DNA from: Massilia sp. erpn
Lineage (GTDB): Bacteria > Pseudomonadota > Gammaproteobacteria > Burkholderiales > Burkholderiaceae_D
DNA: 64,000 nt
NCBI RefSeq assembly: GCF_024400215.1
Contig: NZ_CP053748.1
Location: 3,100,001-3,164,000, forward strand
Reading direction: 5' to 3'
Both the position numbers and the translations under genes were made by a program. Positions 1 through 64,000 of this stretch are shown piece by piece (positions within the stretch are counted from its first letter, which is position 1; the number at the start of each line of letters is the position of its first letter). Below the pieces are notes generated by a model. It was given only the letters and a program-made list of their open reading frames with translations. It had not been told where the DNA came from and made no database searches.

Positions 1-1001
1 GTCAGCGCATCCCAGCGCGCCGCATCGTCGGGCGGGAAGCCCAGCTCCGGCAAGGTCTTCACCACCACATCGGGATCGAAGATGCGCATCACCAGCTTCT
101 CGCCGAAGGCGGTGGGCAGGGTGGACAGGCGCAGCTCGATTTCCTGCCCGCCCGCGGTGCGCGTTTTGATGCGGCCATCCTGCGGCCGGCGCTTCTCAAT
201 CACGTCCATGCGGCCCAGCAGCTTGATGCGCGCCGTCATGGCGATCATCACCACGGCCGGCACCTGGTAGACCTGGTGCAGCACGCCGTCGATGCGAAAG
301 CGGATGGTGCCGATATCGCGCTTCGGTTCCAGGTGGATGTCCGAGGCGCGCTGCTCGAAGGCGTACTGCCACAGCCAGTCCACGATATTGATCACATGCT
401 GGTCGTTGGCATCGACCTGCTTGTTGGTCTTGCCCATCTCCACCAGCTGCTCGAAGTTATTGCGCAGGGCCAGATCCTGGCCGGTGGATTTATTCGCCTT
501 CTTGATCGACTTGGCGAGACTGAAGAACTGCGCCGTGTACTGGGCGATATCGAGCGGATTGGCGATCACGCGGCGGATCACGCGGCGCGCCACCTTGGCG
601 ATTTCCGTCTCCCACTCCAGCGCGAAAGGATCGGCGGTGGCCACCACCAGCGTATCCATATTCATTTCGACCGGCAGGATATTGAAGCGCGCCGCATAAC
701 TGGCCGACATCACATCGGCCACGCGGGTGAAATCGATCTTGAGCGGATCGATGCGGTAGAAGGGCAGGTGGACGCGGTTGGCCAGCCACTCGGTGAGCAG
801 GTCGAGCGTGAGCAGCTTATGCGGCGGCTGGTGCGAGAGCAGCTTGCAGTGCGCCACGGCGCACAGGGGATGCATGGAGCCGGCCGTGTTTTTCAGGATG
901 GCCTGGGCCTGCGCGTAATACGATTTGGCCTGGGACTTCTCCACCAAGCCATCCGCCAGCAGCCAGCTGAAAATCTGTTGCAGATCAAGCGCTTTACTCA
1001 T
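1..1001 (-). CDS. GspE/PilB-family secretion or pilus ATPase (3' part outside the window)
   Basis: This is the N-terminal 333 residues of a type II secretion / type IV pilus assembly ATPase, which powers assembly of a pilus or pseudopilus at the inner membrane. The ATG at 1001-999 is preceded by AGAGGAAAA. Residues about 60-160 look like the T2SSE N-terminal domain, followed by a linker and then the family hallmark RASDIHLEP (residues 218-226) and the RIDGVLHQV and RRPQDGRI motifs of the core ATPase domain. The window ends before Walker A, so nucleotide binding cannot be checked. It lies 45 bp downstream of the spermidine-synthase-like gene on the same strand and may be co-transcribed with it. 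No other pilus or secretion gene is visible here, so GspE and PilB cannot be told apart. Confidence 0.88.
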   Translation of the reverse strand, partial: MSKALDLQQIFSWLLADGLVEKSQAKSYYAQAQAILKNTAGSMHPLCAVAHCKLLSHQPPHKLLTLDLLTEWLANRVHLPFYRIDPLKIDFTRVADVMSASYAARFNILPVEMNMDTLVVATADPFALEWETEIAKVARRVIRRVIANPLDIAQYTAQFFSLAKSIKKANKSTGQDLALRNNFEQLVEMGKTNKQVDANDQHVINIVDWLWQYAFEQRASDIHLEPKRDIGTIRFRIDGVLHQVYQVPAVVMIAMTARIKLLGRMDVIEKRRPQDGRIKTRTAGGQEIELRLSTLPTAFGEKLVMRIFDPDVVVKTLPELGFPPDDAARWDAL

Positions 1002-1046
1002 GGCGTTTTCCTCTGGCGTTTTCAGCTGCCGGCGGTGGCGGCGGAA

Positions 1047-1832
1047 CTAGCTTTGCTGCTGCTTCAATCCTTTGACCCAGGATTTGGCGGGCAGCTTGGT
1101 CTCGGCCACGATCTGCGCGGCGCGTGCCGTCAATGCCTCGTAATCGATCTGGCGGCCGCGCTTGAAGGCGATGGCCACCACATTGCCGTCATGGACCTGG
1201 GGCAGGCACAGTACCTGGTCGAAGGCGAACTTCATCGCCTTCAGATTCTTGGCATAGCTCGGATGGTCGCCGAACAGATTCACCGTCATGATGCCATCGT
1301 CGTTCAGGCAGGTGGCGCAAGCCTGGTAGAACTCGGGCGTATCGAGTACGGGACCGCGCGCGGTGGCGTCGTACAGGTCGACCTGCAGCGCATCGAGCGT
1401 GCCGTGGCGCGCCGCGTCGCCGACGAAATCGAGGGCGTCCATCTCCAGCACCTGCAGGCGCGCATCGTTGTCCGGCAGCTTGAACATCGAAGCGCAGATT
1501 GCGATCACCGAAGGATTCAGCTCCACCGCCGTCACCTCGGCCAGCGGGAACTGCTTGTAGCAGAACTTGGTCAGCGCCGCCGTGCCCAGGCCCAGCTGGG
1601 CGATACGCTGCGGCGCTGCGGTCCACAGCATCCACGCCATCATCTGCTGGGCGTATTCCAGTTCCGGCCAATCCGGCTTGCGGATGCGCATGGCGCCCTG
1701 CACCCACTCGGTGCCGAAGTGCAGATAGCGCACGCCATCCTGCTCCGACAGCGTGACAGGGGCGTACTTCGGCTTGCGCGTCGCCGGACGCGAAGATTCT
1801 TCTTTTTCGATGGATTTGCGTTTGATAAGCAT
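1047..1832 (-). CDS. Spermidine-synthase-like SAM-binding protein
   Basis: A 261-residue Rossmann-fold protein resembling polyamine aminopropyltransferases. The order of motifs fits that family: a glycine loop QLGLGTA (residues 79-85), the acidic strand AVELNP (102-107), EMDALDF (130-136) and DLYDATARGP (152-161), the place of the SpeE catalytic DxTDPxGP. The SpeE GGGDG loop is GLGTA here, so an acidic residue is missing and true aminopropyl transfer is doubtful; a methyltransferase role is equally possible. The start is uncertain: ATG at 1832 gives a lysine-rich N-terminus, and an in-frame ATG at 1859 adds nine residues. No strong ribosome site precedes either. The upstream space holds repeat-family A copies. 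Confidence 0.75.
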   Translation of the reverse strand: MLIKRKSIEKEESSRPATRKPKYAPVTLSEQDGVRYLHFGTEWVQGAMRIRKPDWPELEYAQQMMAWMLWTAAPQRIAQLGLGTAALTKFCYKQFPLAEVTAVELNPSVIAICASMFKLPDNDARLQVLEMDALDFVGDAARHGTLDALQVDLYDATARGPVLDTPEFYQACATCLNDDGIMTVNLFGDHPSYAKNLKAMKFAFDQVLCLPQVHDGNVVAIAFKRGRQIDYEALTARAAQIVAETKLPAKSWVKGLKQQQS

Positions 1833-1920
1833 AAGAGAAGCCTGAAATGACCGGCTCATTATCCCGCGCCGGCTTACCCCAAAGCAAGCTGATGGCGCAA
1901 ATTTGATCCAAATCAGCAAA

Positions 1921-2026
1921 TGTCCAACCCTGGTGTCAGGCGGGGCCGCCGAGGCACCAGAGGTAGACATTGTTTGATCTGGCGCAAAGAATGTCCGACC
2001 TTCGTGCCTGACACCAGGGTTGGACA
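1921..2026. repeat. Family A palindromic repeat, two units
   Basis: Two copies of a palindromic unit bounded by TGTCC and GGACA. Unit 1 (1921-1969) starts TGTCCAACCCTGGTGTCAGG and has an expanded, degenerate loop. Unit 2 (1992-2026) is a compact 35-nt unit ending CACCAGGGTTGGACA and followed by a T run. The units are separated and flanked by TTTGATCTGGCGCAAA-like sequence, which also recurs beside the copies at 15.9 and 19.8 kb. Confidence 0.85.
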
Positions 2027-2059
2027 TTTTTTGATTTAGCGCAAAGGGTGGAGAAAGAA

Positions 2060-2082
2060 AAAGCCGGCGCGGGGCCGGCTTT
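2060..2082 (-). terminator. Intrinsic terminator downstream of the glycine-zipper gene
   Basis: On the minus strand AAAGCCGGC and GCCGGCTTT form a 9-bp stem around a 5-nt loop, followed by TTCTTTC. It lies about 20 bp beyond the stop of the gene ending at 2104. Confidence 0.75.
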
Positions 2083-2103
2083 GGGACAGCGCGGGGCGCC
2101 GGT

Positions 2104-2613
2104 TTATTGCTGCATCGGTTCGACGGATACGCGCAGGCGCACGCGCTGGCCCGGGTCGTAGGACATGACACTGGTGTAGTTGCGGCCGCGGTAGTCATAC
2201 ACGACTTCGTAGCCGCTGGCGCGCGACTCCCAGTGATCGACGGTGCGGCACTGTTTCACGGCTTGTTCGGTCACGCCGGCGGGTTGGGCGTTCTGGTTGT
2301 CGATGCGGTCGCCGACCACGGCGCCGGCAATCGCGCCGGCTGCGGTAGCGGCGGTGCGGCCATTGCCGCCGCCGACCTGGCTGCCCAGCAGGGCGCCGGC
2401 GACGCCGCCGATGATGGAGCCGCCCACGCTACGCTGCTGCGGCTGCTGGACCTGCACGTATTCGGTGCGGCATTCCTGGCGTGGACGGTTCACTTGTTCC
2501 ATTTGCGGGGTCACGCGGATTACGCGGCCGAAATCCTCGAAGTCGGCGGCTTGTGCCAGCGGCAGGGCGCTCAGGCACAGGGCGGACAGCATCAGTTTCG
2601 CTTGCAAGTTCAT
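2104..2613 (-). CDS. Glycine-zipper 2TM domain envelope protein
   Basis: A 169-residue exported protein. Residues 1-22 form a signal peptide ending LPLAQA. Residues about 62-105 form a glycine-zipper membrane hairpin (GGSIIGGVAGALLGSQVGGG, then AGAIAGAVVGDRI), as in the Rickettsia 17-kDa antigen / SlyB-like family. The last 60 residues form a conserved C-terminal domain with VYDYRGRNYTSVM. Such proteins sit in the outer membrane or envelope and have no known enzymatic role. It is a single gene with its own terminator at 2060-2082. Confidence 0.85.
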   Translation of the reverse strand: MNLQAKLMLSALCLSALPLAQAADFEDFGRVIRVTPQMEQVNRPRQECRTEYVQVQQPQQRSVGGSIIGGVAGALLGSQVGGGNGRTAATAAGAIAGAVVGDRIDNQNAQPAGVTEQAVKQCRTVDHWESRASGYEVVYDYRGRNYTSVMSYDPGQRVRLRVSVEPMQQ

Positions 2614-3028
2614 AGGGTACCTCGTTCTGGGTTATGTGTTGGATGCTGCAATTTGCGGCAGTTCTCTAGGGATTTGGAATTGCACACGCTTATGGTAACG
2701 CCTGCAAGCGACAAAAAACGAGCCGCATGGCAACAAATTGTAACCTTCTGGCGGCGTGGGGCGAGGCGGGCGCTGTGTCTGCCGGGGCCATCTTAAAATG
2801 GCTTTAATATGTTCTGTTTTTAACAAAACTTGCGTAAGACATCATATACGTGTTGATTCATAGTGTACAACACGCTACCCTAATAGCCGTATGGGATCAG
2901 ATTGACAGAGAGAAATGCGACTTCCAGTACTGTTCGCGCCTTGACCCGCCAGCAGTGCCAAAGTGTATAGGTGTAATCACTATAGCAAAAAGCAGAAACC
3001 GTACATAACAGGTCGATTTGAGGGAAAA
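2614..3028. other. 415-bp intergenic region, divergent promoters
   Basis: This space separates the minus glycine-zipper gene from the plus barstar gene. It holds a 7-bp inverted repeat, CGTGTTG (2849-2855) and CAACACG (2868-2874), which could be a regulator site, and the promoter at 2941-2969. I see no convincing small gene; the short reading frames here have no ribosome site or protein-like composition. Confidence 0.5.
2941..2969 (+). promoter_or_regulatory. Probable sigma-70 promoter for the barstar gene
   Basis: TTGACC (2941-2946) and TGTATA (2964-2969) are 17 bp apart, which would start transcription near 2976, about 50 bp before the ATG at 3029. Confidence 0.5.
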
Positions 3029-3427
3029 ATGAGTTTGTTGATAACTGTGCCGCCCAATCTTGTCCAGTCGATTCGCGCCTTCCGGGTGCTTGAATTGCAA
3101 GAGGAAGCGGCGCGTCTGGGGCAGCATTTTTTGTACGCACACTGCAATGCCGGCCTGACCAAGCAGCAAGTACTGGGCATCATCGCCGAATCGTTTCACT
3201 TTCCGAAGCCCTGCGGTAAAAATTTCGACGCCCTGCGCGCCACGCTGACCGACACCCTGCACGCGGCCGGCCCCCAGCCCGGCTTTCTGACGGTGCTCGA
3301 GCAATTGCCAAATACGCAAAAATTCGACCGCGAAGCGCGCGAAACCCTGCTCGATGTATTCCGCGACGCCGCCGACTACTGGGCCGAGAAAAAAGTGCCG
3401 TTCCGCGTGTTCTATTCCTTCGAATAG
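3029..3427 (+). CDS. Barstar-family protein (ribonuclease inhibitor fold), orphan
   Basis: A 132-residue protein of the barstar family, small acidic inhibitors that block barnase-type ribonucleases. The diagnostic segment is FHFPKPCGKNFDALRATLTD (about residues 55-74), followed by a C-terminal helix-strand unit ending VPFRVFYSFE. The start is the ATG at 3029, preceded by GAGGGAAAA; an upstream in-frame ATG at 2963 has no ribosome site. No barnase, colicin-like or CdiA-type toxin lies nearby, so it is not visibly paired. It may guard against foreign or contact-delivered nucleases, or have a housekeeping role. purN follows 90 bp downstream on the same strand. Confidence 0.85.
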   Translation: MSLLITVPPNLVQSIRAFRVLELQEEAARLGQHFLYAHCNAGLTKQQVLGIIAESFHFPKPCGKNFDALRATLTDTLHAAGPQPGFLTVLEQLPNTQKFDREARETLLDVFRDAADYWAEKKVPFRVFYSFE

Positions 3428-3517
3428 CCCGGCCCGCCTCGCTTTGCCTCCTGCTGCGCCGCAGCAAAATCAGCGTCTTTCTTGGTTCGCTCTGCCGTAG
3501 CGGGTACAATGGCGGCC

Positions 3518-4132
3518 ATGAAAAATATCGTCATCCTCATTTCTGGCCGCGGCAGCAATATGGAAGCCGTGGTGCGCGCCGCCCAGGCCGAGCAGTGGCC
3601 TGCCCGCATCGCCGCTGTCATCAGCAACAAGGCCGATGCCAAAGGCCTGGAATTCGCCGCCAGCCATGGGATTGCGACCGCCGTCGTCGCCAACAAGGAT
3701 TATCCGAGCCGCGAAGCCTTCGATGCCGCGCTGCAAAGCGTGATCGACGGCTACGCGCCCGACCTGGTGGTGCTGGCCGGCTTCATGCGCATTCTGACGC
3801 CGGGCTTTACCGCCCATTACGCCGGCCGCATGCTGAATATTCATCCCTCGCTGCTGCCGCTGTTCCCCGGCCTGCACACGCACGAACAGGCGCTCGCCTC
3901 GGGCCTGGCCCAGCATGGCGCCACCGTGCATTTCGTCACCGCCGAGCTGGACCACGGTCCCATGGTCGACCAGGTGGCGGTGCCGATTTTGCCGGGCGAC
4001 ACAGCCGACACGCTCGCCGTCCGCGTGCTGGAACAGGAGCACAAGCTCTACCCGCGCGCCATCCGCTGGTTTATCGAAGGTAGACTGACGGTTGAGGATG
4101 GCAAGGTCCATGTGGACCACACAACCCATTAA
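3518..4132 (+). CDS. purN: Phosphoribosylglycinamide formyltransferase
   Basis: GAR transformylase, the third step of purine synthesis, transferring formyl from 10-formyl-THF. The 204 residues match the family length. The phosphate-binding SGRGSNMEA follows the first strand (from residue 9). The folate and catalytic segment MLNIHPSLLP provides the catalytic Asn and His, and HFVTAELDHGP provides the catalytic Asp. I chose ATG 3518 (MKNIVILISG), which begins exactly at the first strand; upstream in-frame ATGs at 3482 and 3509 only add unconserved residues. The methyltransferase gene starts 12 bp after the stop, so the two are probably co-transcribed. Confidence 0.95.
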   Translation: MKNIVILISGRGSNMEAVVRAAQAEQWPARIAAVISNKADAKGLEFAASHGIATAVVANKDYPSREAFDAALQSVIDGYAPDLVVLAGFMRILTPGFTAHYAGRMLNIHPSLLPLFPGLHTHEQALASGLAQHGATVHFVTAELDHGPMVDQVAVPILPGDTADTLAVRVLEQEHKLYPRAIRWFIEGRLTVEDGKVHVDHTTH

Positions 4133-4144
4133 CCAAGGATTTAC

Positions 4145-5437
4145 ATGAGATTGCCACCAGCAATTCTCGCCAGCGCCGAAGAAGTGCTGCGCGAGATTCT
4201 GCGCTTTGCGGCGCCCGCCGACACCACCCTGTCCCGCTACTTCAAAGACCATCCGCGTCTGGGCGGCCGCGAGCGCGGCGCCATCGCCGAATGCATTTAC
4301 GCGGTGTTGCGCAACAAAGCCTTCTTCACCGACTTCTCGGAAGCGGGCGGCGGCGCCACCATGCGCCGTCTGGCCCTGCTCGGCATGAGCGATGCCGTCG
4401 GCATCGACGCCCTGGGTGGCCTGACCCAGGACGAGCGCGAATGGCTGGACCGCGTGATCCAGATCGACCGCAAGCTGCTGCATAAATCGATGCGCACGAA
4501 TATGCCGAAGTGGCTGTTCGACAAGCTGGTCGCGCAGTACGGCGAGGAAGAAACCCTGGTGCTGGCCGACGCCCTGAACACCCCGGCGCCGCTGGACCTG
4601 CGCGTCAACGCGCTGAAAGCCAACCGCGACGAGGTCGTCGCCGAACTGGCTGCCGCGCCGATCGTCGCCACGCCGACGCCGTATTCGGCCCTCGGTCTGC
4701 GCGTGCTGAAAAAGCCGGCCCTGCAAAACCTGCCGCTGTTCAAATCCGGCGCGATTGAAGTGCAGGACGAAGGCAGCCAGGTGCTGGCCCAGATCCTCGG
4801 CGCCAAGCGCGGCGAGATGGTGGTCGACTTCTGCGCCGGCGCCGGCGGCAAGACCCTGGCCCTGGGCGCGCAGATGCGCAATACCGGCCGCCTGTACGCC
4901 TTCGACGTGTCGGAAAAGCGCCTGGCCAAGCTGAAGCCGCGCCTGGCGCGCAGCGGCCTGTCGAATGTGCACCCGGTCGCCATCGCCCACGAGAAGGATG
5001 CCAAGATCAAGCGCCTGGCCGGCAAGATCGACCGCGTGCTGGTCGACGCGCCATGCTCGGGCATGGGCACGCTGCGCCGCAATCCCGACGTCAAATGGCG
5101 CCAGCAGCCGGAAGCGATTGCCGAGCTGCAGGAAAAGCAGACCGCGATCCTGGACGGCGCCGCCCGTCTGGTGAAAAGCGGCGGCCGCCTGGTGTACGCC
5201 ACCTGCAGCCTGCTGGATGAAGAGAACGATATGGTTGCCGCCAAGTTCGTTGAAACCCATCCCGACTTCGTGCTGATCCCGATGCACCAGGTGCTGGCCG
5301 AGCAGAAGATCGAGCTCGACATGGGCGACTACCTGAAACTACTGCCGCACAAGCACCAGACCGACGGCTTCTTCGCCGCCGTCTTCGAGCGCAAACCGAT
5401 GCCGAAGAAAGTGAAAGAAGAAGAGACCGACGACTAA
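4145..5437 (+). CDS. RsmB/NOP-family rRNA (cytosine-C5) methyltransferase
   Basis: A 430-residue SAM-dependent RNA m5C methyltransferase of the RsmB/Sun/NOP2 family. The N-terminal 140 residues are a helical NusB-like region. The catalytic domain shows SAM motif I VVDFCAGAGGKTL, motif IV VLVDAPCSGMGTLRRNP with the release cysteine, and motif VI YATCSLLDEEN with the nucleophilic cysteine, so both catalytic cysteines are present. The tail is very acidic and lysine-rich (KKVKEEETDD). The ribosome site AAGGA precedes the ATG. A family B repeat cluster begins just after the stop codon. Confidence 0.92.
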   Translation: MRLPPAILASAEEVLREILRFAAPADTTLSRYFKDHPRLGGRERGAIAECIYAVLRNKAFFTDFSEAGGGATMRRLALLGMSDAVGIDALGGLTQDEREWLDRVIQIDRKLLHKSMRTNMPKWLFDKLVAQYGEEETLVLADALNTPAPLDLRVNALKANRDEVVAELAAAPIVATPTPYSALGLRVLKKPALQNLPLFKSGAIEVQDEGSQVLAQILGAKRGEMVVDFCAGAGGKTLALGAQMRNTGRLYAFDVSEKRLAKLKPRLARSGLSNVHPVAIAHEKDAKIKRLAGKIDRVLVDAPCSGMGTLRRNPDVKWRQQPEAIAELQEKQTAILDGAARLVKSGGRLVYATCSLLDEENDMVAAKFVETHPDFVLIPMHQVLAEQKIELDMGDYLKLLPHKHQTDGFFAAVFERKPMPKKVKEEETDD

Positions 5438-5452
5438 ACCACCGCCGAGCCC

Positions 5453-5618
5453 GTGTCCACCATGGGGTCAGACCCCAATCGGACACGGCCTCAGCCGCAA
5501 TCTATGCCTGAGCCCGTGTCTGATTTCGGTGCCCTCCCAGAGCCGGACACGAACTGATGGGCTGCTGGTATTCTTGCTGAGCTTGTGTCCGATTGGGGTC
5601 TGACCCCACGGTGGACAC
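5453..5618. repeat. Family B palindromic repeat cluster, three units
   Basis: Three units of a palindrome with outer GTGTCC/GGACAC arms and inner GGGGTC(A/T)GACCCC. Unit 1 is 5453-5486 and unit 3 is 5585-5618, in opposite orientation. Unit 2 (5516-5550) keeps GTGTC and GGACAC but its centre is degenerate. All are flanked by (T)GAGC-type sequence. The cluster fills the whole gap between the methyltransferase and the MscS gene. Confidence 0.9.
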
Positions 5619-5655
5619 GGGCTGAGCAGTAAATTGAATTCTTTTTGCGAAGCCT

Positions 5656-6957
5656 ATGAAACAAGTGCCATTGACGAATTTACTGAACGATCTGGTGGAG
5701 GATTTGCATAATCCCGGCCTGTTGTGGCAGTTGCTCGCCGTGGCCGCGTCGATCCTGCTGGGCTGGGGCCTGTCGCGCTGGCTGCGCGCGCGCGTCGAGC
5801 AGCAGCGGGCGCAGACGAATGTGGGGCGCTTCGGCGTCGAGAGTTTTTCGCGCGTGGTGGGGCCGCTGGCGATTGTCAGCTTGCTGGCGCTGTCGCAGGC
5901 GGTGCTGGCGCGCTGGCAGCATGTGAATCTGATCAAGGTGGCGCTGCCGATTTTCGGCTCGCTGGCGGTGATCCGCTTCACCTTCTATCTGCTGCGCCGC
6001 GTGTTTGCGCGCCAGGGCCAGATCGGCGCCACCATGCTGACCTTCGAGAAGATGTTCCAGTTGCTGGTGTGGCTGGCTTTTGCGCTCTACATCACCGGCA
6101 TGTGGGACGATATCTTCTATTTCCTCGACCACACCGTTGTCCCGCTCGGCAAATACAAGGTGACGATCGCGGCCATCCTGCAAGGCATCGTCTCGGTGGC
6201 TGTGACGCTGATGCTGGCGCTGTGGGCCGGCGCGGCGCTGGAAGAGCGCCTGATGCACGTGGCAGGCATGCACTCGAATCTGCGCGTGGTGCTGGCGCGC
6301 ATGGGCCGCGCCGTGCTGATCCTGGTGGCGGTGCTGGCCAGTCTGTCGATGGTGGGCATTGATCTGACCGTGCTGTCGGTGTTCGGCGGTGCGCTCGGTG
6401 TCGGCCTCGGCCTGGGCTTGCAGAAGATCGCCAGCAATTATGTGTCGGGCTTTGTCATCCTGCTGGACCGCAGCCTGACCATTGGCGACACCATCACGGT
6501 CGATAAGTACAGCGGCCAGGTCACGCGCATCAATACCCGCTATACCGTGCTACAAGGCCTGGACGGCGTTGAATCCATCGTGCCGAACGAGATGCTGGTG
6601 TCGGGCGCGGTGCAGAATTCCTCGCTGTCGAACAAGAACCTGGCGCTGACCACCAAGGTGTCGGTGGCTTACGATACCGACCTCGACCTGGCGCTTCGGC
6701 TGCTGGAGGAGGCTGCCGCTTCCATCCCGCGCGTGATGAAGGAGAAGCCGCCCTCGGCCATGCTGCAGACCTTCGGCGCCGATGGCCTCGATCTGGCCGT
6801 GGTGTTCTGGATCGCCGATCCGGAAAACGGGCGTGGCGGCGTGACCTCGGATGTCAACCGGGCAATCTGGAAAGCCTTGAAAGAAAACAAGATTTCTGTA
6901 CCCTTCCCGCAACGCGAGATGCGTATCATCGGCCCTCTGCCGGGCCAATCTGCCTAA
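5656..6957 (+). CDS. MscS-family mechanosensitive channel
   Basis: A 433-residue inner-membrane small-conductance mechanosensitive channel, which opens under membrane tension to release solutes on hypo-osmotic shock. Four to five transmembrane segments fill residues about 20-270. The pore-lining helix and start of the beta domain read VFGGALGVGLGLGLQKIASN, followed by YVSGFVILLDRSLTIGDTI. The cytosolic domain ends near the C-terminus with PFPQREMRI, typical of the family. No strong ribosome site is seen before the ATG. It stands alone between a repeat cluster and the desaturase. Confidence 0.92.
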   Translation: MKQVPLTNLLNDLVEDLHNPGLLWQLLAVAASILLGWGLSRWLRARVEQQRAQTNVGRFGVESFSRVVGPLAIVSLLALSQAVLARWQHVNLIKVALPIFGSLAVIRFTFYLLRRVFARQGQIGATMLTFEKMFQLLVWLAFALYITGMWDDIFYFLDHTVVPLGKYKVTIAAILQGIVSVAVTLMLALWAGAALEERLMHVAGMHSNLRVVLARMGRAVLILVAVLASLSMVGIDLTVLSVFGGALGVGLGLGLQKIASNYVSGFVILLDRSLTIGDTITVDKYSGQVTRINTRYTVLQGLDGVESIVPNEMLVSGAVQNSSLSNKNLALTTKVSVAYDTDLDLALRLLEEAAASIPRVMKEKPPSAMLQTFGADGLDLAVVFWIADPENGRGGVTSDVNRAIWKALKENKISVPFPQREMRIIGPLPGQSA

Positions 6958-7082
6958 GAAATAATCAGTGATTCAGGGAAATCCCCTCTCTTGGAGGGGC
7001 TGAATCAGCGTACAATTGCGCCCAGAATCACTGAGAACACTGGCCGCCCAAGGCCGGGATGGGACTTCACTCTGGAGCAGTA

Positions 7083-8285
7083 ATGGATTTCAGCTTACAC
7101 GCAGTACTTCAATTCCTCGATCAGGGCCTGACCGGCTTTTCTGGCTGGCAGACCATTGCCTTCACGCTGATCGTCACCCATATCACCATCGCCGCCGTCA
7201 CGATCTATCTGCACCGCCACCAGGCGCACCGCGCGCTCGAGCTGCATGCGATCCCCAGTCACTTCTTCCGCTTCTGGCTGTGGCTGACCACCGGCCAGGT
7301 GACCAAGGAGTGGGCCGCGATCCACCGCAAGCACCACGCCAAATGCGATACCGAGGAAGATCCGCACAGCCCGGTCACGCGTGGCATCAAGAAAGTGTTC
7401 TGGGAAGGCGCCGAGCTGTACCGCGCCGAAAGCAAGAACCAGGAAACCCTGGACAAATACGGCCACGGCACGCCCGACGACTGGATCGAGCGTAATCTGT
7501 ACACCCGCTTCAGCTGGCAGGGCGTGGCCCTGATGCTGATCGTCGACCTGCTGCTGTTCGGCGTGAAAGGCGTATCCGTCTGGGGTGTGCAGATGCTGTG
7601 GATTCCCGTGACGGCCGCCGGCATCATCAATGGCATCGGCCACTACTGGGGCTACCGTAACTTTGATTGCTCGGATGCGGCCACCAATATCATCCCGCTG
7701 GGCCTGATTATCGGCGGCGAGGAGTTGCACAATAATCACCACACCTATGCGACTTCGGCCAAGCTGTCGTCGAAATGGTATGAGTTCGACATCGGCTGGG
7801 GCTATATCCGCATGATGGAGATGGTGGGCCTGGCCAAGGTGAAGAAGCTGCCTCCGGTGCCGAAGTTTGCTCCCGGCAAGGTGCAGGCTGACTTCGATAC
7901 CCTGCAGTCGGTGATTGCCAACCGCTACGATGTGATGGCGAAATATGCCAAGTCCATCAAGCATGCCTGGAAGGAAGAGCTGGAGCATCTGAAAGAGAAG
8001 GCGCAGCTGGAAAACCGCTTCCTGAAATCCTCGCGCAAGCTGCTGCAGCGCGAACCGGGCAAGCTGGAAGCGCCGCAGAAGGAGCAGCTGAGTGAGCTGT
8101 TCCAGCACAGCAAGGCGCTGGAAACCATGCACAATATGCGCGTCGAATTGGGCGTGATCTGGGAACGCTCCCATTTCACCCGTGACCAGCTGCTGCAAAA
8201 ACTGCAGGACTGGTGCGAGCGCGCCGAAGCCTCCGGCATTAAATCGCTGCAGGAATTCTCCCTGCGTCTGCGCAGCTACGCTTGA
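7083..8285 (+). CDS. Membrane fatty-acid (acyl-CoA-type) desaturase with long C-terminal extension
   Basis: A 400-residue di-iron membrane desaturase of the stearoyl-CoA desaturase / DesA group, which introduces a double bond into fatty acyl chains to tune membrane fluidity. Three histidine boxes are intact: HRHQAH (44-49), HRKHH (81-85) and HNNHH (216-220). Two paired membrane hairpins lie at about 20-70 and 145-190. The catalytic part ends near residue 260; residues about 265-400 form a charged, helix-rich tail that ordinary bacterial desaturases of this type lack or have much shorter. The start ATG 7083 follows CTCTGGAGCAG, a good ribosome site. A terminator lies at 8307-8330. Confidence 0.92.
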   Translation: MDFSLHAVLQFLDQGLTGFSGWQTIAFTLIVTHITIAAVTIYLHRHQAHRALELHAIPSHFFRFWLWLTTGQVTKEWAAIHRKHHAKCDTEEDPHSPVTRGIKKVFWEGAELYRAESKNQETLDKYGHGTPDDWIERNLYTRFSWQGVALMLIVDLLLFGVKGVSVWGVQMLWIPVTAAGIINGIGHYWGYRNFDCSDAATNIIPLGLIIGGEELHNNHHTYATSAKLSSKWYEFDIGWGYIRMMEMVGLAKVKKLPPVPKFAPGKVQADFDTLQSVIANRYDVMAKYAKSIKHAWKEELEHLKEKAQLENRFLKSSRKLLQREPGKLEAPQKEQLSELFQHSKALETMHNMRVELGVIWERSHFTRDQLLQKLQDWCERAEASGIKSLQEFSLRLRSYA

Positions 8286-8306
8286 TAATCGAATCGCGGT
8301 AAAGCC

Positions 8307-8330
8307 AACGGCCCTTCGGGGCCGTTTTTA
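8307..8330 (+). terminator. Intrinsic terminator of the desaturase gene
   Basis: AACGGCCC and GGGCCGTT form a perfect 8-bp stem with a TTCG tetraloop (8307-8326), followed by T-rich sequence. Confidence 0.92.
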
Positions 8331-8338
8331 TTTGGTCC

Positions 8339-8551
8339 GAAGATTCGGTGCTGGCTGATACCGGGCTGGCGGGGCATTTGGCTGATTCGGCTTGCGCGTA
8401 AGGCTGGTACGGGAAGCTATCCTCTGCACGCGGGGGAAATCCCGCCAGAAGATGGCGGGAACGAACTGATTTCTAGTTCGATAACCATATTCATGCGGAT
8501 TCGGATGGAATATGCGGCGCATAAAAAAACCGCTCCTTGGAGCGGTTTTTT
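8339..8551 (+). ncRNA. Candidate structured small RNA
   Basis: Between two terminators lie three consecutive perfect hairpins: TCCCGCCA/TGGCGGGA (8440-8460), CGAACT/AGTTCG (8462-8480) and CATATTC/GAATATG (8486-8514). They lead directly into a strong terminator at 8524-8551. No protein-like reading frame fits. A weak promoter, TTGGTC (8332) with TGATAC (8356), is possible. The order of hairpins ending in a T run fits a plus-strand transcript; they could instead belong to the 3' end of the rpmBG transcript on the minus strand. I do not recognise a known RNA family. Confidence 0.25.
8524..8551. terminator. Strong bidirectional terminator after rpmBG
   Basis: AAAAAACCGCT and AGCGGTTTTTT form a long stem, giving a T run on either strand. 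It is 17 bp past the rpmG stop on the minus strand and also closes the candidate small RNA on the plus strand. Confidence 0.92.
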
Positions 8552-8567
8552 GCGGAACGAAGATCGA

Positions 8568-8735
8568 TTATTTGATCTTGGTTTCTTTGTAAGTCACGTG
8601 CTTACGGGCTTTAGGATCGAACTTCATGATCTCCATTTTGCCCGGCATGGTGCGCTTGTTTTTGGTGGTGGTGTAGAAGTGACCGGTACCTGCGGTCGAT
8701 TCCAGCTTGATTTTGTCGCGGCCAGTTTTTGCCAT
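8568..8735 (-). CDS. rpmG: 50S ribosomal protein L33
   Basis: A 55-residue protein beginning [18 protein letters not shown] and containing [20 protein letters not shown], the L33 core. It lacks the zinc-binding cysteine pairs, so it is the C-minus (zinc-independent) form. L33 binds 23S rRNA near the E site. It is the second gene of the rpmB-rpmG pair, 13 bp after rpmB, and ends 17 bp before the terminator at 8524-8551. Confidence 0.97.
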
Positions 8736-8748
8736 GATAGCTCCCTAT

Positions 8749-8985
8749 TTAGACTTTTTCGCCACGAGCGCGCATGTCGGCCAGCACGGCGTCGATGCCG
8801 ACTTTGTCGATCACGCGCAGACCGGCGTTGGACAGACGCAGGGAGACCCAGCGGTTTTCAGATTCAACAAAAATGCGGCGGTTCTGCAGGTTAGGCAGGA
8901 AACGACGTTTAGTTTTGTTGTTTGCATGGGAAACATTGTTGCCGACCATCGGCTTCTTCCCAGTGACTTGGCAAACACGTGCCAT
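8749..8985 (-). CDS. rpmB: 50S ribosomal protein L28
   Basis: A 78-residue L28 starting [20 protein letters not shown], a canonical N-terminus, followed by the basic core [18 protein letters not shown]. The ribosome site AAAGGAG lies upstream of the ATG. L28 is a structural protein of the large subunit. Transcription should start from the strong promoter at 9027-9055 and run through rpmG. Confidence 0.98.
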
Positions 8986-9026
8986 GGCGCACTCCTTTGG
9001 TAACTTCCGAAATTGGAAAAAACAAG

Positions 9027-9055
9027 AGTATATAGAAAAAACTCTGCTTTTTCAA
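9027..9055 (-). promoter_or_regulatory. Strong sigma-70 promoter of rpmBG
   Basis: On the minus strand TTGAAA (9055-9050) and TATACT (9032-9027) have a 17-bp spacer. This is a near-consensus promoter about 40 bp upstream of the rpmB start, as expected for ribosomal protein genes. Confidence 0.8.
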
Positions 9056-9148
9056 TCACTTGCGAAAAACAATTGTGTCATGTTTCGTTGGGAAAATTTA
9101 ACATTTATCCTGCTCTGCGCCAAAGCCTTGTTTCATAACGGTAAACCG

Positions 9149-9823
9149 TCAAATCTGCCCATGTTCGGCGAAGGAATGCACGGCCGGACCGGCCACCACG
9201 AAATGGTCGAGCACGCGGATATCGACCAGGGCCAGCGCCTGGGCCAGCGCCCGCGTCAGCCGCAGATCGGACTCGCTGGGATCGGCCGTGCCCGAAGGAT
9301 GGTTGTGCGCCAGCATGACGCTGGCGGCGTTCTGGTTGAGCGCCTCGCGCACTACTTCGCGCGGATAGACGCTGGTATGGGTCAGGGTGCCGCGAAACAT
9401 TTCGCGCGCCGCGATCAGGCGGTTCTTGACGTCGAGAAAGAGCACATGGAAGGATTCATGGGGCTGGCTGGCCAGGGCCAGGCGCAGATATTCCTTGACC
9501 GCCTGGGGCGAGGCCAGGGCATGGCCGCTTTGCAATTCTTCATTGATGGCGCGCCGCGCCAATTCCAGCACGGCCTGCAGTTGAGCGAACTTGGCGTTGC
9601 CCAGGCCGGGAATGCGGCAAAACTCCTGGAGTCCGGCGCCACATAGGGCACGCAGGGAGCCGAAATGGCGCAGCGTGTCGGCCCCCAGTTCCACCGCATT
9701 CTTGCCGCGCACGCCCACGCGCAGGAAGACGGCCAGCAATTCGGCATCGGACAGCGCTTGCGCGCCGAGCCGGATCAAGCGTTCGCGCGGCCGTTGCTGT
9801 TCCGGCCAGTCTGCAATTCCCAT
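9149..9823 (-). CDS. radC: RadC-family JAB/MPN domain protein
   Basis: A 224-residue RadC-type protein. The N-terminal helix-hairpin-helix part includes [15 protein letters not shown] (about 69-83). The C-terminal JAMM metalloprotease-like domain has the zinc motif HNHPSG (173-178) followed by PSESD with the ligand Asp186. The family was linked to DNA repair, but that role was later withdrawn and the true function is unknown. It starts [20 protein letters not shown], the normal RadC N-terminus. It stands alone on the minus strand. Confidence 0.95.
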
Positions 9824-9912
9824 AATGCCTCCTGCGTGGTGGAAGAAGGCAATTATGGCGGCCCGTCAGGGAAGGGGCCTTGAAACGGCGCAAGCCTGGG
9901 CTGGCGCCGATT

Positions 9913-10257
9913 TCAGGAGCGCGACAGCACGAAAGCGCCGGCAATGATCAGGCCGGCGCCGGCCAGGCGGGTAGGGCTCAGGTTTTCACCCAAAATTATA
10001 AAGCCGATCAGCATCACCAGCAGCATGGTGAAAGCGGTCATCAGCGGGTAGGCCAGGCTGATCTGCAGGCGCTGCAGGGCGATGCTGTAGCAAATGAAAC
10101 CCAGGCCATAGGTGCCGCAGGCGCCACCCAGGTAAGTCAGGCGGCTCAATGTCCAGCCAGCATTTTCCTGGTGCGAGAGTTTGATCAACAGGGTGGCCAT
10201 GGCGCTGGCAAGAGAGGCCAGAACGCTCCAAAAATAACCGCTCAAAACAGGGGACAT
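9913..10257 (-). CDS. Small multidrug-resistance (SMR/EamA-like) four-helix membrane protein
   Basis: A 114-residue protein with four predicted membrane helices, the size and topology of EmrE/SugE/ArnE-type transporters that work as dimers in the inner membrane. The C-terminal part, GENLSPTRLAGAGLIIAGAF, is typical. Helix 1 reads VLASLASAMATLLIKLS; where EmrE has its essential Glu14 this protein has a small residue, so proton-coupled cation export like EmrE is doubtful and an ArnE/ArnF- or EamA-like lipid or metabolite role is more likely. I chose the ATG at 10257; a TTG four codons upstream is possible. Confidence 0.8.
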   Translation of the reverse strand: MSPVLSGYFWSVLASLASAMATLLIKLSHQENAGWTLSRLTYLGGACGTYGLGFICYSIALQRLQISLAYPLMTAFTMLLVMLIGFIILGENLSPTRLAGAGLIIAGAFVLSRS

Positions 10258-10499
10258 GGGCTTTATCAAAAATTAGGGGATTAATGAGTGGCCGGCCGGC
10301 AGCATATAACCGGCGATGGCCGCCAGGCCGGTGTGATCGCGGCCGACGTGGATTGTACGCCGTATTTTCTTAAGGAAAATCAAAGTCGGGATACGTCAGC
10401 CATGGCTGCTCCCGGTCATGCCGTCTCAAAGCGGGCTGGGATGCACTGCTGGCGCGCAAGCTGGCTTACAATACTGGTTTGCAAGCTCACTGAAACGCC

Positions 10500-10955
10500 A
10501 TGTCTAACGCGCAAACTGCAGTCGTCACCAAATCGGCTTACCTCACTCTCCATTACCGTCTGGCCACGCTGGACGGACAGGATATCGTCACCACGTTCAA
10601 CGGCACCCCGGCAACGCTGATGCTGGGCCAGGGCCAGCTGGCGCCCGTGCTGGAAGAACTCCTGCTGGGCCTGCCGGAAGGCACGCACCAGACTTTTGAT
10701 CTGGCGGCCGGCCAGGGCTTCGGCGAACGCAATCCGGAGCTGGTGCGCGTTGTTTCGCGTGCTACCCTGGATGAAAACTCCGCTGCTGACGCTGACTACA
10801 AGGTTGGCGATCTGGTCGAATTCAATGCGCCGGGCGGCGGCCGCTTTGCCGGCGTGCTGCGCGAGCTGGGCGAGACGGAATGCCTCTTCGACTTCAACCA
10901 CCCGCTGGCCGGCCAGCCGCTGCGTTTTGAAGTGAACCTCATTTCAGTGCTGTAA
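10500..10955 (+). CDS. fkpB: FKBP-type peptidyl-prolyl isomerase, SlpA/FkpB-like
   Basis: A 151-residue cytosolic FKBP of the SlyD/SlpA group, catalysing cis-trans isomerisation at proline and acting as a chaperone. The split FKBP core starts LTLHYRLATLDGQDIVTTF and contains the LGQGQLAPVLEELLLGLPEG segment. The inserted-in-flap domain (about 75-125) carries VGDLVEFNAPGGGRFAGVL. The histidine-rich metal tail of SlyD is absent. Only 6 bp separate it from ispH, the conserved fkpB-ispH arrangement. Confidence 0.93.
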   Translation: MSNAQTAVVTKSAYLTLHYRLATLDGQDIVTTFNGTPATLMLGQGQLAPVLEELLLGLPEGTHQTFDLAAGQGFGERNPELVRVVSRATLDENSAADADYKVGDLVEFNAPGGGRFAGVLRELGETECLFDFNHPLAGQPLRFEVNLISVL

Positions 10956-10961
10956 AACATT

Positions 10962-11909
10962 ATGGAAAAAGAAATCCTCCTGGCCCAGCCGCGCGGCTTT
11001 TGCGCCGGCGTGGACCGCGCCATCGAAATCGTGGAGCGCGCGCTGCAGCAGTTCGGCGCGCCCATCTATGTGCGCCACGAGATCGTGCACAACGCCTATG
11101 TGGTGGCCGATCTGCGCGCCAAGGGCGCCATCTTCATCGAGGAGCTGGACGATGTCCCGGCCGGCAACACCCTGGTGTTTTCGGCCCACGGCGTGTCCAA
11201 GGCGGTGCGCGCGGAAGCCGAGGCGCGCGGCCTGAGCATCTTCGACGCCACCTGCCCCCTGGTCACCAAGGTGCACGTGGAAGTGGCCAAGATGCGCAAG
11301 CAGGGCTGCGAGATCGTCATGATCGGCCACGACGGCCACCCCGAGGTGGAAGGCACCATGGGCCAGACCGAGGCGGGCATGTATCTGGTGGAAACGGTGG
11401 CCGATGTGGCCACCTTGAACGTCCAGAATCCCGAGCAGCTGGCGTATGTCTCCCAGACAACGTTGTCAGTAGACGACACTATTGACATCATTTCGGCCCT
11501 GAAACAGCGATTCCCGCATATCATCGAGCCGAAAAAAGGGGACATCTGCTACGCCACCACCAACCGCCAGGAAGCCGTGAAGTTCATGGCGCCGCAAGTG
11601 GAAGTGGTTATTGTGGTCGGCAGTCCGAATAGCTCGAATTCCAACCGCCTGCGCGAAGTGGCCGAGAAAAAGGGTACGCCCGCCTATATGGTGGACAACG
11701 CGGCCCAGATCGACGCCGCCTGGCTGGAAGGCCGCCAGCGCGTCGGCGTCACCGCCGGCGCCTCGGCGCCCGAAGTGCTGGTGCAGGCCGTGATCGACCG
11801 TCTCAAGGAGCTGGGCGCGAAAAGCGTGCGGCCGCTGGACGGGGTGCAGGAAGCGGTGACTTTCCCGCTGCCTAAAGGTCTGGAAGGGAATAAGAGCGCC
11901 TCGGCCTGA
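10962..11909 (+). CDS. ispH: 4-hydroxy-3-methylbut-2-enyl diphosphate reductase
   Basis: IspH/LytB, the last enzyme of the MEP pathway, making IPP and DMAPP from HMBPP with an iron-sulfur cluster. The three cluster cysteines are in [22 protein letters not shown] and [11 protein letters not shown]. The catalytic glutamate is in [10 protein letters not shown]. The length (315 residues) is standard. It is co-transcribed with fkpB. The C-terminal tail after TFPLPKGL is short and unconserved. Confidence 0.98.
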
Positions 11910-12235
11910 ATCGTGTTGCGGTCCGCTTCGATTGTGTGAATATAATTTGGCGGTGTCCCCGTATTTTAAGTATTAGTTTTTTGTGAACCTCGCTATGATT
12001 GGTGAAGTCATGAAAAATTGTCGTTTCGACCTTTTTCTGCGAAATGCAGAAAAAAGCCGGCGCGGCCAAGGTGCAGTAGGGATATCGCAGTAGATGGATG
12101 CAGGACCGGCCAGAGGCATCTGGCCGGACAGGCGGCGTCAAACGGCGGCACCATGGGGATCATCCCCTGGTGCCGTTTTTCTTACGCTGCCGCAAAAGTG
12201 TTTCACACAACGCGAACTGAAGGGGCAACCTCACG
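11910..12235 (+). promoter_or_regulatory. Structured leader of the liv operon
   Basis: The 326-bp gap holds a possible promoter (TTGCGG 11916-11921 and TATAAT 11941-11946, 19-bp spacer). Three perfect hairpins follow: TTTTTCTGC/GCAGAAAAA (12032-12054), CCGGCCAGA/TCTGGCCGG (12106-12127) and the terminator at 12146-12180. A 27-codon frame from 12010 to 12093 exists but is not rich in Leu, Ile or Val. The last hairpin followed by T's lies 56 bp before livH, so most transcripts from this promoter might stop early unless regulated. Confidence 0.4.
12146..12180 (+). terminator. Intrinsic terminator/attenuator before livH
   Basis: CGGCACCATGGGGA and TCCCCTGGTGCCG pair almost perfectly around a short loop and are followed by TTTTT. 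It lies between the leader and livH and far (237 bp) beyond ispH, so an attenuator role is more likely than a terminator of ispH. Confidence 0.8.
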
Positions 12236-13165
12236 ATGGATACCTTTATCCAACAAATTCTCAACGGCCTGGTGCTGGGCAGCATGTATGCGCTGGTCGC
12301 CCTCGGTTACACGATGGTTTATGGCGTACTCAACCTGATCAACTTCGCCCATGGCGACGTGCTGATGATCGGCGCCATGATCGGCATGTCCATCCTGCAT
12401 TTACTGGGCGTGTACGCGCCCGGCCTGCCTGGCTATGTCCAGCTGGCCATCGCCATCATCGGCGCCATCCCGGCCTGTATGCTGGTCAACATCCTGATCG
12501 AACGCATCGCTTACCGCCGCCTGCGCAATGCGCCGCGCCTGGCGCCGCTGATCACCGCCATCGGCGTCTCCATCCTGCTGCAAACCTTTGCCATGATGAT
12601 CTGGAAGCGCAATCCGCTGCCCTTCCCGCAAGTGCTGCCGACCGAACCGATCATGATCGGCGGCGCCGTCATCAGCCAGACCCAGGTGCTGTTGCTGGTG
12701 CTGGCCACGCTGTCCATGGTCGGCCTGGTGCTGCTGGTGGAAAAAACCCGCATGGGCCGCGCCATGCGCGCCGTGGCCGAAAACCCGCGCGTGGCCGGCC
12801 TGATGGGCGTGGACTCGAACAAGGTCATCGTTGCCACTTTCGCCATCGGCGCGGCGCTGGCCGGCGTGGCCGGCGTGATGTGGGGCGCCAACTACGCCAC
12901 CATCCAGTACACCATGGGCACCGTGCCGGGCCTGAAGGCCTTCTCGGCGGCGGTCCTGGGCGGCATCGGCAATATCTACGGCGCCATGATCGGCGGCCTG
13001 GTGCTGGGCGTGATCGAAAGCCTGGGCGCCGGCTATATCGGCGAACTGACGGGCGGTTTCCTCGGCAGCCACTACCAGGACATCTTCGCCTTCGTGGTGC
13101 TGATCCTGGTGCTCACCGTGCGTCCTTCCGGCATCATGGGCGAGCGCGTCGCCGACCGCGCCTGA
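12236..13165 (+). CDS. livH: Branched-chain amino acid ABC transporter permease LivH
   Basis: A 309-residue inner-membrane permease of the hydrophobic amino acid uptake (HAAT) family. The N-terminus, QQILNGLVLGSMYALVALGY, is the typical LivH start, and NLINFAHGD follows. The EAA-like coupling segment is around AVAENPRVAGLMGVDSNKVI. It has about eight membrane segments. It forms a heterodimer with LivM and is powered by LivG and LivF. It is the first of four genes, livHMGF; no LivK binding protein is encoded next to it, so one must be supplied from elsewhere. Confidence 0.95.
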   Translation: MDTFIQQILNGLVLGSMYALVALGYTMVYGVLNLINFAHGDVLMIGAMIGMSILHLLGVYAPGLPGYVQLAIAIIGAIPACMLVNILIERIAYRRLRNAPRLAPLITAIGVSILLQTFAMMIWKRNPLPFPQVLPTEPIMIGGAVISQTQVLLLVLATLSMVGLVLLVEKTRMGRAMRAVAENPRVAGLMGVDSNKVIVATFAIGAALAGVAGVMWGANYATIQYTMGTVPGLKAFSAAVLGGIGNIYGAMIGGLVLGVIESLGAGYIGELTGGFLGSHYQDIFAFVVLILVLTVRPSGIMGERVADRA

Positions 13166-13190
13166 GCGCAGAAAGACAAGAGGACACAGA

Positions 13191-14408
<1,218 letters not shown>

Positions 14409-14419
14409 GGATAGTAGAC

Positions 14420-15190
14420 ATGAGCAATGAAGTCATTCTGAATATCGCCGGCGTCAACAAACGCTTCGGCGGCCTGCAGGCGCTGACCGATGTCGGCATC
14501 AAGATCATGCGCGGCCAGATCTACGGCCTGATCGGCCCGAACGGCGCGGGCAAGACCACCTTCTTCAATGTGATCACCGGCTTGTACCAGCCCGACACCG
14601 GCACCTTCGAACTGGCGGGCAAACCGTATTCGCCTTCGGCCCCGCATGCGGTGGCCAAGGCCGGCATTGCGCGCACTTTCCAGAACATCCGCCTGTTCGG
14701 CGAAATGACGGCGCTGGAAAACGTGATGGTGGGACGCCATGTGCGCTCGCACCAGGGCGTGTTCGGCGCCATCTTCCGCCACAAGGCGGCGCGCGAAGAG
14801 GAAGCGTCTATCCGCCGCCGCGCGCAGGAGCTGCTGGACTTCGTCGGCATCGGCCAGTTCGCCAGCCGCACCGCCAAATACCTGTCGTATGGCGACCAGC
14901 GCCGCCTGGAAATCGCGCGCGCCCTGGCCACCGACCCGCAGCTGCTGGCGCTGGACGAACCGGCGGCCGGCATGAACGCCACCGAAAAGCTGGCCTTGCG
15001 CGAGCTGCTGGTCAAGATCAAGGCCGAAGGCAAGACCGTGCTGCTGATCGAGCACGACGTCAAGCTGATGATGGGCCTGTGCGACCGCATCACCGTGCTC
15101 GAATACGGCAAGCCGATCGCCGAAGGGCTGCCGGCGGAAATACAAAGCAATCAGGCCGTCATCGACGCCTATCTGGGAGGATCGCACTAA
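14420..15190 (+). CDS. livG: Branched-chain amino acid ABC transporter ATPase LivG
   Basis: A 256-residue ATP-binding subunit. Walker A is GPNGAGKTTFF, the Q-loop follows at RTFQNIRLF, the signature is LSYGDQRRLEIARAL and Walker B is LLALDEPAAGMN. LSYG in place of LSGG is usual for LivG. The H-loop is LLIEHDVKLMM. ATG 14420 is chosen because GAGGATAG lies just upstream; an ATG at 14405 adds MRIVD. The stop overlaps the livF start. Confidence 0.95.
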   Translation: MSNEVILNIAGVNKRFGGLQALTDVGIKIMRGQIYGLIGPNGAGKTTFFNVITGLYQPDTGTFELAGKPYSPSAPHAVAKAGIARTFQNIRLFGEMTALENVMVGRHVRSHQGVFGAIFRHKAAREEEASIRRRAQELLDFVGIGQFASRTAKYLSYGDQRRLEIARALATDPQLLALDEPAAGMNATEKLALRELLVKIKAEGKTVLLIEHDVKLMMGLCDRITVLEYGKPIAEGLPAEIQSNQAVIDAYLGGSH

Positions 15191-15912
15191 TGGGTGCCAA
15201 TGTTCTGAAAGTAGCGGGACTGAAGGTCGCGTATGGCGGCATCAAGGCAGTCAAAGGCATCGATCTGGAAGTGAACAAGGGCGAGCTGGTGACGCTGATC
15301 GGCGCCAACGGCGCCGGCAAGACCACCACGCTGAAAGCCATCACCGGCACGCTGCCCGACTGCAAGGTCGAAGGCACGATCAGCTATATGGGCCAGTCGC
15401 TGAAAGGCAGCAAATCCTTCCACCTGGTCGAGAAAAAACTCGCCATGGTGCCGGAAGGGCGCGGCGTGTTCACGCGCATGACCATCCACGAAAACCTGAT
15501 GATGGGCGCCTACACGCGCGACGACAAGGCCGGCGTAGAGGCCGACATCGCCAAGTGGTACGACATCTTCCCGCGCCTGAAAGAGCGTTCTGCGCAGCTG
15601 GCCGGCACCCTGTCCGGCGGCGAACAGCAGATGCTGGCGATGGCGCGCGCGCTGATGTGCCATCCCGAGCTGCTGTTGCTGGATGAGCCGTCGATGGGCC
15701 TGTCGCCGATCATGGTCGACAAGATCTTTGAGGTGATCCGCAACGTCTCGAAAGAAGGCATCACCATCCTGCTGGTCGAGCAGAACGCCAAGCTTGCATT
15801 GGAAGCCGCCGACCGCGGCTACGTGATGGACTCCGGCCAGATCACCATGACCGGCAACGCCGACGACATGCTGCACGACCCCCGCGTCAAAGCCGCCTAC
15901 CTCGGCGAATAA
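15190..15912 (+). CDS. livF: Branched-chain amino acid ABC transporter ATPase LivF
   Basis: A 240-residue second ATP-binding subunit. Walker A is GANGAGKTTTLKAI, the LivF-specific VPEGRGVFTRMTIHENL follows, the signature is LSGGEQQMLAMARAL and Walker B is LLLLDEPSMGLSP. The A of its ATG is the last base of the livG TAA, so the two are translationally coupled. Tandem family A palindromes after the stop probably terminate the operon. Confidence 0.95.
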   Translation: MGANVLKVAGLKVAYGGIKAVKGIDLEVNKGELVTLIGANGAGKTTTLKAITGTLPDCKVEGTISYMGQSLKGSKSFHLVEKKLAMVPEGRGVFTRMTIHENLMMGAYTRDDKAGVEADIAKWYDIFPRLKERSAQLAGTLSGGEQQMLAMARALMCHPELLLLDEPSMGLSPIMVDKIFEVIRNVSKEGITILLVEQNAKLALEAADRGYVMDSGQITMTGNADDMLHDPRVKAAYLGE

Positions 15913-15934
15913 GCCTTTGATCCAGCGCAAAAAA

Positions 15935-16025
15935 TGTCCACCCTGGTGTCAGGCACTGGAGTCGGACATTCTTTGATCTAAATCAGCAAATGTCCCACCC
16001 TGGTGTCAGGCACCAGGGTGGGACA
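15935..16025. repeat. Family A palindromic repeat, two units, also a terminator
   Basis: Unit 1 is 15935-15968 and unit 2 is 15991-16025. Unit 2 is perfect: TGTCCCACCCTGGTG and CACCAGGGTGGGACA around a TCAGG loop, followed by TTTTTTGATTTTT. It sits between the converging livF and dehydratase genes and should stop transcription from the livF side. Confidence 0.92.
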
Positions 16026-16039
16026 TTTTTTGATTTTTA

Positions 16040-17014
16040 TCAAACGCCGCTGGCGAGCAGGGCGGCGAGGCGGGGGAGGTCGATGTTGCCGCCGCTGAGG
16101 ATGATGCCGATGCGTTGTCCGCGCAGCTGTGCTTTCATCTTGCGGGCGGCGGCGTAGCCGAGGCAGCCGGTCGGTTCGACCACCAGCTTCATGCGGGCGG
16201 CGAAGAAGCGCATGGCGTCGATCAGCTCGGCATCGCTGGCAGTCAGGATATCGGTCGCTTCGCGCAGCACGATGGGGAAGGTGTAGTTGCCCATGTGCTG
16301 GGTCTGGGCGCCGTCGGCGATCGTTTGCGGGGTGTCGATGTGGACGATCTTCCCGCTGCGGAAGGATTGCTGGCCGTCGTTGCCGGCTTCGGGTTCGACA
16401 CCGTAGACCTTGCATTGCGGCGACAGCGCGCGCACTGAGAGCAGGCTGCCGGACATCAGGCCGCCGCCGCCCATCGGCGCGAACAAGGCGTCGAGCTGGC
16501 CCACTTCTTCGATCAGCTCCTTGGCGGCCGTGCCTTGTCCTGCGATGACGTCGGGATGGTCGTAGGGCGGAATCAGGGTCATGCCATGTTTCTGCGCCAG
16601 CTCGCGGCCGATCTGCTCGCGGTCTTCCTTGTAGCGGTCGTAGATGATGACGGTGGCGCCGTAGCCGCGCGTGGCGGCGATCTTGGATTCGGGCGCGTCA
16701 TGCGGCATGATGATGGTGGCGGGAATGCCCAGTATCCTGGCCGCCAGCGCAATCGCTTGCGCGTGGTTGCCGGACGAGAAAGCCACGACGCCGGCTTTGC
16801 GCTGCTGCGCGTCGAATTTCGACAGGGCGTTGAAGCCGCCGCGGAATTTGAAGGCGCCCATGCGCTGCAGGTTTTCGCATTTGAAGAAGACTTCGGCCCC
16901 CAGCTCTTCGTTGACTGTGCGCGAGGTCAGCACCGGCGTGCGGTGGGCATGGCCTTCGATGCGGCGCGCGGCCGCTGCAACGTCTTCGTAAGTGGGCAGT
17001 ATCAGTTCGCTCAT
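16040..17014 (-). CDS. PLP-dependent serine/threonine-type dehydratase (threonine dehydratase or 3-hydroxyaspartate ammonia-lyase)
   Basis: A 324-residue fold-type II PLP enzyme. The Schiff-base lysine is in MGAFKFRGGFN (Lys56), the substrate loop is SSGNHAQA and the phosphate-binding loop is GGGGLMSG. The size and absence of an ACT regulatory domain point to catabolic threonine dehydratase, serine racemase or threo-3-hydroxyaspartate ammonia-lyase; sequence alone does not decide. AAAGGAAAG precedes the ATG, 15 bp after the cyclodeaminase-family gene. The DauR-like regulator heads the unit, so all three probably serve catabolism of one hydroxy- or basic amino acid. Confidence 0.88.
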   Translation of the reverse strand: MSELILPTYEDVAAAARRIEGHAHRTPVLTSRTVNEELGAEVFFKCENLQRMGAFKFRGGFNALSKFDAQQRKAGVVAFSSGNHAQAIALAARILGIPATIIMPHDAPESKIAATRGYGATVIIYDRYKEDREQIGRELAQKHGMTLIPPYDHPDVIAGQGTAAKELIEEVGQLDALFAPMGGGGLMSGSLLSVRALSPQCKVYGVEPEAGNDGQQSFRSGKIVHIDTPQTIADGAQTQHMGNYTFPIVLREATDILTASDAELIDAMRFFAARMKLVVEPTGCLGYAAARKMKAQLRGQRIGIILSGGNIDLPRLAALLASGV

Positions 17015-17029
17015 TGCTTTCCTTTCGTT

Positions 17030-17998
17030 TTACCAGGGCCAGGCGATGCTGCTGCCTGCGCCTTCCGTTACGGCGCGCTGGTACAGCATGCGCGCCACCG
17101 TCAAGTCTTGCAGGGCAAGGCCTGTCATATCAAAAATCGTGATGCTGTCGTCTGCCGGACGCTGGCCGTCTTGCGCCAGCAGTGCGCCGATTTCTTCGGC
17201 TGGCAGCGTGGGCGCCCATTGCAGCTCGCCCACTTGCCGCGCCTGCGCCAGGTCGTCGGCCCAGAGATGGGCGCGTTCCAGCAGGCCTGGCGGCAGCTCG
17301 CGCTTGCCGCGCGTGTCGGCGCCGACGCCGTTCAGGTGCGTGCCTGGCTGCACCGCATCGGCTACAAACAAAGGGGTTTTGCTTGGCGTGGTGGTGATGA
17401 CGATGTCGCTGTCCGCCACGGCCGCATCGGCGCTGGTGCCGGGCGCGATATCGCAGCGCTGCGCGAATGCGGCTTCGAACGCGCTGTCGCGGCGCGCGCC
17501 GGAAGCGAGGTAGCGCACCTGGCGCAGGCCGGGCAGGGCGCGCAGCGCATAGTCGAGCTGGGCGCGCGCCTGCACGCCGGTGCCGAAGATGCACAGGCGG
17601 CTGGCGTCGGCGCGGGCCAGCGCCTGCAGGCCCAAGGCGCCCGCCGCGGCGGTACGCTCGGTGGTGATGGCGTTGCCGTCGATGAGGCATTGCGGCCGGC
17701 CCGTGGCGGGATCGTGCAGCAGGATGGTGGCCTGGTGCGCGTCGCCGCCCACGTCGCGGTTGGCGGGCCAGAAGCCGGCAGCCTTGTAACCGAGCAGGCC
17801 TTGCGCCGCCACGTCGCCGGCCTTGATGCCGAAGATGGCGCCGCCCGGCAGCGCTTCGCGCACCAGCGGGAAGATGCGGCCGGCGCGCTGTTGATGCAGT
17901 TGGAAGGCTTCGCGCACCGCCTCCAGCACGGCGTCGGGATGCAGCAGGGCGGCGACCTGGTCGCGGTCGAGCAGCAGCAGGCGGGCGTTATTTCGCAT
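17030..17998 (-). CDS. Ornithine cyclodeaminase / mu-crystallin family protein
   Basis: A 322-residue NAD(P)-dependent enzyme of the OCD/mu-crystallin family, whose members act as ornithine or lysine cyclodeaminases, ketimine (pyrroline-2-carboxylate) reductases or alanine dehydrogenases. It shows the nucleotide-binding LCIFGTGVQARAQLDYAL and the active-site segment LLGYKAAGFWP; HLNGVGADTRGKREL lies in the C-terminal half. Its start overlaps the end of the upstream regulator by 11 bp (17988-17998), so they are translationally coupled. The pairing with a DauR-type regulator recalls dauB-dauR of Pseudomonas D-arginine metabolism. Confidence 0.88.
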   Translation of the reverse strand: MRNNARLLLLDRDQVAALLHPDAVLEAVREAFQLHQQRAGRIFPLVREALPGGAIFGIKAGDVAAQGLLGYKAAGFWPANRDVGGDAHQATILLHDPATGRPQCLIDGNAITTERTAAAGALGLQALARADASRLCIFGTGVQARAQLDYALRALPGLRQVRYLASGARRDSAFEAAFAQRCDIAPGTSADAAVADSDIVITTTPSKTPLFVADAVQPGTHLNGVGADTRGKRELPPGLLERAHLWADDLAQARQVGELQWAPTLPAEEIGALLAQDGQRPADDSITIFDMTGLALQDLTVARMLYQRAVTEGAGSSIAWPW

Positions 17999-18611
17999 AG
18001 TTGTACACCGTGGCGCGTGAGACGCCCAGATGCTGGGCGGTGATTTCCATGGCGCGCCGCAGATCGAGCAGGCCCGCGCCTTTCAGTTCGCGCAGCAGGT
18101 TGCGGCGCTCGTCGGCCTTGAGCGCGCGCGGCGTGGTGGCCAGGCGCGCGGCAAACTGGTCGATGCGGGCGCGGATGGCGTCGGCGCCGGCCGGGTCCAG
18201 GCTTTCCTGGATGGCGGCGTTGGCGTCCACGCTGCCGAACTGGCCGAGCAGGCTATGCAGGCTGCGGAACAGGCTCAGGTCGACGTTCATGCACAGGGCG
18301 GCGACGTAGTTGCCTTCATCGTCCTTGATGCCGATCGAGGTGCTTTTGGCTTGCCGTCCGTCGGGGAAGTGGTTGGGGTAGTTGGCCAGCACTTGTGGAT
18401 AGGCGGGATCGGCGATGCGCGCCAGCCCCAGCTCGGTGGCCGGATCGCCGGGCTGGCGGCCCGACAGATTGTTATGGATGGCCAGCACCGTGCTGTGCGG
18501 GTCGCGCAGATCGTGCAGTACCACTTCGCAAAACGGGGCCAGGGTCTGGCCCAGGCCGGCGGCGATGTGCTGCAATTGTTCGATCAGGTGGTCATGGTCT
18601 TTGTTTTGCAT
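17988..18611 (-). CDS. DauR/YheO-like transcriptional regulator
   Basis: A 207-residue regulator. The N-terminal YheO-type PAS domain begins around LGQTLAPFCEVVLHDLRDPH and includes KSTSIGIKDDEGNYVAALCM. The C-terminal helix-turn-helix ends ITAQHLGVSRATVYNYAK, with the recognition helix at the very end of the protein, as in DauR. Family members sense amino acids and control adjacent catabolic genes. As first gene of the three-gene unit it probably controls itself and the two enzymes. Confidence 0.88.
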   Translation of the reverse strand: MQNKDHDHLIEQLQHIAAGLGQTLAPFCEVVLHDLRDPHSTVLAIHNNLSGRQPGDPATELGLARIADPAYPQVLANYPNHFPDGRQAKSTSIGIKDDEGNYVAALCMNVDLSLFRSLHSLLGQFGSVDANAAIQESLDPAGADAIRARIDQFAARLATTPRALKADERRNLLRELKGAGLLDLRRAMEITAQHLGVSRATVYNYAK

Positions 18612-18726
18612 TTTTACAGATTATCTCGTTTTGGATTAAATGTAAACCAGCGTCCGATCAGGGGCGATTTAACATTGCCGTAAGGAAATGTTGCTAAAGT
18701 GGCGTTTTGCCACTCAAGGGATGACT

Positions 18727-19809
18727 ATGCAAAGCAAGATGATCTTTTCCGCCACGGTGCTGGCTGCGCTGCTGGCCGGCTGCGGCGGCGGCAATGCGCC
18801 GGCCGGCGACAATGCAGGTGCGGAACGCGCGCGCAGCGCTGCCGCCCCGCAGCGCGCGGCGCCGGCCAAGATGGTGCTGGCCTACTACTCCGGCTATGCC
18901 AATAACTACAAGGCGCTGACCACGCACTACGCCAACTTCAATGCGGTGGCGATCGACTACTGGAATATCACGGCCGAGGGCGTGGTGGTGGGCAATGGCG
19001 ATCCGGCGCCGTCGAACGCGATTTCCTTCCTGAAGTCGAAAAAGATCCCGATTTACGGCTGTATCTCGAATGTGGACGGCGATTGGAGCCAAGCCATTGC
19101 GCACGGCGTGACCGGCACCTTCCGCAAGACGGCCATTGCCAATCTGCTGGCGTTTGCCAAGAAGAACGGCTTTGCCGGCATCAATATCGACTTCGAAAAC
19201 GTCAATAAGGACGATCGCGCCAACCTGAGCGCTTTTACCGCCGAGCTGGGCGCCGTGCTGCATGCGAATGGTTTGAAGCTGATCATCAGCGTGCCCGCTT
19301 TCTCCGCCGCCGACGAGAATCACGAGTACAACCAGGCTTTCGATCTGGCCGCTCTCGGCCGCGCCGTCGACTATATCCAGATCATGAGCTATGACCAGGC
19401 GATTCCCGCCTGGGATCCCGGCCCGGTCGCCAGTTCCGGCTGGATGGAGGATGCGCTCGACTATGCCGTCGCCAAAGCGCCTGCTGGGCGCATCCTGAAC
19501 GGTCTGCCGGCCTATGGTTACGACTGGATCGCGGCGGGCAATGGCAAGCAAGTGTTCTGGAATGCCATTCCCGGCATGCTGAAGCAGTATGGCGTCACAC
19601 CGCGCTATGACATTGGCAGCAACTCCCTGACCTTCAACTACACCGCCACCGACGGCCAGCCGCATACGGTGTGGACGGAAAACGCCCAGAGCATCACGCT
19701 GAAAGCCAGCCTGGTCAACGCCTACGGCCTGGGCGGCACCTCGATCTATGCGCTGGGCATGGAAGATGCCAGCTACTGGAAAGCCGTGCAAGCCGGTTTG
19801 CAAAAATAA
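18727..19809 (+). CDS. GH18 glycosidase-like lipoprotein
   Basis: A 360-residue lipoprotein. The signal peptide ends in a clear lipobox, LLAG before Cys19. The rest is a glycoside hydrolase family 18 barrel, with the catalytic strand GFAGINIDFENV (DxE with the acid Glu) and IQIMSYDQAIPAWDPGPV. It resembles the YaaH/SleL-type GH18 group, which cleaves chitin or peptidoglycan-like glycans. It is probably anchored to the outer membrane. ATG 18727 is chosen because AAGGG lies 6 bp upstream and it gives a normal lipoprotein signal; an upstream ATG at 18688 would spoil it. A family A repeat follows the stop. Confidence 0.85.
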   Translation: MQSKMIFSATVLAALLAGCGGGNAPAGDNAGAERARSAAAPQRAAPAKMVLAYYSGYANNYKALTTHYANFNAVAIDYWNITAEGVVVGNGDPAPSNAISFLKSKKIPIYGCISNVDGDWSQAIAHGVTGTFRKTAIANLLAFAKKNGFAGINIDFENVNKDDRANLSAFTAELGAVLHANGLKLIISVPAFSAADENHEYNQAFDLAALGRAVDYIQIMSYDQAIPAWDPGPVASSGWMEDALDYAVAKAPAGRILNGLPAYGYDWIAAGNGKQVFWNAIPGMLKQYGVTPRYDIGSNSLTFNYTATDGQPHTVWTENAQSITLKASLVNAYGLGGTSIYALGMEDASYWKAVQAGLQK

Positions 19810-19838
19810 CCGCACACCGTTTGATCTGGCGCAAAAAA

Positions 19839-19873
19839 TGTCCGACTCCGGTGCCTGGCACCAGGGTGGGACA
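19839..19873. repeat. Family A palindromic repeat, one unit
   Basis: A 35-nt unit beginning TGTCCGACTCCGGTG and ending CACCAGGGTGGGACA, followed by TTGTTTGAT and flanked on both sides by TGGCGCAAA. It lies between the converging GH18 and phasin genes. Confidence 0.88.
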
Positions 19874-19902
19874 TTGTTTGATTTGGCGCAAAGGGTGGGG
19901 CG

Positions 19903-19931
19903 AAAAAAAGCCCCGGGATGGAACCCGGGGC
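19903..19931 (-). terminator. Intrinsic terminator downstream of the phasin gene
   Basis: On the minus strand GCCCCGGG and CCCGGGGC form an 8-bp stem followed by TTTTTTT. It lies about 80 bp beyond the phasin stop. Confidence 0.88.
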
Positions 19932-20011
19932 AGAAGAAAGCATCCGCTGGAGAGGAAACCACGGATGCCGAGGAGACCTTTGGACAGCGGGGAGGCCCGA
20001 GGGCCTTCCGA

Positions 20012-20587
20012 TTACGCTTGCTTTTTGACGGCGGCAGCCGGGGCAGCTTTGGCGGCGGCGGCGGTGAACTGGTTCACGGCGGCGCTCAGATTGGCTTCCA
20101 CGGTTTCGGCGGCTTGTTTGGCGGTTTTGGTGAATTGCTCGTAGCCGGCGTGGGCGCTGCCCAGGGCCGATTTGAACAGGGCCACAGCGTTTTCGGTGCC
20201 GGCTGGGGCGTTTTTGCTCACTTCTTCCACCAGCGAAATCACTTTGCGGTTGGTTTCGGCGATCTGGGTTTCAGCGGCTTTGCTGAATTCGGCTTGGGTG
20301 CCGGAAGCGATCGAAGCCAGGTGACGGCCATAGGCGATGGCTTTTTCAGCGGTCGGCTGGGCCTGAGCAGCGGTCAGCGAGAAGAATTCCTGCGGGTCTT
20401 TGGCAGCCAGCAGTTGCTTGGCGGTGACGGCGGACTCTTCCAGCGAGGCTTTCGCGGCGGTCAGGTTCAGGTCGACAAACTTCTCAACGCCTTCGAAGGC
20501 TTTGTTGGTCAGCGAGGAAAAGATGGCGAACTGGCTCTCGAAATTGGCCTTGGTCGCATTGGAAAATTGCTCAGGAATCGAAAACAT
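20012..20587 (-). CDS. phaP: Phasin (PHA granule-associated protein)
   Basis: A 191-residue phasin, the coat protein of polyhydroxyalkanoate granules. It starts [20 protein letters not shown], a standard phasin N-terminus, is almost wholly helical and ends in an Ala/Lys-rich tail ([16 protein letters not shown]) like that of PhaP1. The gene is monocistronic, with its own terminator. Its promoter (20703-20730) is bracketed by TTGTGC palindromes, consistent with repression by PhaR until granules form. Confidence 0.95.
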
Positions 20588-20681
20588 TTAACTCTCCAGT
20601 AAGTAAATAGTCGTTGATTGAATACGCTGTTTGCTACCTGCGGTGAAGCGCAAAACGGTTTTTCAGGGGCCGAACAACAAA

Positions 20682-20697
20682 TTGTGCAACGCAACAA
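20682..20697. promoter_or_regulatory. Imperfect TTGTGC palindrome, second possible PhaR site
   Basis: TTGTGCAACGCAACAA repeats the arms of the site at 20739-20753 with one slip. It sits just downstream of the phaP -10 box, over the expected transcription start, where a repressor would block. Confidence 0.4.
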
Positions 20698-20702
20698 ACC
20701 CA

Positions 20703-20730
20703 ATTTTACGGAACTGGGAAAAGATGTCAA
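20703..20730 (-). promoter_or_regulatory. phaP promoter
   Basis: On the minus strand TTGACA (20730-20725) and TAAAAT (20708-20703) have a 16-bp spacer. It is close to consensus and about 115 bp upstream of the phasin ATG. Confidence 0.8.
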
Positions 20731-20738
20731 GGAATATT

Positions 20739-20753
20739 TTGTGCATTGCACAA
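20739..20753. promoter_or_regulatory. Perfect 15-bp palindrome upstream of the phaP -35 box (PhaR-like operator)
   Basis: TTGTGCATTGCACAA is a perfect palindrome 8 bp upstream of the -35 box. PhaR repressors are known to bind TGC-containing palindromes before phasin genes; the assignment to PhaR is inference from position and motif. Confidence 0.5.
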
Positions 20754-20897
20754 GGGCATTAAATACTTGTTGTTACAGGGTTTTTTCTTGCTAGCGCCGG
20801 GTGCGAGTCAGGTGAAAATGCAGCGCCGCAGCGAAGCGGGGGCGGGCGGGTGCTGCCGTGTTAGACTGCCTGTCCTGTTTTCAGTTTGCTAGCTGCC

Positions 20898-21800
20898 ATG
20901 TCCGATACCTCTACAGCCAGCCCAGCCACGGCTTTGCTCTCGCCGGTGCCGCTATTTTTTGTCTTTCTGTGGAGTACGGGTTTCATTGTTGCTAAGTATG
21001 GTTTGCCCTACGCGCCGCCGCTGACTTTCCTGTTGCTGCGCTTTCTTGGCGTGCTGGCGATCCTGGCGCCCGCCATTGTGCTGCTGAAAGCGCCCTGGCC
21101 GCGGGGCAAGGTGGGCCATATCGCCGTGGCCGGCATCCTGGTGCAGGCCGGTTATCTGAGCGGGGTGTGGTGCGCGATCAAGCTGGGCATGCCGGCCGGC
21201 TTGTCGGCCCTGATCGTCGGCATGCAGCCGATCCTGACAGCTTTTGCCGCGCCTTTGCTGGGCGAGCAAGTACGGCCGCGCCAGTGGCTGGGCCTGGTTT
21301 TCGGCCTGGTGGGCGTCGGCCTGGTGGTGGCGGCCAAGGTCACGCTGGTCGGTTTGAGCTGGCCGAGCCTGGCGCTGTGCGTGGGCGCGCTGCTGGCGAT
21401 GACGGCCGGCACGCTCTACCAAAAACATTTTTGTCCACGCTTTGACTTGCGCAGCGGCACGGTGATCCAGTTCTCGGCCTCGCTGGTGGTGGTGCTGCCT
21501 TTTGCCGTAGCGCTGGAAGGCCTGGGTTGGGATTTCGCCTCGGTGCAGTGGACACCGCAATTCCTCGCTGCTTGGGCCTGGTCGGTGCTGGCGCTGTCGA
21601 TTGGTGCCATCTTCCTGCTGTTCGCCCTGATCCGCCGCAGCGACGCCACCCAGGTTTCCAGCCTGATGTATCTGACCCCGCCCACCACCGCCCTGATGGC
21701 CTGGCTGCTGTTCGGCGAGGCCTTCAATCTGCTCGGCCTGGCTGGTATGGCGCTGGCCGTGCTGGGTGTGGTCTTCGTTGTGCGTCCATCCAAAAACTAG
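20898..21800 (+). CDS. EamA-family (DMT) transporter
   Basis: A 300-residue membrane protein with ten predicted helices in two EamA repeats, the RhaT/YdcZ-like drug/metabolite transporter layout. FLWSTGFIVAKYGLPYAPPL in helix 1 and GLSALIVGMQPILTAFAAPL in the first repeat are typical. In the second repeat SSLMYLTPPTTALMAWLLFG aligns with the latter. The substrate (amino acid or metabolite export) is unknown. ATG 20898 is used; an upstream TTG frame extension is unlikely. The nitroreductase gene follows 13 bp later and is probably in the same transcript. Confidence 0.9.
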   Translation: MSDTSTASPATALLSPVPLFFVFLWSTGFIVAKYGLPYAPPLTFLLLRFLGVLAILAPAIVLLKAPWPRGKVGHIAVAGILVQAGYLSGVWCAIKLGMPAGLSALIVGMQPILTAFAAPLLGEQVRPRQWLGLVFGLVGVGLVVAAKVTLVGLSWPSLALCVGALLAMTAGTLYQKHFCPRFDLRSGTVIQFSASLVVVLPFAVALEGLGWDFASVQWTPQFLAAWAWSVLALSIGAIFLLFALIRRSDATQVSSLMYLTPPTTALMAWLLFGEAFNLLGLAGMALAVLGVVFVVRPSKN

Positions 21801-21813
21801 CGAGTATGCCAGC

Positions 21814-22509
21814 ATGATTTCCAGTCCCGAACAGCAGGCGGTCGACGCCGCCATCACCTCGCGCCGCTCGATCCGCGCCTTCCTGCCGACGCCGCTGGCG
21901 CGCGAAGATATCGAACAGATTTTGCAAGTAGCGGCGCGCGCGCCCTCCGGCACCAATGTCCAGCCCTGGCGCGTGCATGTGCTGACGGGCGCGGCCAAGG
22001 AAGAGTTGAGCCGCCGTATCCTGGCGGCTTACCATGACCCGCTGCAGGCCGCCACCCATACCGAGCCGTATGCCTATTACCCGCGCCAATGGGTGGCGCC
22101 GTATATCGACCGGCGCCGCAAGGTGGGCTGGGATCTGTATGCGCTGCTGGGCCTGACCCGCGAGGACAAGGCCGGCATGGCGGCCCAGCATGGCCGCAAT
22201 TACGCTTTCTTCGACGCGCCGGTGGGCCTGATCTTCACCATCGATAACATCATGGAGCAGGGTTCCTGGCTGGACTATGGCATGTTCCTGCAGAACATCA
22301 TGGTGGCGGCACGCGGCCGGGGGCTGGATACGTGCCCGCAAGCAGCGTTCACCCAATATCACCGGATTATCAGTGAATATTTGCGGTTGCCGGACAACGA
22401 AACAGTAGTCTGCGGCATGGCGCTGGGATATGCTGATCTAAGCAAGATAGAAAATACGCTAGTGACCGAGAGAGTCCCCGTTGCTGAATTTGTTAAATTT
22501 GCGGAGTAA
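21814..22509 (+). CDS. Nitroreductase-family flavoprotein
   Basis: A 231-residue FMN-dependent oxidoreductase. The N-terminal SRRSIRAFLPTPLAREDI and RAPSGTNVQPWRVHVL hold the FMN-binding Arg and Ser, and LDYGMFLQNIMVAARGRGLD is the family's central helix. GMALGYAD is at the end. Members reduce nitroaromatics, quinones or flavins; physiological substrates are usually unknown. It starts 13 bp after the EamA gene. The last 40 codons are less GC-rich than the rest. Confidence 0.92.
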   Translation: MISSPEQQAVDAAITSRRSIRAFLPTPLAREDIEQILQVAARAPSGTNVQPWRVHVLTGAAKEELSRRILAAYHDPLQAATHTEPYAYYPRQWVAPYIDRRRKVGWDLYALLGLTREDKAGMAAQHGRNYAFFDAPVGLIFTIDNIMEQGSWLDYGMFLQNIMVAARGRGLDTCPQAAFTQYHRIISEYLRLPDNETVVCGMALGYADLSKIENTLVTERVPVAEFVKFAE

Positions 22510-22660
22510 ATAAGCCGTTGCGCGCCAGCGTCAAAGAATGAACATTGTGTCTTGCTCTTTGGCAAATTCTAGTGCCATCAACCTTAATTTTACTTGCGCT
22601 GGAGCAGTGTTTTGTTACACTGCAACGTAGGACCTTCTCTTCCGTACTGGGGAAAATCGA

Positions 22661-23749
22661 ATGTATAAACTTGCCATCAGCGCGTTGATCTCCGCGCTCT
22701 TCATTTCCCTGCCCGCAGCGGCGGCTCCGGCCAAGCACGGGGCGAAGGCTGTCAGCGTCAAGAAGAGCAAGGCCGGCGTGCGCCGCCAGGCCGCTGCCGA
22801 CGAGCCGCGCATGGTCAAGCGCGTAGTCATGGTGCATGGCAAGCGCAAGGTCGTGTACCAGCGCGTGGTGAGTGTGGGCGATGCGATTCCCGCCCGTCCC
22901 ACCGTCGGCGATATGGCCGGCTTGAACCTGACGCGCGACCCGCTCGACTTGAAATCGAATGTGGCCCTGGTGCTGGACCAGGCCAATTCCGAAGTGCTGT
23001 TCGAAAAGAATGCCAATGTGGCCCTGCCGATCGCCTCCATCACCAAGATGATGACCGGGCTGGTGGTGGTGGAAGCCAACCAGGACATGGACGAGATGCT
23101 GACCGTGAGCGAGGATGACGTCGACCGCGCCAAGTTCAGCAGTTCGCGCCTGAAAGTCGGTTCCCAGCTGAGCCGGCGCGATATGCTGCATATCGCCTTG
23201 ATGAGCTCGGAAAACCGCGCCGCCTCGGCGCTGGGCCACAATTATCCGGGTGGCCTGCCAGCCTTCGTCGAGGCGATGAACGCCAAGGCGCGCCAGCTGG
23301 GCATGAGCGAAACCCATTATGTCGATTCCAGCGGCCTGTCGAAAAACAATGTGGCGAGCGCGCGCGATCTGGCCAAGCTGGCCCAGGCCGCTTACGAGCA
23401 TCCCGTGCTGCGCGAGTATTCGACGGCGCCGAAAGCCGTGGTGGAAGCGAATGGCCGTCCCATGCTGTTCGGCACCACCAACCGTCTGGTGGCGCCCAAT
23501 TCGGGCTGGGAAATCGGCTTGCAGAAAACCGGCTTCATCAATGAAGCGGGCCGTTGCCTGATGATGCAGGCCGTGGTCGAAGGCCGCGCCGTGATCATGG
23601 TGCTGCTCGACGCCAAGGGTTCGGCCGCGCGCGCCGCCGATGCGCTGCGCATGCGCAAATGGCTGAGCGCCTTGAAACCGCCGGGCTTTTCCACCTCCAC
23701 GGTGGCCAGCCCGGCCGTCACTACTTCTTATTCGGCAGCAGGCATGTAA
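22661..23749 (+). CDS. D,D-endopeptidase/carboxypeptidase, PbpG (S11) family
   Basis: A 362-residue periplasmic penicillin-binding protein that trims or cleaves peptidoglycan cross-links. A signal peptide ends about residue 22 (LPAAAA). All three catalytic motifs are present: SITK (Ser126, Lys129), SEN (183-185) and KTG (about residue 286). A basic linker (about 25-75, many Lys and Arg) precedes the catalytic domain. The C-terminus after ALKPPGFSTSTV is short and lacks the amphipathic anchor of PBP5. Its last 22 bp overlap the converging IclR gene. Confidence 0.93.
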   Translation: MYKLAISALISALFISLPAAAAPAKHGAKAVSVKKSKAGVRRQAAADEPRMVKRVVMVHGKRKVVYQRVVSVGDAIPARPTVGDMAGLNLTRDPLDLKSNVALVLDQANSEVLFEKNANVALPIASITKMMTGLVVVEANQDMDEMLTVSEDDVDRAKFSSSRLKVGSQLSRRDMLHIALMSSENRAASALGHNYPGGLPAFVEAMNAKARQLGMSETHYVDSSGLSKNNVASARDLAKLAQAAYEHPVLREYSTAPKAVVEANGRPMLFGTTNRLVAPNSGWEIGLQKTGFINEAGRCLMMQAVVEGRAVIMVLLDAKGSAARAADALRMRKWLSALKPPGFSTSTVASPAVTTSYSAAGM

Positions 23750-24510
23750 CCGAGGGTGGCCGAGATCTGGTTGGCGGTGGTGACCAGGTCTTCCAGCCAC
23801 TCTTCCTGCAGGCGGTCAGCCGGGGCCGAGATCGACAGGCCCGCCACCAGCTTGCCCGAATCGTCGCGGATGCCAGCTGCCATGCAGCGCACGCCCAGTT
23901 CCAGTTCCTCATTGTCGCGCGCATAGCCGCGCGCGCGCACCAGGCTCAGTTCCCGTTCCAGCTTGCTCAAATCCGTGATGGAATTCTTGTTGTGCCCGGC
24001 CAGGCCGGTGCGCGTGGCATAGGCGCGGATGGCTTTCGGCTCGTCCACCGATAGGAAGAGCTTGCCGGTCGAAGTCAGGTGCAGCGGGCCGCGGCCGCCG
24101 ATGGCGCGCACCACCTGCATGCCCGAGCGTTCGGAGAAGGCGCGGTCGATGTACACGATCTCGTCGCCCTGGCGCACCGAGAGATTGATGGTCTGCTGGG
24201 TTTTCTTGTGCAGGGAGCGCATGAAATCAAGCGCCGCTTCGCGCACGGAAAGACGGCTCTTGACCACATTGCCCAGTTCCAGCAGGCGCATGCCGAGGCG
24301 GTAAGTGCCCGGCTCGACGCGGTCGACAAAGCGGGTCAGCACCATATCGTTGAGGATGCGGTGGGCGGTGGACGGGTGCAGGCCGGAGACCTTGGACAAT
24401 TCCTTCAAGCTCACAGGATCGGGATATTTGGCCAATGCGTCCAGCAAGGCCACCATGCGCTCGATTACCTGAATGGTCGTCTTTTGTTCCGGGACGGATT
24501 CAATTTTCAT
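23728..24510 (-). CDS. IclR-family transcriptional regulator
   Basis: A 260-residue regulator with an N-terminal winged helix-turn-helix (VSLKELSKVSGLHPSTAHRI, about 32-51) and a C-terminal IclR ligand-binding domain, with LHLTSTGKLFLSVDE and the ARDNEELELGVRCMAAGIRD segment. The ATG at 24510 gives a normal length; the frame could extend to 24546 but without a ribosome site. A perfect inverted repeat at 24527-24545, just upstream of the start, may be its own operator. No catabolic gene is adjacent, so its target is unclear. Confidence 0.93.
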   Translation of the reverse strand: MKIESVPEQKTTIQVIERMVALLDALAKYPDPVSLKELSKVSGLHPSTAHRILNDMVLTRFVDRVEPGTYRLGMRLLELGNVVKSRLSVREAALDFMRSLHKKTQQTINLSVRQGDEIVYIDRAFSERSGMQVVRAIGGRGPLHLTSTGKLFLSVDEPKAIRAYATRTGLAGHNKNSITDLSKLERELSLVRARGYARDNEELELGVRCMAAGIRDDSGKLVAGLSISAPADRLQEEWLEDLVTTANQISATLGYMPAAE

Positions 24511-24526
24511 GATGCGGTTGGTGCAG

Positions 24527-24545
24527 TGCAGTATTCGGTACTGCA
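24527..24545. promoter_or_regulatory. Inverted repeat upstream of the IclR gene
   Basis: TGCAGTA (24527-24533) and TACTGCA (24539-24545) are perfect 7-bp arms with a 5-nt spacer, 17 bp upstream of the IclR start and facing dgkA on the other side. Size and place fit an autoregulatory IclR operator. Confidence 0.45.
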
Positions 24546-24669
24546 TTTATACCATGATGTGAAAAAAATGGGAATTCTGTGTCATATTGGTGTCTGGAAA
24601 GTGTGAATAAATACTCACGCCCAGGCATAATGGCGCACCGAACCATCCCAGATCAGCGAGCATAGAAAC

Positions 24670-25056
24670 ATGGAACAGCCTGTCAGTGAATTCAAAAGCA
24701 AAAGCGGTTTGAAGCGCATCCTCTCCGCCTTCTTTTATTCGGTGGATGGCTTGAAATCGGCCTGGCGCCACGAGCACGCCTTCCGCCAGGAGTTGATGCT
24801 CTTCGTTTTCGGCGGCATCATCGCCATGTTCCTGCCGGTCTCTGCTTTTCAGAAACTGGTGCTGATCGGCGTGCTGGTGCTGGTGCTGATCGTGGAGCTG
24901 ATCAACTCGGCCATCGAAGCCGTGGTCGACCGCATTTCGCTGGATCGTCACCCGCTGTCGAAGAATGCCAAGGATTTTGGCAGTGCAGCAGTCTTGCTGG
25001 CCTGCCTGCTGGCCGGCGCCACCTGGGCGGTGGTGCTGTTCAACCGCTTTTATTGA
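24670..25056 (+). CDS. dgkA: Diacylglycerol kinase
   Basis: A 128-residue inner-membrane enzyme that phosphorylates diacylglycerol to phosphatidic acid, recycling lipid from membrane-derived oligosaccharide or LPS modification. The signature is IVELINSAIEAVVDRIS, with the catalytic glutamates. Three membrane helices follow an N-terminal amphipathic stretch containing SAWRHEHAFRQE. The length is standard. Transcribed away from the IclR gene. Confidence 0.96.
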   Translation: MEQPVSEFKSKSGLKRILSAFFYSVDGLKSAWRHEHAFRQELMLFVFGGIIAMFLPVSAFQKLVLIGVLVLVLIVELINSAIEAVVDRISLDRHPLSKNAKDFGSAAVLLACLLAGATWAVVLFNRFY

Positions 25057-25165
25057 GCGGCATACCGGCTATATAAGTTTGGGGTATATAAAACTTCCAA
25101 ATCCTTAGTTCGCTTTTATAAACGGTGACAGTATCCTGAGGCTTCCAATTCAAAGGGGAATCCTG

Positions 25166-26167
25166 ATGCTGTCCAAGAAAATCTTTGCTGCTGCTGCCTT
25201 TGCTTCCGCCGTCCTGCCCGCGTTCGCCGCCGATGTGAACCTGCTCAATGTGTCCTACGACCCGACGCGGGAACTGTACCAGGATGTGAATGCCGCTTTT
25301 GCCAAAGACTGGAAGGCGCGCACCGGCGACAATGTGAAGATCAAGCAGTCGCATGGCGGCTCGGGCAAACAGGGCCGCGCCGTGATTGACGGCCTGGAAG
25401 CCGATGTGGTGACGCTGGCGCTGGCCTACGACATCGATGCCATCGCCGAAAAAGGCTTGCTGAGCAAGGATTGGCAAAAACGCCTGGGCCACAATGCCAC
25501 CCCTTACAGCTCGACCATCGTTTTCCTGGTGCGCAAGGGGAATCCGAAAGGCATCAAGGACTGGGGCGACCTGGTGAAACCGGGCATCGCCGTCATCACC
25601 CCGAATCCGAAAACTTCCGGTGGCGCGCGCTGGAATCACCTTGCCGCTTACGGTTACGCCCTGCGCCAGCCTGGCGGCAATGAAGCCTCGGCGCGCGAGT
25701 ACCTGAAAAAACTGTACAAGAACGTGCCGGTGCTCGATTCCGGCGCGCGCGGCGCTACCACCACCTTCGTCGAGCGCGGCATCGGCGACGTGCTGCTGGC
25801 CTGGGAAAACGAAGCCCTGCTGGCGATCAAGGAACTGGGTCCGGACAAGGTGGAAATCGTTGCGCCTTCCGTCAGCATCCTGGCTGAACCGCCGGTCGCC
25901 ATCGTCGACAAGGTGGTCGACAAGCGCGGCACGCGCAAGGTGGCCGAAGCCTATCTGAACTTCCTCTACACCGATGCGGCGCAGGAGCTGATCGCCAAGA
26001 ACTACTATCGTCCGACCGTGGAAAAGGAGGCGAAGAAATACGCCGCGCAATTCCCCAACGTGAAGCTGTTCACGCTCTCGCAAGTGGCGGGCGACTGGGA
26101 CAAGGCGCAGAAGACCCACTTCGCCGATGGCGGCGTGTTCGACCAGATTTATCAGCCGAGCAAGTAA
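25166..26167 (+). CDS. sbp: Periplasmic sulfate-binding protein
   Basis: A 333-residue periplasmic receptor for sulfate (or thiosulfate) feeding the CysTWA transporter. The signal peptide ends [12 protein letters not shown]. The mature protein starts [20 protein letters not shown], the classic Sbp N-terminus. [20 protein letters not shown] and [20 protein letters not shown] hold the oxyanion ligands. AAGGGGAAT precedes the ATG. It heads a sbp-hydrolase-peroxiredoxin unit. The 100 bp upstream is AT-rich, with two TATATAA copies 15 bp apart (25070 and 25085) where CysB could act. Confidence 0.95.
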
Positions 26168-26187
26168 TCCACGAGGGGAGAGGGCAT

Positions 26188-26748
26188 ATGGCAGCCAGCT
26201 TGCTTTCGCACTACCGGGTTCTGGTGGCGCCGGGCCTGCACAATAGCGGGCCGGATCATTGGCAGAGCCGCTGGCAGCGCCTGTATCCGAGCTTTTGCCG
26301 CGTCGAGCAGGAGAAGTGGGATGACCCCCATCTGCCGACCTGGGGTGCGCGCCTGGATGCGGTGCGCGCCGAGCAGGCGCGCCCCACGCTGATCGTGGCG
26401 CACAGCTTTGGCAGCCTGACCACGGCCTACAGCCTGGCGCGCGATCCGCATCTGGTGGCTGGCGTGCTGCTGGTGGCGCCGGCCGATCCCGAAAAATTCG
26501 GCGTCACGCATTTGCTGCCGCATGAAAAGCTGCCCTGTCCCTCCATCATGATCGCCAGCACCAACGATCCCTGGATGTCGGCCGCGCGCGCCGCGCTGTG
26601 GGCCAAACGCTGGGGCAGCGAATTTATCGACGGCGGCGCTCTGGGACATATCAACTCCGAATCCGGCTTAGGCGACTGGATTTTCGGCCAGCGCCAATTG
26701 CAAATATTGGCGGAACGAGTGCACAATGAGCGGCTGTTGTCTGTTTAA
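26188..26748 (+). CDS. RBBP9/YdeN-type alpha/beta serine hydrolase
   Basis: A 186-residue single-domain hydrolase of the RBBP9/YdeN family. It starts VLVAPGLHNSGPDHWQSRW, typical of the group; the nucleophile elbow is AHSFGS (Ser73), the acid lies in ASTNDPW and the histidine in LGHINSESGLGDW. The substrate is unknown. The ribosome site GGGGAGAGGG lies before the ATG, 20 bp after sbp. Its place between the sulfate receptor and a peroxiredoxin suggests a role in sulfur-limited growth, but this is only inferred from position. Confidence 0.9.
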   Translation: MAASLLSHYRVLVAPGLHNSGPDHWQSRWQRLYPSFCRVEQEKWDDPHLPTWGARLDAVRAEQARPTLIVAHSFGSLTTAYSLARDPHLVAGVLLVAPADPEKFGVTHLLPHEKLPCPSIMIASTNDPWMSAARAALWAKRWGSEFIDGGALGHINSESGLGDWIFGQRQLQILAERVHNERLLSV

Positions 26749-26766
26749 TCATCTTAGGAGACCATT

Positions 26767-27405
26767 ATGACTTTACGCCTTGGCGACACCGCGCCGGATT
26801 TCGAACAAGACTCTTCGATTGGTCCAATCAAATTCCACGAATGGGCAGGCAATTCCTGGGTGGTGCTGTTCTCGCACCCAGCCGACTTCACCCCGGTTTG
26901 CACCACGGAACTGGGCCTGACTGCCAAGCTGAAACCGGAATTCGACAAGCGCAATGTGAAAGCGATTGCCCTGTCGGTCGACCCGGCCGAAGCCCACAAG
27001 GAATGGATCAAGGACATCGAAGAGACCCAAAAAACCGTGGTCGGCTTCCCCATCATCGCCGACTCCGACAAGAAGGTCTCGGTGCTGTATGACATGATCC
27101 ACCCCGAGCAATCCGTGACCGCCACCGTGCGCTCCCTGTTCGTGATCGACCCGAGCAAGAAAGTGCGCCTGTCCATCACCTACCCGATGAGCACCGGCCG
27201 CAACTTCGACGAAGTGCTGCGCGTGCTCGACGCCCTGCAACTGACCGATGCCCACACCGTGGCCACGCCCGGCAACTGGAAAGACGGCGATGACGTCATC
27301 ATCCCGCTGACCGTGCAAGACCCGGAAGTGATCAAGCAAAAATACCCGAAAGGCTACACTGCGGCCCGTCCCTACCTGCGCGTGACCCCGCAGCCAAACA
27401 AATAA
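26767..27405 (+). CDS. 1-Cys peroxiredoxin (Prx6 type)
   Basis: A 212-residue thiol peroxidase that reduces H2O2 and organic peroxides. The peroxidatic cysteine is in SHPADFTPVCTTELG (Cys45). I see no other cysteine in the protein, so it works by the 1-Cys mechanism with an external reductant. The long C-terminal domain with VATPGNWKDGDDVIIPL and PKGYTAARPYLRVTPQP is diagnostic of the Prx6 subfamily. TTAGGAG precedes the ATG, 18 bp after the hydrolase gene. The terminator at 27431-27457 ends this unit. Confidence 0.95.
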   Translation: MTLRLGDTAPDFEQDSSIGPIKFHEWAGNSWVVLFSHPADFTPVCTTELGLTAKLKPEFDKRNVKAIALSVDPAEAHKEWIKDIEETQKTVVGFPIIADSDKKVSVLYDMIHPEQSVTATVRSLFVIDPSKKVRLSITYPMSTGRNFDEVLRVLDALQLTDAHTVATPGNWKDGDDVIIPLTVQDPEVIKQKYPKGYTAARPYLRVTPQPNK

Positions 27406-27430
27406 GGCTTTGCTGAGTGGGTTCAGCTTG

Positions 27431-27457
27431 GACGCCCTGCGGGGCGTCTTTTTTTTT
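27431..27457 (+). terminator. Intrinsic terminator of the sbp-hydrolase-peroxiredoxin unit
   Basis: GACGCCC and GGGCGTC form a perfect 7-bp stem with a TGCG loop, followed by nine T's. It separates this unit from cysTWA. Confidence 0.95.
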
Positions 27458-27469
27458 GCGGCCGAGCCC

Positions 27470-27503
27470 GTGTCCACCTTGGGGTCTGACCCCAATCGGA
27501 CAC
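27470..27503. repeat. Family B palindromic repeat, one unit
   Basis: A unit from GTGTCC to GGACAC with a GGGGTCTGACCCC centre and GCCGAGCCC / GGACTCGGC flanks. It lies just beyond the terminator after the peroxiredoxin gene. Confidence 0.92.
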
Positions 27504-27644
27504 GGACTCGGCTGTATAGGGTGGATTTTTTGTGGCAACCCTGGTTTTGGCATCTAAGCAAATGACGAAAGGTTAGTTTGTTTTATAACGCGGCAATGCG
27601 ATTATGCGGCCCTATTATCTGGAAATGTAATAAGAGGGAGCCAT

Positions 27645-28523
27645 ATGTCAGCAGTCGCTTTGCCGGCTTCAGTGCCGGTGCCAGCCCAAGCCAGGAGCGC
27701 GCCGTATCGGGTGATGCCGGGCTTTAATCTCTCGCTTGGCTTCACCATCTTTTACCTGACGCTGATCGTTCTGATCCCGCTGTCGGCCGTCTTCCTGAAA
27801 ACATTTACCATGAGCTGGGAGGGCTTCTGGAGCGCCGTCTCGTCCGAGCGCGTGGTGGCCTCCTACCGCCTGACCTTCGGCGCGGCCCTGATCGGCGCCT
27901 TCGTCAACGTGATCTTCGGCGGCGTTGTGGCCTGGGTGCTGGTGCGCTATAACTTCCCCGGCAAGCGCCTGGTCGATGCGCTGGTTGATCTGCCTTTCGC
28001 GCTGCCGACCGCCGTTGCCGGCATTACGCTGACGGCCCTGTATTCCTCGAATGGCTGGTTCGGCCGCTTCATTGAGGGCGTGCTGGGCATCAAGGTGGCG
28101 TTCACGCCGATCGGCGTGGTGATCGCGCTGACCTTCATCGGCCTGCCTTTCGTGGTGCGCACGGTGCAGCCGGTGCTGGAAGACGCCGAGCGCGAACTGG
28201 AGGAAGCGGCGGCCAGCCTGGGCGCCAGCGCGCTGCAAACCTTTATCCGCGTGGTCTTCCCCACCATCCTGCCGTCGCTGATGACCGGCTTCGCGCTGGC
28301 CTTTGCGCGCGCCACCGGCGAATACGGTTCGGTGATCTTCATCGCCGGGAATATGCCGATGGTGTCGGAGATTACGCCGCTGTTCATCATCACCAAGCTG
28401 GAACAGTATGACTATGCCGGCGCGACCGCGATTGCGGTGGTGATGCTGGTGGTGTCCTTCTTCCTGCTGCTGGCGATCAATCTGCTGCAAGCCTGGGCGC
28501 GCGGTAAAGGGGGCAAGAAATGA
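27645..28523 (+). CDS. cysT: Sulfate/thiosulfate ABC transporter permease CysT
   Basis: A 292-residue permease with six membrane helices, one half of the sulfate channel. The N-terminus is a flexible Ala/Pro stretch followed by [20 protein letters not shown]. The EAA coupling loop is [27 protein letters not shown] lies before the ATG. The last 4 bp overlap the cysW start (ATGA). AT-rich sequence upstream (27570-27620), with an ATAACGC/GCGATTAT near-palindrome, could hold the CysB site. Confidence 0.96.
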
Positions 28524-29407
28524 GCGGCGCACCTGTTTCGACGCCACGCCGTGGCGAGCTGCCTTCGGCCCCGAATGTGCTGGAACCGGTCTGGGTGCGC
28601 GGCGTACTGATCGCTGTGGCGCTGACCTTCCTCACGCTGTTCCTCTTCGTGCCGCTGGTGGCGGTGTTTGCCGAGGCGCTGAAAAAAGGCTGGGAAACCT
28701 ATGTCCACGCCATTGTGGAAGACGACGCTATCTCGGCCATCAAACTGACCTTGCTGACGGCGGCCATCGCCGTGCCTTTGAACCTGATCTTTGGCGTGGC
28801 TGCTTCCTGGTGCATCGCCAAGTTCGAATTCCGCGGCAAGAGCCTGCTGCTGACGCTGATCGATCTGCCGTTCTCGGTGTCGCCTGTGATTTCGGGCCTG
28901 ATCTACGTGCTGCTGTTCGGCGCCCAGGGCTGGTTCGGTCCCTGGCTGCAGGAACATGACATCAAGATCCTGTTCGCGGTGCCGGGCATCGTGCTGGCGA
29001 CCATCTTCGTCACTTTCCCCTTTGTGGCGCGCGAACTGATTCCGCTGATGCAGGCGCAGGGCAATGAGGAAGAGGAAGCGGCCGTGGTGCTGGGCGCATC
29101 CGGCTGGCAGACCTTCTTCCGCGTGACGCTACCGAACATCAAATGGGGCCTGCTGTATGGCGTGATCCTGTGTAATGCGCGGGCCATGGGCGAGTTTGGC
29201 GCGGTGTCGGTGGTGTCCGGCCATATCCGCGGCGAGACCAACACCATGCCGCTGCAGGTGGAGATTCTCTACAACGAGTACAACTTCGCCGCCGCCTTTG
29301 CCGTGGCGTCCCTGCTGGCCCTGCTGGCCCTGGTGACGCTGGCGCTGAAAACCTTTATCGAATGGCGCTTGCACGAAAACCGCGCCGACGAAGCTACGGA
29401 GCATTGA
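28520..29407 (+). CDS. cysW: Sulfate/thiosulfate ABC transporter permease CysW
   Basis: A 295-residue second permease. [20 protein letters not shown] near residue 50 and the EAA loop [20 protein letters not shown] are CysW hallmarks; [20 protein letters not shown] follows in the last third. It pairs with CysT. Its start overlaps the cysT stop and cysA begins one base after its own stop, so translation is coupled throughout. Confidence 0.96.
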
Positions 29408-29408
29408 T

Positions 29409-30482
29409 ATGACCATCGCAGTCAAGAACATCAACAAGCGTTTCGGCGATTTCGTCGCCCTCAACAACGTCTCGCTCGACTTCCCGCAGGGCGAGCTGAC
29501 CGCGCTGCTCGGCCCATCGGGCTGCGGCAAGACCACGCTGCTGCGCTGCATCGCCGGCCTGGAACATCCCGATTCGGGCCAGGTGTTGCTCGATGGCGAG
29601 GATGCCTCCGACCGCCATGTGCGCGAGCGCCAGGTGGGCTTCGTGTTCCAGCACTACGCGCTGTTCAAGCATATGACGGTGTTCGAGAACGTGGCGTTCG
29701 GCCTGCGCGTGAAGCCGCGCAGCGAGCGCCCGTCGGAAGACCAGATCCGCCGCAAGGTCAAGGATCTGCTGGAACTGGTGCAGCTGGACTGGCTGGCCGA
29801 CCGCTATCCGCCCCAGCTCTCGGGCGGCCAGCGTCAGCGTATCGCGCTGGCGCGCGCGCTGGCGGTGGAGCCGCGCGTTCTGCTGCTGGACGAGCCTTTT
29901 GGCGCGCTCGACGCCAAGGTGCGCAAGGAACTGCGCCGCTGGTTGCGCCGCCTGCATGACGAGCTGCATGTGACCTCGATCTTCGTCACCCACGACCAGG
30001 AGGAGGCGCTGGAAGTGGCCGACCAGGTGGTGCTGATGAACAAGGGCACGGTCGAGCAGCTGGGCGCGCCGGAGCAGGTCTACAATCATCCGGCTTCGCC
30101 CTTCGTCTACGGCTTCCTGGGTAATGTGAATGTCTTCCACGGCCGCGTGCATGAAGGCGTGCTGGCCAGCGGCGATATCAGCTTCAATGTGCCGGACCAC
30201 GGCGGCGTGCGCGATTCGCAAGGCACGGCCTATGTGCGTCCGCACGATCTGGAGATCGACCGCTACACCAGCGGCGCCGAAGGCATCATCGTCAAGCTGC
30301 GCCGCGCGCATGCCATCGGCCCGCTGGCCCAGCTGGACCTGGAGCGCACCGATAACGCCGAATTGATCGAGGCCGTGATGTCCAATGAACGCTTCAGCCA
30401 TTTGGGCTTGAAGGATGGTGAAACCCTGATCGTGCGGCCCAAGCGCTTGCACGTCTTTGTCGATGGAGGTGCGACCCTATGA
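29409..30482 (+). CDS. cysA: Sulfate/thiosulfate ABC transporter ATPase CysA
   Basis: A 357-residue ATPase. Walker A is [14 protein letters not shown], the signature [15 protein letters not shown] and Walker [13 protein letters not shown]; the H-loop is [13 protein letters not shown]-terminal TOBE-type regulatory domain follows from about residue 240 ([11 protein letters not shown] to the end). It energises CysT/CysW. Its stop overlaps the cysB start (ATGA). Confidence 0.97.
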
Positions 30483-31411
30483 ATTTCCAGCAACTGCGTT
30501 CGATACGCGAAGCGGCCCGCCGCAATTACAACCTGACCGAAGTGGCGAACGCCCTGTTCACCTCCCAGCCTGGCGTGAGTCGCCAGATCCGCGAGCTGGA
30601 GGATGAGCTGGGCGTGGTCATCTTCGAGCGCAACGGCAAGCGCCTGACCGGCCTGACCGAGCCGGGCAAGGGCATCCTCAAGATCATCGACCGCCTGCTG
30701 GTGGAAGCGGAAAACCTGCAGCAGGCCAGCATGGAATACACGGGCCAGAACAGCGGCACGCTGACCATCGCCGCCACCCACACCCAGGCCCGCTATGCGC
30801 TGCCGAAAGCGGTGCAGAGCTTCCGCACCTCCTTCCCGGACGTGCGCATCGCCTTGCAGCAAAGTGCGCCCGACCATATCGCGGAGTGGGTCTTGTCGGG
30901 CAAGGCCGATATCGGCATCGCCACCGAAGGCCTGTCGCAGTTCCCGGACCTGGTGTCCTTCCCTTGCTACCGCTGGAGCCACCTGGTGGTAGTGCCGGAC
31001 GGCCATCCGCTGCTGGCGCGCACCCCGGTCAAGCTGGAAGACCTGGCCGAGTTCCCGCTGATTACCTATGACGTGGGCTTTACCGGCCGAGGCCATATCG
31101 ATGCCGCGTTCGCGCGCGCCGAAGTGCGGCCCGACATCGTGCTAACGGCGATGGATTCGGACGTCATCAAGCAGTATGTAGCGCTGGGCCTGGGCGTGGG
31201 CATCGTGGCCTCCATGGCGTTCGACCATGGCCGCGACAAGGGCTTACGCGCCATCGAGGCATCGCACCTGTTCGCCGCCAACACCACGCGGCTGGCGGTG
31301 CGCCGCGGCGCCTATCTGCGCGCTTATGCGTATGAGTTCATCCAGCAGTTCGCGCCGGAGCTGCGCCGCTCCGATATCGACCTGGCCTTGAACGGCGCCG
31401 AAGCTGCCTGA
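30479..31411 (+). CDS. cysB: LysR-family sulfur regulator CysB
   Basis: A 310-residue LysR-type regulator of the CysB/Cbl group, which activates cysteine and sulfate assimilation genes with N-acetylserine as inducer. The helix-turn-helix [20 protein letters not shown] (residues about 19-38) is nearly identical to the CysB consensus. The effector domain includes [15 protein letters not shown], with the Thr residues that bind sulfate or inducer. CysB rather than Cbl is preferred but not proven. Being the last gene of the operon it controls, it should be autoregulated. Confidence 0.93.
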
Positions 31412-31432
31412 TTTTCAATCTTTCCGTGATGG

Positions 31433-31465
31433 CAAAAGGCGTGCTGCGGCGCGCCTTTTGTTTTT
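31433..31465 (+). terminator. Intrinsic terminator of the cysTWA-cysB operon
   Basis: CAAAAGGCG and CGCCTTTTG form a 9-bp stem with a 10-nt loop, followed by TTTTTG. It is about 20 bp past the cysB stop. Confidence 0.88.
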
Positions 31466-31606
31466 GTTGCAGCGACTCGACAGCATTACTTTTTTCACGG
31501 AAGCCATTTTCCGATCAGCCTATACTCTTCGATATCAGTCTTTACCAATGAGCCGCTGCGCGGCGCGCAGCGTCCCCCACACGAAGCATCGACCTGGGAG
31601 CGACAA

Positions 31607-33223
31607 ATGAATATTGGGAACTGGAAGATAGGCATGCGTCTGGCGGCGGGATTGGGATTGGCGCTGCTGTTCATGATCGGCATCTCCGCCATCGGTATTT
31701 TGAGCCTGGGCAAGCTCGATGCGGGTACCGACGATCTGGCGACCGATAAAGTGCCCAAGGTGATCGAAGCATATGAGGCCATCGGCGGCGTCAACGACAT
31801 CGCCCGCGCCATGCGCAATGCGATGTTGAGCAGCGATGCCGACACCGTGAAAAAGGAACTCAAGCGCGTCGAGGACAAGAAGACCGAAATCGCCGGCCAT
31901 CTGGACAAGCTGGCCAAACTGATTGAAGACGATACCGATGGCGAGAGCAAGGCCAAGCTGAAGGCCGTGCTGGAGGCGCGCGACCGCTATCTGGTGGTGC
32001 AGGCCAGCTTCCTGCAAAAGTCCGCCGACAGTAGCAAGCGCGATGAAAGCGTGGCTTATCTGCTGAGCGCCGTGCGCAAGGAGCAGACGGCGTATCTGGC
32101 CTCCCTGGCTGATCTGGTGAAATACCAGACCGCCGCCGTGACGCAAGCCAGAACGGTTGCGGGCGATGCCTATGCCAGTGCGCGCAATATGATGCTGGCG
32201 CTGACCCTGGTGGCGACGCTGCTGGCGGCATGGGTGCTGTGGCTGGTCACGCGCAGCATCACCAGCCCGCTCAACCGGGCGGTGGGCATGGCGCAGGCAG
32301 TGGCCAGCGGCGACCTGACCATGCGCGTGGAATGCCACACCCAGGATGAAACGGGCCAGCTGCTGCGTGCCCTGATCAATATGAACGATAGCCTGGCGCG
32401 CACGGTGGGCAAGGTGCGCTCGGGCAGCGATACCATCACCACCGCGTCCAACGAGATCGCCAGCGGCAATCTGGATTTGTCGAGCCGCACGGAGCAGCAG
32501 GCTTCCAGCCTGGAGGAAACCGCGTCGTCGATGGAGGAGCTGACGTCGACCGTGACGCAGAACGCCGAGAATGCGCGCCAGGCCACGCAGCTGGTGGTGA
32601 CGGCGTCCGAATTCGCGGTCAAGGGCGGGCAGGTGGTGGGCGAGGTGGTGAGCACCATGGGCGCCATCAAGGAAAGCTCCAGCCGCATCGTGGACATTAT
32701 CTCGGTGATCGACAGCATCGCTTTCCAGACCAATATCCTGGCCCTGAATGCGGCCGTGGAAGCGGCGCGCGCCGGTGAGCAGGGCAGGGGATTTGCGGTG
32801 GTGGCTTCCGAGGTGCGCAATCTGGCGCACCGCTCGGCGGCGGCAGCCAAGGAGATCAAGGAGCTGATCGGGCATTCGGTGGAAACCGTGGATGCCGGTT
32901 CGCGCTTGGTGGCGCAGGCGGGCAGCACCATGGACGGCATCGTCAGCTCGGTGCAGCAGGTGGCCGAGATCATGCGCCAGATCAGTTCCGCCAGCCAGGA
33001 GCAGAGCAGCGGCATCGCCCAGGTCAATGAAGCCATCGTGCAGATCGACGACGCCACGCAGCGCAATGCCGCCCTGGTGGAGGAAGCCGCAGCGGCAGCG
33101 CAATCGATGCGCGATCAGGCGGAAATGCTGGCCGAAGCGGTGGCCGTGTTCAAGATCGGCGGCCAGCACGGTGCGCACAACGCGCCGCGTGGCCAAGGAC
33201 CAAAGCTGGCGCTGGTGGCGTAG
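31607..33223 (+). CDS. Methyl-accepting chemotaxis protein
   Basis: A 538-residue chemoreceptor. Membrane helix 1 is at about 10-32 and helix 2 at about 188-210, enclosing a four-helix-bundle periplasmic sensor of about 155 residues. A HAMP domain follows ([20 protein letters not shown] onward). The signalling hairpin tip is intact: [20 protein letters not shown], then [20 protein letters not shown]. It feeds the CheA/CheW system; the ligand is unknown. There is no CheR-docking pentapeptide at the C-terminus. It is a lone gene with no che genes in the window. Confidence 0.95.
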
Positions 33224-33299
33224 TAGTGGAGTGCGAGGGAACGGCGCCCGTCAAGCGCGGCGGCTGTACCTCGCTGCTGCCCCTCTGTCCTAAAGCAGT

Positions 33300-34346
33300 C
33301 TACTGGCCGGGATTGGGCAGGCTGGCGTGAATGGCGTCGACCGCTGCCACCACCTCCGGCGGCAGGCGCAGGCTGTAGGCGTCGATGTTTTCCTTGAGCT
33401 GGGCGAGCGTGGTTGCACCGATGATGGTGGAGGCCACGAACCAGCGCGTGTAGCACCAGGCTAGGGCCAGTTGGGCCGGCGTCATGCCGTTGGCACGCGC
33501 CAGCTTGGCGTAGTGGCCGACCGCTTCCAGCACGCCGGGACGCACATAGCGCGGACTCCAGTTGGGCGGGAAGATGGTCAGGCGGCCGTGCGCCTTGGGA
33601 TTGTCGTGATACTTGGCCGTGAGCTGGCCGAAAGCCAGCGGGCTATATGCCAGCAGACTGACTTCGGAGCGGTAGCAGGTTTCGTCGAGCAGGCTGGTTT
33701 CGAAATGGCGGGCCGTCAGATTGTACAGGTTCTGGATGGTGGCGATGCGCGGCAAGCCCTTCATCTCGGCCTGCTTGATGAATTCCGCTACGCCCCAGCA
33801 GGATTCGTTGGAAACGCCGATATGGCGGATCTTGCCTTCTTCCTGCAATTTGCCCAGCGCCGCCAGCGTTTCTTCGATGGCGACCGAAGCGCGCTCTTTT
33901 TGCGGATCGAATACGCTGGCGCCGAAAATAGGCACATTGCGGCTGGGCCAGTGCAATTGGTATAAATCGATATGGTCCGTTTGCAGGCGGCGCAGGCTGG
34001 CTTCGACGGCGGCGCGGATATTCGCCTCGTCCAGATTATGCTGGCCGCCGCGCACCCAGTACATATTCGGATTCGGTCCCGCCACCTTGGTCGCCAGCAC
34101 CACCTTGCCGCGCTGGCCGGATTTCTTCAGCCAGCTGCCAATATGGCGCTCGGTGGCGCCTTGCGTTTCCGCGCGCGGCATCACCGGGTACATTTCGGCT
34201 GTGTCGATGAAGTTGATGCCGCGTTCCAGCGCGTAGTCGAGCTGGGAGTGGGCATCGGCTTCCGAATTCTGCTCGCCGAAAGTCATGCTGCCAAGGCAGA
34301 TGCGGCTGACTTGCAGATCGCTGCGGCCGAGGGTGATGTAGTCCAT
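33300..34346 (-). CDS. Aldo/keto reductase, Tas-like
   Basis: A 348-residue NADPH-dependent aldo-keto reductase of the Tas/YajO group. The catalytic tetrad is visible: Asp and Tyr in FIDTAEMYP, Lys in VVLATKVAGP and His in IDLYQLHWP. The specific start MDYITLGRSDLQVSRICLGS is that of Tas. The C-terminal GATTLAQLKENIDAY binds the cofactor 2'-phosphate. The substrate is unknown. It begins 20 bp after pyrD on the same strand and may be the last gene of that run. Confidence 0.93.
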   Translation of the reverse strand: MDYITLGRSDLQVSRICLGSMTFGEQNSEADAHSQLDYALERGINFIDTAEMYPVMPRAETQGATERHIGSWLKKSGQRGKVVLATKVAGPNPNMYWVRGGQHNLDEANIRAAVEASLRRLQTDHIDLYQLHWPSRNVPIFGASVFDPQKERASVAIEETLAALGKLQEEGKIRHIGVSNESCWGVAEFIKQAEMKGLPRIATIQNLYNLTARHFETSLLDETCYRSEVSLLAYSPLAFGQLTAKYHDNPKAHGRLTIFPPNWSPRYVRPGVLEAVGHYAKLARANGMTPAQLALAWCYTRWFVASTIIGATTLAQLKENIDAYSLRLPPEVVAAVDAIHASLPNPGQ

Positions 34347-34366
34347 GCGCGCCTCCCGAAAAGAGT

Positions 34367-35407
34367 TCAGCGGCGCAGCGCGTCGGCGCAGTCGCGCACC
34401 AGAGCCGGGCCAGCGTAAATCAGGCCGCTGTACAGCTGCACCAGTTGGGCACCCGCGTCGATCTTGGCCTTGGCGTCGCTGCCGCGCATGATGCCGCCCA
34501 CGCCGATGATCGGCAGGGCGTCGCCCAGTTCCGCCTTCAGCAGGCGGATCACCTGGTTCGACAGCTCGAATACCGGCGCACCGGACAGGCCGCCCGCTTC
34601 CGCGCCATGCTGCATGCCTTCCACCGCCGTGCGGCTCAAGGTGGTGTTGGTGGCGATCACGCCGTCGATCTTGTGGCGGATCAGGGCGTCGGCGATATTC
34701 TTCACCTGTTCGCCGTCCATATCCGGCGCGATCTTCAGGGCCAGCGGCACGTAGCGCTTATGCTTGTCGGCCAGGCGCTGCTGGGCGTCCTTCAACTGGC
34801 CGAGCAGGCCATCGAGTTCGGAGCCGCCCTGCAGCTGGCGCAGGTTCTTGGTGTTGGGCGAGGAAATGTTCACCGTCACATAGCTGGCGTAAGGGTAGAC
34901 CTTTTCCAGACAGTGCAGGTAATCGTCGGCCGCGCGTTCGATCGGCGTATCGGCGTTCTTGCCGATGTTCAGACCGAGCACGCCTTCGCGCTTCTGGTAA
35001 AAGCGCGAAGACTGCACATTCGACACGAAGGCGTCGACGCCGCCGTTATTGAAGCCCATGCGGTTGATGATGGCGTGCGCCGCCGGCAGGCGGAACATGC
35101 GCGGCTTGGGATTGCCCGGCTGGGCGCGCGGCGTGACGGTGCCCACCTCGATGGAACCGAAGCCCAGGTCGGCCAGCGCGTCGATATAGGCGCCATCCTT
35201 GTCCAGACCTGCCGCCAGGCCCACCGGATTCTTGAACAGCAGGCCCATGACGGTGCGCGGATCGGGTTTGGGCTGGCGCACGAAGGCGCGCGTCAGGCCG
35301 AGCGCGGAGCTGCGCTTCAAGGCGGGCAGGGTGAAATGGTGGGCGGATTCGGCGTCCATCGAGAACAGCAGCGGACGGGCGAGGGAGTACAGGAATTTGT
35401 CGGACAT
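34367..35407 (-). CDS. pyrD: Dihydroorotate dehydrogenase (quinone), class 2
   Basis: A 346-residue membrane-associated flavoenzyme that oxidises dihydroorotate to orotate in pyrimidine synthesis, passing electrons to quinone. The N-terminal helical membrane anchor ([20 protein letters not shown]) marks class 2. The FMN and active site segments are [32 protein letters not shown] (with the catalytic Ser) and [20 protein letters not shown] 35407 gives the standard length. It follows bpt by 62 bp. Confidence 0.97.
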
Positions 35408-35469
35408 GGAGGGCCAAAAGTGAGAATTTGCGCGTATTTTACCGCGCCAGCCTTGGTCCAAAGCCGGTT

Positions 35470-36198
35470 TTAGCGTTGCAGCACGCTCCACACGCCCTTG
35501 ATGCGTGCTTCCAGCGGCTGGAACTTGATCTTGTAATTCATCTTCGGACTCTCCTCGATCCAGTAGCCAAGATAGATATAGGGCAGACCCAGTTCCTGCG
35601 CCTGGGCGATCTGCCACAGCACGTTATAGGTGCCGAAGGAGGCACCTGGCACGTCGGGATCGAAGAAGGTGTAGACCGAGGACAGGCCGTCCGACAGCAC
35701 ATCGATGATGCTGACCATGCGCAGCGTGCCGTCCGGTTCGCGGAACTCGACCAGGCGCGTATTGACCCGGCTTTGCAGCAGGAACTGGGCGTACTGGTCG
35801 CGGCTGTCCTGGTCCATGCCACCGCCGGCATGGCGCGTGCTCTGGTAGCGCAGATACAGCTCGTAGTGTTCGTCGGAGAAGGACAGCGTGGCCACGCCCG
35901 CCGTCAGATTGGCATGGCGCGCCCAGGCGCGGCGCTGGCCGCGCGTGGGCTGGAATTCATTGGCGACCACGCGTACCGGGATGCAAGCCTGGCAGCCGTC
36001 GCAGTAGGGCCGGTAGGTGAAGATGCCGCTGCGGCGGAAGCCGCTTTTCACCAACTCGGAATAAACGTCGGCATTGATCAGGTGCGAAGGCGTCGCCACC
36101 TGCGAGCGGGCTTGCCGCGTGTCGAGGTAGCTGCACGGATAGGGCGCAGTGGTATAGAACTGCAGCGTGGCAAAGGGAAGGTCGTTTAAGTGCGTCAT
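35470..36198 (-). CDS. bpt: Aspartate/glutamate leucyltransferase (Bpt)
   Basis: A 242-residue bacterial protein transferase of the ATE family, which adds Leu from Leu-tRNA to proteins with N-terminal Asp or Glu, marking them for ClpS/ClpAP. The N-terminal cysteine cluster is [16 protein letters not shown] and the second is [13 protein letters not shown]; both are typical. [13 protein letters not shown] and [15 protein letters not shown] are conserved ATE C-domain segments. ATG 36198 (MTHLNDLPF) is chosen over a longer frame. It is followed by pyrD and preceded by aat, a standard Burkholderiales order. Confidence 0.95.
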
Positions 36199-36270
36199 GC
36201 CCGTCCTTGTTGATAGCCGTCTGGACATATCATAACGCGTTCTGCGCGCAAGAGTGAGCGCATGCGCCGT

Positions 36271-36999
36271 TCAGGCCGCGGAAATATACGGCGGGATGGG
36301 CGTCCAATCGCTGATTTGCGGCGCGGCGATATTCTTTTGTACATGCTCCAGGAACGCGCTGCGCGGGATGGGGCGGGCGCCGAGCGAGGCCAGGTGGCCG
36401 GTTTCCTGTTGACAGTCGATCATCGCCACGCCATGCCGGCGCAGGAAGTGCACCAGGTAGGCGAGGGCGATCTTGGAGGCGTCGGTGACGCGGGCGAACA
36501 TCGATTCGCCGTAGAACATGGTGCCGATCGAGACGCCATAGGCGCCGCCCACCAGCTCGCCGTCCAGCCACAGCTCGGACGAGTGGGCGTAGCCCAGCTG
36601 ATGCAAGCCGGTATAGCCTTCGATGATGTCTTCCGAAATCCAGGTGCCGGGGCCGTCGCGGCGCGGCGCGGCGCAGGCGCGCATCACGTCCTCGAAGGCG
36701 GTATCGAAGCGCACCTGCCAGCGGCCATCGGTGCGGCTGCTTTTCTCGATCTTCTTCAGGGTTTTCTTCAGGCTCTCCGAGATGCGGAAATGCTCAGTCA
36801 GCAGCACCATGCGCGGATCGGTGCTCCACCACAGGATGGGCTGGCCCTCGGAAAACCAGGGAAAGATACCACGCTGGTAAGCGGCCAGCAGGCGCTGGGG
36901 CGAGAGATCGGCGCCAGCCGCTAGCAGGCCGGGCGCGTCGGCCGTCAGCGCTTCGGAGACATCGGGAAAAGGGGTATGGGCGTCGAGCCAGGGAATCAT
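36271..36999 (-). CDS. aat: Leucyl/phenylalanyl-tRNA--protein transferase
   Basis: A 242-residue enzyme that adds Leu or Phe to N-terminal Arg or Lys for ClpAPS degradation. The family signatures [20 protein letters not shown] and [19 protein letters not shown] are intact, followed by [20 protein letters not shown]. Its ATG overlaps the NUDIX stop (ATGA), so the two are coupled. With bpt downstream, the complete bacterial N-degron writer pair is encoded together. Confidence 0.97.
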
Positions 37000-37574
37000 G
37001 TGCCGGTTGGACTGCGCATCGGGCGGTTGATGTCCTGGGTGTGGAAGCCATAGCTGCCGCCGGCGCGGATGCGCGCACGGTCGGCAAAGAAGAATTCCAG
37101 GGTGTTGTGGATGGTGGGGAAGGCCAGTTCGTCCCAGGGGATTTCCGCCTCGGTGAACAGTTTCACGTCCAGGCTTTCCTCACCGGGCGCAAAGTTCAGG
37201 TCGCGCAGGGTGGCCAGATAAAACATATGCACCTGATGCACCTGGGCCACATTGAGCAGGGTGAACAGATTGCCCAGTTCGATATTCGCGCCCGCCTCCT
37301 CCTCCGTTTCGCGGATGGCGGCGGCCGAGGTGGTTTCATTGTTCTCCATGAAGCCGGCGGGCAGGGTCCAGAAACCATAGCGCGGCTCGATGGCGCGGCG
37401 GCACAGCAGCACTTTCAGCTCGCCCTCCTGTTCCCAGACGGGGATGGAGCCGATCACCATCTTCGGGTTCTGGTAGTGGATGGTTTCGCAGTTGACGCAA
37501 ACATAACGCGGCCGGTTATCGCCGGCCGGCACCATCAGTTCGACGGGATGGGCGCATTCGGAACAGAATTTCAT
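36996..37574 (-). CDS. NUDIX hydrolase with N-terminal zinc ribbon
   Basis: A 192-residue hydrolase. A zinc ribbon opens the protein: CSEC at residues 4-7 and a second CVNC further on. The Nudix box starts at [20 protein letters not shown] and has the canonical GX5EX7REVXEEXGU pattern, here ending EEAGANI. This layout is shared with NudC-like and ADP-ribose or NAD pyrophosphatases; the substrate is not clear. MKFCSEC at 37574 is the natural start. It heads the aat-bpt-pyrD run. Confidence 0.9.
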
Positions 37575-37733
37575 GGATGGCTGTGGTGTAAGTCTTTGAT
37601 GTGAGTCATGCCTCATGCTTACTTTACACTGATTGCGGCCGGATCGCGTACATCCTTTGCGCTCCGCCCCCCAGCTTTTTGCGGGCGGGGTGTGCATAAA
37701 TGCCATCTATCGTGAGAAGAAGTGGCATAAATA

Positions 37734-37762
37734 TTGCCTAAAGTCGCCGCTTCCCCTATAAT
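37734..37762 (+). promoter_or_regulatory. Promoter of tRNA-fMet
   Basis: TTGCCT (37734-37739) and a consensus TATAAT (37757-37762) with a 17-bp spacer; transcription would start about 5-6 bp before the tRNA 5' end. Confidence 0.88.
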
Positions 37763-37774
37763 ACGTTCATCAGA

Positions 37775-37851
37775 CGCGGGGTGGAGCAGTCTGGCAGCTC
37801 GTCGGGCTCATAACCCGAAGGTCACAGGTTCAAATCCTGTCCCCGCAACCA
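37775..37851 (+). tRNA. Initiator tRNA-fMet (CAT)
   Basis: A 77-nt tRNA beginning CGCGGGGTGGAGCAG with CCA encoded. Anticodon CAT sits in the loop CTCATAA. Initiator marks are present: a C1-A72 mismatch at the end of the acceptor stem and three GC pairs (GGG/CCC) at the bottom of the anticodon stem. The T loop is GTTCAAATC. Confidence 0.98.
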
Positions 37852-37860
37852 GAATTCAGA

Positions 37861-37897
37861 AAAAGCCGTTGATTCTTCAGGAATCAGCGGCTTTTTT
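37861..37897 (+). terminator. Intrinsic terminator after tRNA-fMet
   Basis: AAAAGCCG..TGATTC pairs with GAATCA..CGGCTTTT, with one bulge, followed by TTTTTT. It starts 10 bp after the tRNA. Confidence 0.88.
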
Positions 37898-38028
37898 CCG
37901 TTTGTGGCACTATTTCTGCTGAGGAAGTAAACCCTGAGGCTGCCTTGGCGGCTGAGACCATTCAGTGAAACTCATCAATGTAAGATGACGCTCACTGAAC
38001 CCGACTTACAAGAACTCCGGAACTATCG

Positions 38029-38805
38029 ATGCCACTGCAAATGTCCATGATTCTCTTCAATGAGAAGCCTGTATTTTCTGTCGAAGCTTTGCAAACCAGT
38101 CTGTCAAGCAATTGGCCCGAGCTTGCACATATCTCAGATATTTCCGAGCAGGCAGATACGCTGTCGTTTCGTTTAGATATGGCAGATATCGTGATTGGAA
38201 CGATGCCAGCGCCCATTCCCTGGTCGGACTTGGAGGGGCCATGTGCAAGCAGCCGGCTTTGGCCTGATGCGGCATCTGCCGTACGGGAGCACAAGAGTCA
38301 CGCGATCGTCACTGTGAGCGGCGAACTGCTTCCGGTGCCACTTTCCACGCTGCTCACGCAAGTCACGGCAGCGCTGATGGCCTCGACGCCCGCATCAATG
38401 GGGGTCTTCTGGACCAATGCCACCTTGCTTGTGCCGCAGAGTCTATTTGCCGACTTCGCCGTCGAAGTCCTGCCTTTGGCCCCACCATTGGCCATTTGGG
38501 TCGACTGCCGTGTGGGATGGCTTGAGGGAACCTCCCTCAGTGCGGGCTTTACCACCGGCTTGGCCGAACTTGGGCTGATGGAATTGGAAGCGCATGGAGC
38601 GACAGAGTCGCCGGCCGAGCTCAAGAAGCGATTCGACGCGATCGCTGAATACCTCCTGGAAAATGGCCCGGTCATCCAGGATGGCGATACCGTTGGCGAA
38701 AGCGCCAGCGAAAAGATTCGCATTGTGTATTCCAACTCAATCTTTGGCGCAAAGGACAAGGTTATGCGGCTCGTCTACGAATCCGACTCAGAAGGGAGCG
38801 CTTGA
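38029..38805 (+). CDS. DUF4261 domain protein
   Basis: A 258-residue cytosolic protein of the DUF4261 family; function unknown. Recognisable segments are ADIVIGTMPAPIPWSDLEGP, HKSHAIVTVSGE and PPLAIWVDCRVGWLEGTSLS, with GFTTGLAELGLMELEAHGA in the middle of the domain. The base composition is less GC-rich than neighbouring genes and codon choice is less biased. It sits right beside the tRNA gene with no visible partner, which suggests recent acquisition. No strong ribosome site is seen; an in-frame ATG at 38041 is an alternative start. Confidence 0.8.
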   Translation: MPLQMSMILFNEKPVFSVEALQTSLSSNWPELAHISDISEQADTLSFRLDMADIVIGTMPAPIPWSDLEGPCASSRLWPDAASAVREHKSHAIVTVSGELLPVPLSTLLTQVTAALMASTPASMGVFWTNATLLVPQSLFADFAVEVLPLAPPLAIWVDCRVGWLEGTSLSAGFTTGLAELGLMELEAHGATESPAELKKRFDAIAEYLLENGPVIQDGDTVGESASEKIRIVYSNSIFGAKDKVMRLVYESDSEGSA

Positions 38806-38944
38806 AGCGCCGGTCTTGAGAGCCTAGGGCGGTGCTTTGCTTCCTTGTTTGCCTGATCTTTCTGACAAATTGTTACAAGGAAACATGTGGCAGGTTTCCA
38901 GAAAATCATTTATAACAGGCAAACCTTTCATAGTAGGAGATGTA

Positions 38945-39424
38945 ATGAGCATTGCCGCAAATGTGATTCGTGCCGCGCTGGGTGCTGTTTTGGTGCTGGG
39001 AACCGGTTCCGCGATGGCGCAGATGTCGCGCGCCGTGACGGCTTCGGACAAGATTTCGATCGGCACCATGTCCATCGTCGCAGCGCCGGTTGCCAGCGTG
39101 GCGGGCAGCGCTCATGGCAGCGAGGGCGCCTCGGTCGGCGTGGCGGCGGTGGGCGTGGGCAGCGCTTATGTGGTCTCGGGCATCGCCCAGGGCGTGGGCG
39201 ATACGGTGGAGATTCTGCTGTCGGCCGTGGGTTCGGCGGGTAAGCTGTCGGTGAAGGTCACGGGCAAGACGCTGGGCGCGATCGGCGTGTCGGTCGGCAC
39301 CTCGGTGCAGGTGCTGTCGGAGACGACGGGCACGGTGCTGGTGGCATCGGGCAAGGTGCTGGCCTTTATTCCCAATGAGATCGGCCAGGCGCTGCTGAAT
39401 CAGAGCCGCTTGCCGGCCAACTGA
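38945..39424 (+). CDS. Small exported Ala/Gly/Val/Ser-rich protein
   Basis: A 159-residue protein of unknown function. A signal peptide ends LGTGSAMAQ around residue 23. The mature part is very rich in Gly, Val, Ser and Ala with alternating short hydrophobic runs (SVGVAAVGVGSAYVVSGIAQ, then TGKTLGAIGVSVGTSVQVLS), which could be membrane-associated or amphipathic. AGGAG before the ATG at 38945 fixes the start. The DUF2145 gene begins 9 bp later, so the two probably form an operon and act together in the envelope. Confidence 0.8.
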   Translation: MSIAANVIRAALGAVLVLGTGSAMAQMSRAVTASDKISIGTMSIVAAPVASVAGSAHGSEGASVGVAAVGVGSAYVVSGIAQGVGDTVEILLSAVGSAGKLSVKVTGKTLGAIGVSVGTSVQVLSETTGTVLVASGKVLAFIPNEIGQALLNQSRLPAN

Positions 39425-39433
39425 GGCTGAGCC

Positions 39434-40237
39434 ATGAATTTCGCCACACGTGTCGCCGCCTGCGCGCTGATCGCCGCGGCTTTTGCCGCGCCGGCCCAGG
39501 CCGGGCAGTCCTGCGAAGACCGGCCGATGACGCCTGCCGCGCTGAGCGAGGCGATGGGAACGGGCCGCATGCTGATGGGCGAGTTGAACGACTCCGGCAG
39601 CGATGTGGTGCTGATCGGGCGGCAGGGACAGGATTTGTCCAAGTACCGCGTGAAGTACACGCACCTGGGCATCGCCTTCCGCGCCGCGCCGAATCAGCCT
39701 TGGCGCGTCTACGAACTGCTGAACGAATGCGGCACGGCGCAATCCGAGTTGTGGATGGATGGCCTGGCCAACTTCTTCCTCGACGATCCGTTTACGCTCG
39801 ATTCCATCATGCTGGTGCCGCCGCCGCGCGTGGCCGCCCGCCTGGCGGAGTATCTGCGTTCGCCGGCGCTGCTGCATGGCCTGCACGAGCCTAAATACAA
39901 TATGGTGGCTTATCCATTCTCCACCAAATACCAGAACTCGAACCAGTGGGTGCTGGAAGTGGTGGCGGCGGCCATGTCGAGCGATGTGAAGGTGCAGAAC
40001 CGCGAGCAGGCGCAGAGCTGGCTGAAACTGGCGGGCTATGAGCCGACCGAGCTGCATATCGGGCCGCTGACGCGTTTGGGCGGCCGCATCGTCAAGGCGA
40101 ATATCGCGTTTGACGACCATCCAAGCGCGCTGCGCTTTTCCGACCGCATCAACGCGGCGACGGTCGATTCCATCACCGCCTTCCTGCGCAAGCGCGACGA
40201 GGGCTGGAAGATCCGCGAACTGCGCGGCAAGCGCTAG
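39434..40237 (+). CDS. DUF2145 exported protein
   Basis: A 267-residue periplasmic protein of the DUF2145 family. A signal peptide ends FAAPAQA at about residue 23. Conserved family segments are KYTHLGIAFRAAPNQPWRVY, YELLNECGTAQSELW and PKYNMVAYPFSTKYQNSNQW. The pattern of a Cys, an early conserved His (YTHLGI) and Asn/Gln-rich strands looks like a papain-like or NlpC/P60-like fold, but this is only a suggestion. It is co-transcribed with the small exported protein upstream. Confidence 0.85.
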   Translation: MNFATRVAACALIAAAFAAPAQAGQSCEDRPMTPAALSEAMGTGRMLMGELNDSGSDVVLIGRQGQDLSKYRVKYTHLGIAFRAAPNQPWRVYELLNECGTAQSELWMDGLANFFLDDPFTLDSIMLVPPPRVAARLAEYLRSPALLHGLHEPKYNMVAYPFSTKYQNSNQWVLEVVAAAMSSDVKVQNREQAQSWLKLAGYEPTELHIGPLTRLGGRIVKANIAFDDHPSALRFSDRINAATVDSITAFLRKRDEGWKIRELRGKR

Positions 40238-40243
40238 GCGCTT

Positions 40244-41284
40244 TCAGGATTGTGCGGGCAGCGCCGCCATGGCGCTGCGCACATAGGCCAGCATCTCGGG
40301 CTTCATCCAGGTGCCCGTCAGCAGGACGGGTTGCTCCTGCTGCGCCCTGCGCATTTTCGCCTGCGTCTGCGGATTGTCTCCGGCATAGGCGCGGAACAGG
40401 GCTTGCCATTCGCCGGCCAGCGCCTGCGCAGCGGGAGCGCTTGGCGCGGTGTCCGCATCCATCTGCCGCTGCACGCGGGCGATCAGGTCCAGCCACTTCT
40501 CCCGATTGCGGCCACTGTTGGCACGCAGGTGCTGCAATTCTTCCGCATCCAGATAGCGCGCATAGATGGCGAGCTTGAAGGCGGAGAACGCGGCCATTAC
40601 ATACGCCGTCACTTCCGGCGTGACGCCGGTCAGATACTGGATGCCGGCGTCGCCCGCCATCATGGCGGCGATGCGGGCTGCAGTGGCGGGGTCAGACGCC
40701 GTATCCTTTTCCAGCATTTCCATCCAGCGGCGCGCCAGCGCCTGCGACGTTTTGCTTTCCGCTGCTTGGCCTTCGGCCATGGCGCTGCGCACCTGCGCCA
40801 CCAGTTGCGCCCAACTGCGGTTGCGCTGCCTGTCCTGCGGCTGGAAGGGCAGGCGCGCCAGTTCCTCCTTGCTGAAATACTTGTCGTACACCGCCATCAG
40901 CTCCATGGTGCGCAGCCAGCTGGCCAGCTCCGGCGCTTCGCCTTCCTGCAACTGGTCTTGCAACTGCTTGAGGCGGCGGCGCAGCAGGCTGGCTTGCTCG
41001 ATCTGGTGTTCCAGCGCCTCGATCTGGCGCGCCACCGTGTCGGCCAGCGGATGGGCGGGATCGTCGAGCATGGCGGCGATATCGCTCAGCGCGATGCCGA
41101 AGCGGCGCAGCGCCTGGATCTGGTGCAGGCGCGCGACGTCGTCCACGTTGTACAGGCGGTAACCGGAATCGGAACGGGCCGATGGCTTCAGCAGGCCGAT
41201 GCTGTCGTAGTGGTGCAAGGCGCGCACGGTCAATCCCGTGCGCTTTGCCAGCTCGCCGATTTTGAGGGCGGTGTTGTCGCTCAT
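40244..41284 (-). CDS. MerR-family regulator with two tandem TipAS-like domains
   Basis: A 346-residue transcription factor. The N-terminal MerR winged helix is clear: LKIGELAKRTGLTVRALHHY, then YRLYNVDDVARLHQIQAL. A coiled coil runs at about 78-114. Two successive copies of a TipAS-like ligand-binding domain follow at about 134-236 (DKYFSKEELARL, SWAQLVAQVR, ALARRWMEML) and 242-340 (ARYLDAEELQHL, KWLDLIARVQ, ALAGEWQALF). TipAS in Streptomyces TipA binds thiopeptides and other peptides. The gene starts 4 bp after the methyltransferase stop. Both should be driven by the MerR-type promoter at 42542-42572, making it autoregulated. Confidence 0.88.
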   Translation of the reverse strand: MSDNTALKIGELAKRTGLTVRALHHYDSIGLLKPSARSDSGYRLYNVDDVARLHQIQALRRFGIALSDIAAMLDDPAHPLADTVARQIEALEHQIEQASLLRRRLKQLQDQLQEGEAPELASWLRTMELMAVYDKYFSKEELARLPFQPQDRQRNRSWAQLVAQVRSAMAEGQAAESKTSQALARRWMEMLEKDTASDPATAARIAAMMAGDAGIQYLTGVTPEVTAYVMAAFSAFKLAIYARYLDAEELQHLRANSGRNREKWLDLIARVQRQMDADTAPSAPAAQALAGEWQALFRAYAGDNPQTQAKMRRAQQEQPVLLTGTWMKPEMLAYVRSAMAALPAQS

Positions 41285-41288
41285 GGTG

Positions 41289-42509
41289 TCAGGTGAAAGC
41301 GCGCAGCAGGCGCGTGGTGCCGCCCAGGCGCAAGCCGTCGCTGCGGCCGGACAGATAACGTTCGCTCAATTGCCCGGCTGCGAAGTGTTGGATATGGTGG
41401 AACCCAAGCTGGCGCAGGCGCGCTTCCAGCTGCTCCGGAACGAAGTGGCAACGCCACGGTTCGCCCTGAGCGGCAAGGCGGGCGCCGAACATCTGCATGG
41501 CGCTGCGTTCCATTGCACTGAGCAGCTTGGGATCGAGCAGGTAATCGAACACGATGCTGCTGCCCGGGGCGCTTTGGGCGATAGTGGAGAGGGTTTGCAT
41601 GACCTCATCTTCGCATAGATACATGCTGACGCCCAGCCAGGAGAAGAAGGCGGGCTGCTCCCAGCTGAAGCCTGCCGTGCGCATGGTTTCATGCAGATTC
41701 TGGCGGGCGAAATCGACCGCGATGAAGCGCAATCCCTGCGGCTCGCTCATGCCTGCCGCGTGCAGGCGTTCGCGCTTCCATTGCTGCACGCCGGGCAGGT
41801 CCACCTCATACACGGCGGCTGGCGCTGGCAGCTTGCCGCGCCAGGCCGAGGTGTCGAGGCCCGCGCCGAGGATGGCATACTGGCTCACGCCTTGCTCTTG
41901 CGCGGCGTGCCAGCAGTCCTCGGCCAGCCGGCTGCGTACGGCAATGGTGGTGCGCATGACGGCGGCTACCGGATTGTCGTATTGCTGCGGATTGGCGCGC
42001 AGCGCGGCCTCGCCATCGGGGCCGAGGATTGTGAGGGCGAGTGGATCATCCAGGATCAGCGGCTGGTCGAGCAGCTGGTGCGCGGCGCGCAGATGGGCGA
42101 CCGAGAGGGCGCTGGGCTTGGGGCCGGCCACTTGCATGGCGCCGGCCGGCAGGGGCTGGTGCAGGTGGAGCAGGGCGTGGCGCATGAAGTCCCTCACTTG
42201 CGGACCGATGTGGGCGGAGAGGCCTGGTTCGCGTTCATAGGCGAAGCGGACCTTGGCATCCAAGGCGGCGTCGCTGCCGGCATGCGAGCTGCGGAACAGG
42301 GTAGCCCAGCGCATAGCCAGCACGGCGGCGGCGTCATCCTGGGGCGACATGTAATTGGCGATGGCGTGGGCGGCGTCGTCCAGCAGTTGCTGCCAATCGG
42401 CGGCGTGGGCCAGGGCGCGCTGGCGCACATCTTCCATCTCGCTGGGAGTCAGGTAGGACGCCAGCAGGGATAGGCGCGCTTGAATCGTCTCGATGGTATC
42501 TGTTTGCAT
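41289..42509 (-). CDS. TipAS-like domain fused to a leucine-carboxyl-type SAM methyltransferase
   Basis: A 406-residue fusion. Residues about 17-115 (ASYLTPSEMEDVRQ, DWQQLLDDA, AVLAMRWATLFRSSHAG) align by eye with both TipAS copies of the neighbouring regulator, closest to the second. Residues about 130-406 form a class I methyltransferase of the LCM/Ppm1 type: the region starts SVAHLRAAHQLLDQPLILDD, then SAM loop YAILGAGLDTSAWR, acidic strand VYEVDLPGVQQWK and FFSWLGVSMYLCEDEV. Members methylate carboxyl or hydroxyl groups of small molecules or proteins. ATG 42509 follows AAGGAAG; longer upstream frames run into alkA and are not used. Role inferred: ligand-induced modification of a compound that the TipAS domain binds. 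Confidence 0.85.
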   Translation of the reverse strand: MQTDTIETIQARLSLLASYLTPSEMEDVRQRALAHAADWQQLLDDAAHAIANYMSPQDDAAAVLAMRWATLFRSSHAGSDAALDAKVRFAYEREPGLSAHIGPQVRDFMRHALLHLHQPLPAGAMQVAGPKPSALSVAHLRAAHQLLDQPLILDDPLALTILGPDGEAALRANPQQYDNPVAAVMRTTIAVRSRLAEDCWHAAQEQGVSQYAILGAGLDTSAWRGKLPAPAAVYEVDLPGVQQWKRERLHAAGMSEPQGLRFIAVDFARQNLHETMRTAGFSWEQPAFFSWLGVSMYLCEDEVMQTLSTIAQSAPGSSIVFDYLLDPKLLSAMERSAMQMFGARLAAQGEPWRCHFVPEQLEARLRQLGFHHIQHFAAGQLSERYLSGRSDGLRLGGTTRLLRAFT

Positions 42510-42541
42510 GCATCTTCCTTTCCGGGACAGTGAATGCAAAC

Positions 42542-42572
42542 AGCGTAAAGCCTGACGTGGCGTGAGGGTCAA
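42542..42572 (-). promoter_or_regulatory. MerR-type promoter of the TipAS methyltransferase operon
   Basis: On the minus strand TTGACC (42572-42567) and TACGCT (42547-42542) are separated by 19 bp, the stretched spacer typical of promoters activated by MerR proteins. The spacer holds the operator at 42551-42567. Transcription would start about 26 bp before the methyltransferase ATG. The -35 box overlaps the alkA stop codon. Confidence 0.65.
42551..42567. promoter_or_regulatory. TipA-like operator in the promoter spacer
   Basis: On the minus strand CCTCACG-CCA-CGTCAGG is a 7-3-7 inverted repeat with one mismatch. It closely resembles the CCTCACGTCACGTGAGG operator of Streptomyces tipA (from memory), and lies between the -35 and -10 boxes. 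Confidence 0.6.
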
Positions 42573-43474
42573 GCACTCTCGTTGGGGCGGTCTTTCAGGC
42601 TGGCCCACAGGTGGGCGGCGGCCATCGTGCGGTGCGGCTGGTATTGCTGGAGAATGCGCTCGGTGCGCGCGATATCCGGTTTGCTGTCCTCGCCCAGCAG
42701 GCGCTGCAGGGCGGCGCGGACGGCGACATCGCCATGCAGCGAGCAGTCGGCATAACCGTAGCCGCGCAGCAGGCCGTAGTTGACGGTCCATGGCCCGATG
42801 CCCTTCACCGCCAGCAGGGCCTTGCTGATCTCCTCGATGCTGTTATCCGCCGTTTCCTCCAGGCGCAATTCGCCGCTGGCGACAAGGGCGGCGAAGCGCA
42901 GCAGCGTCTCGGCCTTGGCGCGCGAGAATTTTCGGCTGGTCAGATCCTCGGCGCTGAGGCGGGCCGCATCGGCGGCTTCGGGATAGCACCACAAGCCGCT
43001 GGAGTGCTGGCGCCCCGCCTGCAGGATGAAGGTGCGGCGCAGGGCGATGGCGAAGGGCAGGTTGATTTGCTGGCCGATGATGGCCCAGGTCAGCGCCTCG
43101 AACACGGTGGCCGACTGCACGATGCGCAGGCCGGGATTGGCCCGCACCAGTGGGCCGAGCATGGCGTCGTCGCGCGCGAAGTCGAGAAAGGCTTGCGGAT
43201 CGATATGCAGTCCCAGCATATTCCGCGCCGCGTCATGGATGCGTTGCTGGAGCGATGCAGGCCAAGGCTGCTGCGGACAGTCCGCATCGGCCTCGCATTC
43301 GGCGGTGGTAGGTGACAGGTGCAGCGTCAGCGCCACGGCAACGCCGTCGAGCAGCATGCCCTTGCGGATGCGTTCCGGCCGCATTTCCTCCGCCACGCTC
43401 TCCGCATCGCGGCTATGAAAGGCCAGTACATCCTGCAAACGGTAATTGGCCGGCAGTGAAATCGTAAAGCGCAT
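42569..43474 (-). CDS. alkA: DNA-3-methyladenine glycosylase II (AlkA-like)
   Basis: A 301-residue HhH-GPD base-excision glycosylase that removes alkylated purines and pyrimidines from DNA. The N-terminal beta domain of AlkA (about 1-90) is followed by FEALTWAIIGQQINLPFAI and the helix-hairpin-helix AVKGIGPWTVNYGLLRGYGY, with the catalytic Asp in SLHGDVAVRAAL. There is no Ada domain fused in front. ATG 43474 has GGAG 6 bp upstream. A family B repeat cluster lies upstream of the start. The downstream methyltransferase operon has its own promoter. Confidence 0.93.
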   Translation of the reverse strand: MRFTISLPANYRLQDVLAFHSRDAESVAEEMRPERIRKGMLLDGVAVALTLHLSPTTAECEADADCPQQPWPASLQQRIHDAARNMLGLHIDPQAFLDFARDDAMLGPLVRANPGLRIVQSATVFEALTWAIIGQQINLPFAIALRRTFILQAGRQHSSGLWCYPEAADAARLSAEDLTSRKFSRAKAETLLRFAALVASGELRLEETADNSIEEISKALLAVKGIGPWTVNYGLLRGYGYADCSLHGDVAVRAALQRLLGEDSKPDIARTERILQQYQPHRTMAAAHLWASLKDRPNESA

Positions 43475-43507
43475 TCTCATCTCCAACAAATGCGAACCGC
43501 TGAGCCC

Positions 43508-43625
43508 GTGTCCACCTTGGGGTCAGACCCCAAATCGGACACGGACTCAGCCGTTCCATACCCCACAAGCAGAAAATTTGTAGTTGAGTTCGTGTCCGAT
43601 TGGGGTCTGACCCCATGGTGGACAG
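43508..43625. repeat. Family B palindromic repeat, two units
   Basis: Two oppositely oriented units at 43508-43542 and 43592-43625, each with a GGGGTC(A/T)GACCCC centre, flanked outside by TGAGCCC and GGGACTCAGCC. The outer flank of unit 2 supplies the stop codon of the XdhC-like gene (TGA at 43632-43630). Confidence 0.92.
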
Positions 43626-43629
43626 GGAC

Positions 43630-44664
43630 TCAGCCATTGGGCTGGTATTGTGGCGCAGGGGCGGGCGGGGCGCTAGCTGTTTCTTGCGCTGATATGGCGG
43701 CGTGGGGGACTTGCAGGGTGGCGGGGACGCCGTTTTTGACGGCGGTGATTTCGGCCAGAATCGAGATGGCGATTTCGGCCGGGGTTTTGCTGCCGATGTA
43801 CAGCCCTACGGGGCCGTGCAGGCGGGCCAGTTGTGCGGGCGTGAGGTCGAATTGCTGCAGACGTTCGCGCCGCTTGGCATTGTTGGCGCGCGAGCCGATG
43901 GCGCCGACGTAGAAGGCGGGCGATTTCAAGGCTTCCATCAGGGCCAGGTCGTCGAGCTTGGGATCGTGCGTCAGGGCGACGATGGCGCTGCGCGAGTCGG
44001 GCTGCATTTCCAGCACCAGGTCGTCGGGCATGGCGTGGACCAGGGGCACATCGGGCAACTGCCAGCCGGCGCGGTAGTCTTCGCGCGGGTCGCAGACGGT
44101 GACGTGGTAGTCCATGGCGCTGGCGATCTGCGCGAGAAAGCGCGAGAGCTGGCCGGCGCCGATAATGAGCAGGCGCCAGCGCGGGCCGTGCTGGGTCCAG
44201 AGTTCGTCGCCGTGCCGTTCCAGCACGGGGCCGGCGGCGGTGGGAGTCAGCGCCACGGCGCCGGTGGACAGGTGCAGGCGGCGCTGCACCAGGCGGTGCT
44301 GGGCCAGCTGGTCCAGCAGTTCGTCGATGCGGCTGTGGGCGCCCAATGGTTCGAGCGCCAGTTCGATGGTGCCGCCGCAGGGCAGGCCGAAGCGGTGCGC
44401 TTCGTCGGCGCTGATGCCGTAACTGACCAGTTGCGGCGTGCTGCGCGCGATGCCTTCGCGCCGCACGCGCTCGATCAGGTCATCCTCGATGCAGCCGCCG
44501 GAGACGGAACCGACCACACGGCCGTCCTCGCAGATAGCCAGCATGGCGCCGATGGGACGGGGGCTGGAACCCCAGGTCCGCACCACGGTTATCAGTTCGC
44601 AGCGCAGGCCTTGGGCGAGCCAGGCGGCGCTGGTTTTGAGCACTTCGAGGTCGATGCTGTCCAT
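43630..44664 (-). CDS. XdhC/CoxI-family protein
   Basis: A 344-residue protein of the XdhC family, which helps insert sulfurated molybdenum cofactor into xanthine dehydrogenase-type enzymes. The N-terminal CoxI domain includes VRTWGSSPRPIGAMLAICED and VGSVSGGCIEDDLIERVR. The C-terminal Rossmann domain reads LLIIGAGQLSRFLAQIASAM, with VTVCDPREDY and FYVGAIGSRANNAKRRERL. No xanthine dehydrogenase or other molybdoenzyme gene is in the window. The last about 25 residues are an Ala/Pro-rich tail (ETASAPPAPAPQYQPNG) and the stop codon lies in the edge of a family B repeat. Confidence 0.9.
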   Translation of the reverse strand: MDSIDLEVLKTSAAWLAQGLRCELITVVRTWGSSPRPIGAMLAICEDGRVVGSVSGGCIEDDLIERVRREGIARSTPQLVSYGISADEAHRFGLPCGGTIELALEPLGAHSRIDELLDQLAQHRLVQRRLHLSTGAVALTPTAAGPVLERHGDELWTQHGPRWRLLIIGAGQLSRFLAQIASAMDYHVTVCDPREDYRAGWQLPDVPLVHAMPDDLVLEMQPDSRSAIVALTHDPKLDDLALMEALKSPAFYVGAIGSRANNAKRRERLQQFDLTPAQLARLHGPVGLYIGSKTPAEIAISILAEITAVKNGVPATLQVPHAAISAQETASAPPAPAPQYQPNG

Positions 44665-44716
44665 CACGGCACTATACTACGCGGCCGGGCGGGATGCCGA
44701 TCGGGCTTGTATCAGC

Positions 44717-45130
44717 TTAGCGTTTGCGGGCGCAGACGGCTTTCAGGGCGCGCTCGTATCGGCTGCCTTTTTCCACCGCTTCCGCGTCGTAGGATTCGTA
44801 TTTGTAGGTGGCGAGGGCTTCGCCGCGCGCCATCGGCTCGGCGTAGTAAAGCTGCGACATCAGGGTGATGCTGCGCTCTTCGCAGGAATACAGGTGCTGC
44901 TGTTTGACGGAGCGGTAGCTTTTGCCGTCGGGCGCGGTCTGCGTCTGGCGGAAGGATTGCAGCAGCCAGGCTTTGCGGCCGTCCTTGCTGCGCTGGATGC
45001 TGCCGCGCTCCAGATAGAGCGTGCTTTCCTTGTCGCTGCCCAGCTTGCGCAGCGGCACCGCCTGAGCAGCGGCGGGCAGCAGGACGGTCAGCAGCAGGAC
45101 GGAAAGCGCGAGCTGGCCGGAGGTTTTCAT
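44717..45130 (-). CDS. Surface-adhesin E-like small exported protein
   Basis: A 137-residue protein with a signal peptide ending LPAAAQA (about residue 24). The rest resembles the surface-adhesin protein E family: a compact beta protein with STLYLERGSIQRSKDGRKAW, KSYRSVKQQHLYSCEERSIT and a second Cys near the end (AVCARKR) that probably forms a disulfide. Function unknown; assignment by pattern only. It starts 4 bp after the M48-like gene and probably shares its transcript. Confidence 0.75.
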   Translation of the reverse strand: MKTSGQLALSVLLLTVLLPAAAQAVPLRKLGSDKESTLYLERGSIQRSKDGRKAWLLQSFRQTQTAPDGKSYRSVKQQHLYSCEERSITLMSQLYYAEPMARGEALATYKYESYDAEAVEKGSRYERALKAVCARKR

Positions 45131-45134
45131 GATC

Positions 45135-46247
45135 TTAGGGGACGAGCGGACGCTTGCCGGCCTGCTTGGCCTTGATCTCGCCCACGGTCCTGTCGATGGC
45201 GGTGTAGCGCGCCGTGGTGGCGGGATGGACGGCCATATAGCCGTTCAGCACCGAGGCCGGATACTGGGCTGCGAGGCGCTGCCAGAAGGCTTTGGCGCGG
45301 TCGATGTTGTAGCCGGCGCGCGCCAGCATGTACAGCGCGAGCTGGTCGGCCGCCACGTCCATCTCCTGCGGCATGGGCTTGATGCCACCGCTGCCGATCA
45401 GCAGCGAGAGGTCGGGCCGCACGCTGGCGAGGTTGTCGATCATGCTGGCCAGGGAGGCATTCTGGCGCAGGCTGCCGGCGTGGCCCAGCACATTGTGGGC
45501 GATGTCCTTGGCCAGCACGAAGGCGATGGCTTCGTCGCTTTGCGCGAAGCTGATCATGCCGCGCGTGAGCAGCACGCGCGAGCCGTCGGCGTAGGAGTTG
45601 ATATTGTCGGCGTTGCCCAGGTCGACGCGGTAGGCGCAGGCGCGGGTCACGGGCATGTTAAGCACCTGTTCGCGGCCGTTGCGCGAGATGGTCATGCTGA
45701 GCGAGGCGCGGCTGGAGACCAGCGGGCCAAGCACGCCGGCCGCTTCGGTTTCGGCATCGCGGCCGGTGGGCAGGGTCTTGCCGTTGGCGGCGACCAGGCC
45801 GTCGCCCTTGCGCAGGCCGGCGCTGGCGGCGCCGCTGCCGGCCAGCACACCCGATACTTGGAGGCGGTCGTTATAGCCGAGCACCGCGCGCGCGGCATCG
45901 GCGTATTCGCCCGGGTAGGAGTATTTGTTCTTGGCGGTGAAGCCGAGCAGATTGCGCGCCTGGGTTTTGCACAGGTCGGCGTTGTTGATCAGCAGGGGGG
46001 CCGCCACGCGGTACAGGCGGTCCTGCAGCGAGACCATGGTTTTCAGGGTGTCCTGGGCGGCCAGCATACGCGGCGTGAGCACCGGCGCGGTTTCGGCCGG
46101 CGGCGCGGCAGGGGCGGGCGCCTGGCTTGCCGGAGCCTGGGGCTGGAAGGTGGAGCAGGCCGATAGGAGCAGGGAGGCTGCCGCGAGTGAGATAACCGGC
46201 CTTGCGGCCCGTACGATCCATTCAAGCTTGTTCTTCCCTGCTGCCAT
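45135..46247 (-). CDS. M48-like lipoprotein with PDZ region and degenerate active site
   Basis: A 370-residue lipoprotein. The signal ends LLLSA before Cys31, followed by a Pro/Ala linker. A PDZ-like segment (about 128-200, VLAGSGAASAGLRKGDGLV) interrupts the usual layout, and an M48-type protease region follows. The HExxH zinc site of M48 (LAHEIAH) is here LAKDIAH (residues 246-251 region): the first His is Lys and the catalytic Glu is Asp. The downstream ExxAD ligand motif is DVAAD (297-301). It is therefore probably catalytically dead, perhaps a scaffold or chaperone like BepA-type proteins. ATG 46247 follows GAGGACAGG. Confidence 0.82.
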   Translation of the reverse strand: MAAGKNKLEWIVRAARPVISLAAASLLLSACSTFQPQAPASQAPAPAAPPAETAPVLTPRMLAAQDTLKTMVSLQDRLYRVAAPLLINNADLCKTQARNLLGFTAKNKYSYPGEYADAARAVLGYNDRLQVSGVLAGSGAASAGLRKGDGLVAANGKTLPTGRDAETEAAGVLGPLVSSRASLSMTISRNGREQVLNMPVTRACAYRVDLGNADNINSYADGSRVLLTRGMISFAQSDEAIAFVLAKDIAHNVLGHAGSLRQNASLASMIDNLASVRPDLSLLIGSGGIKPMPQEMDVAADQLALYMLARAGYNIDRAKAFWQRLAAQYPASVLNGYMAVHPATTARYTAIDRTVGEIKAKQAGKRPLVP

Positions 46248-46257
46248 AAACCTGTCC

Positions 46258-46707
46258 TCAGTGTTTGCCGGTGCTGCCGAAACCTCCGGCGCCGCGTTCG
46301 CTGGCGTCGAAGTCGTCCACGATATTAAAGCCGACTTGCAGGACCGGCACAATAATCAATTGTGCCAGGCGTTCCATGGGGTTCAGCGTGAACGTGCTAT
46401 GGCCGCGGTTCCAGGTGGAGACCATGAGCTGGCCCTGATAGTCGGAATCGATCAAGCCTACCAGATTCCCCAGAACGATGCCGTTCTTGTGGCCCATGCC
46501 GCTGCGCGGCAGGATCATGGCGGCGTAGCCGGGATCGCCGATATGGATGGCCAGGCCGGTCGGCACCAGCACGGTCTGGCCGGGTTCGATGACCAGGGGC
46601 GCGTCGATGCAGGCGCGCAGATCGAGGCCGGCGCTGCCAGGCGTTGCGTAGGCCGGCATCTGTTCTTTCATGCGCGGGTCGAGGATTTTGACGTCGATGG
46701 ATTTCAT
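46258..46707 (-). CDS. dut: dUTP diphosphatase
   Basis: A 149-residue trimeric dUTPase. All five motifs are seen in order: [32 protein letters not shown] with the catalytic Asp, [11 protein letters not shown], and the C-terminal P-loop-like [12 protein letters not shown]. It removes dUTP and supplies dUMP. It starts 4 bp after coaBC, a pair conserved in proteobacteria. ATG 46707 (MKSIDVKIL) is the standard start. Confidence 0.98.
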
Positions 46708-46711
46708 GGGA

Positions 46712-47935
46712 TTACTGGAACAGCGAGTTCTTTTCAATGCGTTTGGAGATTTCCGATACCAGCTGGCGCGCCAAGGTCAGTTTGTCGGCGCGCGGCAGGA
46801 TGGTATGGCCGTTTTCATCGAACAGGATGATGGTGTTGTCGTCCTGGCCGAAAGTCTGGTGGCCGATATTGCCCACCAGTAGAGGGATACCTTTGCGTTC
46901 GCGCTTGGCGGCGCCATATTCCAGCAGGTTTTCCGATTCGGCGGCAAAGCCGACGCAGTAGGGATAACCGGCCAGGCTGGTGCGCGCTGCCACGGCGGCG
47001 AGGATGTCGGGGTTCTGCTCGAACTGCAGCTGCGGCACGCTGCCGTCGGCGCTTTTCTTGACCTTCTGCGTGCTGGGATTGGCCACGCGCCAGTCGGCCA
47101 CGGCGGCCACCGAGACAAAGACGTGCTGGCCGCTCAGCGCAGCCATCACGGCGTCGTGCATCTGCTGCGCGCTCTGCACGTTCACGCGCTGCACGCCGAA
47201 AGGCGTTTCCAGCGCCGTGGGGCCGGATACCAGCAGCACTTCGGCGCCCGCTTCGCGTGCGGCGCGGGCCACGGCATAACCCATTTTGCCGGACGAGAGA
47301 TTGGTGATGCCGCGCACCGGATCGATCGGCTCGAAGGTCGGGCCGGCCGTGATCAGGATGCGCTTGCCCGCCAGAGCCTTGGGCTGGAAGGCGGCGATGA
47401 TTTCCGCCAGCAGCTGTTCCGGTTCCAGCATGCGGCCCATGCCGGTCTCGCCGCAAGCCTGGTCGCCGGCGGCCGGGCCGAGAATGGCGATGCCGTCGGC
47501 CTGCAGCTGGGCAGCGTTGCGCCGGGTGGCGGGATTGGTCCACATTTCCACATTCATCGCCGGCGCCACCAGCAGCGGCACATGGCGCGGACGCGCCAGG
47601 CACATGGTGGAGAGCAGGTCGTCGCAGACGCCGTGCGCCAGCTTGACCATGAAGTCGGCCGAGCAGGGCGCGATGACCACCGCGTCGGCGTCGCGCGTGA
47701 CGTCGATATGGGCCATATTGTTGTTCACGCGCGGATCCCACTGGCTGCTGAACACCGGCTTGCCCGACAGGGCCTGCATGGTGACGGCGGTGATGAAGTG
47801 GGTGGCCGCATCGGTCATCACCACCTGCACCGAAGCGCCTTCCTTGCTCAGCGCGCGGCACAGCTCAGCGGCCTTGTAGCAGGCCACGCCGCCCGAGAGG
47901 CCGAGAACGATTTTTTTGCCAGCGAGTTCCATCAT
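46712..47935 (-). CDS. coaBC: Phosphopantothenoylcysteine decarboxylase / phosphopantothenate-cysteine ligase
   Basis: A 407-residue bifunctional CoaBC (Dfp) catalysing two steps of coenzyme A synthesis. The FMN-binding decarboxylase half starts [20 protein letters not shown], with the active-site His in [12 protein letters not shown] and the PAMNVEMW and CGETGMGRM loops. The CoaB half starts [20 protein letters not shown] and includes [15 protein letters not shown], the nucleotide site. GAGGGAG precedes the tandem ATGs at 47935 and 47932. Confidence 0.97.
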
Positions 47936-47949
47936 GCTTCTCCCTCGGA

Positions 47950-48453
47950 TTACTTATTCACCCGGCGCAGCTCGTCGAGTATGAACAGGCCGACGCCGAC
48001 GCAGATGGCCGAATCGGCGATATTGAAGGCCGGGAAGTGGCCCAGGCCGCGCCAGTGGAAGTCGAGGAAATCGATCACATGGCCATACACCATGCGGTCG
48101 ATCACATTGCCCACCGCGCCGCCCAGGATCAGGGCCAGGGCCCAGCAGAACAGGCGCTGGCCGGCGTGCTTGCGCAGCAGATAAACGATGAACAGGGCGG
48201 CGGCGATGCCGATGGCGGTGAAGAAGTAGCGCTGCCAGCCGCTCTCGTTGGAGAGGAAGCTGAACGCGGCGCCGCGGTTGTAGGCCAGCACCAGGTTGAA
48301 GAATTTGGTGACGACCAGTTCATCGCCGAGGCGGAACATCTTGGTGATGGTGATCTTGCTGAGCTGGTCGAACAGGATGACGATGGCAGCGATGCCCAGC
48401 CAGGGATTCATGCTGGCGGGAGAAGTCGAGAAGGTTTTCTTGTTGGTTGCCAT
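47950..48453 (-). CDS. lspA: Lipoprotein signal peptidase
   Basis: A 167-residue inner-membrane aspartyl protease that cleaves lipoprotein signals. Four membrane helices are seen. The catalytic Asp pair is in [20 protein letters not shown] and [22 protein letters not shown] in the periplasmic loop is typical. It lies 72 bp after ileS and 14 bp before coaBC. Its products include the several lipoproteins encoded in this window. Confidence 0.98.
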
Positions 48454-48525
48454 GGATATTTGCCAGGATTGCGTGGCCGTCAGCGCCGCAGCGCTGACGG
48501 AACGGTCGTGATGCAGGGTGGTGCT

Positions 48526-51390
48526 TTATGCGTACTTGCGCTGTTCGCCGGCGCCGAACAGATTGCTGTGGCAGCGGCCGCACAGGGTCGGATGGTCCGC
48601 ATGGCTGCCCACGTCGGCGCGGTAGTGCCAGCAGCGCTCGCACTTCTCGGCGCTGGAGGCGGCCACGTTCACCGCTTCATCCGCTTCGGCTGCCACTTCG
48701 ACGGCTTTCGCCAGCGAAGTGATGAAGACGAATTTCAGCTCGTCGTCCAGGCTGGCCAGCACTTTGTACTTGTCGCCGGCAGCCTTGATCTCCAGTTCCG
48801 CCTGCAGCGAGGAGCCGATGGCGCCGGAAGCGCGCAGGTCTTCCAGCTGCTTGGTCACATCGTTGCGCACGGCGCGGATGGCGGCGTACTTCTCCAGCAG
48901 GGCGGCGCCATCGGCCAGTTCCGGCAGCTGCCACCAGGTCTGGGTGTAGATGGTTTCGTCGCTGGCCTGGAAGGCTTGCTCGCCGGCGAAGATGGCCCAG
49001 GCTTCCTCGGCCGTGAAGCTGAGAACAGGGGCCATCAGGCGCAGCAGGCTTTGCGTGATATGCCACAGCGCGGTCTGGGCCGAGCGGCGCGCTTTGGAAT
49101 CGACGGCCGTGGTGTACAGGCGGTCCTTCAGGATGTCCAGGTAGAAGCCGCCCAGGTCTTCCGAGCAGAAGTTCTGCAGCTTCGACACCACCGGATGGAA
49201 CTCGTAGTTCTCGTAATGCTTCTCCAGCGTGGCTTGCAGGGCGGCCATATTGGCGATCGCATAGCGGTCGATTTCGGCCAGTTCGGCCAGCGGCACGGCG
49301 TTCTTGGCCGGGTCGAAGTCCGAGGTGTTCGCCAGCAGGAAGCGCAGGGTGTTGCGGATGCGGCGGTAGGACTCGGTGACGCGCTTCAGGATCTCGTCCG
49401 AGATCGACAGCTCGCCGGTGTAGTCGGTGGCAGCGATCCACAGGCGCAGGATGTCGGCGCCCAGGGTGTCGGAGATCTTCTGCGGCGCCAGGGTGTTGCC
49501 CAGCGATTTGGACATCTTCTTGCCTTCGCCGTCCACGGTGAAGCCGTGCGTCAGCAGCGCCTTGTAGGGCGGCTGGCCGTTCAGCATGGAAGAGGTCAGC
49601 AGCGAGGAGTGGAACCAGCCGCGGTGCTGGTCCGAACCTTCCAGATACAGGTCGGCCGGGAAGGCGCTCTGCTCGGCGTGCGAGCCGCGCAGCACGGTCT
49701 GGTGGGTGGTGCCCGAGTCGAACCACACGTCCAGCGTGTCCTTGTTCTTGACGTACATGGCCGCTTCCTCGCCCAGCAGGGTGGCCGGGTCGAGCGTGAG
49801 CCAGGCTTCGATGCCGTTCTTCTCGATCAGCTGCGCCACCTGCTCCAGCAGCTCTGGGGTGCGAGGGTGCAGGTCGCCGGTTTCCTTGTGCAGGAAGAAG
49901 GCCATCGGCACGCCCCACTGGCGCTGGCGCGACAGGGTCCAGTCCGGACGGTTGGCGATCATGCCGTGCAGGCGCGCCTGGCCCCAGTCGGGGAAGAAGC
50001 GGGTCTGCTCGATGCCTTTGAGCGCGGTCTGGCGCAGGGTTGGACCGCCGTCTTTCGGATGGGCGTCCATGCCGGCGAACCACTGCGAGGTGGCGCGGTA
50101 GACGATCGGGGTCTTATGGCGCCAGCAGTGCATATAGCTGTGATCGAACATCTTCAGTTCGAACAGGGCGCCCGCTTCGCGCAGCGCGCCGCAGATCGGC
50201 TTGGAGGCTTCCCAGATGGTCATGCCGCCGAACAGCGGCAGGCTGTCGACGTATTTGCCGTCGCCCATCACCGGTTTCAGGATCTCGTCATCCTTCATGC
50301 CGTGCGATTTGCAGGACACAAAGTCGTCCAGGCCGTAGGCCGGGGCCGAGTGCACCACGCCGGTGCCGCTGTCGGTGGTCACGTAGTCGGCCAGGTAGAC
50401 CGGCGAATAGCGGTCGTAGAAGGCGTCGCGCGCATGCAGCGGGTGCTTGAAGCGGATGCCGGCCAGCGCCGCGCCGTCGCAGGTGCCGAGGGTGGTGCCT
50501 TCGAGCTTGTAGCGCGCCAGGCAGGATTCCACCAGGTCCTGGCCCAGGATCAGCAGCAGGGGCTTGCCATCGCGTTCGGTCTGCACCAGGGCGTATTTCA
50601 GCTCGGGGTGCACGTTCAGCGCCTGGTTGGACGGGATGGTCCATGGCGTGGTGGTCCAGATGACGATGAAGCCGTCGGCGGCCGGCAGGGCCGGCAGGTC
50701 GAAAGCCTTGGCCAGCTTGTCATGCTCGGCGAAGGCGAAGCCGACGTCGATGGCCGGGTCTTTCTTGTCCTGGTATTCCACTTCCGCCTCGGCCAGGGCC
50801 GAGCCGCAGTCGAAGCACCAGTTGACCGGCTTCAGGCCGCGGTAGACATAGCCTTTTTCCAGCAGCTTGCCGAGCGAGCGCAGTTCGTCCGCTTCATTGC
50901 TGTAAGCCATGGTCAGGTAAGGGTTGTCCCATTCGCCCAGCACGCCCAGGCGTACGAAGCCCTGCTTCTGGCGCTCCACCTGTTCGGAAGCATAGGCGCG
51001 CGCCTTGCTCAGCACTTCGGCGGTCGGCAGGTTCTTGCCGTACAGTTTTTCGATCTGGATCTCGATCGGCATGCCGTGGCAATCCCAGCCCGGCACGTAA
51101 GGCGCGTCGAAGCCGGCCAGGGTGCGCGACTTGACCACGATGTCCTTCAGGATCTTGTTGACGGCGTGGCCCAGGTGGATGTCGCCGTTGGCGTAAGGAG
51201 GACCGTCATGCAGGATGAATTTCGGACGGCCGGCGGCAGCCTTGCGGATGCGCTGGTAGATTTTCTTGTCCTGCCACTGCTTGACCCAGTTCGGTTCGCG
51301 CTTGGACAGGTCGCCGCGCATCGGGAATGGGGTTTCGGTCATATTGACCGGGTATTTGCTCTCGGTCTTCTTTGCTTTGTTGTCGGACAT
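48526..51390 (-). CDS. ileS: Isoleucyl-tRNA synthetase
   Basis: A 954-residue class I aminoacyl-tRNA synthetase. The HIGH motif is GDIHLGH (in [19 protein letters not shown]) and the KMSKS motif is KKMSKSLGN. The editing CP1 domain has [15 protein letters not shown] and [17 protein letters not shown]-terminal zinc finger with [12 protein letters not shown] and [10 protein letters not shown] closes the protein. The bacterial (mupirocin-sensitive) architecture is complete. It sits in the conserved ribF-ileS-lspA order; no T-box lies in the 62-bp gap before it. Confidence 0.99.
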
Positions 51391-51452
51391 ATCGGATCTT
51401 TATGGTGTTCGTATAAGGGATGCGCTGGGCGCTGGATGGAAGCGGGCCAGGG

Positions 51453-52424
51453 TCAAATTCGATCGGTCGCGTTGACGGCGCCGCTGCGCTCCATGAAGAA
51501 GGCGCGCGCCTGGTCGGAATCGCGCTGGATGGCGGCCGTCAGGGTGGGCAGATCGATGAATTTTTCTTCGTCGCGGATTTTGTGCAGGAATTCCACGCGT
51601 ACCGCCTCGCCATAGCACTGGCGGGCGAAGTCGAAGATATGCACTTCCAGCAGCACGCGGCCGCTGTCTTCCACGGTGGGACGCACGCCGAGGCTGGCCA
51701 CGGCGGGCAGGGGCGTCTCGGCCAGACCGTGCACCTGCACGATGAAGATGCCGGACAGCGCAGGGCGGTGCGGCACGCGCAGGTTCAGCGTGGGGAAGCC
51801 GAGCGTGCGGCCCAGCTTCTGGCCATGGATCACATGGCCGGAAATCGAATAGGGGTGGCCCAGCAGCTGTTCGGCGTGGGCGAAATCGCCTTCGGCCAGC
51901 GCGGCGCGCACGGCGGAAGACGAGATGCGGCTGGCGCCGTTCATCACCGTGGGCAGGGCTTCGACGTGGAAGCCGTACTCGCGGCCCGCTTCCATCAGCA
52001 TCTGCACATTGCCGGCGCGCCGGGCGCCGTAGCAGAAGTCGTCGCCCACCATCAGCCATTTGACGTGCAGACCTTCGACCAGCACGTCGCGCGTGAATTG
52101 TTCCGGCGTCAGGGCGGCGAAATGTTCGGAGAAATGCTCGACAATGACGCGGTCGATGCCGTGGTCGTCCAGTGATTTGAGCTTGTCGCGCAGATTGGCG
52201 ATGCGCGGCGGCGCTTTCGACATATCGCCGGCCCGGCGCGCAAAGAATTCGCGCGGATGCGGCTCGAAGGTCATCACGGCCGCTTCCAGGCCAAGACGGC
52301 CGGCGGCTGAGCGCACCTGGGCCAGCAAGGCCTGATGGCCCAGATGGACGCCATCGAAATTGCCTATGGTCAGGGCACAGGGCGCGCGCGCCGCAGCATT
52401 GGGAAGTCCGCGAAATACCTTCAT
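51453..52424 (-). CDS. ribF: Bifunctional riboflavin kinase / FAD synthetase
   Basis: A 323-residue RibF, which makes FMN and then FAD. The N-terminal nucleotidyltransferase domain has LTIGNFDGVHLGHQALLAQV and GDDFCYGARRAGN. SSSAVRAALAEGDFAHAEQL lies between the domains. The C-terminal riboflavin kinase domain has GRTLGFPTLNLRVPHRPALS, with the PTxN motif, then GVFP-like GIFIVQV and LEVHIFDF. The first gene of the ribF-ileS-lspA-coaBC-dut run. Confidence 0.97.
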   Translation of the reverse strand: MKVFRGLPNAAARAPCALTIGNFDGVHLGHQALLAQVRSAAGRLGLEAAVMTFEPHPREFFARRAGDMSKAPPRIANLRDKLKSLDDHGIDRVIVEHFSEHFAALTPEQFTRDVLVEGLHVKWLMVGDDFCYGARRAGNVQMLMEAGREYGFHVEALPTVMNGASRISSSAVRAALAEGDFAHAEQLLGHPYSISGHVIHGQKLGRTLGFPTLNLRVPHRPALSGIFIVQVHGLAETPLPAVASLGVRPTVEDSGRVLLEVHIFDFARQCYGEAVRVEFLHKIRDEEKFIDLPTLTAAIQRDSDQARAFFMERSGAVNATDRI

Positions 52425-52523
52425 GGGGATTCTGTACTTAAAAAACGGGTCCGGAATGGTGGATTATACAGATTCAACTAAGAACCTCGCAGTGCAACAT
52501 TTCCCGACCGGAGCGGCCACGTA

Positions 52524-52560
52524 AAGAAAAAAGCGCTGCCTGCGGGGCAGACAGCGCTTT
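52524..52560 (-). terminator. Intrinsic terminator after the TPR gene (ton/exb operon)
   Basis: On the minus strand AAAGCGCTG..CTGC pairs with GCAG..CAGCGCTTT, followed by TTTTCTTTAC. It lies about 35 bp past the stop at 52596. Confidence 0.85.
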
Positions 52561-52595
52561 GCGGGACGCGCCCGGCCCGTTACCGGGACCGATCA

Positions 52596-53840
52596 TTACA
52601 TCGGATGATTGATGTACATGGTCCAGTAGCGTGCCAGCTCGGCTTCGCCGTGCTCGCCTTTCACACTTTTCAGGGTGTTCAGGGCGGCTGGCTTCTTGCC
52701 GGCGTTGAACTGGGCCAGACCGAAGTGCAGCTTCATTTCTTCAGGACGCTTGGCGCTGCCGAACTTGATGGCTTGCTCGATCAGTTTCAGACCCTGATCG
52801 CCTTTGCCTTCGGATACCAGGGCGAAGCCCATATTGGCCAGGCCATCGGCATCCTTGTTCTTGATCAGCTCCGCTTCCTGGGCAGCCTGCGCCTTGGCAT
52901 TGTCGGCCTGGGTTTTCACGGCCAGGTCTTTCAGACGCTGGTGACGGCCGGCGTCGGCGCCGGTGCCCAGCGCGCCTTTTTTGTAGCCTTGCTCGACGAC
53001 TTTCAGCGCTTCGGCCGGATTGCCCGATTGCAGGGACAGCTGCGACATTTCCATGTACTCGCCCGGCTTGGCCAGCAGGCCCAGCGCCAGTTTCAGGCGC
53101 AGCACGTCGAGGTTCAGGGTGCTGGTCGAGAAGCCCGGCTTGCCGACCACGCGGTTCAGCAGGTCAGCCCAGTAGCTGGTTTTCGGATAGCTGGCCGCCA
53201 GTTTTTCCAGGGTGCTCACATAACCAGCCTTGTCGTTCTGCTTGAGCTGGATATTGGCCAGCATCTGCAGGCTTTCTTCGCTGGCTCTGCCGCCCTGGGC
53301 TTGCAGTTCCTTGGCCGCTTCGGCGTATTTGCCGCTCTGGTAGTAGGACTGGATCAGCAGCTGGCGCATCTGGCCGTCGTTGCTGTCCTTCAGCGAACGC
53401 TGAATCCAGGTGATGGCTTTCGGATAGTCCTTGGCGCGGTAATAGATGCTGGCCAGGGCCTGGGTGAATTTCGGCGTTTCGGCGGCGGACAGGCGGCCGG
53501 AATTGAGCACCGTTTCGAGCGCTTTGACGGCGGTATCGTTGTCGCCGGCAGCCATGGCGGCCGACACGCGGGTACGCTCGATCATGTATTTTTCGTTGTC
53601 GGATTTGCCGCCGACCGCATCGGCTTCCTTCAGCTTGGCCAGGGCTTCCTTGTTCTTGCCGGCCTGTGCCAGTTTCTGTGCTTCTTGCAGAGGCTTGCCG
53701 ACTTCGGCGCGGATGGCGTCGGCGGCATGGGCTACCGAGCTCAGGCCGACCAGGGGGGCAGCTGCGTTAAAACCAATAGCGGCCATCACCAGGCCGAGAT
53801 GAGCGAGACGAAACTTAGGCATGGGAAAAAGTTCTTTCAT
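52596..53840 (-). CDS. Exported TPR-repeat protein of the TonB/ExbBD operon
   Basis: A 414-residue protein with a signal peptide (MPKFRLAHLGLVMAAIGFNA onwards, ending SVAHA) and helical tetratricopeptide-like repeats to the end: LQEAQKLAQAGKNKEALAKL, SIYYRAKDYPKAITWIQRSL, LIQSYYQSGKYAEAAKEL and ELIKNKDADGLANMGFAL. It is probably periplasmic. As last gene of tonB-exbB-exbD-exbD it is a likely partner of that energy-coupling system, as TPR proteins are in related loci. The start is uncertain: ATG 53840 (MKELFPMPKF) or ATG 53822, which gives a cleaner signal peptide. Confidence 0.85.
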   Translation of the reverse strand: MKELFPMPKFRLAHLGLVMAAIGFNAAAPLVGLSSVAHAADAIRAEVGKPLQEAQKLAQAGKNKEALAKLKEADAVGGKSDNEKYMIERTRVSAAMAAGDNDTAVKALETVLNSGRLSAAETPKFTQALASIYYRAKDYPKAITWIQRSLKDSNDGQMRQLLIQSYYQSGKYAEAAKELQAQGGRASEESLQMLANIQLKQNDKAGYVSTLEKLAASYPKTSYWADLLNRVVGKPGFSTSTLNLDVLRLKLALGLLAKPGEYMEMSQLSLQSGNPAEALKVVEQGYKKGALGTGADAGRHQRLKDLAVKTQADNAKAQAAQEAELIKNKDADGLANMGFALVSEGKGDQGLKLIEQAIKFGSAKRPEEMKLHFGLAQFNAGKKPAALNTLKSVKGEHGEAELARYWTMYINHPM

Positions 53841-53893
53841 CAAAAAGCGAAATAGGCAGGGGAGGCCTGCCTATCCGGGAATCAAACGTAGCT

Positions 53894-54325
53894 TTATTGG
53901 AACTGTTCGTTACCGACCAGGCCAATCTTGGTTACGCCCAGACGCTGGGCCGAAGCCATCACGCCTGCTACCACTTTATACGACACCAGCTTGTTGGGGC
54001 GCAGATGCACCTCAGGCTGGTCAGCTTGCGCTGCCACGGTCATCAACTTCGCTTCCAGGGCCGAGCGGTCAGGAATAACCGCGTTGTCCCACAGAATGGT
54101 GCCGTCAAAGTCCACGTCGATCGTCACAACCACGGGTTCCTTGGTAGGCGGCGGCGGGGTGCCGACCGGCATGTTCAAGTTCACCGAGTGATTCGCTTTC
54201 GGAATCGTGATAATCAGCATGATGATCAGCACCAGCATGACGTCGATCAGCGGCGTCATGTTCACTTCCATCATTGGTTCCGGATCCGCGCCAGCAGCGC
54301 TACCCGAACCGACATTCATACTCAT
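53894..54325 (-). CDS. exbD: ExbD/TolR-family protein (second copy)
   Basis: A 143-residue single-span inner-membrane protein. The helix with the proton-carrying Asp reads VNMTPLIDVMLVLIIMLI at about residues 21-38 (Asp28), followed by a periplasmic domain of about 95 residues. A Pro/Thr stretch (VGTPPPPTKEP) follows the membrane segment. It differs clearly from the other ExbD encoded 59 bp upstream, so the two are not a recent duplication. It forms the proton channel with ExbB. Confidence 0.93.
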   Translation of the reverse strand: MSMNVGSGSAAGADPEPMMEVNMTPLIDVMLVLIIMLIITIPKANHSVNLNMPVGTPPPPTKEPVVVTIDVDFDGTILWDNAVIPDRSALEAKLMTVAAQADQPEVHLRPNKLVSYKVVAGVMASAQRLGVTKIGLVGNEQFQ

Positions 54326-54384
54326 GGGTGTGTTCCTTTTAAGATAGACGTCCCGCCAGCAGGGCGGACGGGACGTCCAGGGCT

Positions 54385-54810
54385 TTACATCTTGTCAGGC
54401 GGTTCGGTGATGAAACCGACCTTCTGGATGCCAGCACGCTGGGCAGTGTAGATGACCTTGCCGATGAATTCATAGCGCGCGTCTTGGTCGCCGCGCACAT
54501 GGACTTCCGGCTGGGGCAGCTTGACCGCCTCTACCTTCAGAAAATCGAACAACTCATTGGTGTCCGCCATTTTCTTCTGGTTCCAGTACATGTCACCATC
54601 TTTATTGATAACGATGTTGACGTTTTCTGGCTTAGGTTGCATCGCCTGGTTGACCTCTTCCGGCAGAGTGATTTTCTGCAGTTTGAGCACGACCGGGCTG
54701 GTGATCAGGAAGATGATCAGAAGAACCAACATGATGTCCACGAGGGGCGTCGTGTTGATCTCTGACATTACGGTATCTTCTCCGCTATCGGAGCCAACGG
54801 ACATCGACAT
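54385..54810 (-). CDS. exbD: ExbD/TolR-family protein (first copy)
   Basis: A 141-residue ExbD. The membrane helix is INTTPLVDIMLVLLIIFLIT with the conserved Asp25, and the periplasmic domain includes ENVNIVINKDGDMYWNQKKM and PEVHVRGDQDARYEFIGKVI. It lies 6 bp after exbB. Two ExbD genes after one ExbB is common where TonB serves many receptors or where one ExbD has a special role. Confidence 0.94.
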   Translation of the reverse strand: MSMSVGSDSGEDTVMSEINTTPLVDIMLVLLIIFLITSPVVLKLQKITLPEEVNQAMQPKPENVNIVINKDGDMYWNQKKMADTNELFDFLKVEAVKLPQPEVHVRGDQDARYEFIGKVIYTAQRAGIQKVGFITEPPDKM

Positions 54811-54816
54811 GGTTAA

Positions 54817-55749
54817 TTACCCAATCTTTTTAGCACCGGCAGCGCGGCCAGCAGCTTCGCTGGTGGACATGGCGCCGGAAATCAGCACGGAGTGCACGTC
54901 AGCGGAGAAGGAACGCACTTCTTCCATCGCGGACTTGTTACGACGTACCAGCCAGTTGTAACCCAGAACGGCAGGAACGGCGACCAGCAGACCGAAAGCG
55001 GTCATGATCAGCGCTTCACCCACAGGACCAGCGACTTTGTCGATCGAGGCGTTACCGGTCATGCCGATGTTGGTCAGCGCGCCGTAAATACCCCACACGG
55101 TACCGAACAGACCGATGAACGGTGCGGTCGAACCCACGGTTGCCAGGAAGGACAGGCCGTCTTGCAGGCGGGACTGCACTTTGTCAACAGCGCGTTGGAT
55201 GGACATGGTCACCCAGGTCGACAGGTCGATTTGTTCCAGCAGGGCGCCGTCGTGGTGGGCGGTGGCCTTGGTGCCCGATTCAGCGATGAAGCGGAATGGG
55301 GAGCCTTCGGTCAGGGTGGCGGAGCCAGCGGCGATCGAGGAAGCTTTCCAGAACTTGGCCGAAGTTTCCTTGGCTTGACGCATGATCTTCATCTGGTCGA
55401 TCAGTTTGGTGATGATGATGTACCAGGAACCCATGGACATGATGATCATGATGATCAGGGTTGCGCGTGGCACGAAACCACCATTCCACACGGCTTGCAG
55501 ACCGAATGGGTTTTCCACTTCTTCCATATTGCCATGTTTGCCGGCAGCTGGAGCGCTGGCTGCAGGAGCGGCAGCAGCAGCGTCAGCAGCTGGTGCAGCG
55601 GCCGTATCCGCTGGGGCGGCTGCAGGGGCGGCAGCGGCGGCCGAGGCTGGCGCGTCAGCGAAAGCTGGGGCGCTCACCAGGGCGGATGCTGCGGTCACCG
55701 AGAACAGCACAGCGGCCAGTACAGCGGACAAACGGGTATTCTTAAACAT
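54817..55749 (-). CDS. exbB: ExbB/TolQ-family proton channel with exported N-terminal extension
   Basis: A 310-residue ExbB. Residues 1-31 form a signal peptide (ending VSAPAFA), followed by an Ala-rich linker to about residue 70. The MotA/TolQ/ExbB core begins at about residue 85 with GGFVPRATLIIMIIMSMGSW, and the channel helices include FLATVGSTAPFIGLFGTVWG and EALIMTAFGLLVAVPAVLGY. The N-terminal extension resembles the long ExbB form found in many proteobacteria. It drives TonB with the proton-motive force. Confidence 0.93.
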   Translation of the reverse strand: MFKNTRLSAVLAAVLFSVTAASALVSAPAFADAPASAAAAAPAAAPADTAAAPAADAAAAAPAASAPAAGKHGNMEEVENPFGLQAVWNGGFVPRATLIIMIIMSMGSWYIIITKLIDQMKIMRQAKETSAKFWKASSIAAGSATLTEGSPFRFIAESGTKATAHHDGALLEQIDLSTWVTMSIQRAVDKVQSRLQDGLSFLATVGSTAPFIGLFGTVWGIYGALTNIGMTGNASIDKVAGPVGEALIMTAFGLLVAVPAVLGYNWLVRRNKSAMEEVRSFSADVHSVLISGAMSTSEAAGRAAGAKKIG

Positions 55750-55836
55750 GCTTCCTCCAAATTGATAAAATAATCAGTTCGCTGGCTTAAATGACAACGA
55801 AATTACTAAGTTGTGAGACGGTGCTGCTGTCCCGGT

Positions 55837-56496
55837 TTACTCCAGCGTCCAGACGTATTGCATTTGCTTCCACGCTTGTTCCGGCTTGCCGTCGATCATC
55901 GCAGGCTTGAATTTACACTTGCTGATGCCCACTTGAGCGGCCTTGTCCAAGTCCCTAAAGCCACTGGATTTCACTAATTTGGATTCGACGACGCGGCCGT
56001 CGGCTCCAATCAGGAACGATAAGGTTACCGTACCCGTTTCTTCGTTACGCAGGGACGACTTCGGCCATTCCGGTTTCGCGCAGGTGCTGAAATCAGCCAC
56101 TGCTTCGACGCGAACCGATTGGGCTGGCGGTGCAGGCGGTGCTGGCGGTGCAGCCGGGGCCGTCTTCTGCAGATCAGTTGTCGCGGGCTTCACGTTGGTC
56201 GCGTTGGCGATCACGTTCTGCTGCGGCGGCGGTTGCTGTACGTTCACCTCAACCGGTGGAATGAAGGGCGGTGGTGGCGCTTTCATTTCCGGTGGCGGCG
56301 GTGGCGGTGGCAGCTCCTTTGGCGGAGGAGGGGCAACCTCCTCGATGATCTTGGTCTCCACTGGTTCGGTCATCTTGCTGACCAGGCGCTTGCCCAAGCC
56401 AGATACGACACCGTAGCCAATCAGGATGTGCAACAAGATTACGATGGTAATGCCGGTGTAGTTCTTCTGGCTCTTACCGTTATGCGTGAAATTCAT
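55837..56496 (-). CDS. tonB: TonB energy-transducing protein
   Basis: A 219-residue TonB. The N-terminal membrane anchor is YTGITIVILLHILIGYGVVS, followed by the proline-rich spacer (PPPPKELPPPPPPP, about 60-125) that spans the periplasm. The C-terminal TonB domain begins FSTCAKPEWPKSSLRNEETG and includes SFLIGADGRVVESKLVKSSG. ATG 56496 (MNFTHNGKSQ) is used. It is the first gene of the operon and would energise TonB-dependent outer-membrane receptors, none of which are encoded here. Confidence 0.93.
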   Translation of the reverse strand: MNFTHNGKSQKNYTGITIVILLHILIGYGVVSGLGKRLVSKMTEPVETKIIEEVAPPPPKELPPPPPPPEMKAPPPPFIPPVEVNVQQPPPQQNVIANATNVKPATTDLQKTAPAAPPAPPAPPAQSVRVEAVADFSTCAKPEWPKSSLRNEETGTVTLSFLIGADGRVVESKLVKSSGFRDLDKAAQVGISKCKFKPAMIDGKPEQAWKQMQYVWTLE

Positions 56497-57048
56497 GCCT
56501 GCTTTCTCCAATACCTACTCTTTGCTGCAACTTAAACCCCTAAGGCGACAAAAAGCTCCAGCCGCATCCGGGACGTCGGCGAATTATACATACGAATTCT
56601 TGATTTTACATAGAATTTTGATCCCTAAAACCGGTTAAATTTCATGCCTTTAGCGGGCTTTGGAAGGCCCGTCAAACATGGTGCACTGCACCGTTCTGAT
56701 ACAAAACGCAAGACAAATCGGCCCAACATTGGGGAGGCATGGCGGCCGCTATGGGGAAGTTTTCCGATCCGGAAAAAAACGGAATATTCTGCGTAGATAA
56801 CCGTGGGTCGGCAATGATTTATTTGGTATTCGATGTTGCTTTGTTGCAACCATTGCTGAATGTCTCCTCTGCCTCAGTATATGCAATTTCCGCGGCAAAC
56901 GGCGCTCAAACGCATGGCAAATTAGCTAACATGAAAAAATACTACATACGGAAGTAGGGGTATGCATGGACTAGGCCGGCCGGATCAGCAGGGGCGGCCG
57001 GTTTGCCAGAGCAGAAGGGGTGGGGGCACGCCGCCCCCAAGTGCAGAT
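56497..57048. other. 552-bp intergenic region between tonB and spoVR
   Basis: Near tonB lies a TATAAT on the minus strand (56588-56583) that could be its -10 box; no good -35 box is seen. Around 56600-56960 the sequence is AT-richer than its surroundings and lacks a credible gene. A perfect hairpin, GGGGGC/GCCCCC (57022-57038), lies 11 bp past the spoVR stop but has no T run. Confidence 0.45.
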
Positions 57049-58587
57049 TTAACTATTGCGGGCGCGCTTTTCACGTTTGACTTCCAGCGTGCTGACCACC
57101 TGGCCGTCCGGGGCTACGGTGTCCAGGTGCACATCGAAGCCCCACAGCCGGGCCACATGCTTGAGCACTTCGGCGGCCTGCTGATTCAAGGGGCGGCGCT
57201 GGAACTGGGTATGGCGTAGCGTGAGGGCGCGGTCATCGCGGGTATTCACTGACCACACCTGGATATTCGGCTCGCGGTTGCCCAGATTGTATTGCTCGGC
57301 CAGCTGCTGGCGCACATAGCGATAGCCCAGTTCGTCATGGATGGCCGAGACCGACAGCTTCTCGTTCTTGTCGTCGTCGAGCACGGCAAAGAAATGGAAC
57401 TCGCGGATCAGGCGCGGTGACAGGAATTGGGCGATGAAGCTCTCGTCCTTGAAATTGCGCATGGCGAAGTCCAGGGTCTTGCGCCAGTCGCTGCCGGCGA
57501 TGTCGGGGAACCATTCGCGGTCTTCGCTGGTCGGGTTTTCGCAGATGCGGCGGATATCGCTCATCATGGCAAAACCCAGGGCATACGGGTTGATGCCATT
57601 ATAGTAAGGGCTGTGCACCGGCGGCTGGTACACCACATTGGTATGGCTCTTCAGGAATTCCATCATGAAGCCGTCGCCGATCACGCCTTCGGCATACAGC
57701 TGGTTGAGGATGGTGTAGTGCCAGAAGGTGGCCCAGCCCTCGTTCATCACCTGGGTCTGGCGCTGCGGATAGAAATACTGGGAAATCTTGCGCACGATGC
57801 GCACCATCTCGCGCTGCCAGGGTTCGAGCAGGGGCGCGTACTTCTCTATAAAGTAGAGCAGGTTTTCTTCGGGCTCCTGCGGAAAGCGCGGCGCCGGCCT
57901 GTCCACTTCCATTTCCTCGCGGCGCGGCACGGTGCGCCACAGCTCGTTGATCTGCGATTGCAGATAGGCTTCGCGCTCTTTCTGACGCGCCTGCTCCTGG
58001 GCCAGCGACAGCTTGGCCGGGCGCTTGTAGCGGTCCACCCCGTAATTCTGGATGGCGTGGCAGGAGTCGAGCAGCAGCTCGACCGCGTCGATGCCGTGGC
58101 GCTGCTCGCACTCGGCGATATAGTTCTTGGCAAACACCATATAGTCGACGATGGCGTCGGCATCGGTCCAGGTGCGGAACAGGTAGTTGCCTTTAAAGAA
58201 AGAGTTGTGGCCATAGGCAGCGTGGGCGATCACCAGCGCCTGCATGGTCAGGCTGTTCTCCTCCATTAAATAGGCGATGCAGGGATTGGAGTTGATGACG
58301 ATCTCATACGCCAGTCCCATCTGGCCGCGCTTATAGCCTTTTTCCGTGGAGAGGAAATGCTTGCCGAAGGACCAGTGGTTATATGAAACCGGCATGCCGA
58401 CCGAGGTATAGGCGTCCATCATCTGCTCGGCCGTGATGATTTCCAGCTGGTTCGGGTAGGTATCGAGGCCGAAGTTTTCCGCCACACGGCGGATTTCCTC
58501 ATGGGCCTGCTCGATCAGTTCGAAGGTCCACTCCGACTGCTCGGGCAGGGCGCGCGGATGCGGCTGGCGTTTGATCATCTGGTTCAT
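57049..58587 (-). CDS. spoVR: SpoVR-family protein (YcgB-like)
   Basis: A 512-residue protein of the SpoVR/YcgB family. Typical segments are EEIRRVAENFGLDTYPNQLE, MPVSYNHWSFGKHFLSTEK, LVIAHAAYGHNSFFKGNYLF and FWHYTILNQLYAEGVIGDGF. The conserved His, Glu and Asn residues suggest a metal site, but biochemistry is unknown. It starts 2 bp before the yeaH stop region ends, and is third in the prkA-yeaH-spoVR set, which is co-regulated by starvation in enterobacteria. The organism does not sporulate, so the name is historical. Confidence 0.95.
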   Translation of the reverse strand: MNQMIKRQPHPRALPEQSEWTFELIEQAHEEIRRVAENFGLDTYPNQLEIITAEQMMDAYTSVGMPVSYNHWSFGKHFLSTEKGYKRGQMGLAYEIVINSNPCIAYLMEENSLTMQALVIAHAAYGHNSFFKGNYLFRTWTDADAIVDYMVFAKNYIAECEQRHGIDAVELLLDSCHAIQNYGVDRYKRPAKLSLAQEQARQKEREAYLQSQINELWRTVPRREEMEVDRPAPRFPQEPEENLLYFIEKYAPLLEPWQREMVRIVRKISQYFYPQRQTQVMNEGWATFWHYTILNQLYAEGVIGDGFMMEFLKSHTNVVYQPPVHSPYYNGINPYALGFAMMSDIRRICENPTSEDREWFPDIAGSDWRKTLDFAMRNFKDESFIAQFLSPRLIREFHFFAVLDDDKNEKLSVSAIHDELGYRYVRQQLAEQYNLGNREPNIQVWSVNTRDDRALTLRHTQFQRRPLNQQAAEVLKHVARLWGFDVHLDTVAPDGQVVSTLEVKREKRARNS

Positions 58588-58589
58588 GA

Positions 58590-59858
58590 TTATTTCGGCT
58601 GCTTCTTGAACAGTTCGCGGAACACCGGATAGATATCGGCCGGCGTGACGATTTTTTGCATGGCAAAGTTCGGATGGTGGTCCGGCACCTGGGCGTACTG
58701 TTCCCACAGATTCTGCGGCGGCCCGTCGGTGATCTCGACATAGGTGTAGTACTGCACCTTGGGCATGATGGTATTGATCAGCAGCTGGCGGCACAGCACC
58801 GAATCGTTGTCCCAGTTGTCGCCGTCCGAGGCCTGGGCCACATAGCTGTTCCACTGGCCGGGCGCGAAGCGCTCGTCGACGATCTTGTTGAGCAGGTGCA
58901 GGGCCGAGGAAACCACGGTGCCGCCCGACTCGCGCGAGTGGAAGAATTCATCCTCGCTGACTTCCGAGGCGGCCGTATGGTGGCGGATGAAGACCACCTC
59001 GATCTTGTCGTAGACGCGCTTGAGGAAGAGGTAGAGCAGGATGAAGAAGCGCTTGGCCGTATCCTTGCGCTGCTCGTCCATCGACCCGGAGACGTCCATG
59101 ATGCAGAACATCACGGCCTGGGTCATGGGCTTGGGCACCTTGATCCGGTTGCTGTAGCGCAAGTCGAACGGGTCGATGAAGGGGATGGCCAGCAGCCGCG
59201 TGTGCAGGTGGTGGATCAGCTTTTTCAGCTCGACCACGTCCGGGTCTTCCAGCGGGGCGCCGGCCAGCAGCAATTCCTCCAGCTCGCGTTCGGCCTCGAT
59301 CAGGCGCTTGCGCGAATTGCCGCCGACGGCGATGCGCCGCCCGAGGGCGCCGCGCAGGGAGCGCAGCACATGGATATTCGATGGCGTGCCCGACACCGTG
59401 TAGCCGGCGCGCTGCTGCTTGAACTCGGTGGTCGCGGTGAGCTGGGTCTTCACCATATGCGGCAGCTCCAAGTCCTCGAAGAAATAATTCATGAATTCTT
59501 CGCGCGACAGTTCGAAGATGAAATCGTCTTCGGTGAGCTGGTCGCTATTGCCGGCGCGGCCGCGCCCGGCGCCGCCGCCGCCTTTGGGGCGGGCGATCTG
59601 GTCGCCTTTCTGGTATTCCTGGTTGCCGGGGTTGATCACTTCCCACACGCCGCCATGGGCATGGCCGAAGGTGGGCTCGTTCACGTCCTTGACGGGAATC
59701 GAGACTTTCTCGCCATTCTCAATATCCGTGATGGAGCGGCCCTTGATGGCGCGCCCCACGGCATCCTTGATCTGGCCTTTGTAACGGCGCAAGAAGCGTT
59801 CGCGGTTGACCGCGGACTTGTTCTTGCCTTGCAAGCGACGATCGATGAGGTAGGTCAA
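58590..59858 (-). CDS. yeaH: YeaH/YhbH family protein (DUF444)
   Basis: A 422-residue protein with an RNA/phosphate-binding-like N-terminal part (MTYLIDRRLQGKNKSAVNRE) and a C-terminal von Willebrand A-like domain whose MIDAS-type motif is MDVSGSMDEQRKDTAKRFFI (DxSxS). A glycine-rich linker (PKGGGGAGRGRAGN) lies near residue 100. It is always found with PrkA and is thought to be its partner or substrate. It lies 81 bp after prkA and 2 bp before spoVR. Confidence 0.95.
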   Translation of the reverse strand: MTYLIDRRLQGKNKSAVNRERFLRRYKGQIKDAVGRAIKGRSITDIENGEKVSIPVKDVNEPTFGHAHGGVWEVINPGNQEYQKGDQIARPKGGGGAGRGRAGNSDQLTEDDFIFELSREEFMNYFFEDLELPHMVKTQLTATTEFKQQRAGYTVSGTPSNIHVLRSLRGALGRRIAVGGNSRKRLIEAERELEELLLAGAPLEDPDVVELKKLIHHLHTRLLAIPFIDPFDLRYSNRIKVPKPMTQAVMFCIMDVSGSMDEQRKDTAKRFFILLYLFLKRVYDKIEVVFIRHHTAASEVSEDEFFHSRESGGTVVSSALHLLNKIVDERFAPGQWNSYVAQASDGDNWDNDSVLCRQLLINTIMPKVQYYTYVEITDGPPQNLWEQYAQVPDHHPNFAMQKIVTPADIYPVFRELFKKQPK

Positions 59859-59939
59859 AACATGCCTCCTGCTGCTGCATTGGGACCGGCGGGCGGCGGG
59901 AGCCAGGCAGCTCCCGCCACATATTATCGCACCGTCGGC

Positions 59940-61862
59940 TTAGGATGACTTCCTCACGCGCAGATACCATTCGCACAGCAGACGGACCTGCTTGGCCGTA
60001 TAGCCTTTCTCCACCATGCGCGCGACAAAGTCGGCGTGCTTGTTGGCGTCCTCGGCGCTGGCCTTGGCGTTGAAAGAAATCACCGGCAGCAATTCCTCGG
60101 TGTTGGAGAACATTTTCTTCTCGATCACGGTGCGGAATTTCTCGTAGCTGGTCCAGGCCGGATTCTTGCCGCCGTTATTGGCCCGTGCGCGCAGGCCGAA
60201 GTTGACGATCTCGTTGCGGAAGTCCTTGGGATTGGAAATCCCGGCCGGCTTCTCGATTTTTTCCAGCTCGTTGTTGAGCGCTTCGCGGTCGAAGCTTTCG
60301 CCGGTGTCGGGATCGCGGTATTCCTGGTCCTGGATCCAGAAGTCGGCAAAGGTCACATAGCGGTCGAAGATGTTCTGGCCGTATTCGGAATAGCTTTCCA
60401 GATAGGCGGTCTGGATTTCCTTGCCGATGAATTCGACATAGCGCTGCGCCAGGTGCTCTTTTATATAGGAGAAGTATTTCTGCTCGGTTTCGGGCGGGAA
60501 CTGTTCGCGCTCGACCTGCTGCTCCAGCACATACAGCAGGTGCACCGGATTGGCCGCCACCTCGGTCGAATCGAAGTTGAAGACCTTGGACAGGATCTTG
60601 AAGGCGAAGCGGGTCGACAGGCCGTTCATGCCCTCGTCCACGCCGGCGTAGTCGACATACTCGTGGATGGACTTGGCTTTCGGGTCGGTGTCCTTGAGGT
60701 TCTCGCCATCGTAGACCAGCATCTTGCTGAACACGCTGGAGTTTTCCGGCTCCTTCAGGCGCGACAGGATGGCGAACTGGGCCATCATGCGCAGGGTGCC
60801 GGGCGCGCAGGGCGCCTTGTCCAGCGAGGAATTGGCCATGAGCTTGTCGTAGATCTTGATCTCGTCCGTCACGCGCAGGCAGTACGGCACCTTGACGATA
60901 TAGATACGGTCGAGGAAAGCTTCGTTATTGCGGTTGTTCTTGAAGCTCTTCCATTCCGATTCATTCGAGTGGGCCAGGATGATGCCGTCGAAGGGGATGG
61001 CGCCAAAGCCTTCCGTGCCCTTGTAATTGCCTTCCTGGGTGGCCGTCAGCAGCGGGTGCAGCACCTTGATCGGCGCCTTGAACATTTCGACGAATTCCAT
61101 CAAGCCCTGGTTGGCCAGGCACAGGCCGCCGGAATAGCTGTAGGCGTCCGGATCGTCCTGGGCATAGTCTTCCAGCTTGCGGATATCGACCTTGCCCACC
61201 AGCGAGGAGATGTCCTGGTTGTTCTCGTCGCCCGGCTCGGTTTTCGAAATGGCGACCTGCTTCAGCACGGAGGGATAGCGCTTGACCACGCGGAACTGGT
61301 TGATGTCGCCGTTGAATTCATGCAGGCGCTTGACGGCCCACGGGCTGGGGATATTGCGCAGATAGCGGCGCGGGATGCCGTAATCCTCTTCCAGGATGAC
61401 GCCGTCTTCCTGTTCGCTGAACAGGCCCAGCGGCGATTCGTTAACCGGCGAACCTTTCAGGCAGTAGAAAGGCACTTGCTCCATCAGGGACTTGAGCTTT
61501 TCCGCGATCGAGGACTTGCCGCCGCCGACCGGGCCCAGCAGATACAGGATTTGCTTGCGTTCTTCCAGGCCTTGCGCGGCGTGGCGGAAATAGGAAACGA
61601 CCTGTTCGATCACCTCCTCCATGCCGTAGAACTCGCGGAAGGCGGGATAAATCTTGATGACCTTATTGGCGAAGATACGCGACAGGCGGGTATCGTTGCG
61701 CGTGTCGACCAGGGTCGGCTCGCCAATGGCGGCCAGCATGCGTTCGGCCGCCGAGGCATAGGTCAGCCGGTCTTTCTTGCATAGGGCCAGATATTCGGAA
61801 AGCGACATTTCCTCTTCCCTGGTGCGCTCGTACCGTGCTGCGTAGTTGTCAAAAATGGTCAT
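59940..61862 (-). CDS. prkA: PrkA-family serine protein kinase (YeaG)
   Basis: A 640-residue AAA+-like protein kinase. The Walker A is LLGPVGGGKSSIAEKL (about residues 108-123) and the AAA core continues with FGAIPFDGIILAHSNESEWK. The C-terminal PrkA domain begins near residue 400. YeaG in E. coli is induced by nitrogen and stationary-phase stress and phosphorylates unknown targets. It starts MTIFDNYAARYERTREEEMS, the family N-terminus. First gene of prkA-yeaH-spoVR; a long AT-rich upstream region suggests complex control. Confidence 0.96.
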   Translation of the reverse strand: MTIFDNYAARYERTREEEMSLSEYLALCKKDRLTYASAAERMLAAIGEPTLVDTRNDTRLSRIFANKVIKIYPAFREFYGMEEVIEQVVSYFRHAAQGLEERKQILYLLGPVGGGKSSIAEKLKSLMEQVPFYCLKGSPVNESPLGLFSEQEDGVILEEDYGIPRRYLRNIPSPWAVKRLHEFNGDINQFRVVKRYPSVLKQVAISKTEPGDENNQDISSLVGKVDIRKLEDYAQDDPDAYSYSGGLCLANQGLMEFVEMFKAPIKVLHPLLTATQEGNYKGTEGFGAIPFDGIILAHSNESEWKSFKNNRNNEAFLDRIYIVKVPYCLRVTDEIKIYDKLMANSSLDKAPCAPGTLRMMAQFAILSRLKEPENSSVFSKMLVYDGENLKDTDPKAKSIHEYVDYAGVDEGMNGLSTRFAFKILSKVFNFDSTEVAANPVHLLYVLEQQVEREQFPPETEQKYFSYIKEHLAQRYVEFIGKEIQTAYLESYSEYGQNIFDRYVTFADFWIQDQEYRDPDTGESFDREALNNELEKIEKPAGISNPKDFRNEIVNFGLRARANNGGKNPAWTSYEKFRTVIEKKMFSNTEELLPVISFNAKASAEDANKHADFVARMVEKGYTAKQVRLLCEWYLRVRKSS

Positions 61863-63393
<1,531 letters not shown>

Positions 63394-63454
63394 GCGCTAA
63401 CCTGATCGAAGTCAACGGCGGGCGGCCCGCGCCGCCCGCCCTGCAAGGAGACGC

Positions 63455-64000
63455 ATGTTCCTGCAAGCCCTGAGAATGACGGCGCGCGACTGGCGCGCCG
63501 GCCAGCTGCGCTTTCTGCTGCTGGCGCTGATCGTCGCCGTGGCCGCGCTGTCGGCCACCGGCTTCTTCATCGACCGCCTGCGCACGGCGCTGAACCGCGA
63601 CGCGCACCAGCTGCTGGGGGCGGACCTGCTGGTGTTTTCCGACAAGCCCATTCCCGAAGCCTGGCGCGCCGAAGCACGCCAGCGCGGCCTGCTGCTGGCC
63701 GAGACCGTGGCTTTTCCCAGCATGGCCCAGGCGGGCGAGGGCGACGCCACCCAGTCGCTGCTGGTGGCGCTGAAGGCGGTCAGTCCCGGCTATCCGCTGC
63801 GCGGCCGGCTGAAGGTGACGACCCGGGCGGCGCAGGCGCATGAAAGCATCGGTTCATTTGCTGAAGGCATTCCGGCGCCGGGTACGGTGTGGATCGATCC
63901 GAATATCCTGGCGAGCTTGCAGGTCGAGGTGGGCAGCACGCTGCGCCTGGGCGACAAGCGTTTTACCGTGGCTCAGCTGATCGCTTCCGAACCGGACCGA
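63455..64000 (+). CDS. FtsX-like ABC transporter permease (YbbP type), partial
   Basis: The first 182 residues of a large permease of the YbbP/FtsX family, cut by the window end. It starts MFLQALRMTARDWRAGQLRF with a first membrane helix LLLALIVAVAALSATGFFID (about 21-40), followed by a large periplasmic MacB-like domain (LLGADLLVFSDKPIPEAWRA, WIDPNILASLQVEVGSTLRL). The partner ATPase (YbbA/LolD type) is not visible. AAGGAG lies before the ATG, and a perfect 10-bp GC hairpin (63417-63440) sits just upstream. Confidence 0.88.
   Translation, partial: MFLQALRMTARDWRAGQLRFLLLALIVAVAALSATGFFIDRLRTALNRDAHQLLGADLLVFSDKPIPEAWRAEARQRGLLLAETVAFPSMAQAGEGDATQSLLVALKAVSPGYPLRGRLKVTTRAAQAHESIGSFAEGIPAPGTVWIDPNILASLQVEVGSTLRLGDKRFTVAQLIASEPDR

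What the first reader, a model, noticed from the sequence alone, without database searches (positions are those of the whole stretch)
41289..42509. Methyltransferase carrying the same drug-sensing (TipAS-like) domain as its own regulator
The first ~115 residues of this LCM/Ppm1-type methyltransferase align by eye, without long gaps, to both TipAS-like domains of the MerR protein encoded 4 bp downstream (shared pattern YL..E....R, W..L, LA..W..LFR, K.R.A..EP). A sensor domain shared between regulator and enzyme suggests that the enzyme docks or modifies the inducing ligand, giving an inducible detoxification or resistance module for a peptide-like compound. I know of no described system of this form.
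Basis: partly seen in the sequence, partly recalled or inferred. Interest (0 to 1): 0.78.

Follow-up and report, generated by a model that had tools for sequence, protein, structure and literature searches.

The report
Drug-sensing domain fused to methyltransferase
A Massilia-like bacterium carries a two-gene switch in which a drug-sensing type of regulator stands behind a methyltransferase that itself holds half of the same kind of drug-binding domain, and some relatives keep a fatty-acid enzyme changed at a known antibiotic-resistance site in the same slot, so it looks like an undescribed inducible antibiotic-defence module.

Summary
Window 41289-42509(-) encodes an AlbA/TipAS-type half-domain (residues ~5-119) fused to an LCM/TIGR00027 methyltransferase, 4 bp before a MerR protein with two such repeats (an AlbA homologue). 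The domain is not a recent copy from that regulator (AU p=0.0015); it fits best as a remnant of a ~630-aa one-chain family MerR-repeat1-repeat2-methyltransferase (69 of the 120 best-scoring relatives). A MerR-type promoter (19-bp spacer, dyad CCTSACG-N3-CGTSAGG) stands before the methyltransferase in 33 of 33 regulator-linked loci (31 of them used to read the motif) and before 19 of 21 fusions, against 10 of 117 lone methyltransferases and 0 of 880 shuffles; the exact dyad occurs once in the 6.15-Mb genome. In 62 of 62 related regulator loci the operator is present; in five it is displaced by an inserted gene, a methyltransferase (2) or a second accD (3). Six such accD copies (one beside a broken regulator) have Ser at position 203, the site of an andrimid-resistance change. 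Best reading: an inducible resistance locus with an exchangeable effector; here the effector methylates (inferred) the anionic drug that the sensor detects. Ligand and reaction are untested.

The parts
41289..42509 (-). TipAS/AlbA half-domain fused to LCM/TIGR00027 methyltransferase, 406 aa (P0001)
42153..42482 (-). AlbA-type repeat 2 (residues 10-119 by own HMM); keeps AlbA W133, W162, R181 (3 of 8 listed C-terminal-half contacts)
41295..42119 (-). methyltransferase domain (residues 131-405) with LGAGLDT (214-220), invariant in the 119-row alignment A2
40244..41284 (-). MerR regulator with two AlbA-type repeats, 346 aa (P0002): HTH region 7-113, repeat 1 129-233, repeat 2 237-342
42551..42567 (-). 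operator dyad CCTCACG-CCA-CGTCAGG; only exact match of CCTSACGNNNCGTSAGG in the genome
42542..42572 (-). MerR-type promoter: -35 TTGACC (42572-42567), 19-bp spacer, -10 TACGCT (42547-42542)
42569..43489 (-). alkA-like ORF (name recalled from reading the sequence, not scanned against families; start uncertain), the upstream flank also found in relatives; its stop overlaps the -35 box

Best explanation
An inducible resistance locus with an exchangeable effector. Shown by sequence: an AlbA-type MerR regulator and a methyltransferase lie in one operon behind a MerR-type promoter whose long spacer holds the family's dyad operator; in relatives the same operator stands before the regulator alone, before an accD copy, or before methyltransferase plus accD. 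Inferred: the regulator dimer sits on the dyad, binds a small aromatic/anionic antibiotic in its two-repeat tunnel, activates the promoter, and so makes more of itself (which also sequesters the drug) and of the methyltransferase. The methyltransferase then caps an acidic group of the same drug (carboxylate or enolate) with a methyl group; its repeat-2 domain, which keeps two tryptophans and the anion-holding Arg, captures or presents the drug's anionic end. The Ser203 accD copies suggest that the drug, at least in those relatives, is an andrimid/moiramide-type inhibitor of the acetyl-CoA carboxylase carboxyltransferase.
For: Fold and homology. One-chain fusions in 69 of the 120 listed relatives and a MerR-repeat gene beside the enzyme in 33 of 176 fetched loci. 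Operator before 4/4, 29/29 and 19/21, against 10/117 lone enzymes and 0/880 shuffles; in 62/62 regulator loci; exact dyad once in the own genome. Slot exchange, in part at one site behind alkA. Second accD in the slot in 6 loci, Ser203 in 6/6. M203L is stated as required for andrimid resistance (PMC5209532, passage); moiramide B binds as anionic enolate (PMC13151354, passages). AlbA R181 pairs with albicidin's carboxylate (PMC6078987 section 8); Arg there in 121/121 P0002-like regulators, 68/90 fusions, 20/25 headless fusions, 17/18 repeat2-enzymes. The isolated AlbA C-terminal half still binds albicidin, Kd 0.6 uM. T2 domain dN/dS 0.32 against L033.
Against: No reaction, substrate or ligand was tested. 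Related methyltransferases in the same slot lack the T2 domain, so it is dispensable there. T2 dN/dS (0.32) is about twice that of the enzyme domain (0.15). Of the 62 other regulator loci only 2 have the methyltransferase and 3 an accD behind the operator; 57 have neither, so most such regulators act without them. The R181 equivalent is Arg in only 12 of the 18 regulators fetched beside methyltransferases. P0002 keeps 11 of 18 listed AlbA contacts but not N75, H78 or Q205, and the enzyme's repeat keeps 3 of 8, so albicidin itself is doubtful. The isolated AlbA half-domain bound albicidin but did not protect cells. Thr203 occurs in 6 of 26 single accD copies checked, so a change at 203 alone does not prove a resistance copy. 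The window genome has no accD in the slot. The six accD copies are 82-100% alike to L160's, so they are probably one origin.
Confidence: 0.55

Rival explanations
1. The methyltransferase modifies a compound that the bacterium or its neighbours make as a metabolite or signal (tailoring or quorum role), and the regulator senses that compound; no resistance is involved.
For: No known resistance gene was recognised beside the pair, reading the ORFs of 38500-45500 by eye. TIGR00027 enzymes are of mostly unassigned function (recalled).
Against: No biosynthetic cluster recognised in the same stretch, by eye; the slot alternates with an accD copy bearing Ser203; AlbA, the closest solved sensor, is an antibiotic-binding protein.
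Confidence: 0.2
2. The enzyme acts on a protein (LCM enzymes of eukaryotes methylate a C-terminal carboxylate), for example the regulator or the drug target, and its T2 repeat is a docking surface for the regulator's repeats.
For: Fold of the LCMT1/PPM1 group; shared repeat type.
Against: Methyltransferases before such regulators without T2 (23 loci, 19 after removing identical enzymes); closest solved relatives are the mycobacterial Rv0731c/ML2640 proteins.
Confidence: 0.12
3. The T2 domain of this enzyme is a leftover of the fused ancestor with no ligand role; the enzyme works as the T2-less ones do. (Compatible with the best explanation in all but the role of T2.)
For: Enzyme nested among fusions in the tree; T2-less sisters; higher dN/dS than the enzyme part and loss of AlbA W195.
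Against: dN/dS still 0.32; W133 and W162 kept in 18/18 and R181 in 17/18 repeat2-enzymes.
Confidence: 0.35
4. Chance similarity: the N-terminal segment is another helical domain.
For: Pfam TipAS does not call it.
Against: Shuffle test, AlbA sequence and structure matches, continuous alignment with fusions.
Confidence: 0.01

Closest known systems
AlbA of Klebsiella oxytoca (albicidin-binding MerR protein)
   Same: MerR head plus two TipAS-like repeats; P0002 matches AlbA over both repeats (E 3e-47); palindrome in a 19-bp spacer promoter before albA (PMC10189885, passages).
   Different: No enzyme or accD partner mentioned in the passages read; N75, H78, Q205 differ in P0002.
TipA / SkgA / Mta class of MerR regulators
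   Same: Sensor domain class and release by antibiotic binding (PMC7762955, title, start of abstract and passages).
   Different: One TipAS domain, not two (recalled); that paper does not contain the word methyltransferase.
TIGR00027 / LCM methyltransferases (Rv0731c, ML2640, LCMT1, PPM1)
   Same: Enzyme domain and fold.
   Different: Those solved ones are not fused to a drug-sensing repeat or a MerR head; substrates of the bacterial ones unknown (recalled).
AdmT (andrimid self-resistance AccD copy)
   Same: Second accD as protective effector, changed residue 203 (PMC5209532 and PMC6269866, passages).
   Different: Ser, not Leu; under the operator of an AlbA-type regulator; resistance not tested; found only in relatives, not in the window genome.

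Membership tests
AlbA-type MerR regulator (P0002) | MerR HTH followed by two TipAS-like repeats aligned to AlbA | tested here: met
   tree group with AlbA, support 96
AlbA-type MerR regulator (P0002) | tunnel residues that contact albicidin | tested here: inconclusive
   11 of 18 listed contacts identical; of N75, R181, Q205 only R181 kept
AlbA-type MerR regulator (P0002) | palindrome in a 19-bp spacer promoter | tested here: met
   sequence only, no binding assay
AlbA-type MerR regulator (P0002) | binds albicidin | not testable with these tools
   needs a binding assay
TipAS/AlbA repeat in the enzyme (P0001) | fold of an AlbA repeat | tested here: met
TipAS/AlbA repeat in the enzyme (P0001) | Pfam TipAS score over the curated cut-off | tested here: not met
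   no hit at E<=10; some close relatives, such as P0007, do carry the Pfam call
TIGR00027 / LCM methyltransferase | score over curated cut-offs | tested here: met
   TIGR00027 178.3 against 93.55; PF04072 149.2 against 22.3
TIGR00027 / LCM methyltransferase | SAM-dependent methyl transfer | not testable with these tools
   LGAGLDT invariant in 119 rows; no assay
AdmT-like resistant accD (relatives only) | second accD beside a housekeeping copy, changed residue 203 | tested here: met
   5 of 5 genomes of L160-L162, L193, L196 have both, and G148 too; Ser203 in 6 of 6 slot copies
AdmT-like resistant accD (relatives only) | confers andrimid resistance | not testable with these tools
   needs an enzyme assay

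The most novel reading that the evidence does not exclude
A new resistance principle: one sensor family controls a chromosomal slot in which bacteria exchange target bypass (Ser203 accD) and drug methylation, and in many Burkholderiales sensor, transcription switch and drug-modifying enzyme are one polypeptide, so that the regulator both detects and destroys its inducer, probably an acetyl-CoA carboxylase inhibitor whose anionic dione is O-methylated.
Probability: 0.3. Interest if true: 0.85.

Novelty: new variant of a known kind. Interest (0 to 1): 0.7.

Why it matters
It would add drug methylation to what AlbA/TipA-class sensors control, give an enzyme-sensor-switch fusion in one chain, and offer a sequence-only handle (operator plus slot) for finding unknown resistance effectors. 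The Ser203 accD copies give a concrete first drug class to test for a sensor family whose ligands are mostly unknown (recalled).

Tried and rejected
Recent copy of the regulator's own repeat into the enzyme: rejected (AU p 0.0015). The wider constraint, window-type enzyme repeats with all regulator second repeats, was not rejected (p 0.073), so only the recent-copy form is excluded. The T2 tree has 115 columns for 94 rows, 42 of 91 inner branches open; the branch joining the enzyme's T2 with fused T2 has support 81 only. All trees are 'quick' IQ-TREE runs on samples: 92 of 254 distinct enzyme domains, 72 rows of 255 two-repeat regions, 94 rows of single repeats.

A single-sequence structure model was useless (pLDDT 37); it was redone with 119 sequences.

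Paper searches for the system: TipAS+methyltransferase+MerR gave 2, neither relevant by title and start of abstract; TIGR00027+methyltransferase gave 1, on Bacillus genome editing; leucine carboxyl methyltransferase+antibiotic resistance+MerR gave 0; MerR+methyltransferase domain+fused+ligand-binding domain gave 2, irrelevant by title; MerR family+methyltransferase+O-methylation+detoxification+antibiotic gave 0. 'Undescribed' means not found by these five searches in this library of open papers. Liu, Fortin and Walsh 2008 on AdmT is not held; its content is known here only through passages of PMC5209532, PMC6269866 and PMC13151354. PMC12857756 was listed for M203 but its held part does not contain it.

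Sampling limits: the 120 listed relatives are the best 120 of 1978 hits by similarity to the full protein (and only 7997 candidates were scored), so they favour fusions; some entries without a MerR head come from short contigs and may be truncated. The 176 methyltransferase loci are those returned under caps (80 best of 554; at most 30 per search), with flanks of about 1.5 kb or up to 6 kb. Identical enzymes were removed only in the second count (162). The operator counts are not corrected for relatedness. The fusions, the lone enzymes and 60 of the 62 regulator loci are (L163 and L165 lie in the genomes of L014 and L010). The 0/880 null used letter shuffles of 300-bp stretches. The 26 further accD copies are the best-scoring ones, not a random draw. 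The 121 regulators are P0002 and the 120 listed of 3090 hits.

Script searches failed; one search gave the tree.

Full report
WHAT IS THERE. On the minus strand the window has an alkA-like ORF (43489-42569; name recalled from reading, not scanned), a promoter, a 406-aa methyltransferase (42509-41289) and, 4 bp on, a 346-aa MerR protein (41284-40244).

THE REGULATOR IS AN AlbA HOMOLOGUE. P0002 matches AlbA over both repeats (E 3e-47). It keeps 11 of 18 listed albicidin contacts, among them W27, W56, W133, W162, Y169, R181 and W195, but not N75, H78, Q205 (contacts from PMC6078987 section 8, read in full).

A WIDER FAMILY. Of the 120 listed best relatives of the enzyme (of 1978 hits; the query included), 69 are one chain MerR-repeat1-repeat2-methyltransferase (~630 aa), 28 lack the MerR head, 18 have only repeat 2, and 5 are bare enzymes (own HMMs). 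Named sources include Janthinobacterium, Burkholderia, Cupriavidus, Trinickia and Paludibacterium. In 176 fetched methyltransferase loci: 116 enzyme alone, 29 enzyme next to a MerR-repeat gene (23 before it, 6 after it), 21 fusions, 5 repeat1-repeat2-enzyme, 4 repeat2-enzyme before a regulator (the window, L033, L188, L189), 1 next to a MerR head only; after removing identical enzymes, 162: 111, 25, 18, 4, 3, 1.

ORIGIN. In the enzyme tree (92 sampled rows) all 24 fusions lie in one 63-row group (support 99), with the window's enzyme and the Duganella enzymes that stand before regulators inside it in a 26-row group (99). The window's regulator instead belongs to the stand-alone AlbA-type group (96, with AlbA), apart from the fusions' regulators (92). 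The enzyme's repeat groups with the fusions' repeat 2 (81, weak); a clade of the window-type enzyme repeats with the repeat 2 of their own regulators is rejected (p 0.0015), while a clade with all regulator second repeats is not (p 0.073). Most parsimonious, not proven: a fused ancestor lost its MerR head and repeat 1, and the rest was paired with a separate AlbA-type regulator; in sister enzymes repeat 2 was lost too.

REGULATION. Before the enzyme lies TTGACC-19 bp-TACGCT (42572-42542) with the dyad CCTCACG-CCA-CGTCAGG. The same arrangement (TTGANCCTSACG-N3/4-CGTSAGG, at most 3 mismatches of 18, within 300 bp) stands before 4 of 4 repeat2-enzyme loci, 29 of 29 enzymes linked to a regulator, 19 of 21 fusions (the other two have 4 mismatches), 2 of 5 repeat1-repeat2-enzymes and 10 of 117 lone enzymes (the MerR-head-only locus counted here), against 0 of 880 shuffled stretches. 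The motif was read from 31 of those 33 linked loci, so the fusions and the regulator loci below are the independent tests. In the own genome the exact dyad occurs once, here; five other sites have one mismatch; the backward control pattern gave one site.

THE SLOT. One search lists 65 P0002-like matches in 245 family genomes: the window's, one fusion, and 63 genes in 62 loci, all of which I had as loci (L159-L187, L241-L273). All 62 have the operator; in 57 it lies directly before the regulator, in 5 it is displaced by an inserted gene: methyltransferase in 2 (L163, L165), a second accD in 3 (L160-L162). In L193 and L196, from the genus search, both stand in the slot: operator, methyltransferase, accD, regulator. 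The alkA-like gene flanks the window-type, methyltransferase-type, accD-type (L160, L193, L196) and empty forms (20 of the 62 loci; tblastn), so in these it is one chromosomal site with exchangeable content; it was not found in L161 and L162.

THE accD COPIES. The five genomes of L160-L162, L193 and L196 each have a housekeeping accD (416-423 bits) plus the slot copy (373-390 bits, cut-off 317). Where 12 of 12 housekeeping copies compared (the window genome's included) have Met in DPTMGG, 5 of 5 slot copies have Ser; by alignment to 2f9y_B this is E. coli AccD position 203. A search of 294 family genomes found two strong accD copies in 4 (G089, G148, G192, G203); all four second copies have the operator, Ser203 and a regulator, which is broken in L282 (G148). 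Of the 26 next-best single copies, 20 have Met and 6 Thr, none with operator (at most 2 mismatches) or regulator in the locus. PMC5209532 calls M203L required for andrimid resistance (passage); PMC6269866 describes AdmT (passage); PMC13151354 says that moiramide B binds as an anionic enolate and that AdmT is a duplicated accD (passages). The window genome itself has one accD over the cut-off.

MECHANISM. Shown: sensor type, gene order, operator, slot exchange. Inferred: ligand-induced activation, by analogy to AlbA and TipA (PMC10189885 and PMC7762955, passages). Inferred: the enzyme methylates the inducing drug. Reasons: AlbA R181, which pairs with albicidin's carboxylate, is Arg in 121 of 121 P0002-like regulators, 68 of 90 fusions (His in 17), 20 of 25 headless fusions and 17 of 18 repeat2-enzymes, though in only 12 of 18 regulators fetched beside methyltransferases; W133 and W162 are kept in 18 of 18 repeat2-enzymes, while W195 is Gly in 89 of 90 fusions. 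An albicidin derivative without its terminal carboxyl is only moderately active (PMC8580050, passage), so capping an acid group is a plausible inactivation. The enzyme's single repeat could still bind: the isolated AlbA C-terminal half has Kd 0.6 uM, though it did not protect cells. dN/dS against L033 is 0.32 for the repeat and 0.15 for the enzyme part (NG86): constrained, but less so.

VERDICT. Observation confirmed; interpretation partly right. It works like an AlbA/TipA-type inducible resistance module, with a new enzyme effector and, in relatives, a one-chain fused form. Interest 0.7.

Noticed in passing
L160-L162, L193, L196, L282: Second accD with Ser at E. coli position 203 under the same operator as AlbA-type regulators; L193/L196 carry it behind the methyltransferase; the regulator in L282 is broken.
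   Followed up: partly
fused proteins (90 rows): AlbA W195 is Gly in 89 of 90 one-chain fusions but Trp/Phe in 120 of 121 P0002-like regulators (Trp in 12 of 18 fetched beside methyltransferases): a change tied to the fused form.
   Followed up: no
L254 (G182): Two AlbA-type regulator genes close together on the same strand.
   Followed up: no
L018, L019, L147, L148, L015, L017, L050, L200, L206, L207: Methyltransferases with the operator (at most 3 mismatches) but no regulator in the fetched flank: possible regulation from a distance.
   Followed up: no
L285, L287, L289-L291, L307: Single accD copies with Thr at position 203, possibly natural insensitivity to andrimid-type drugs.
   Followed up: no
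L210-L214 (own genome): Five one-mismatch operator-like dyads elsewhere in the window's genome; genes beside them not examined.
   Followed up: no
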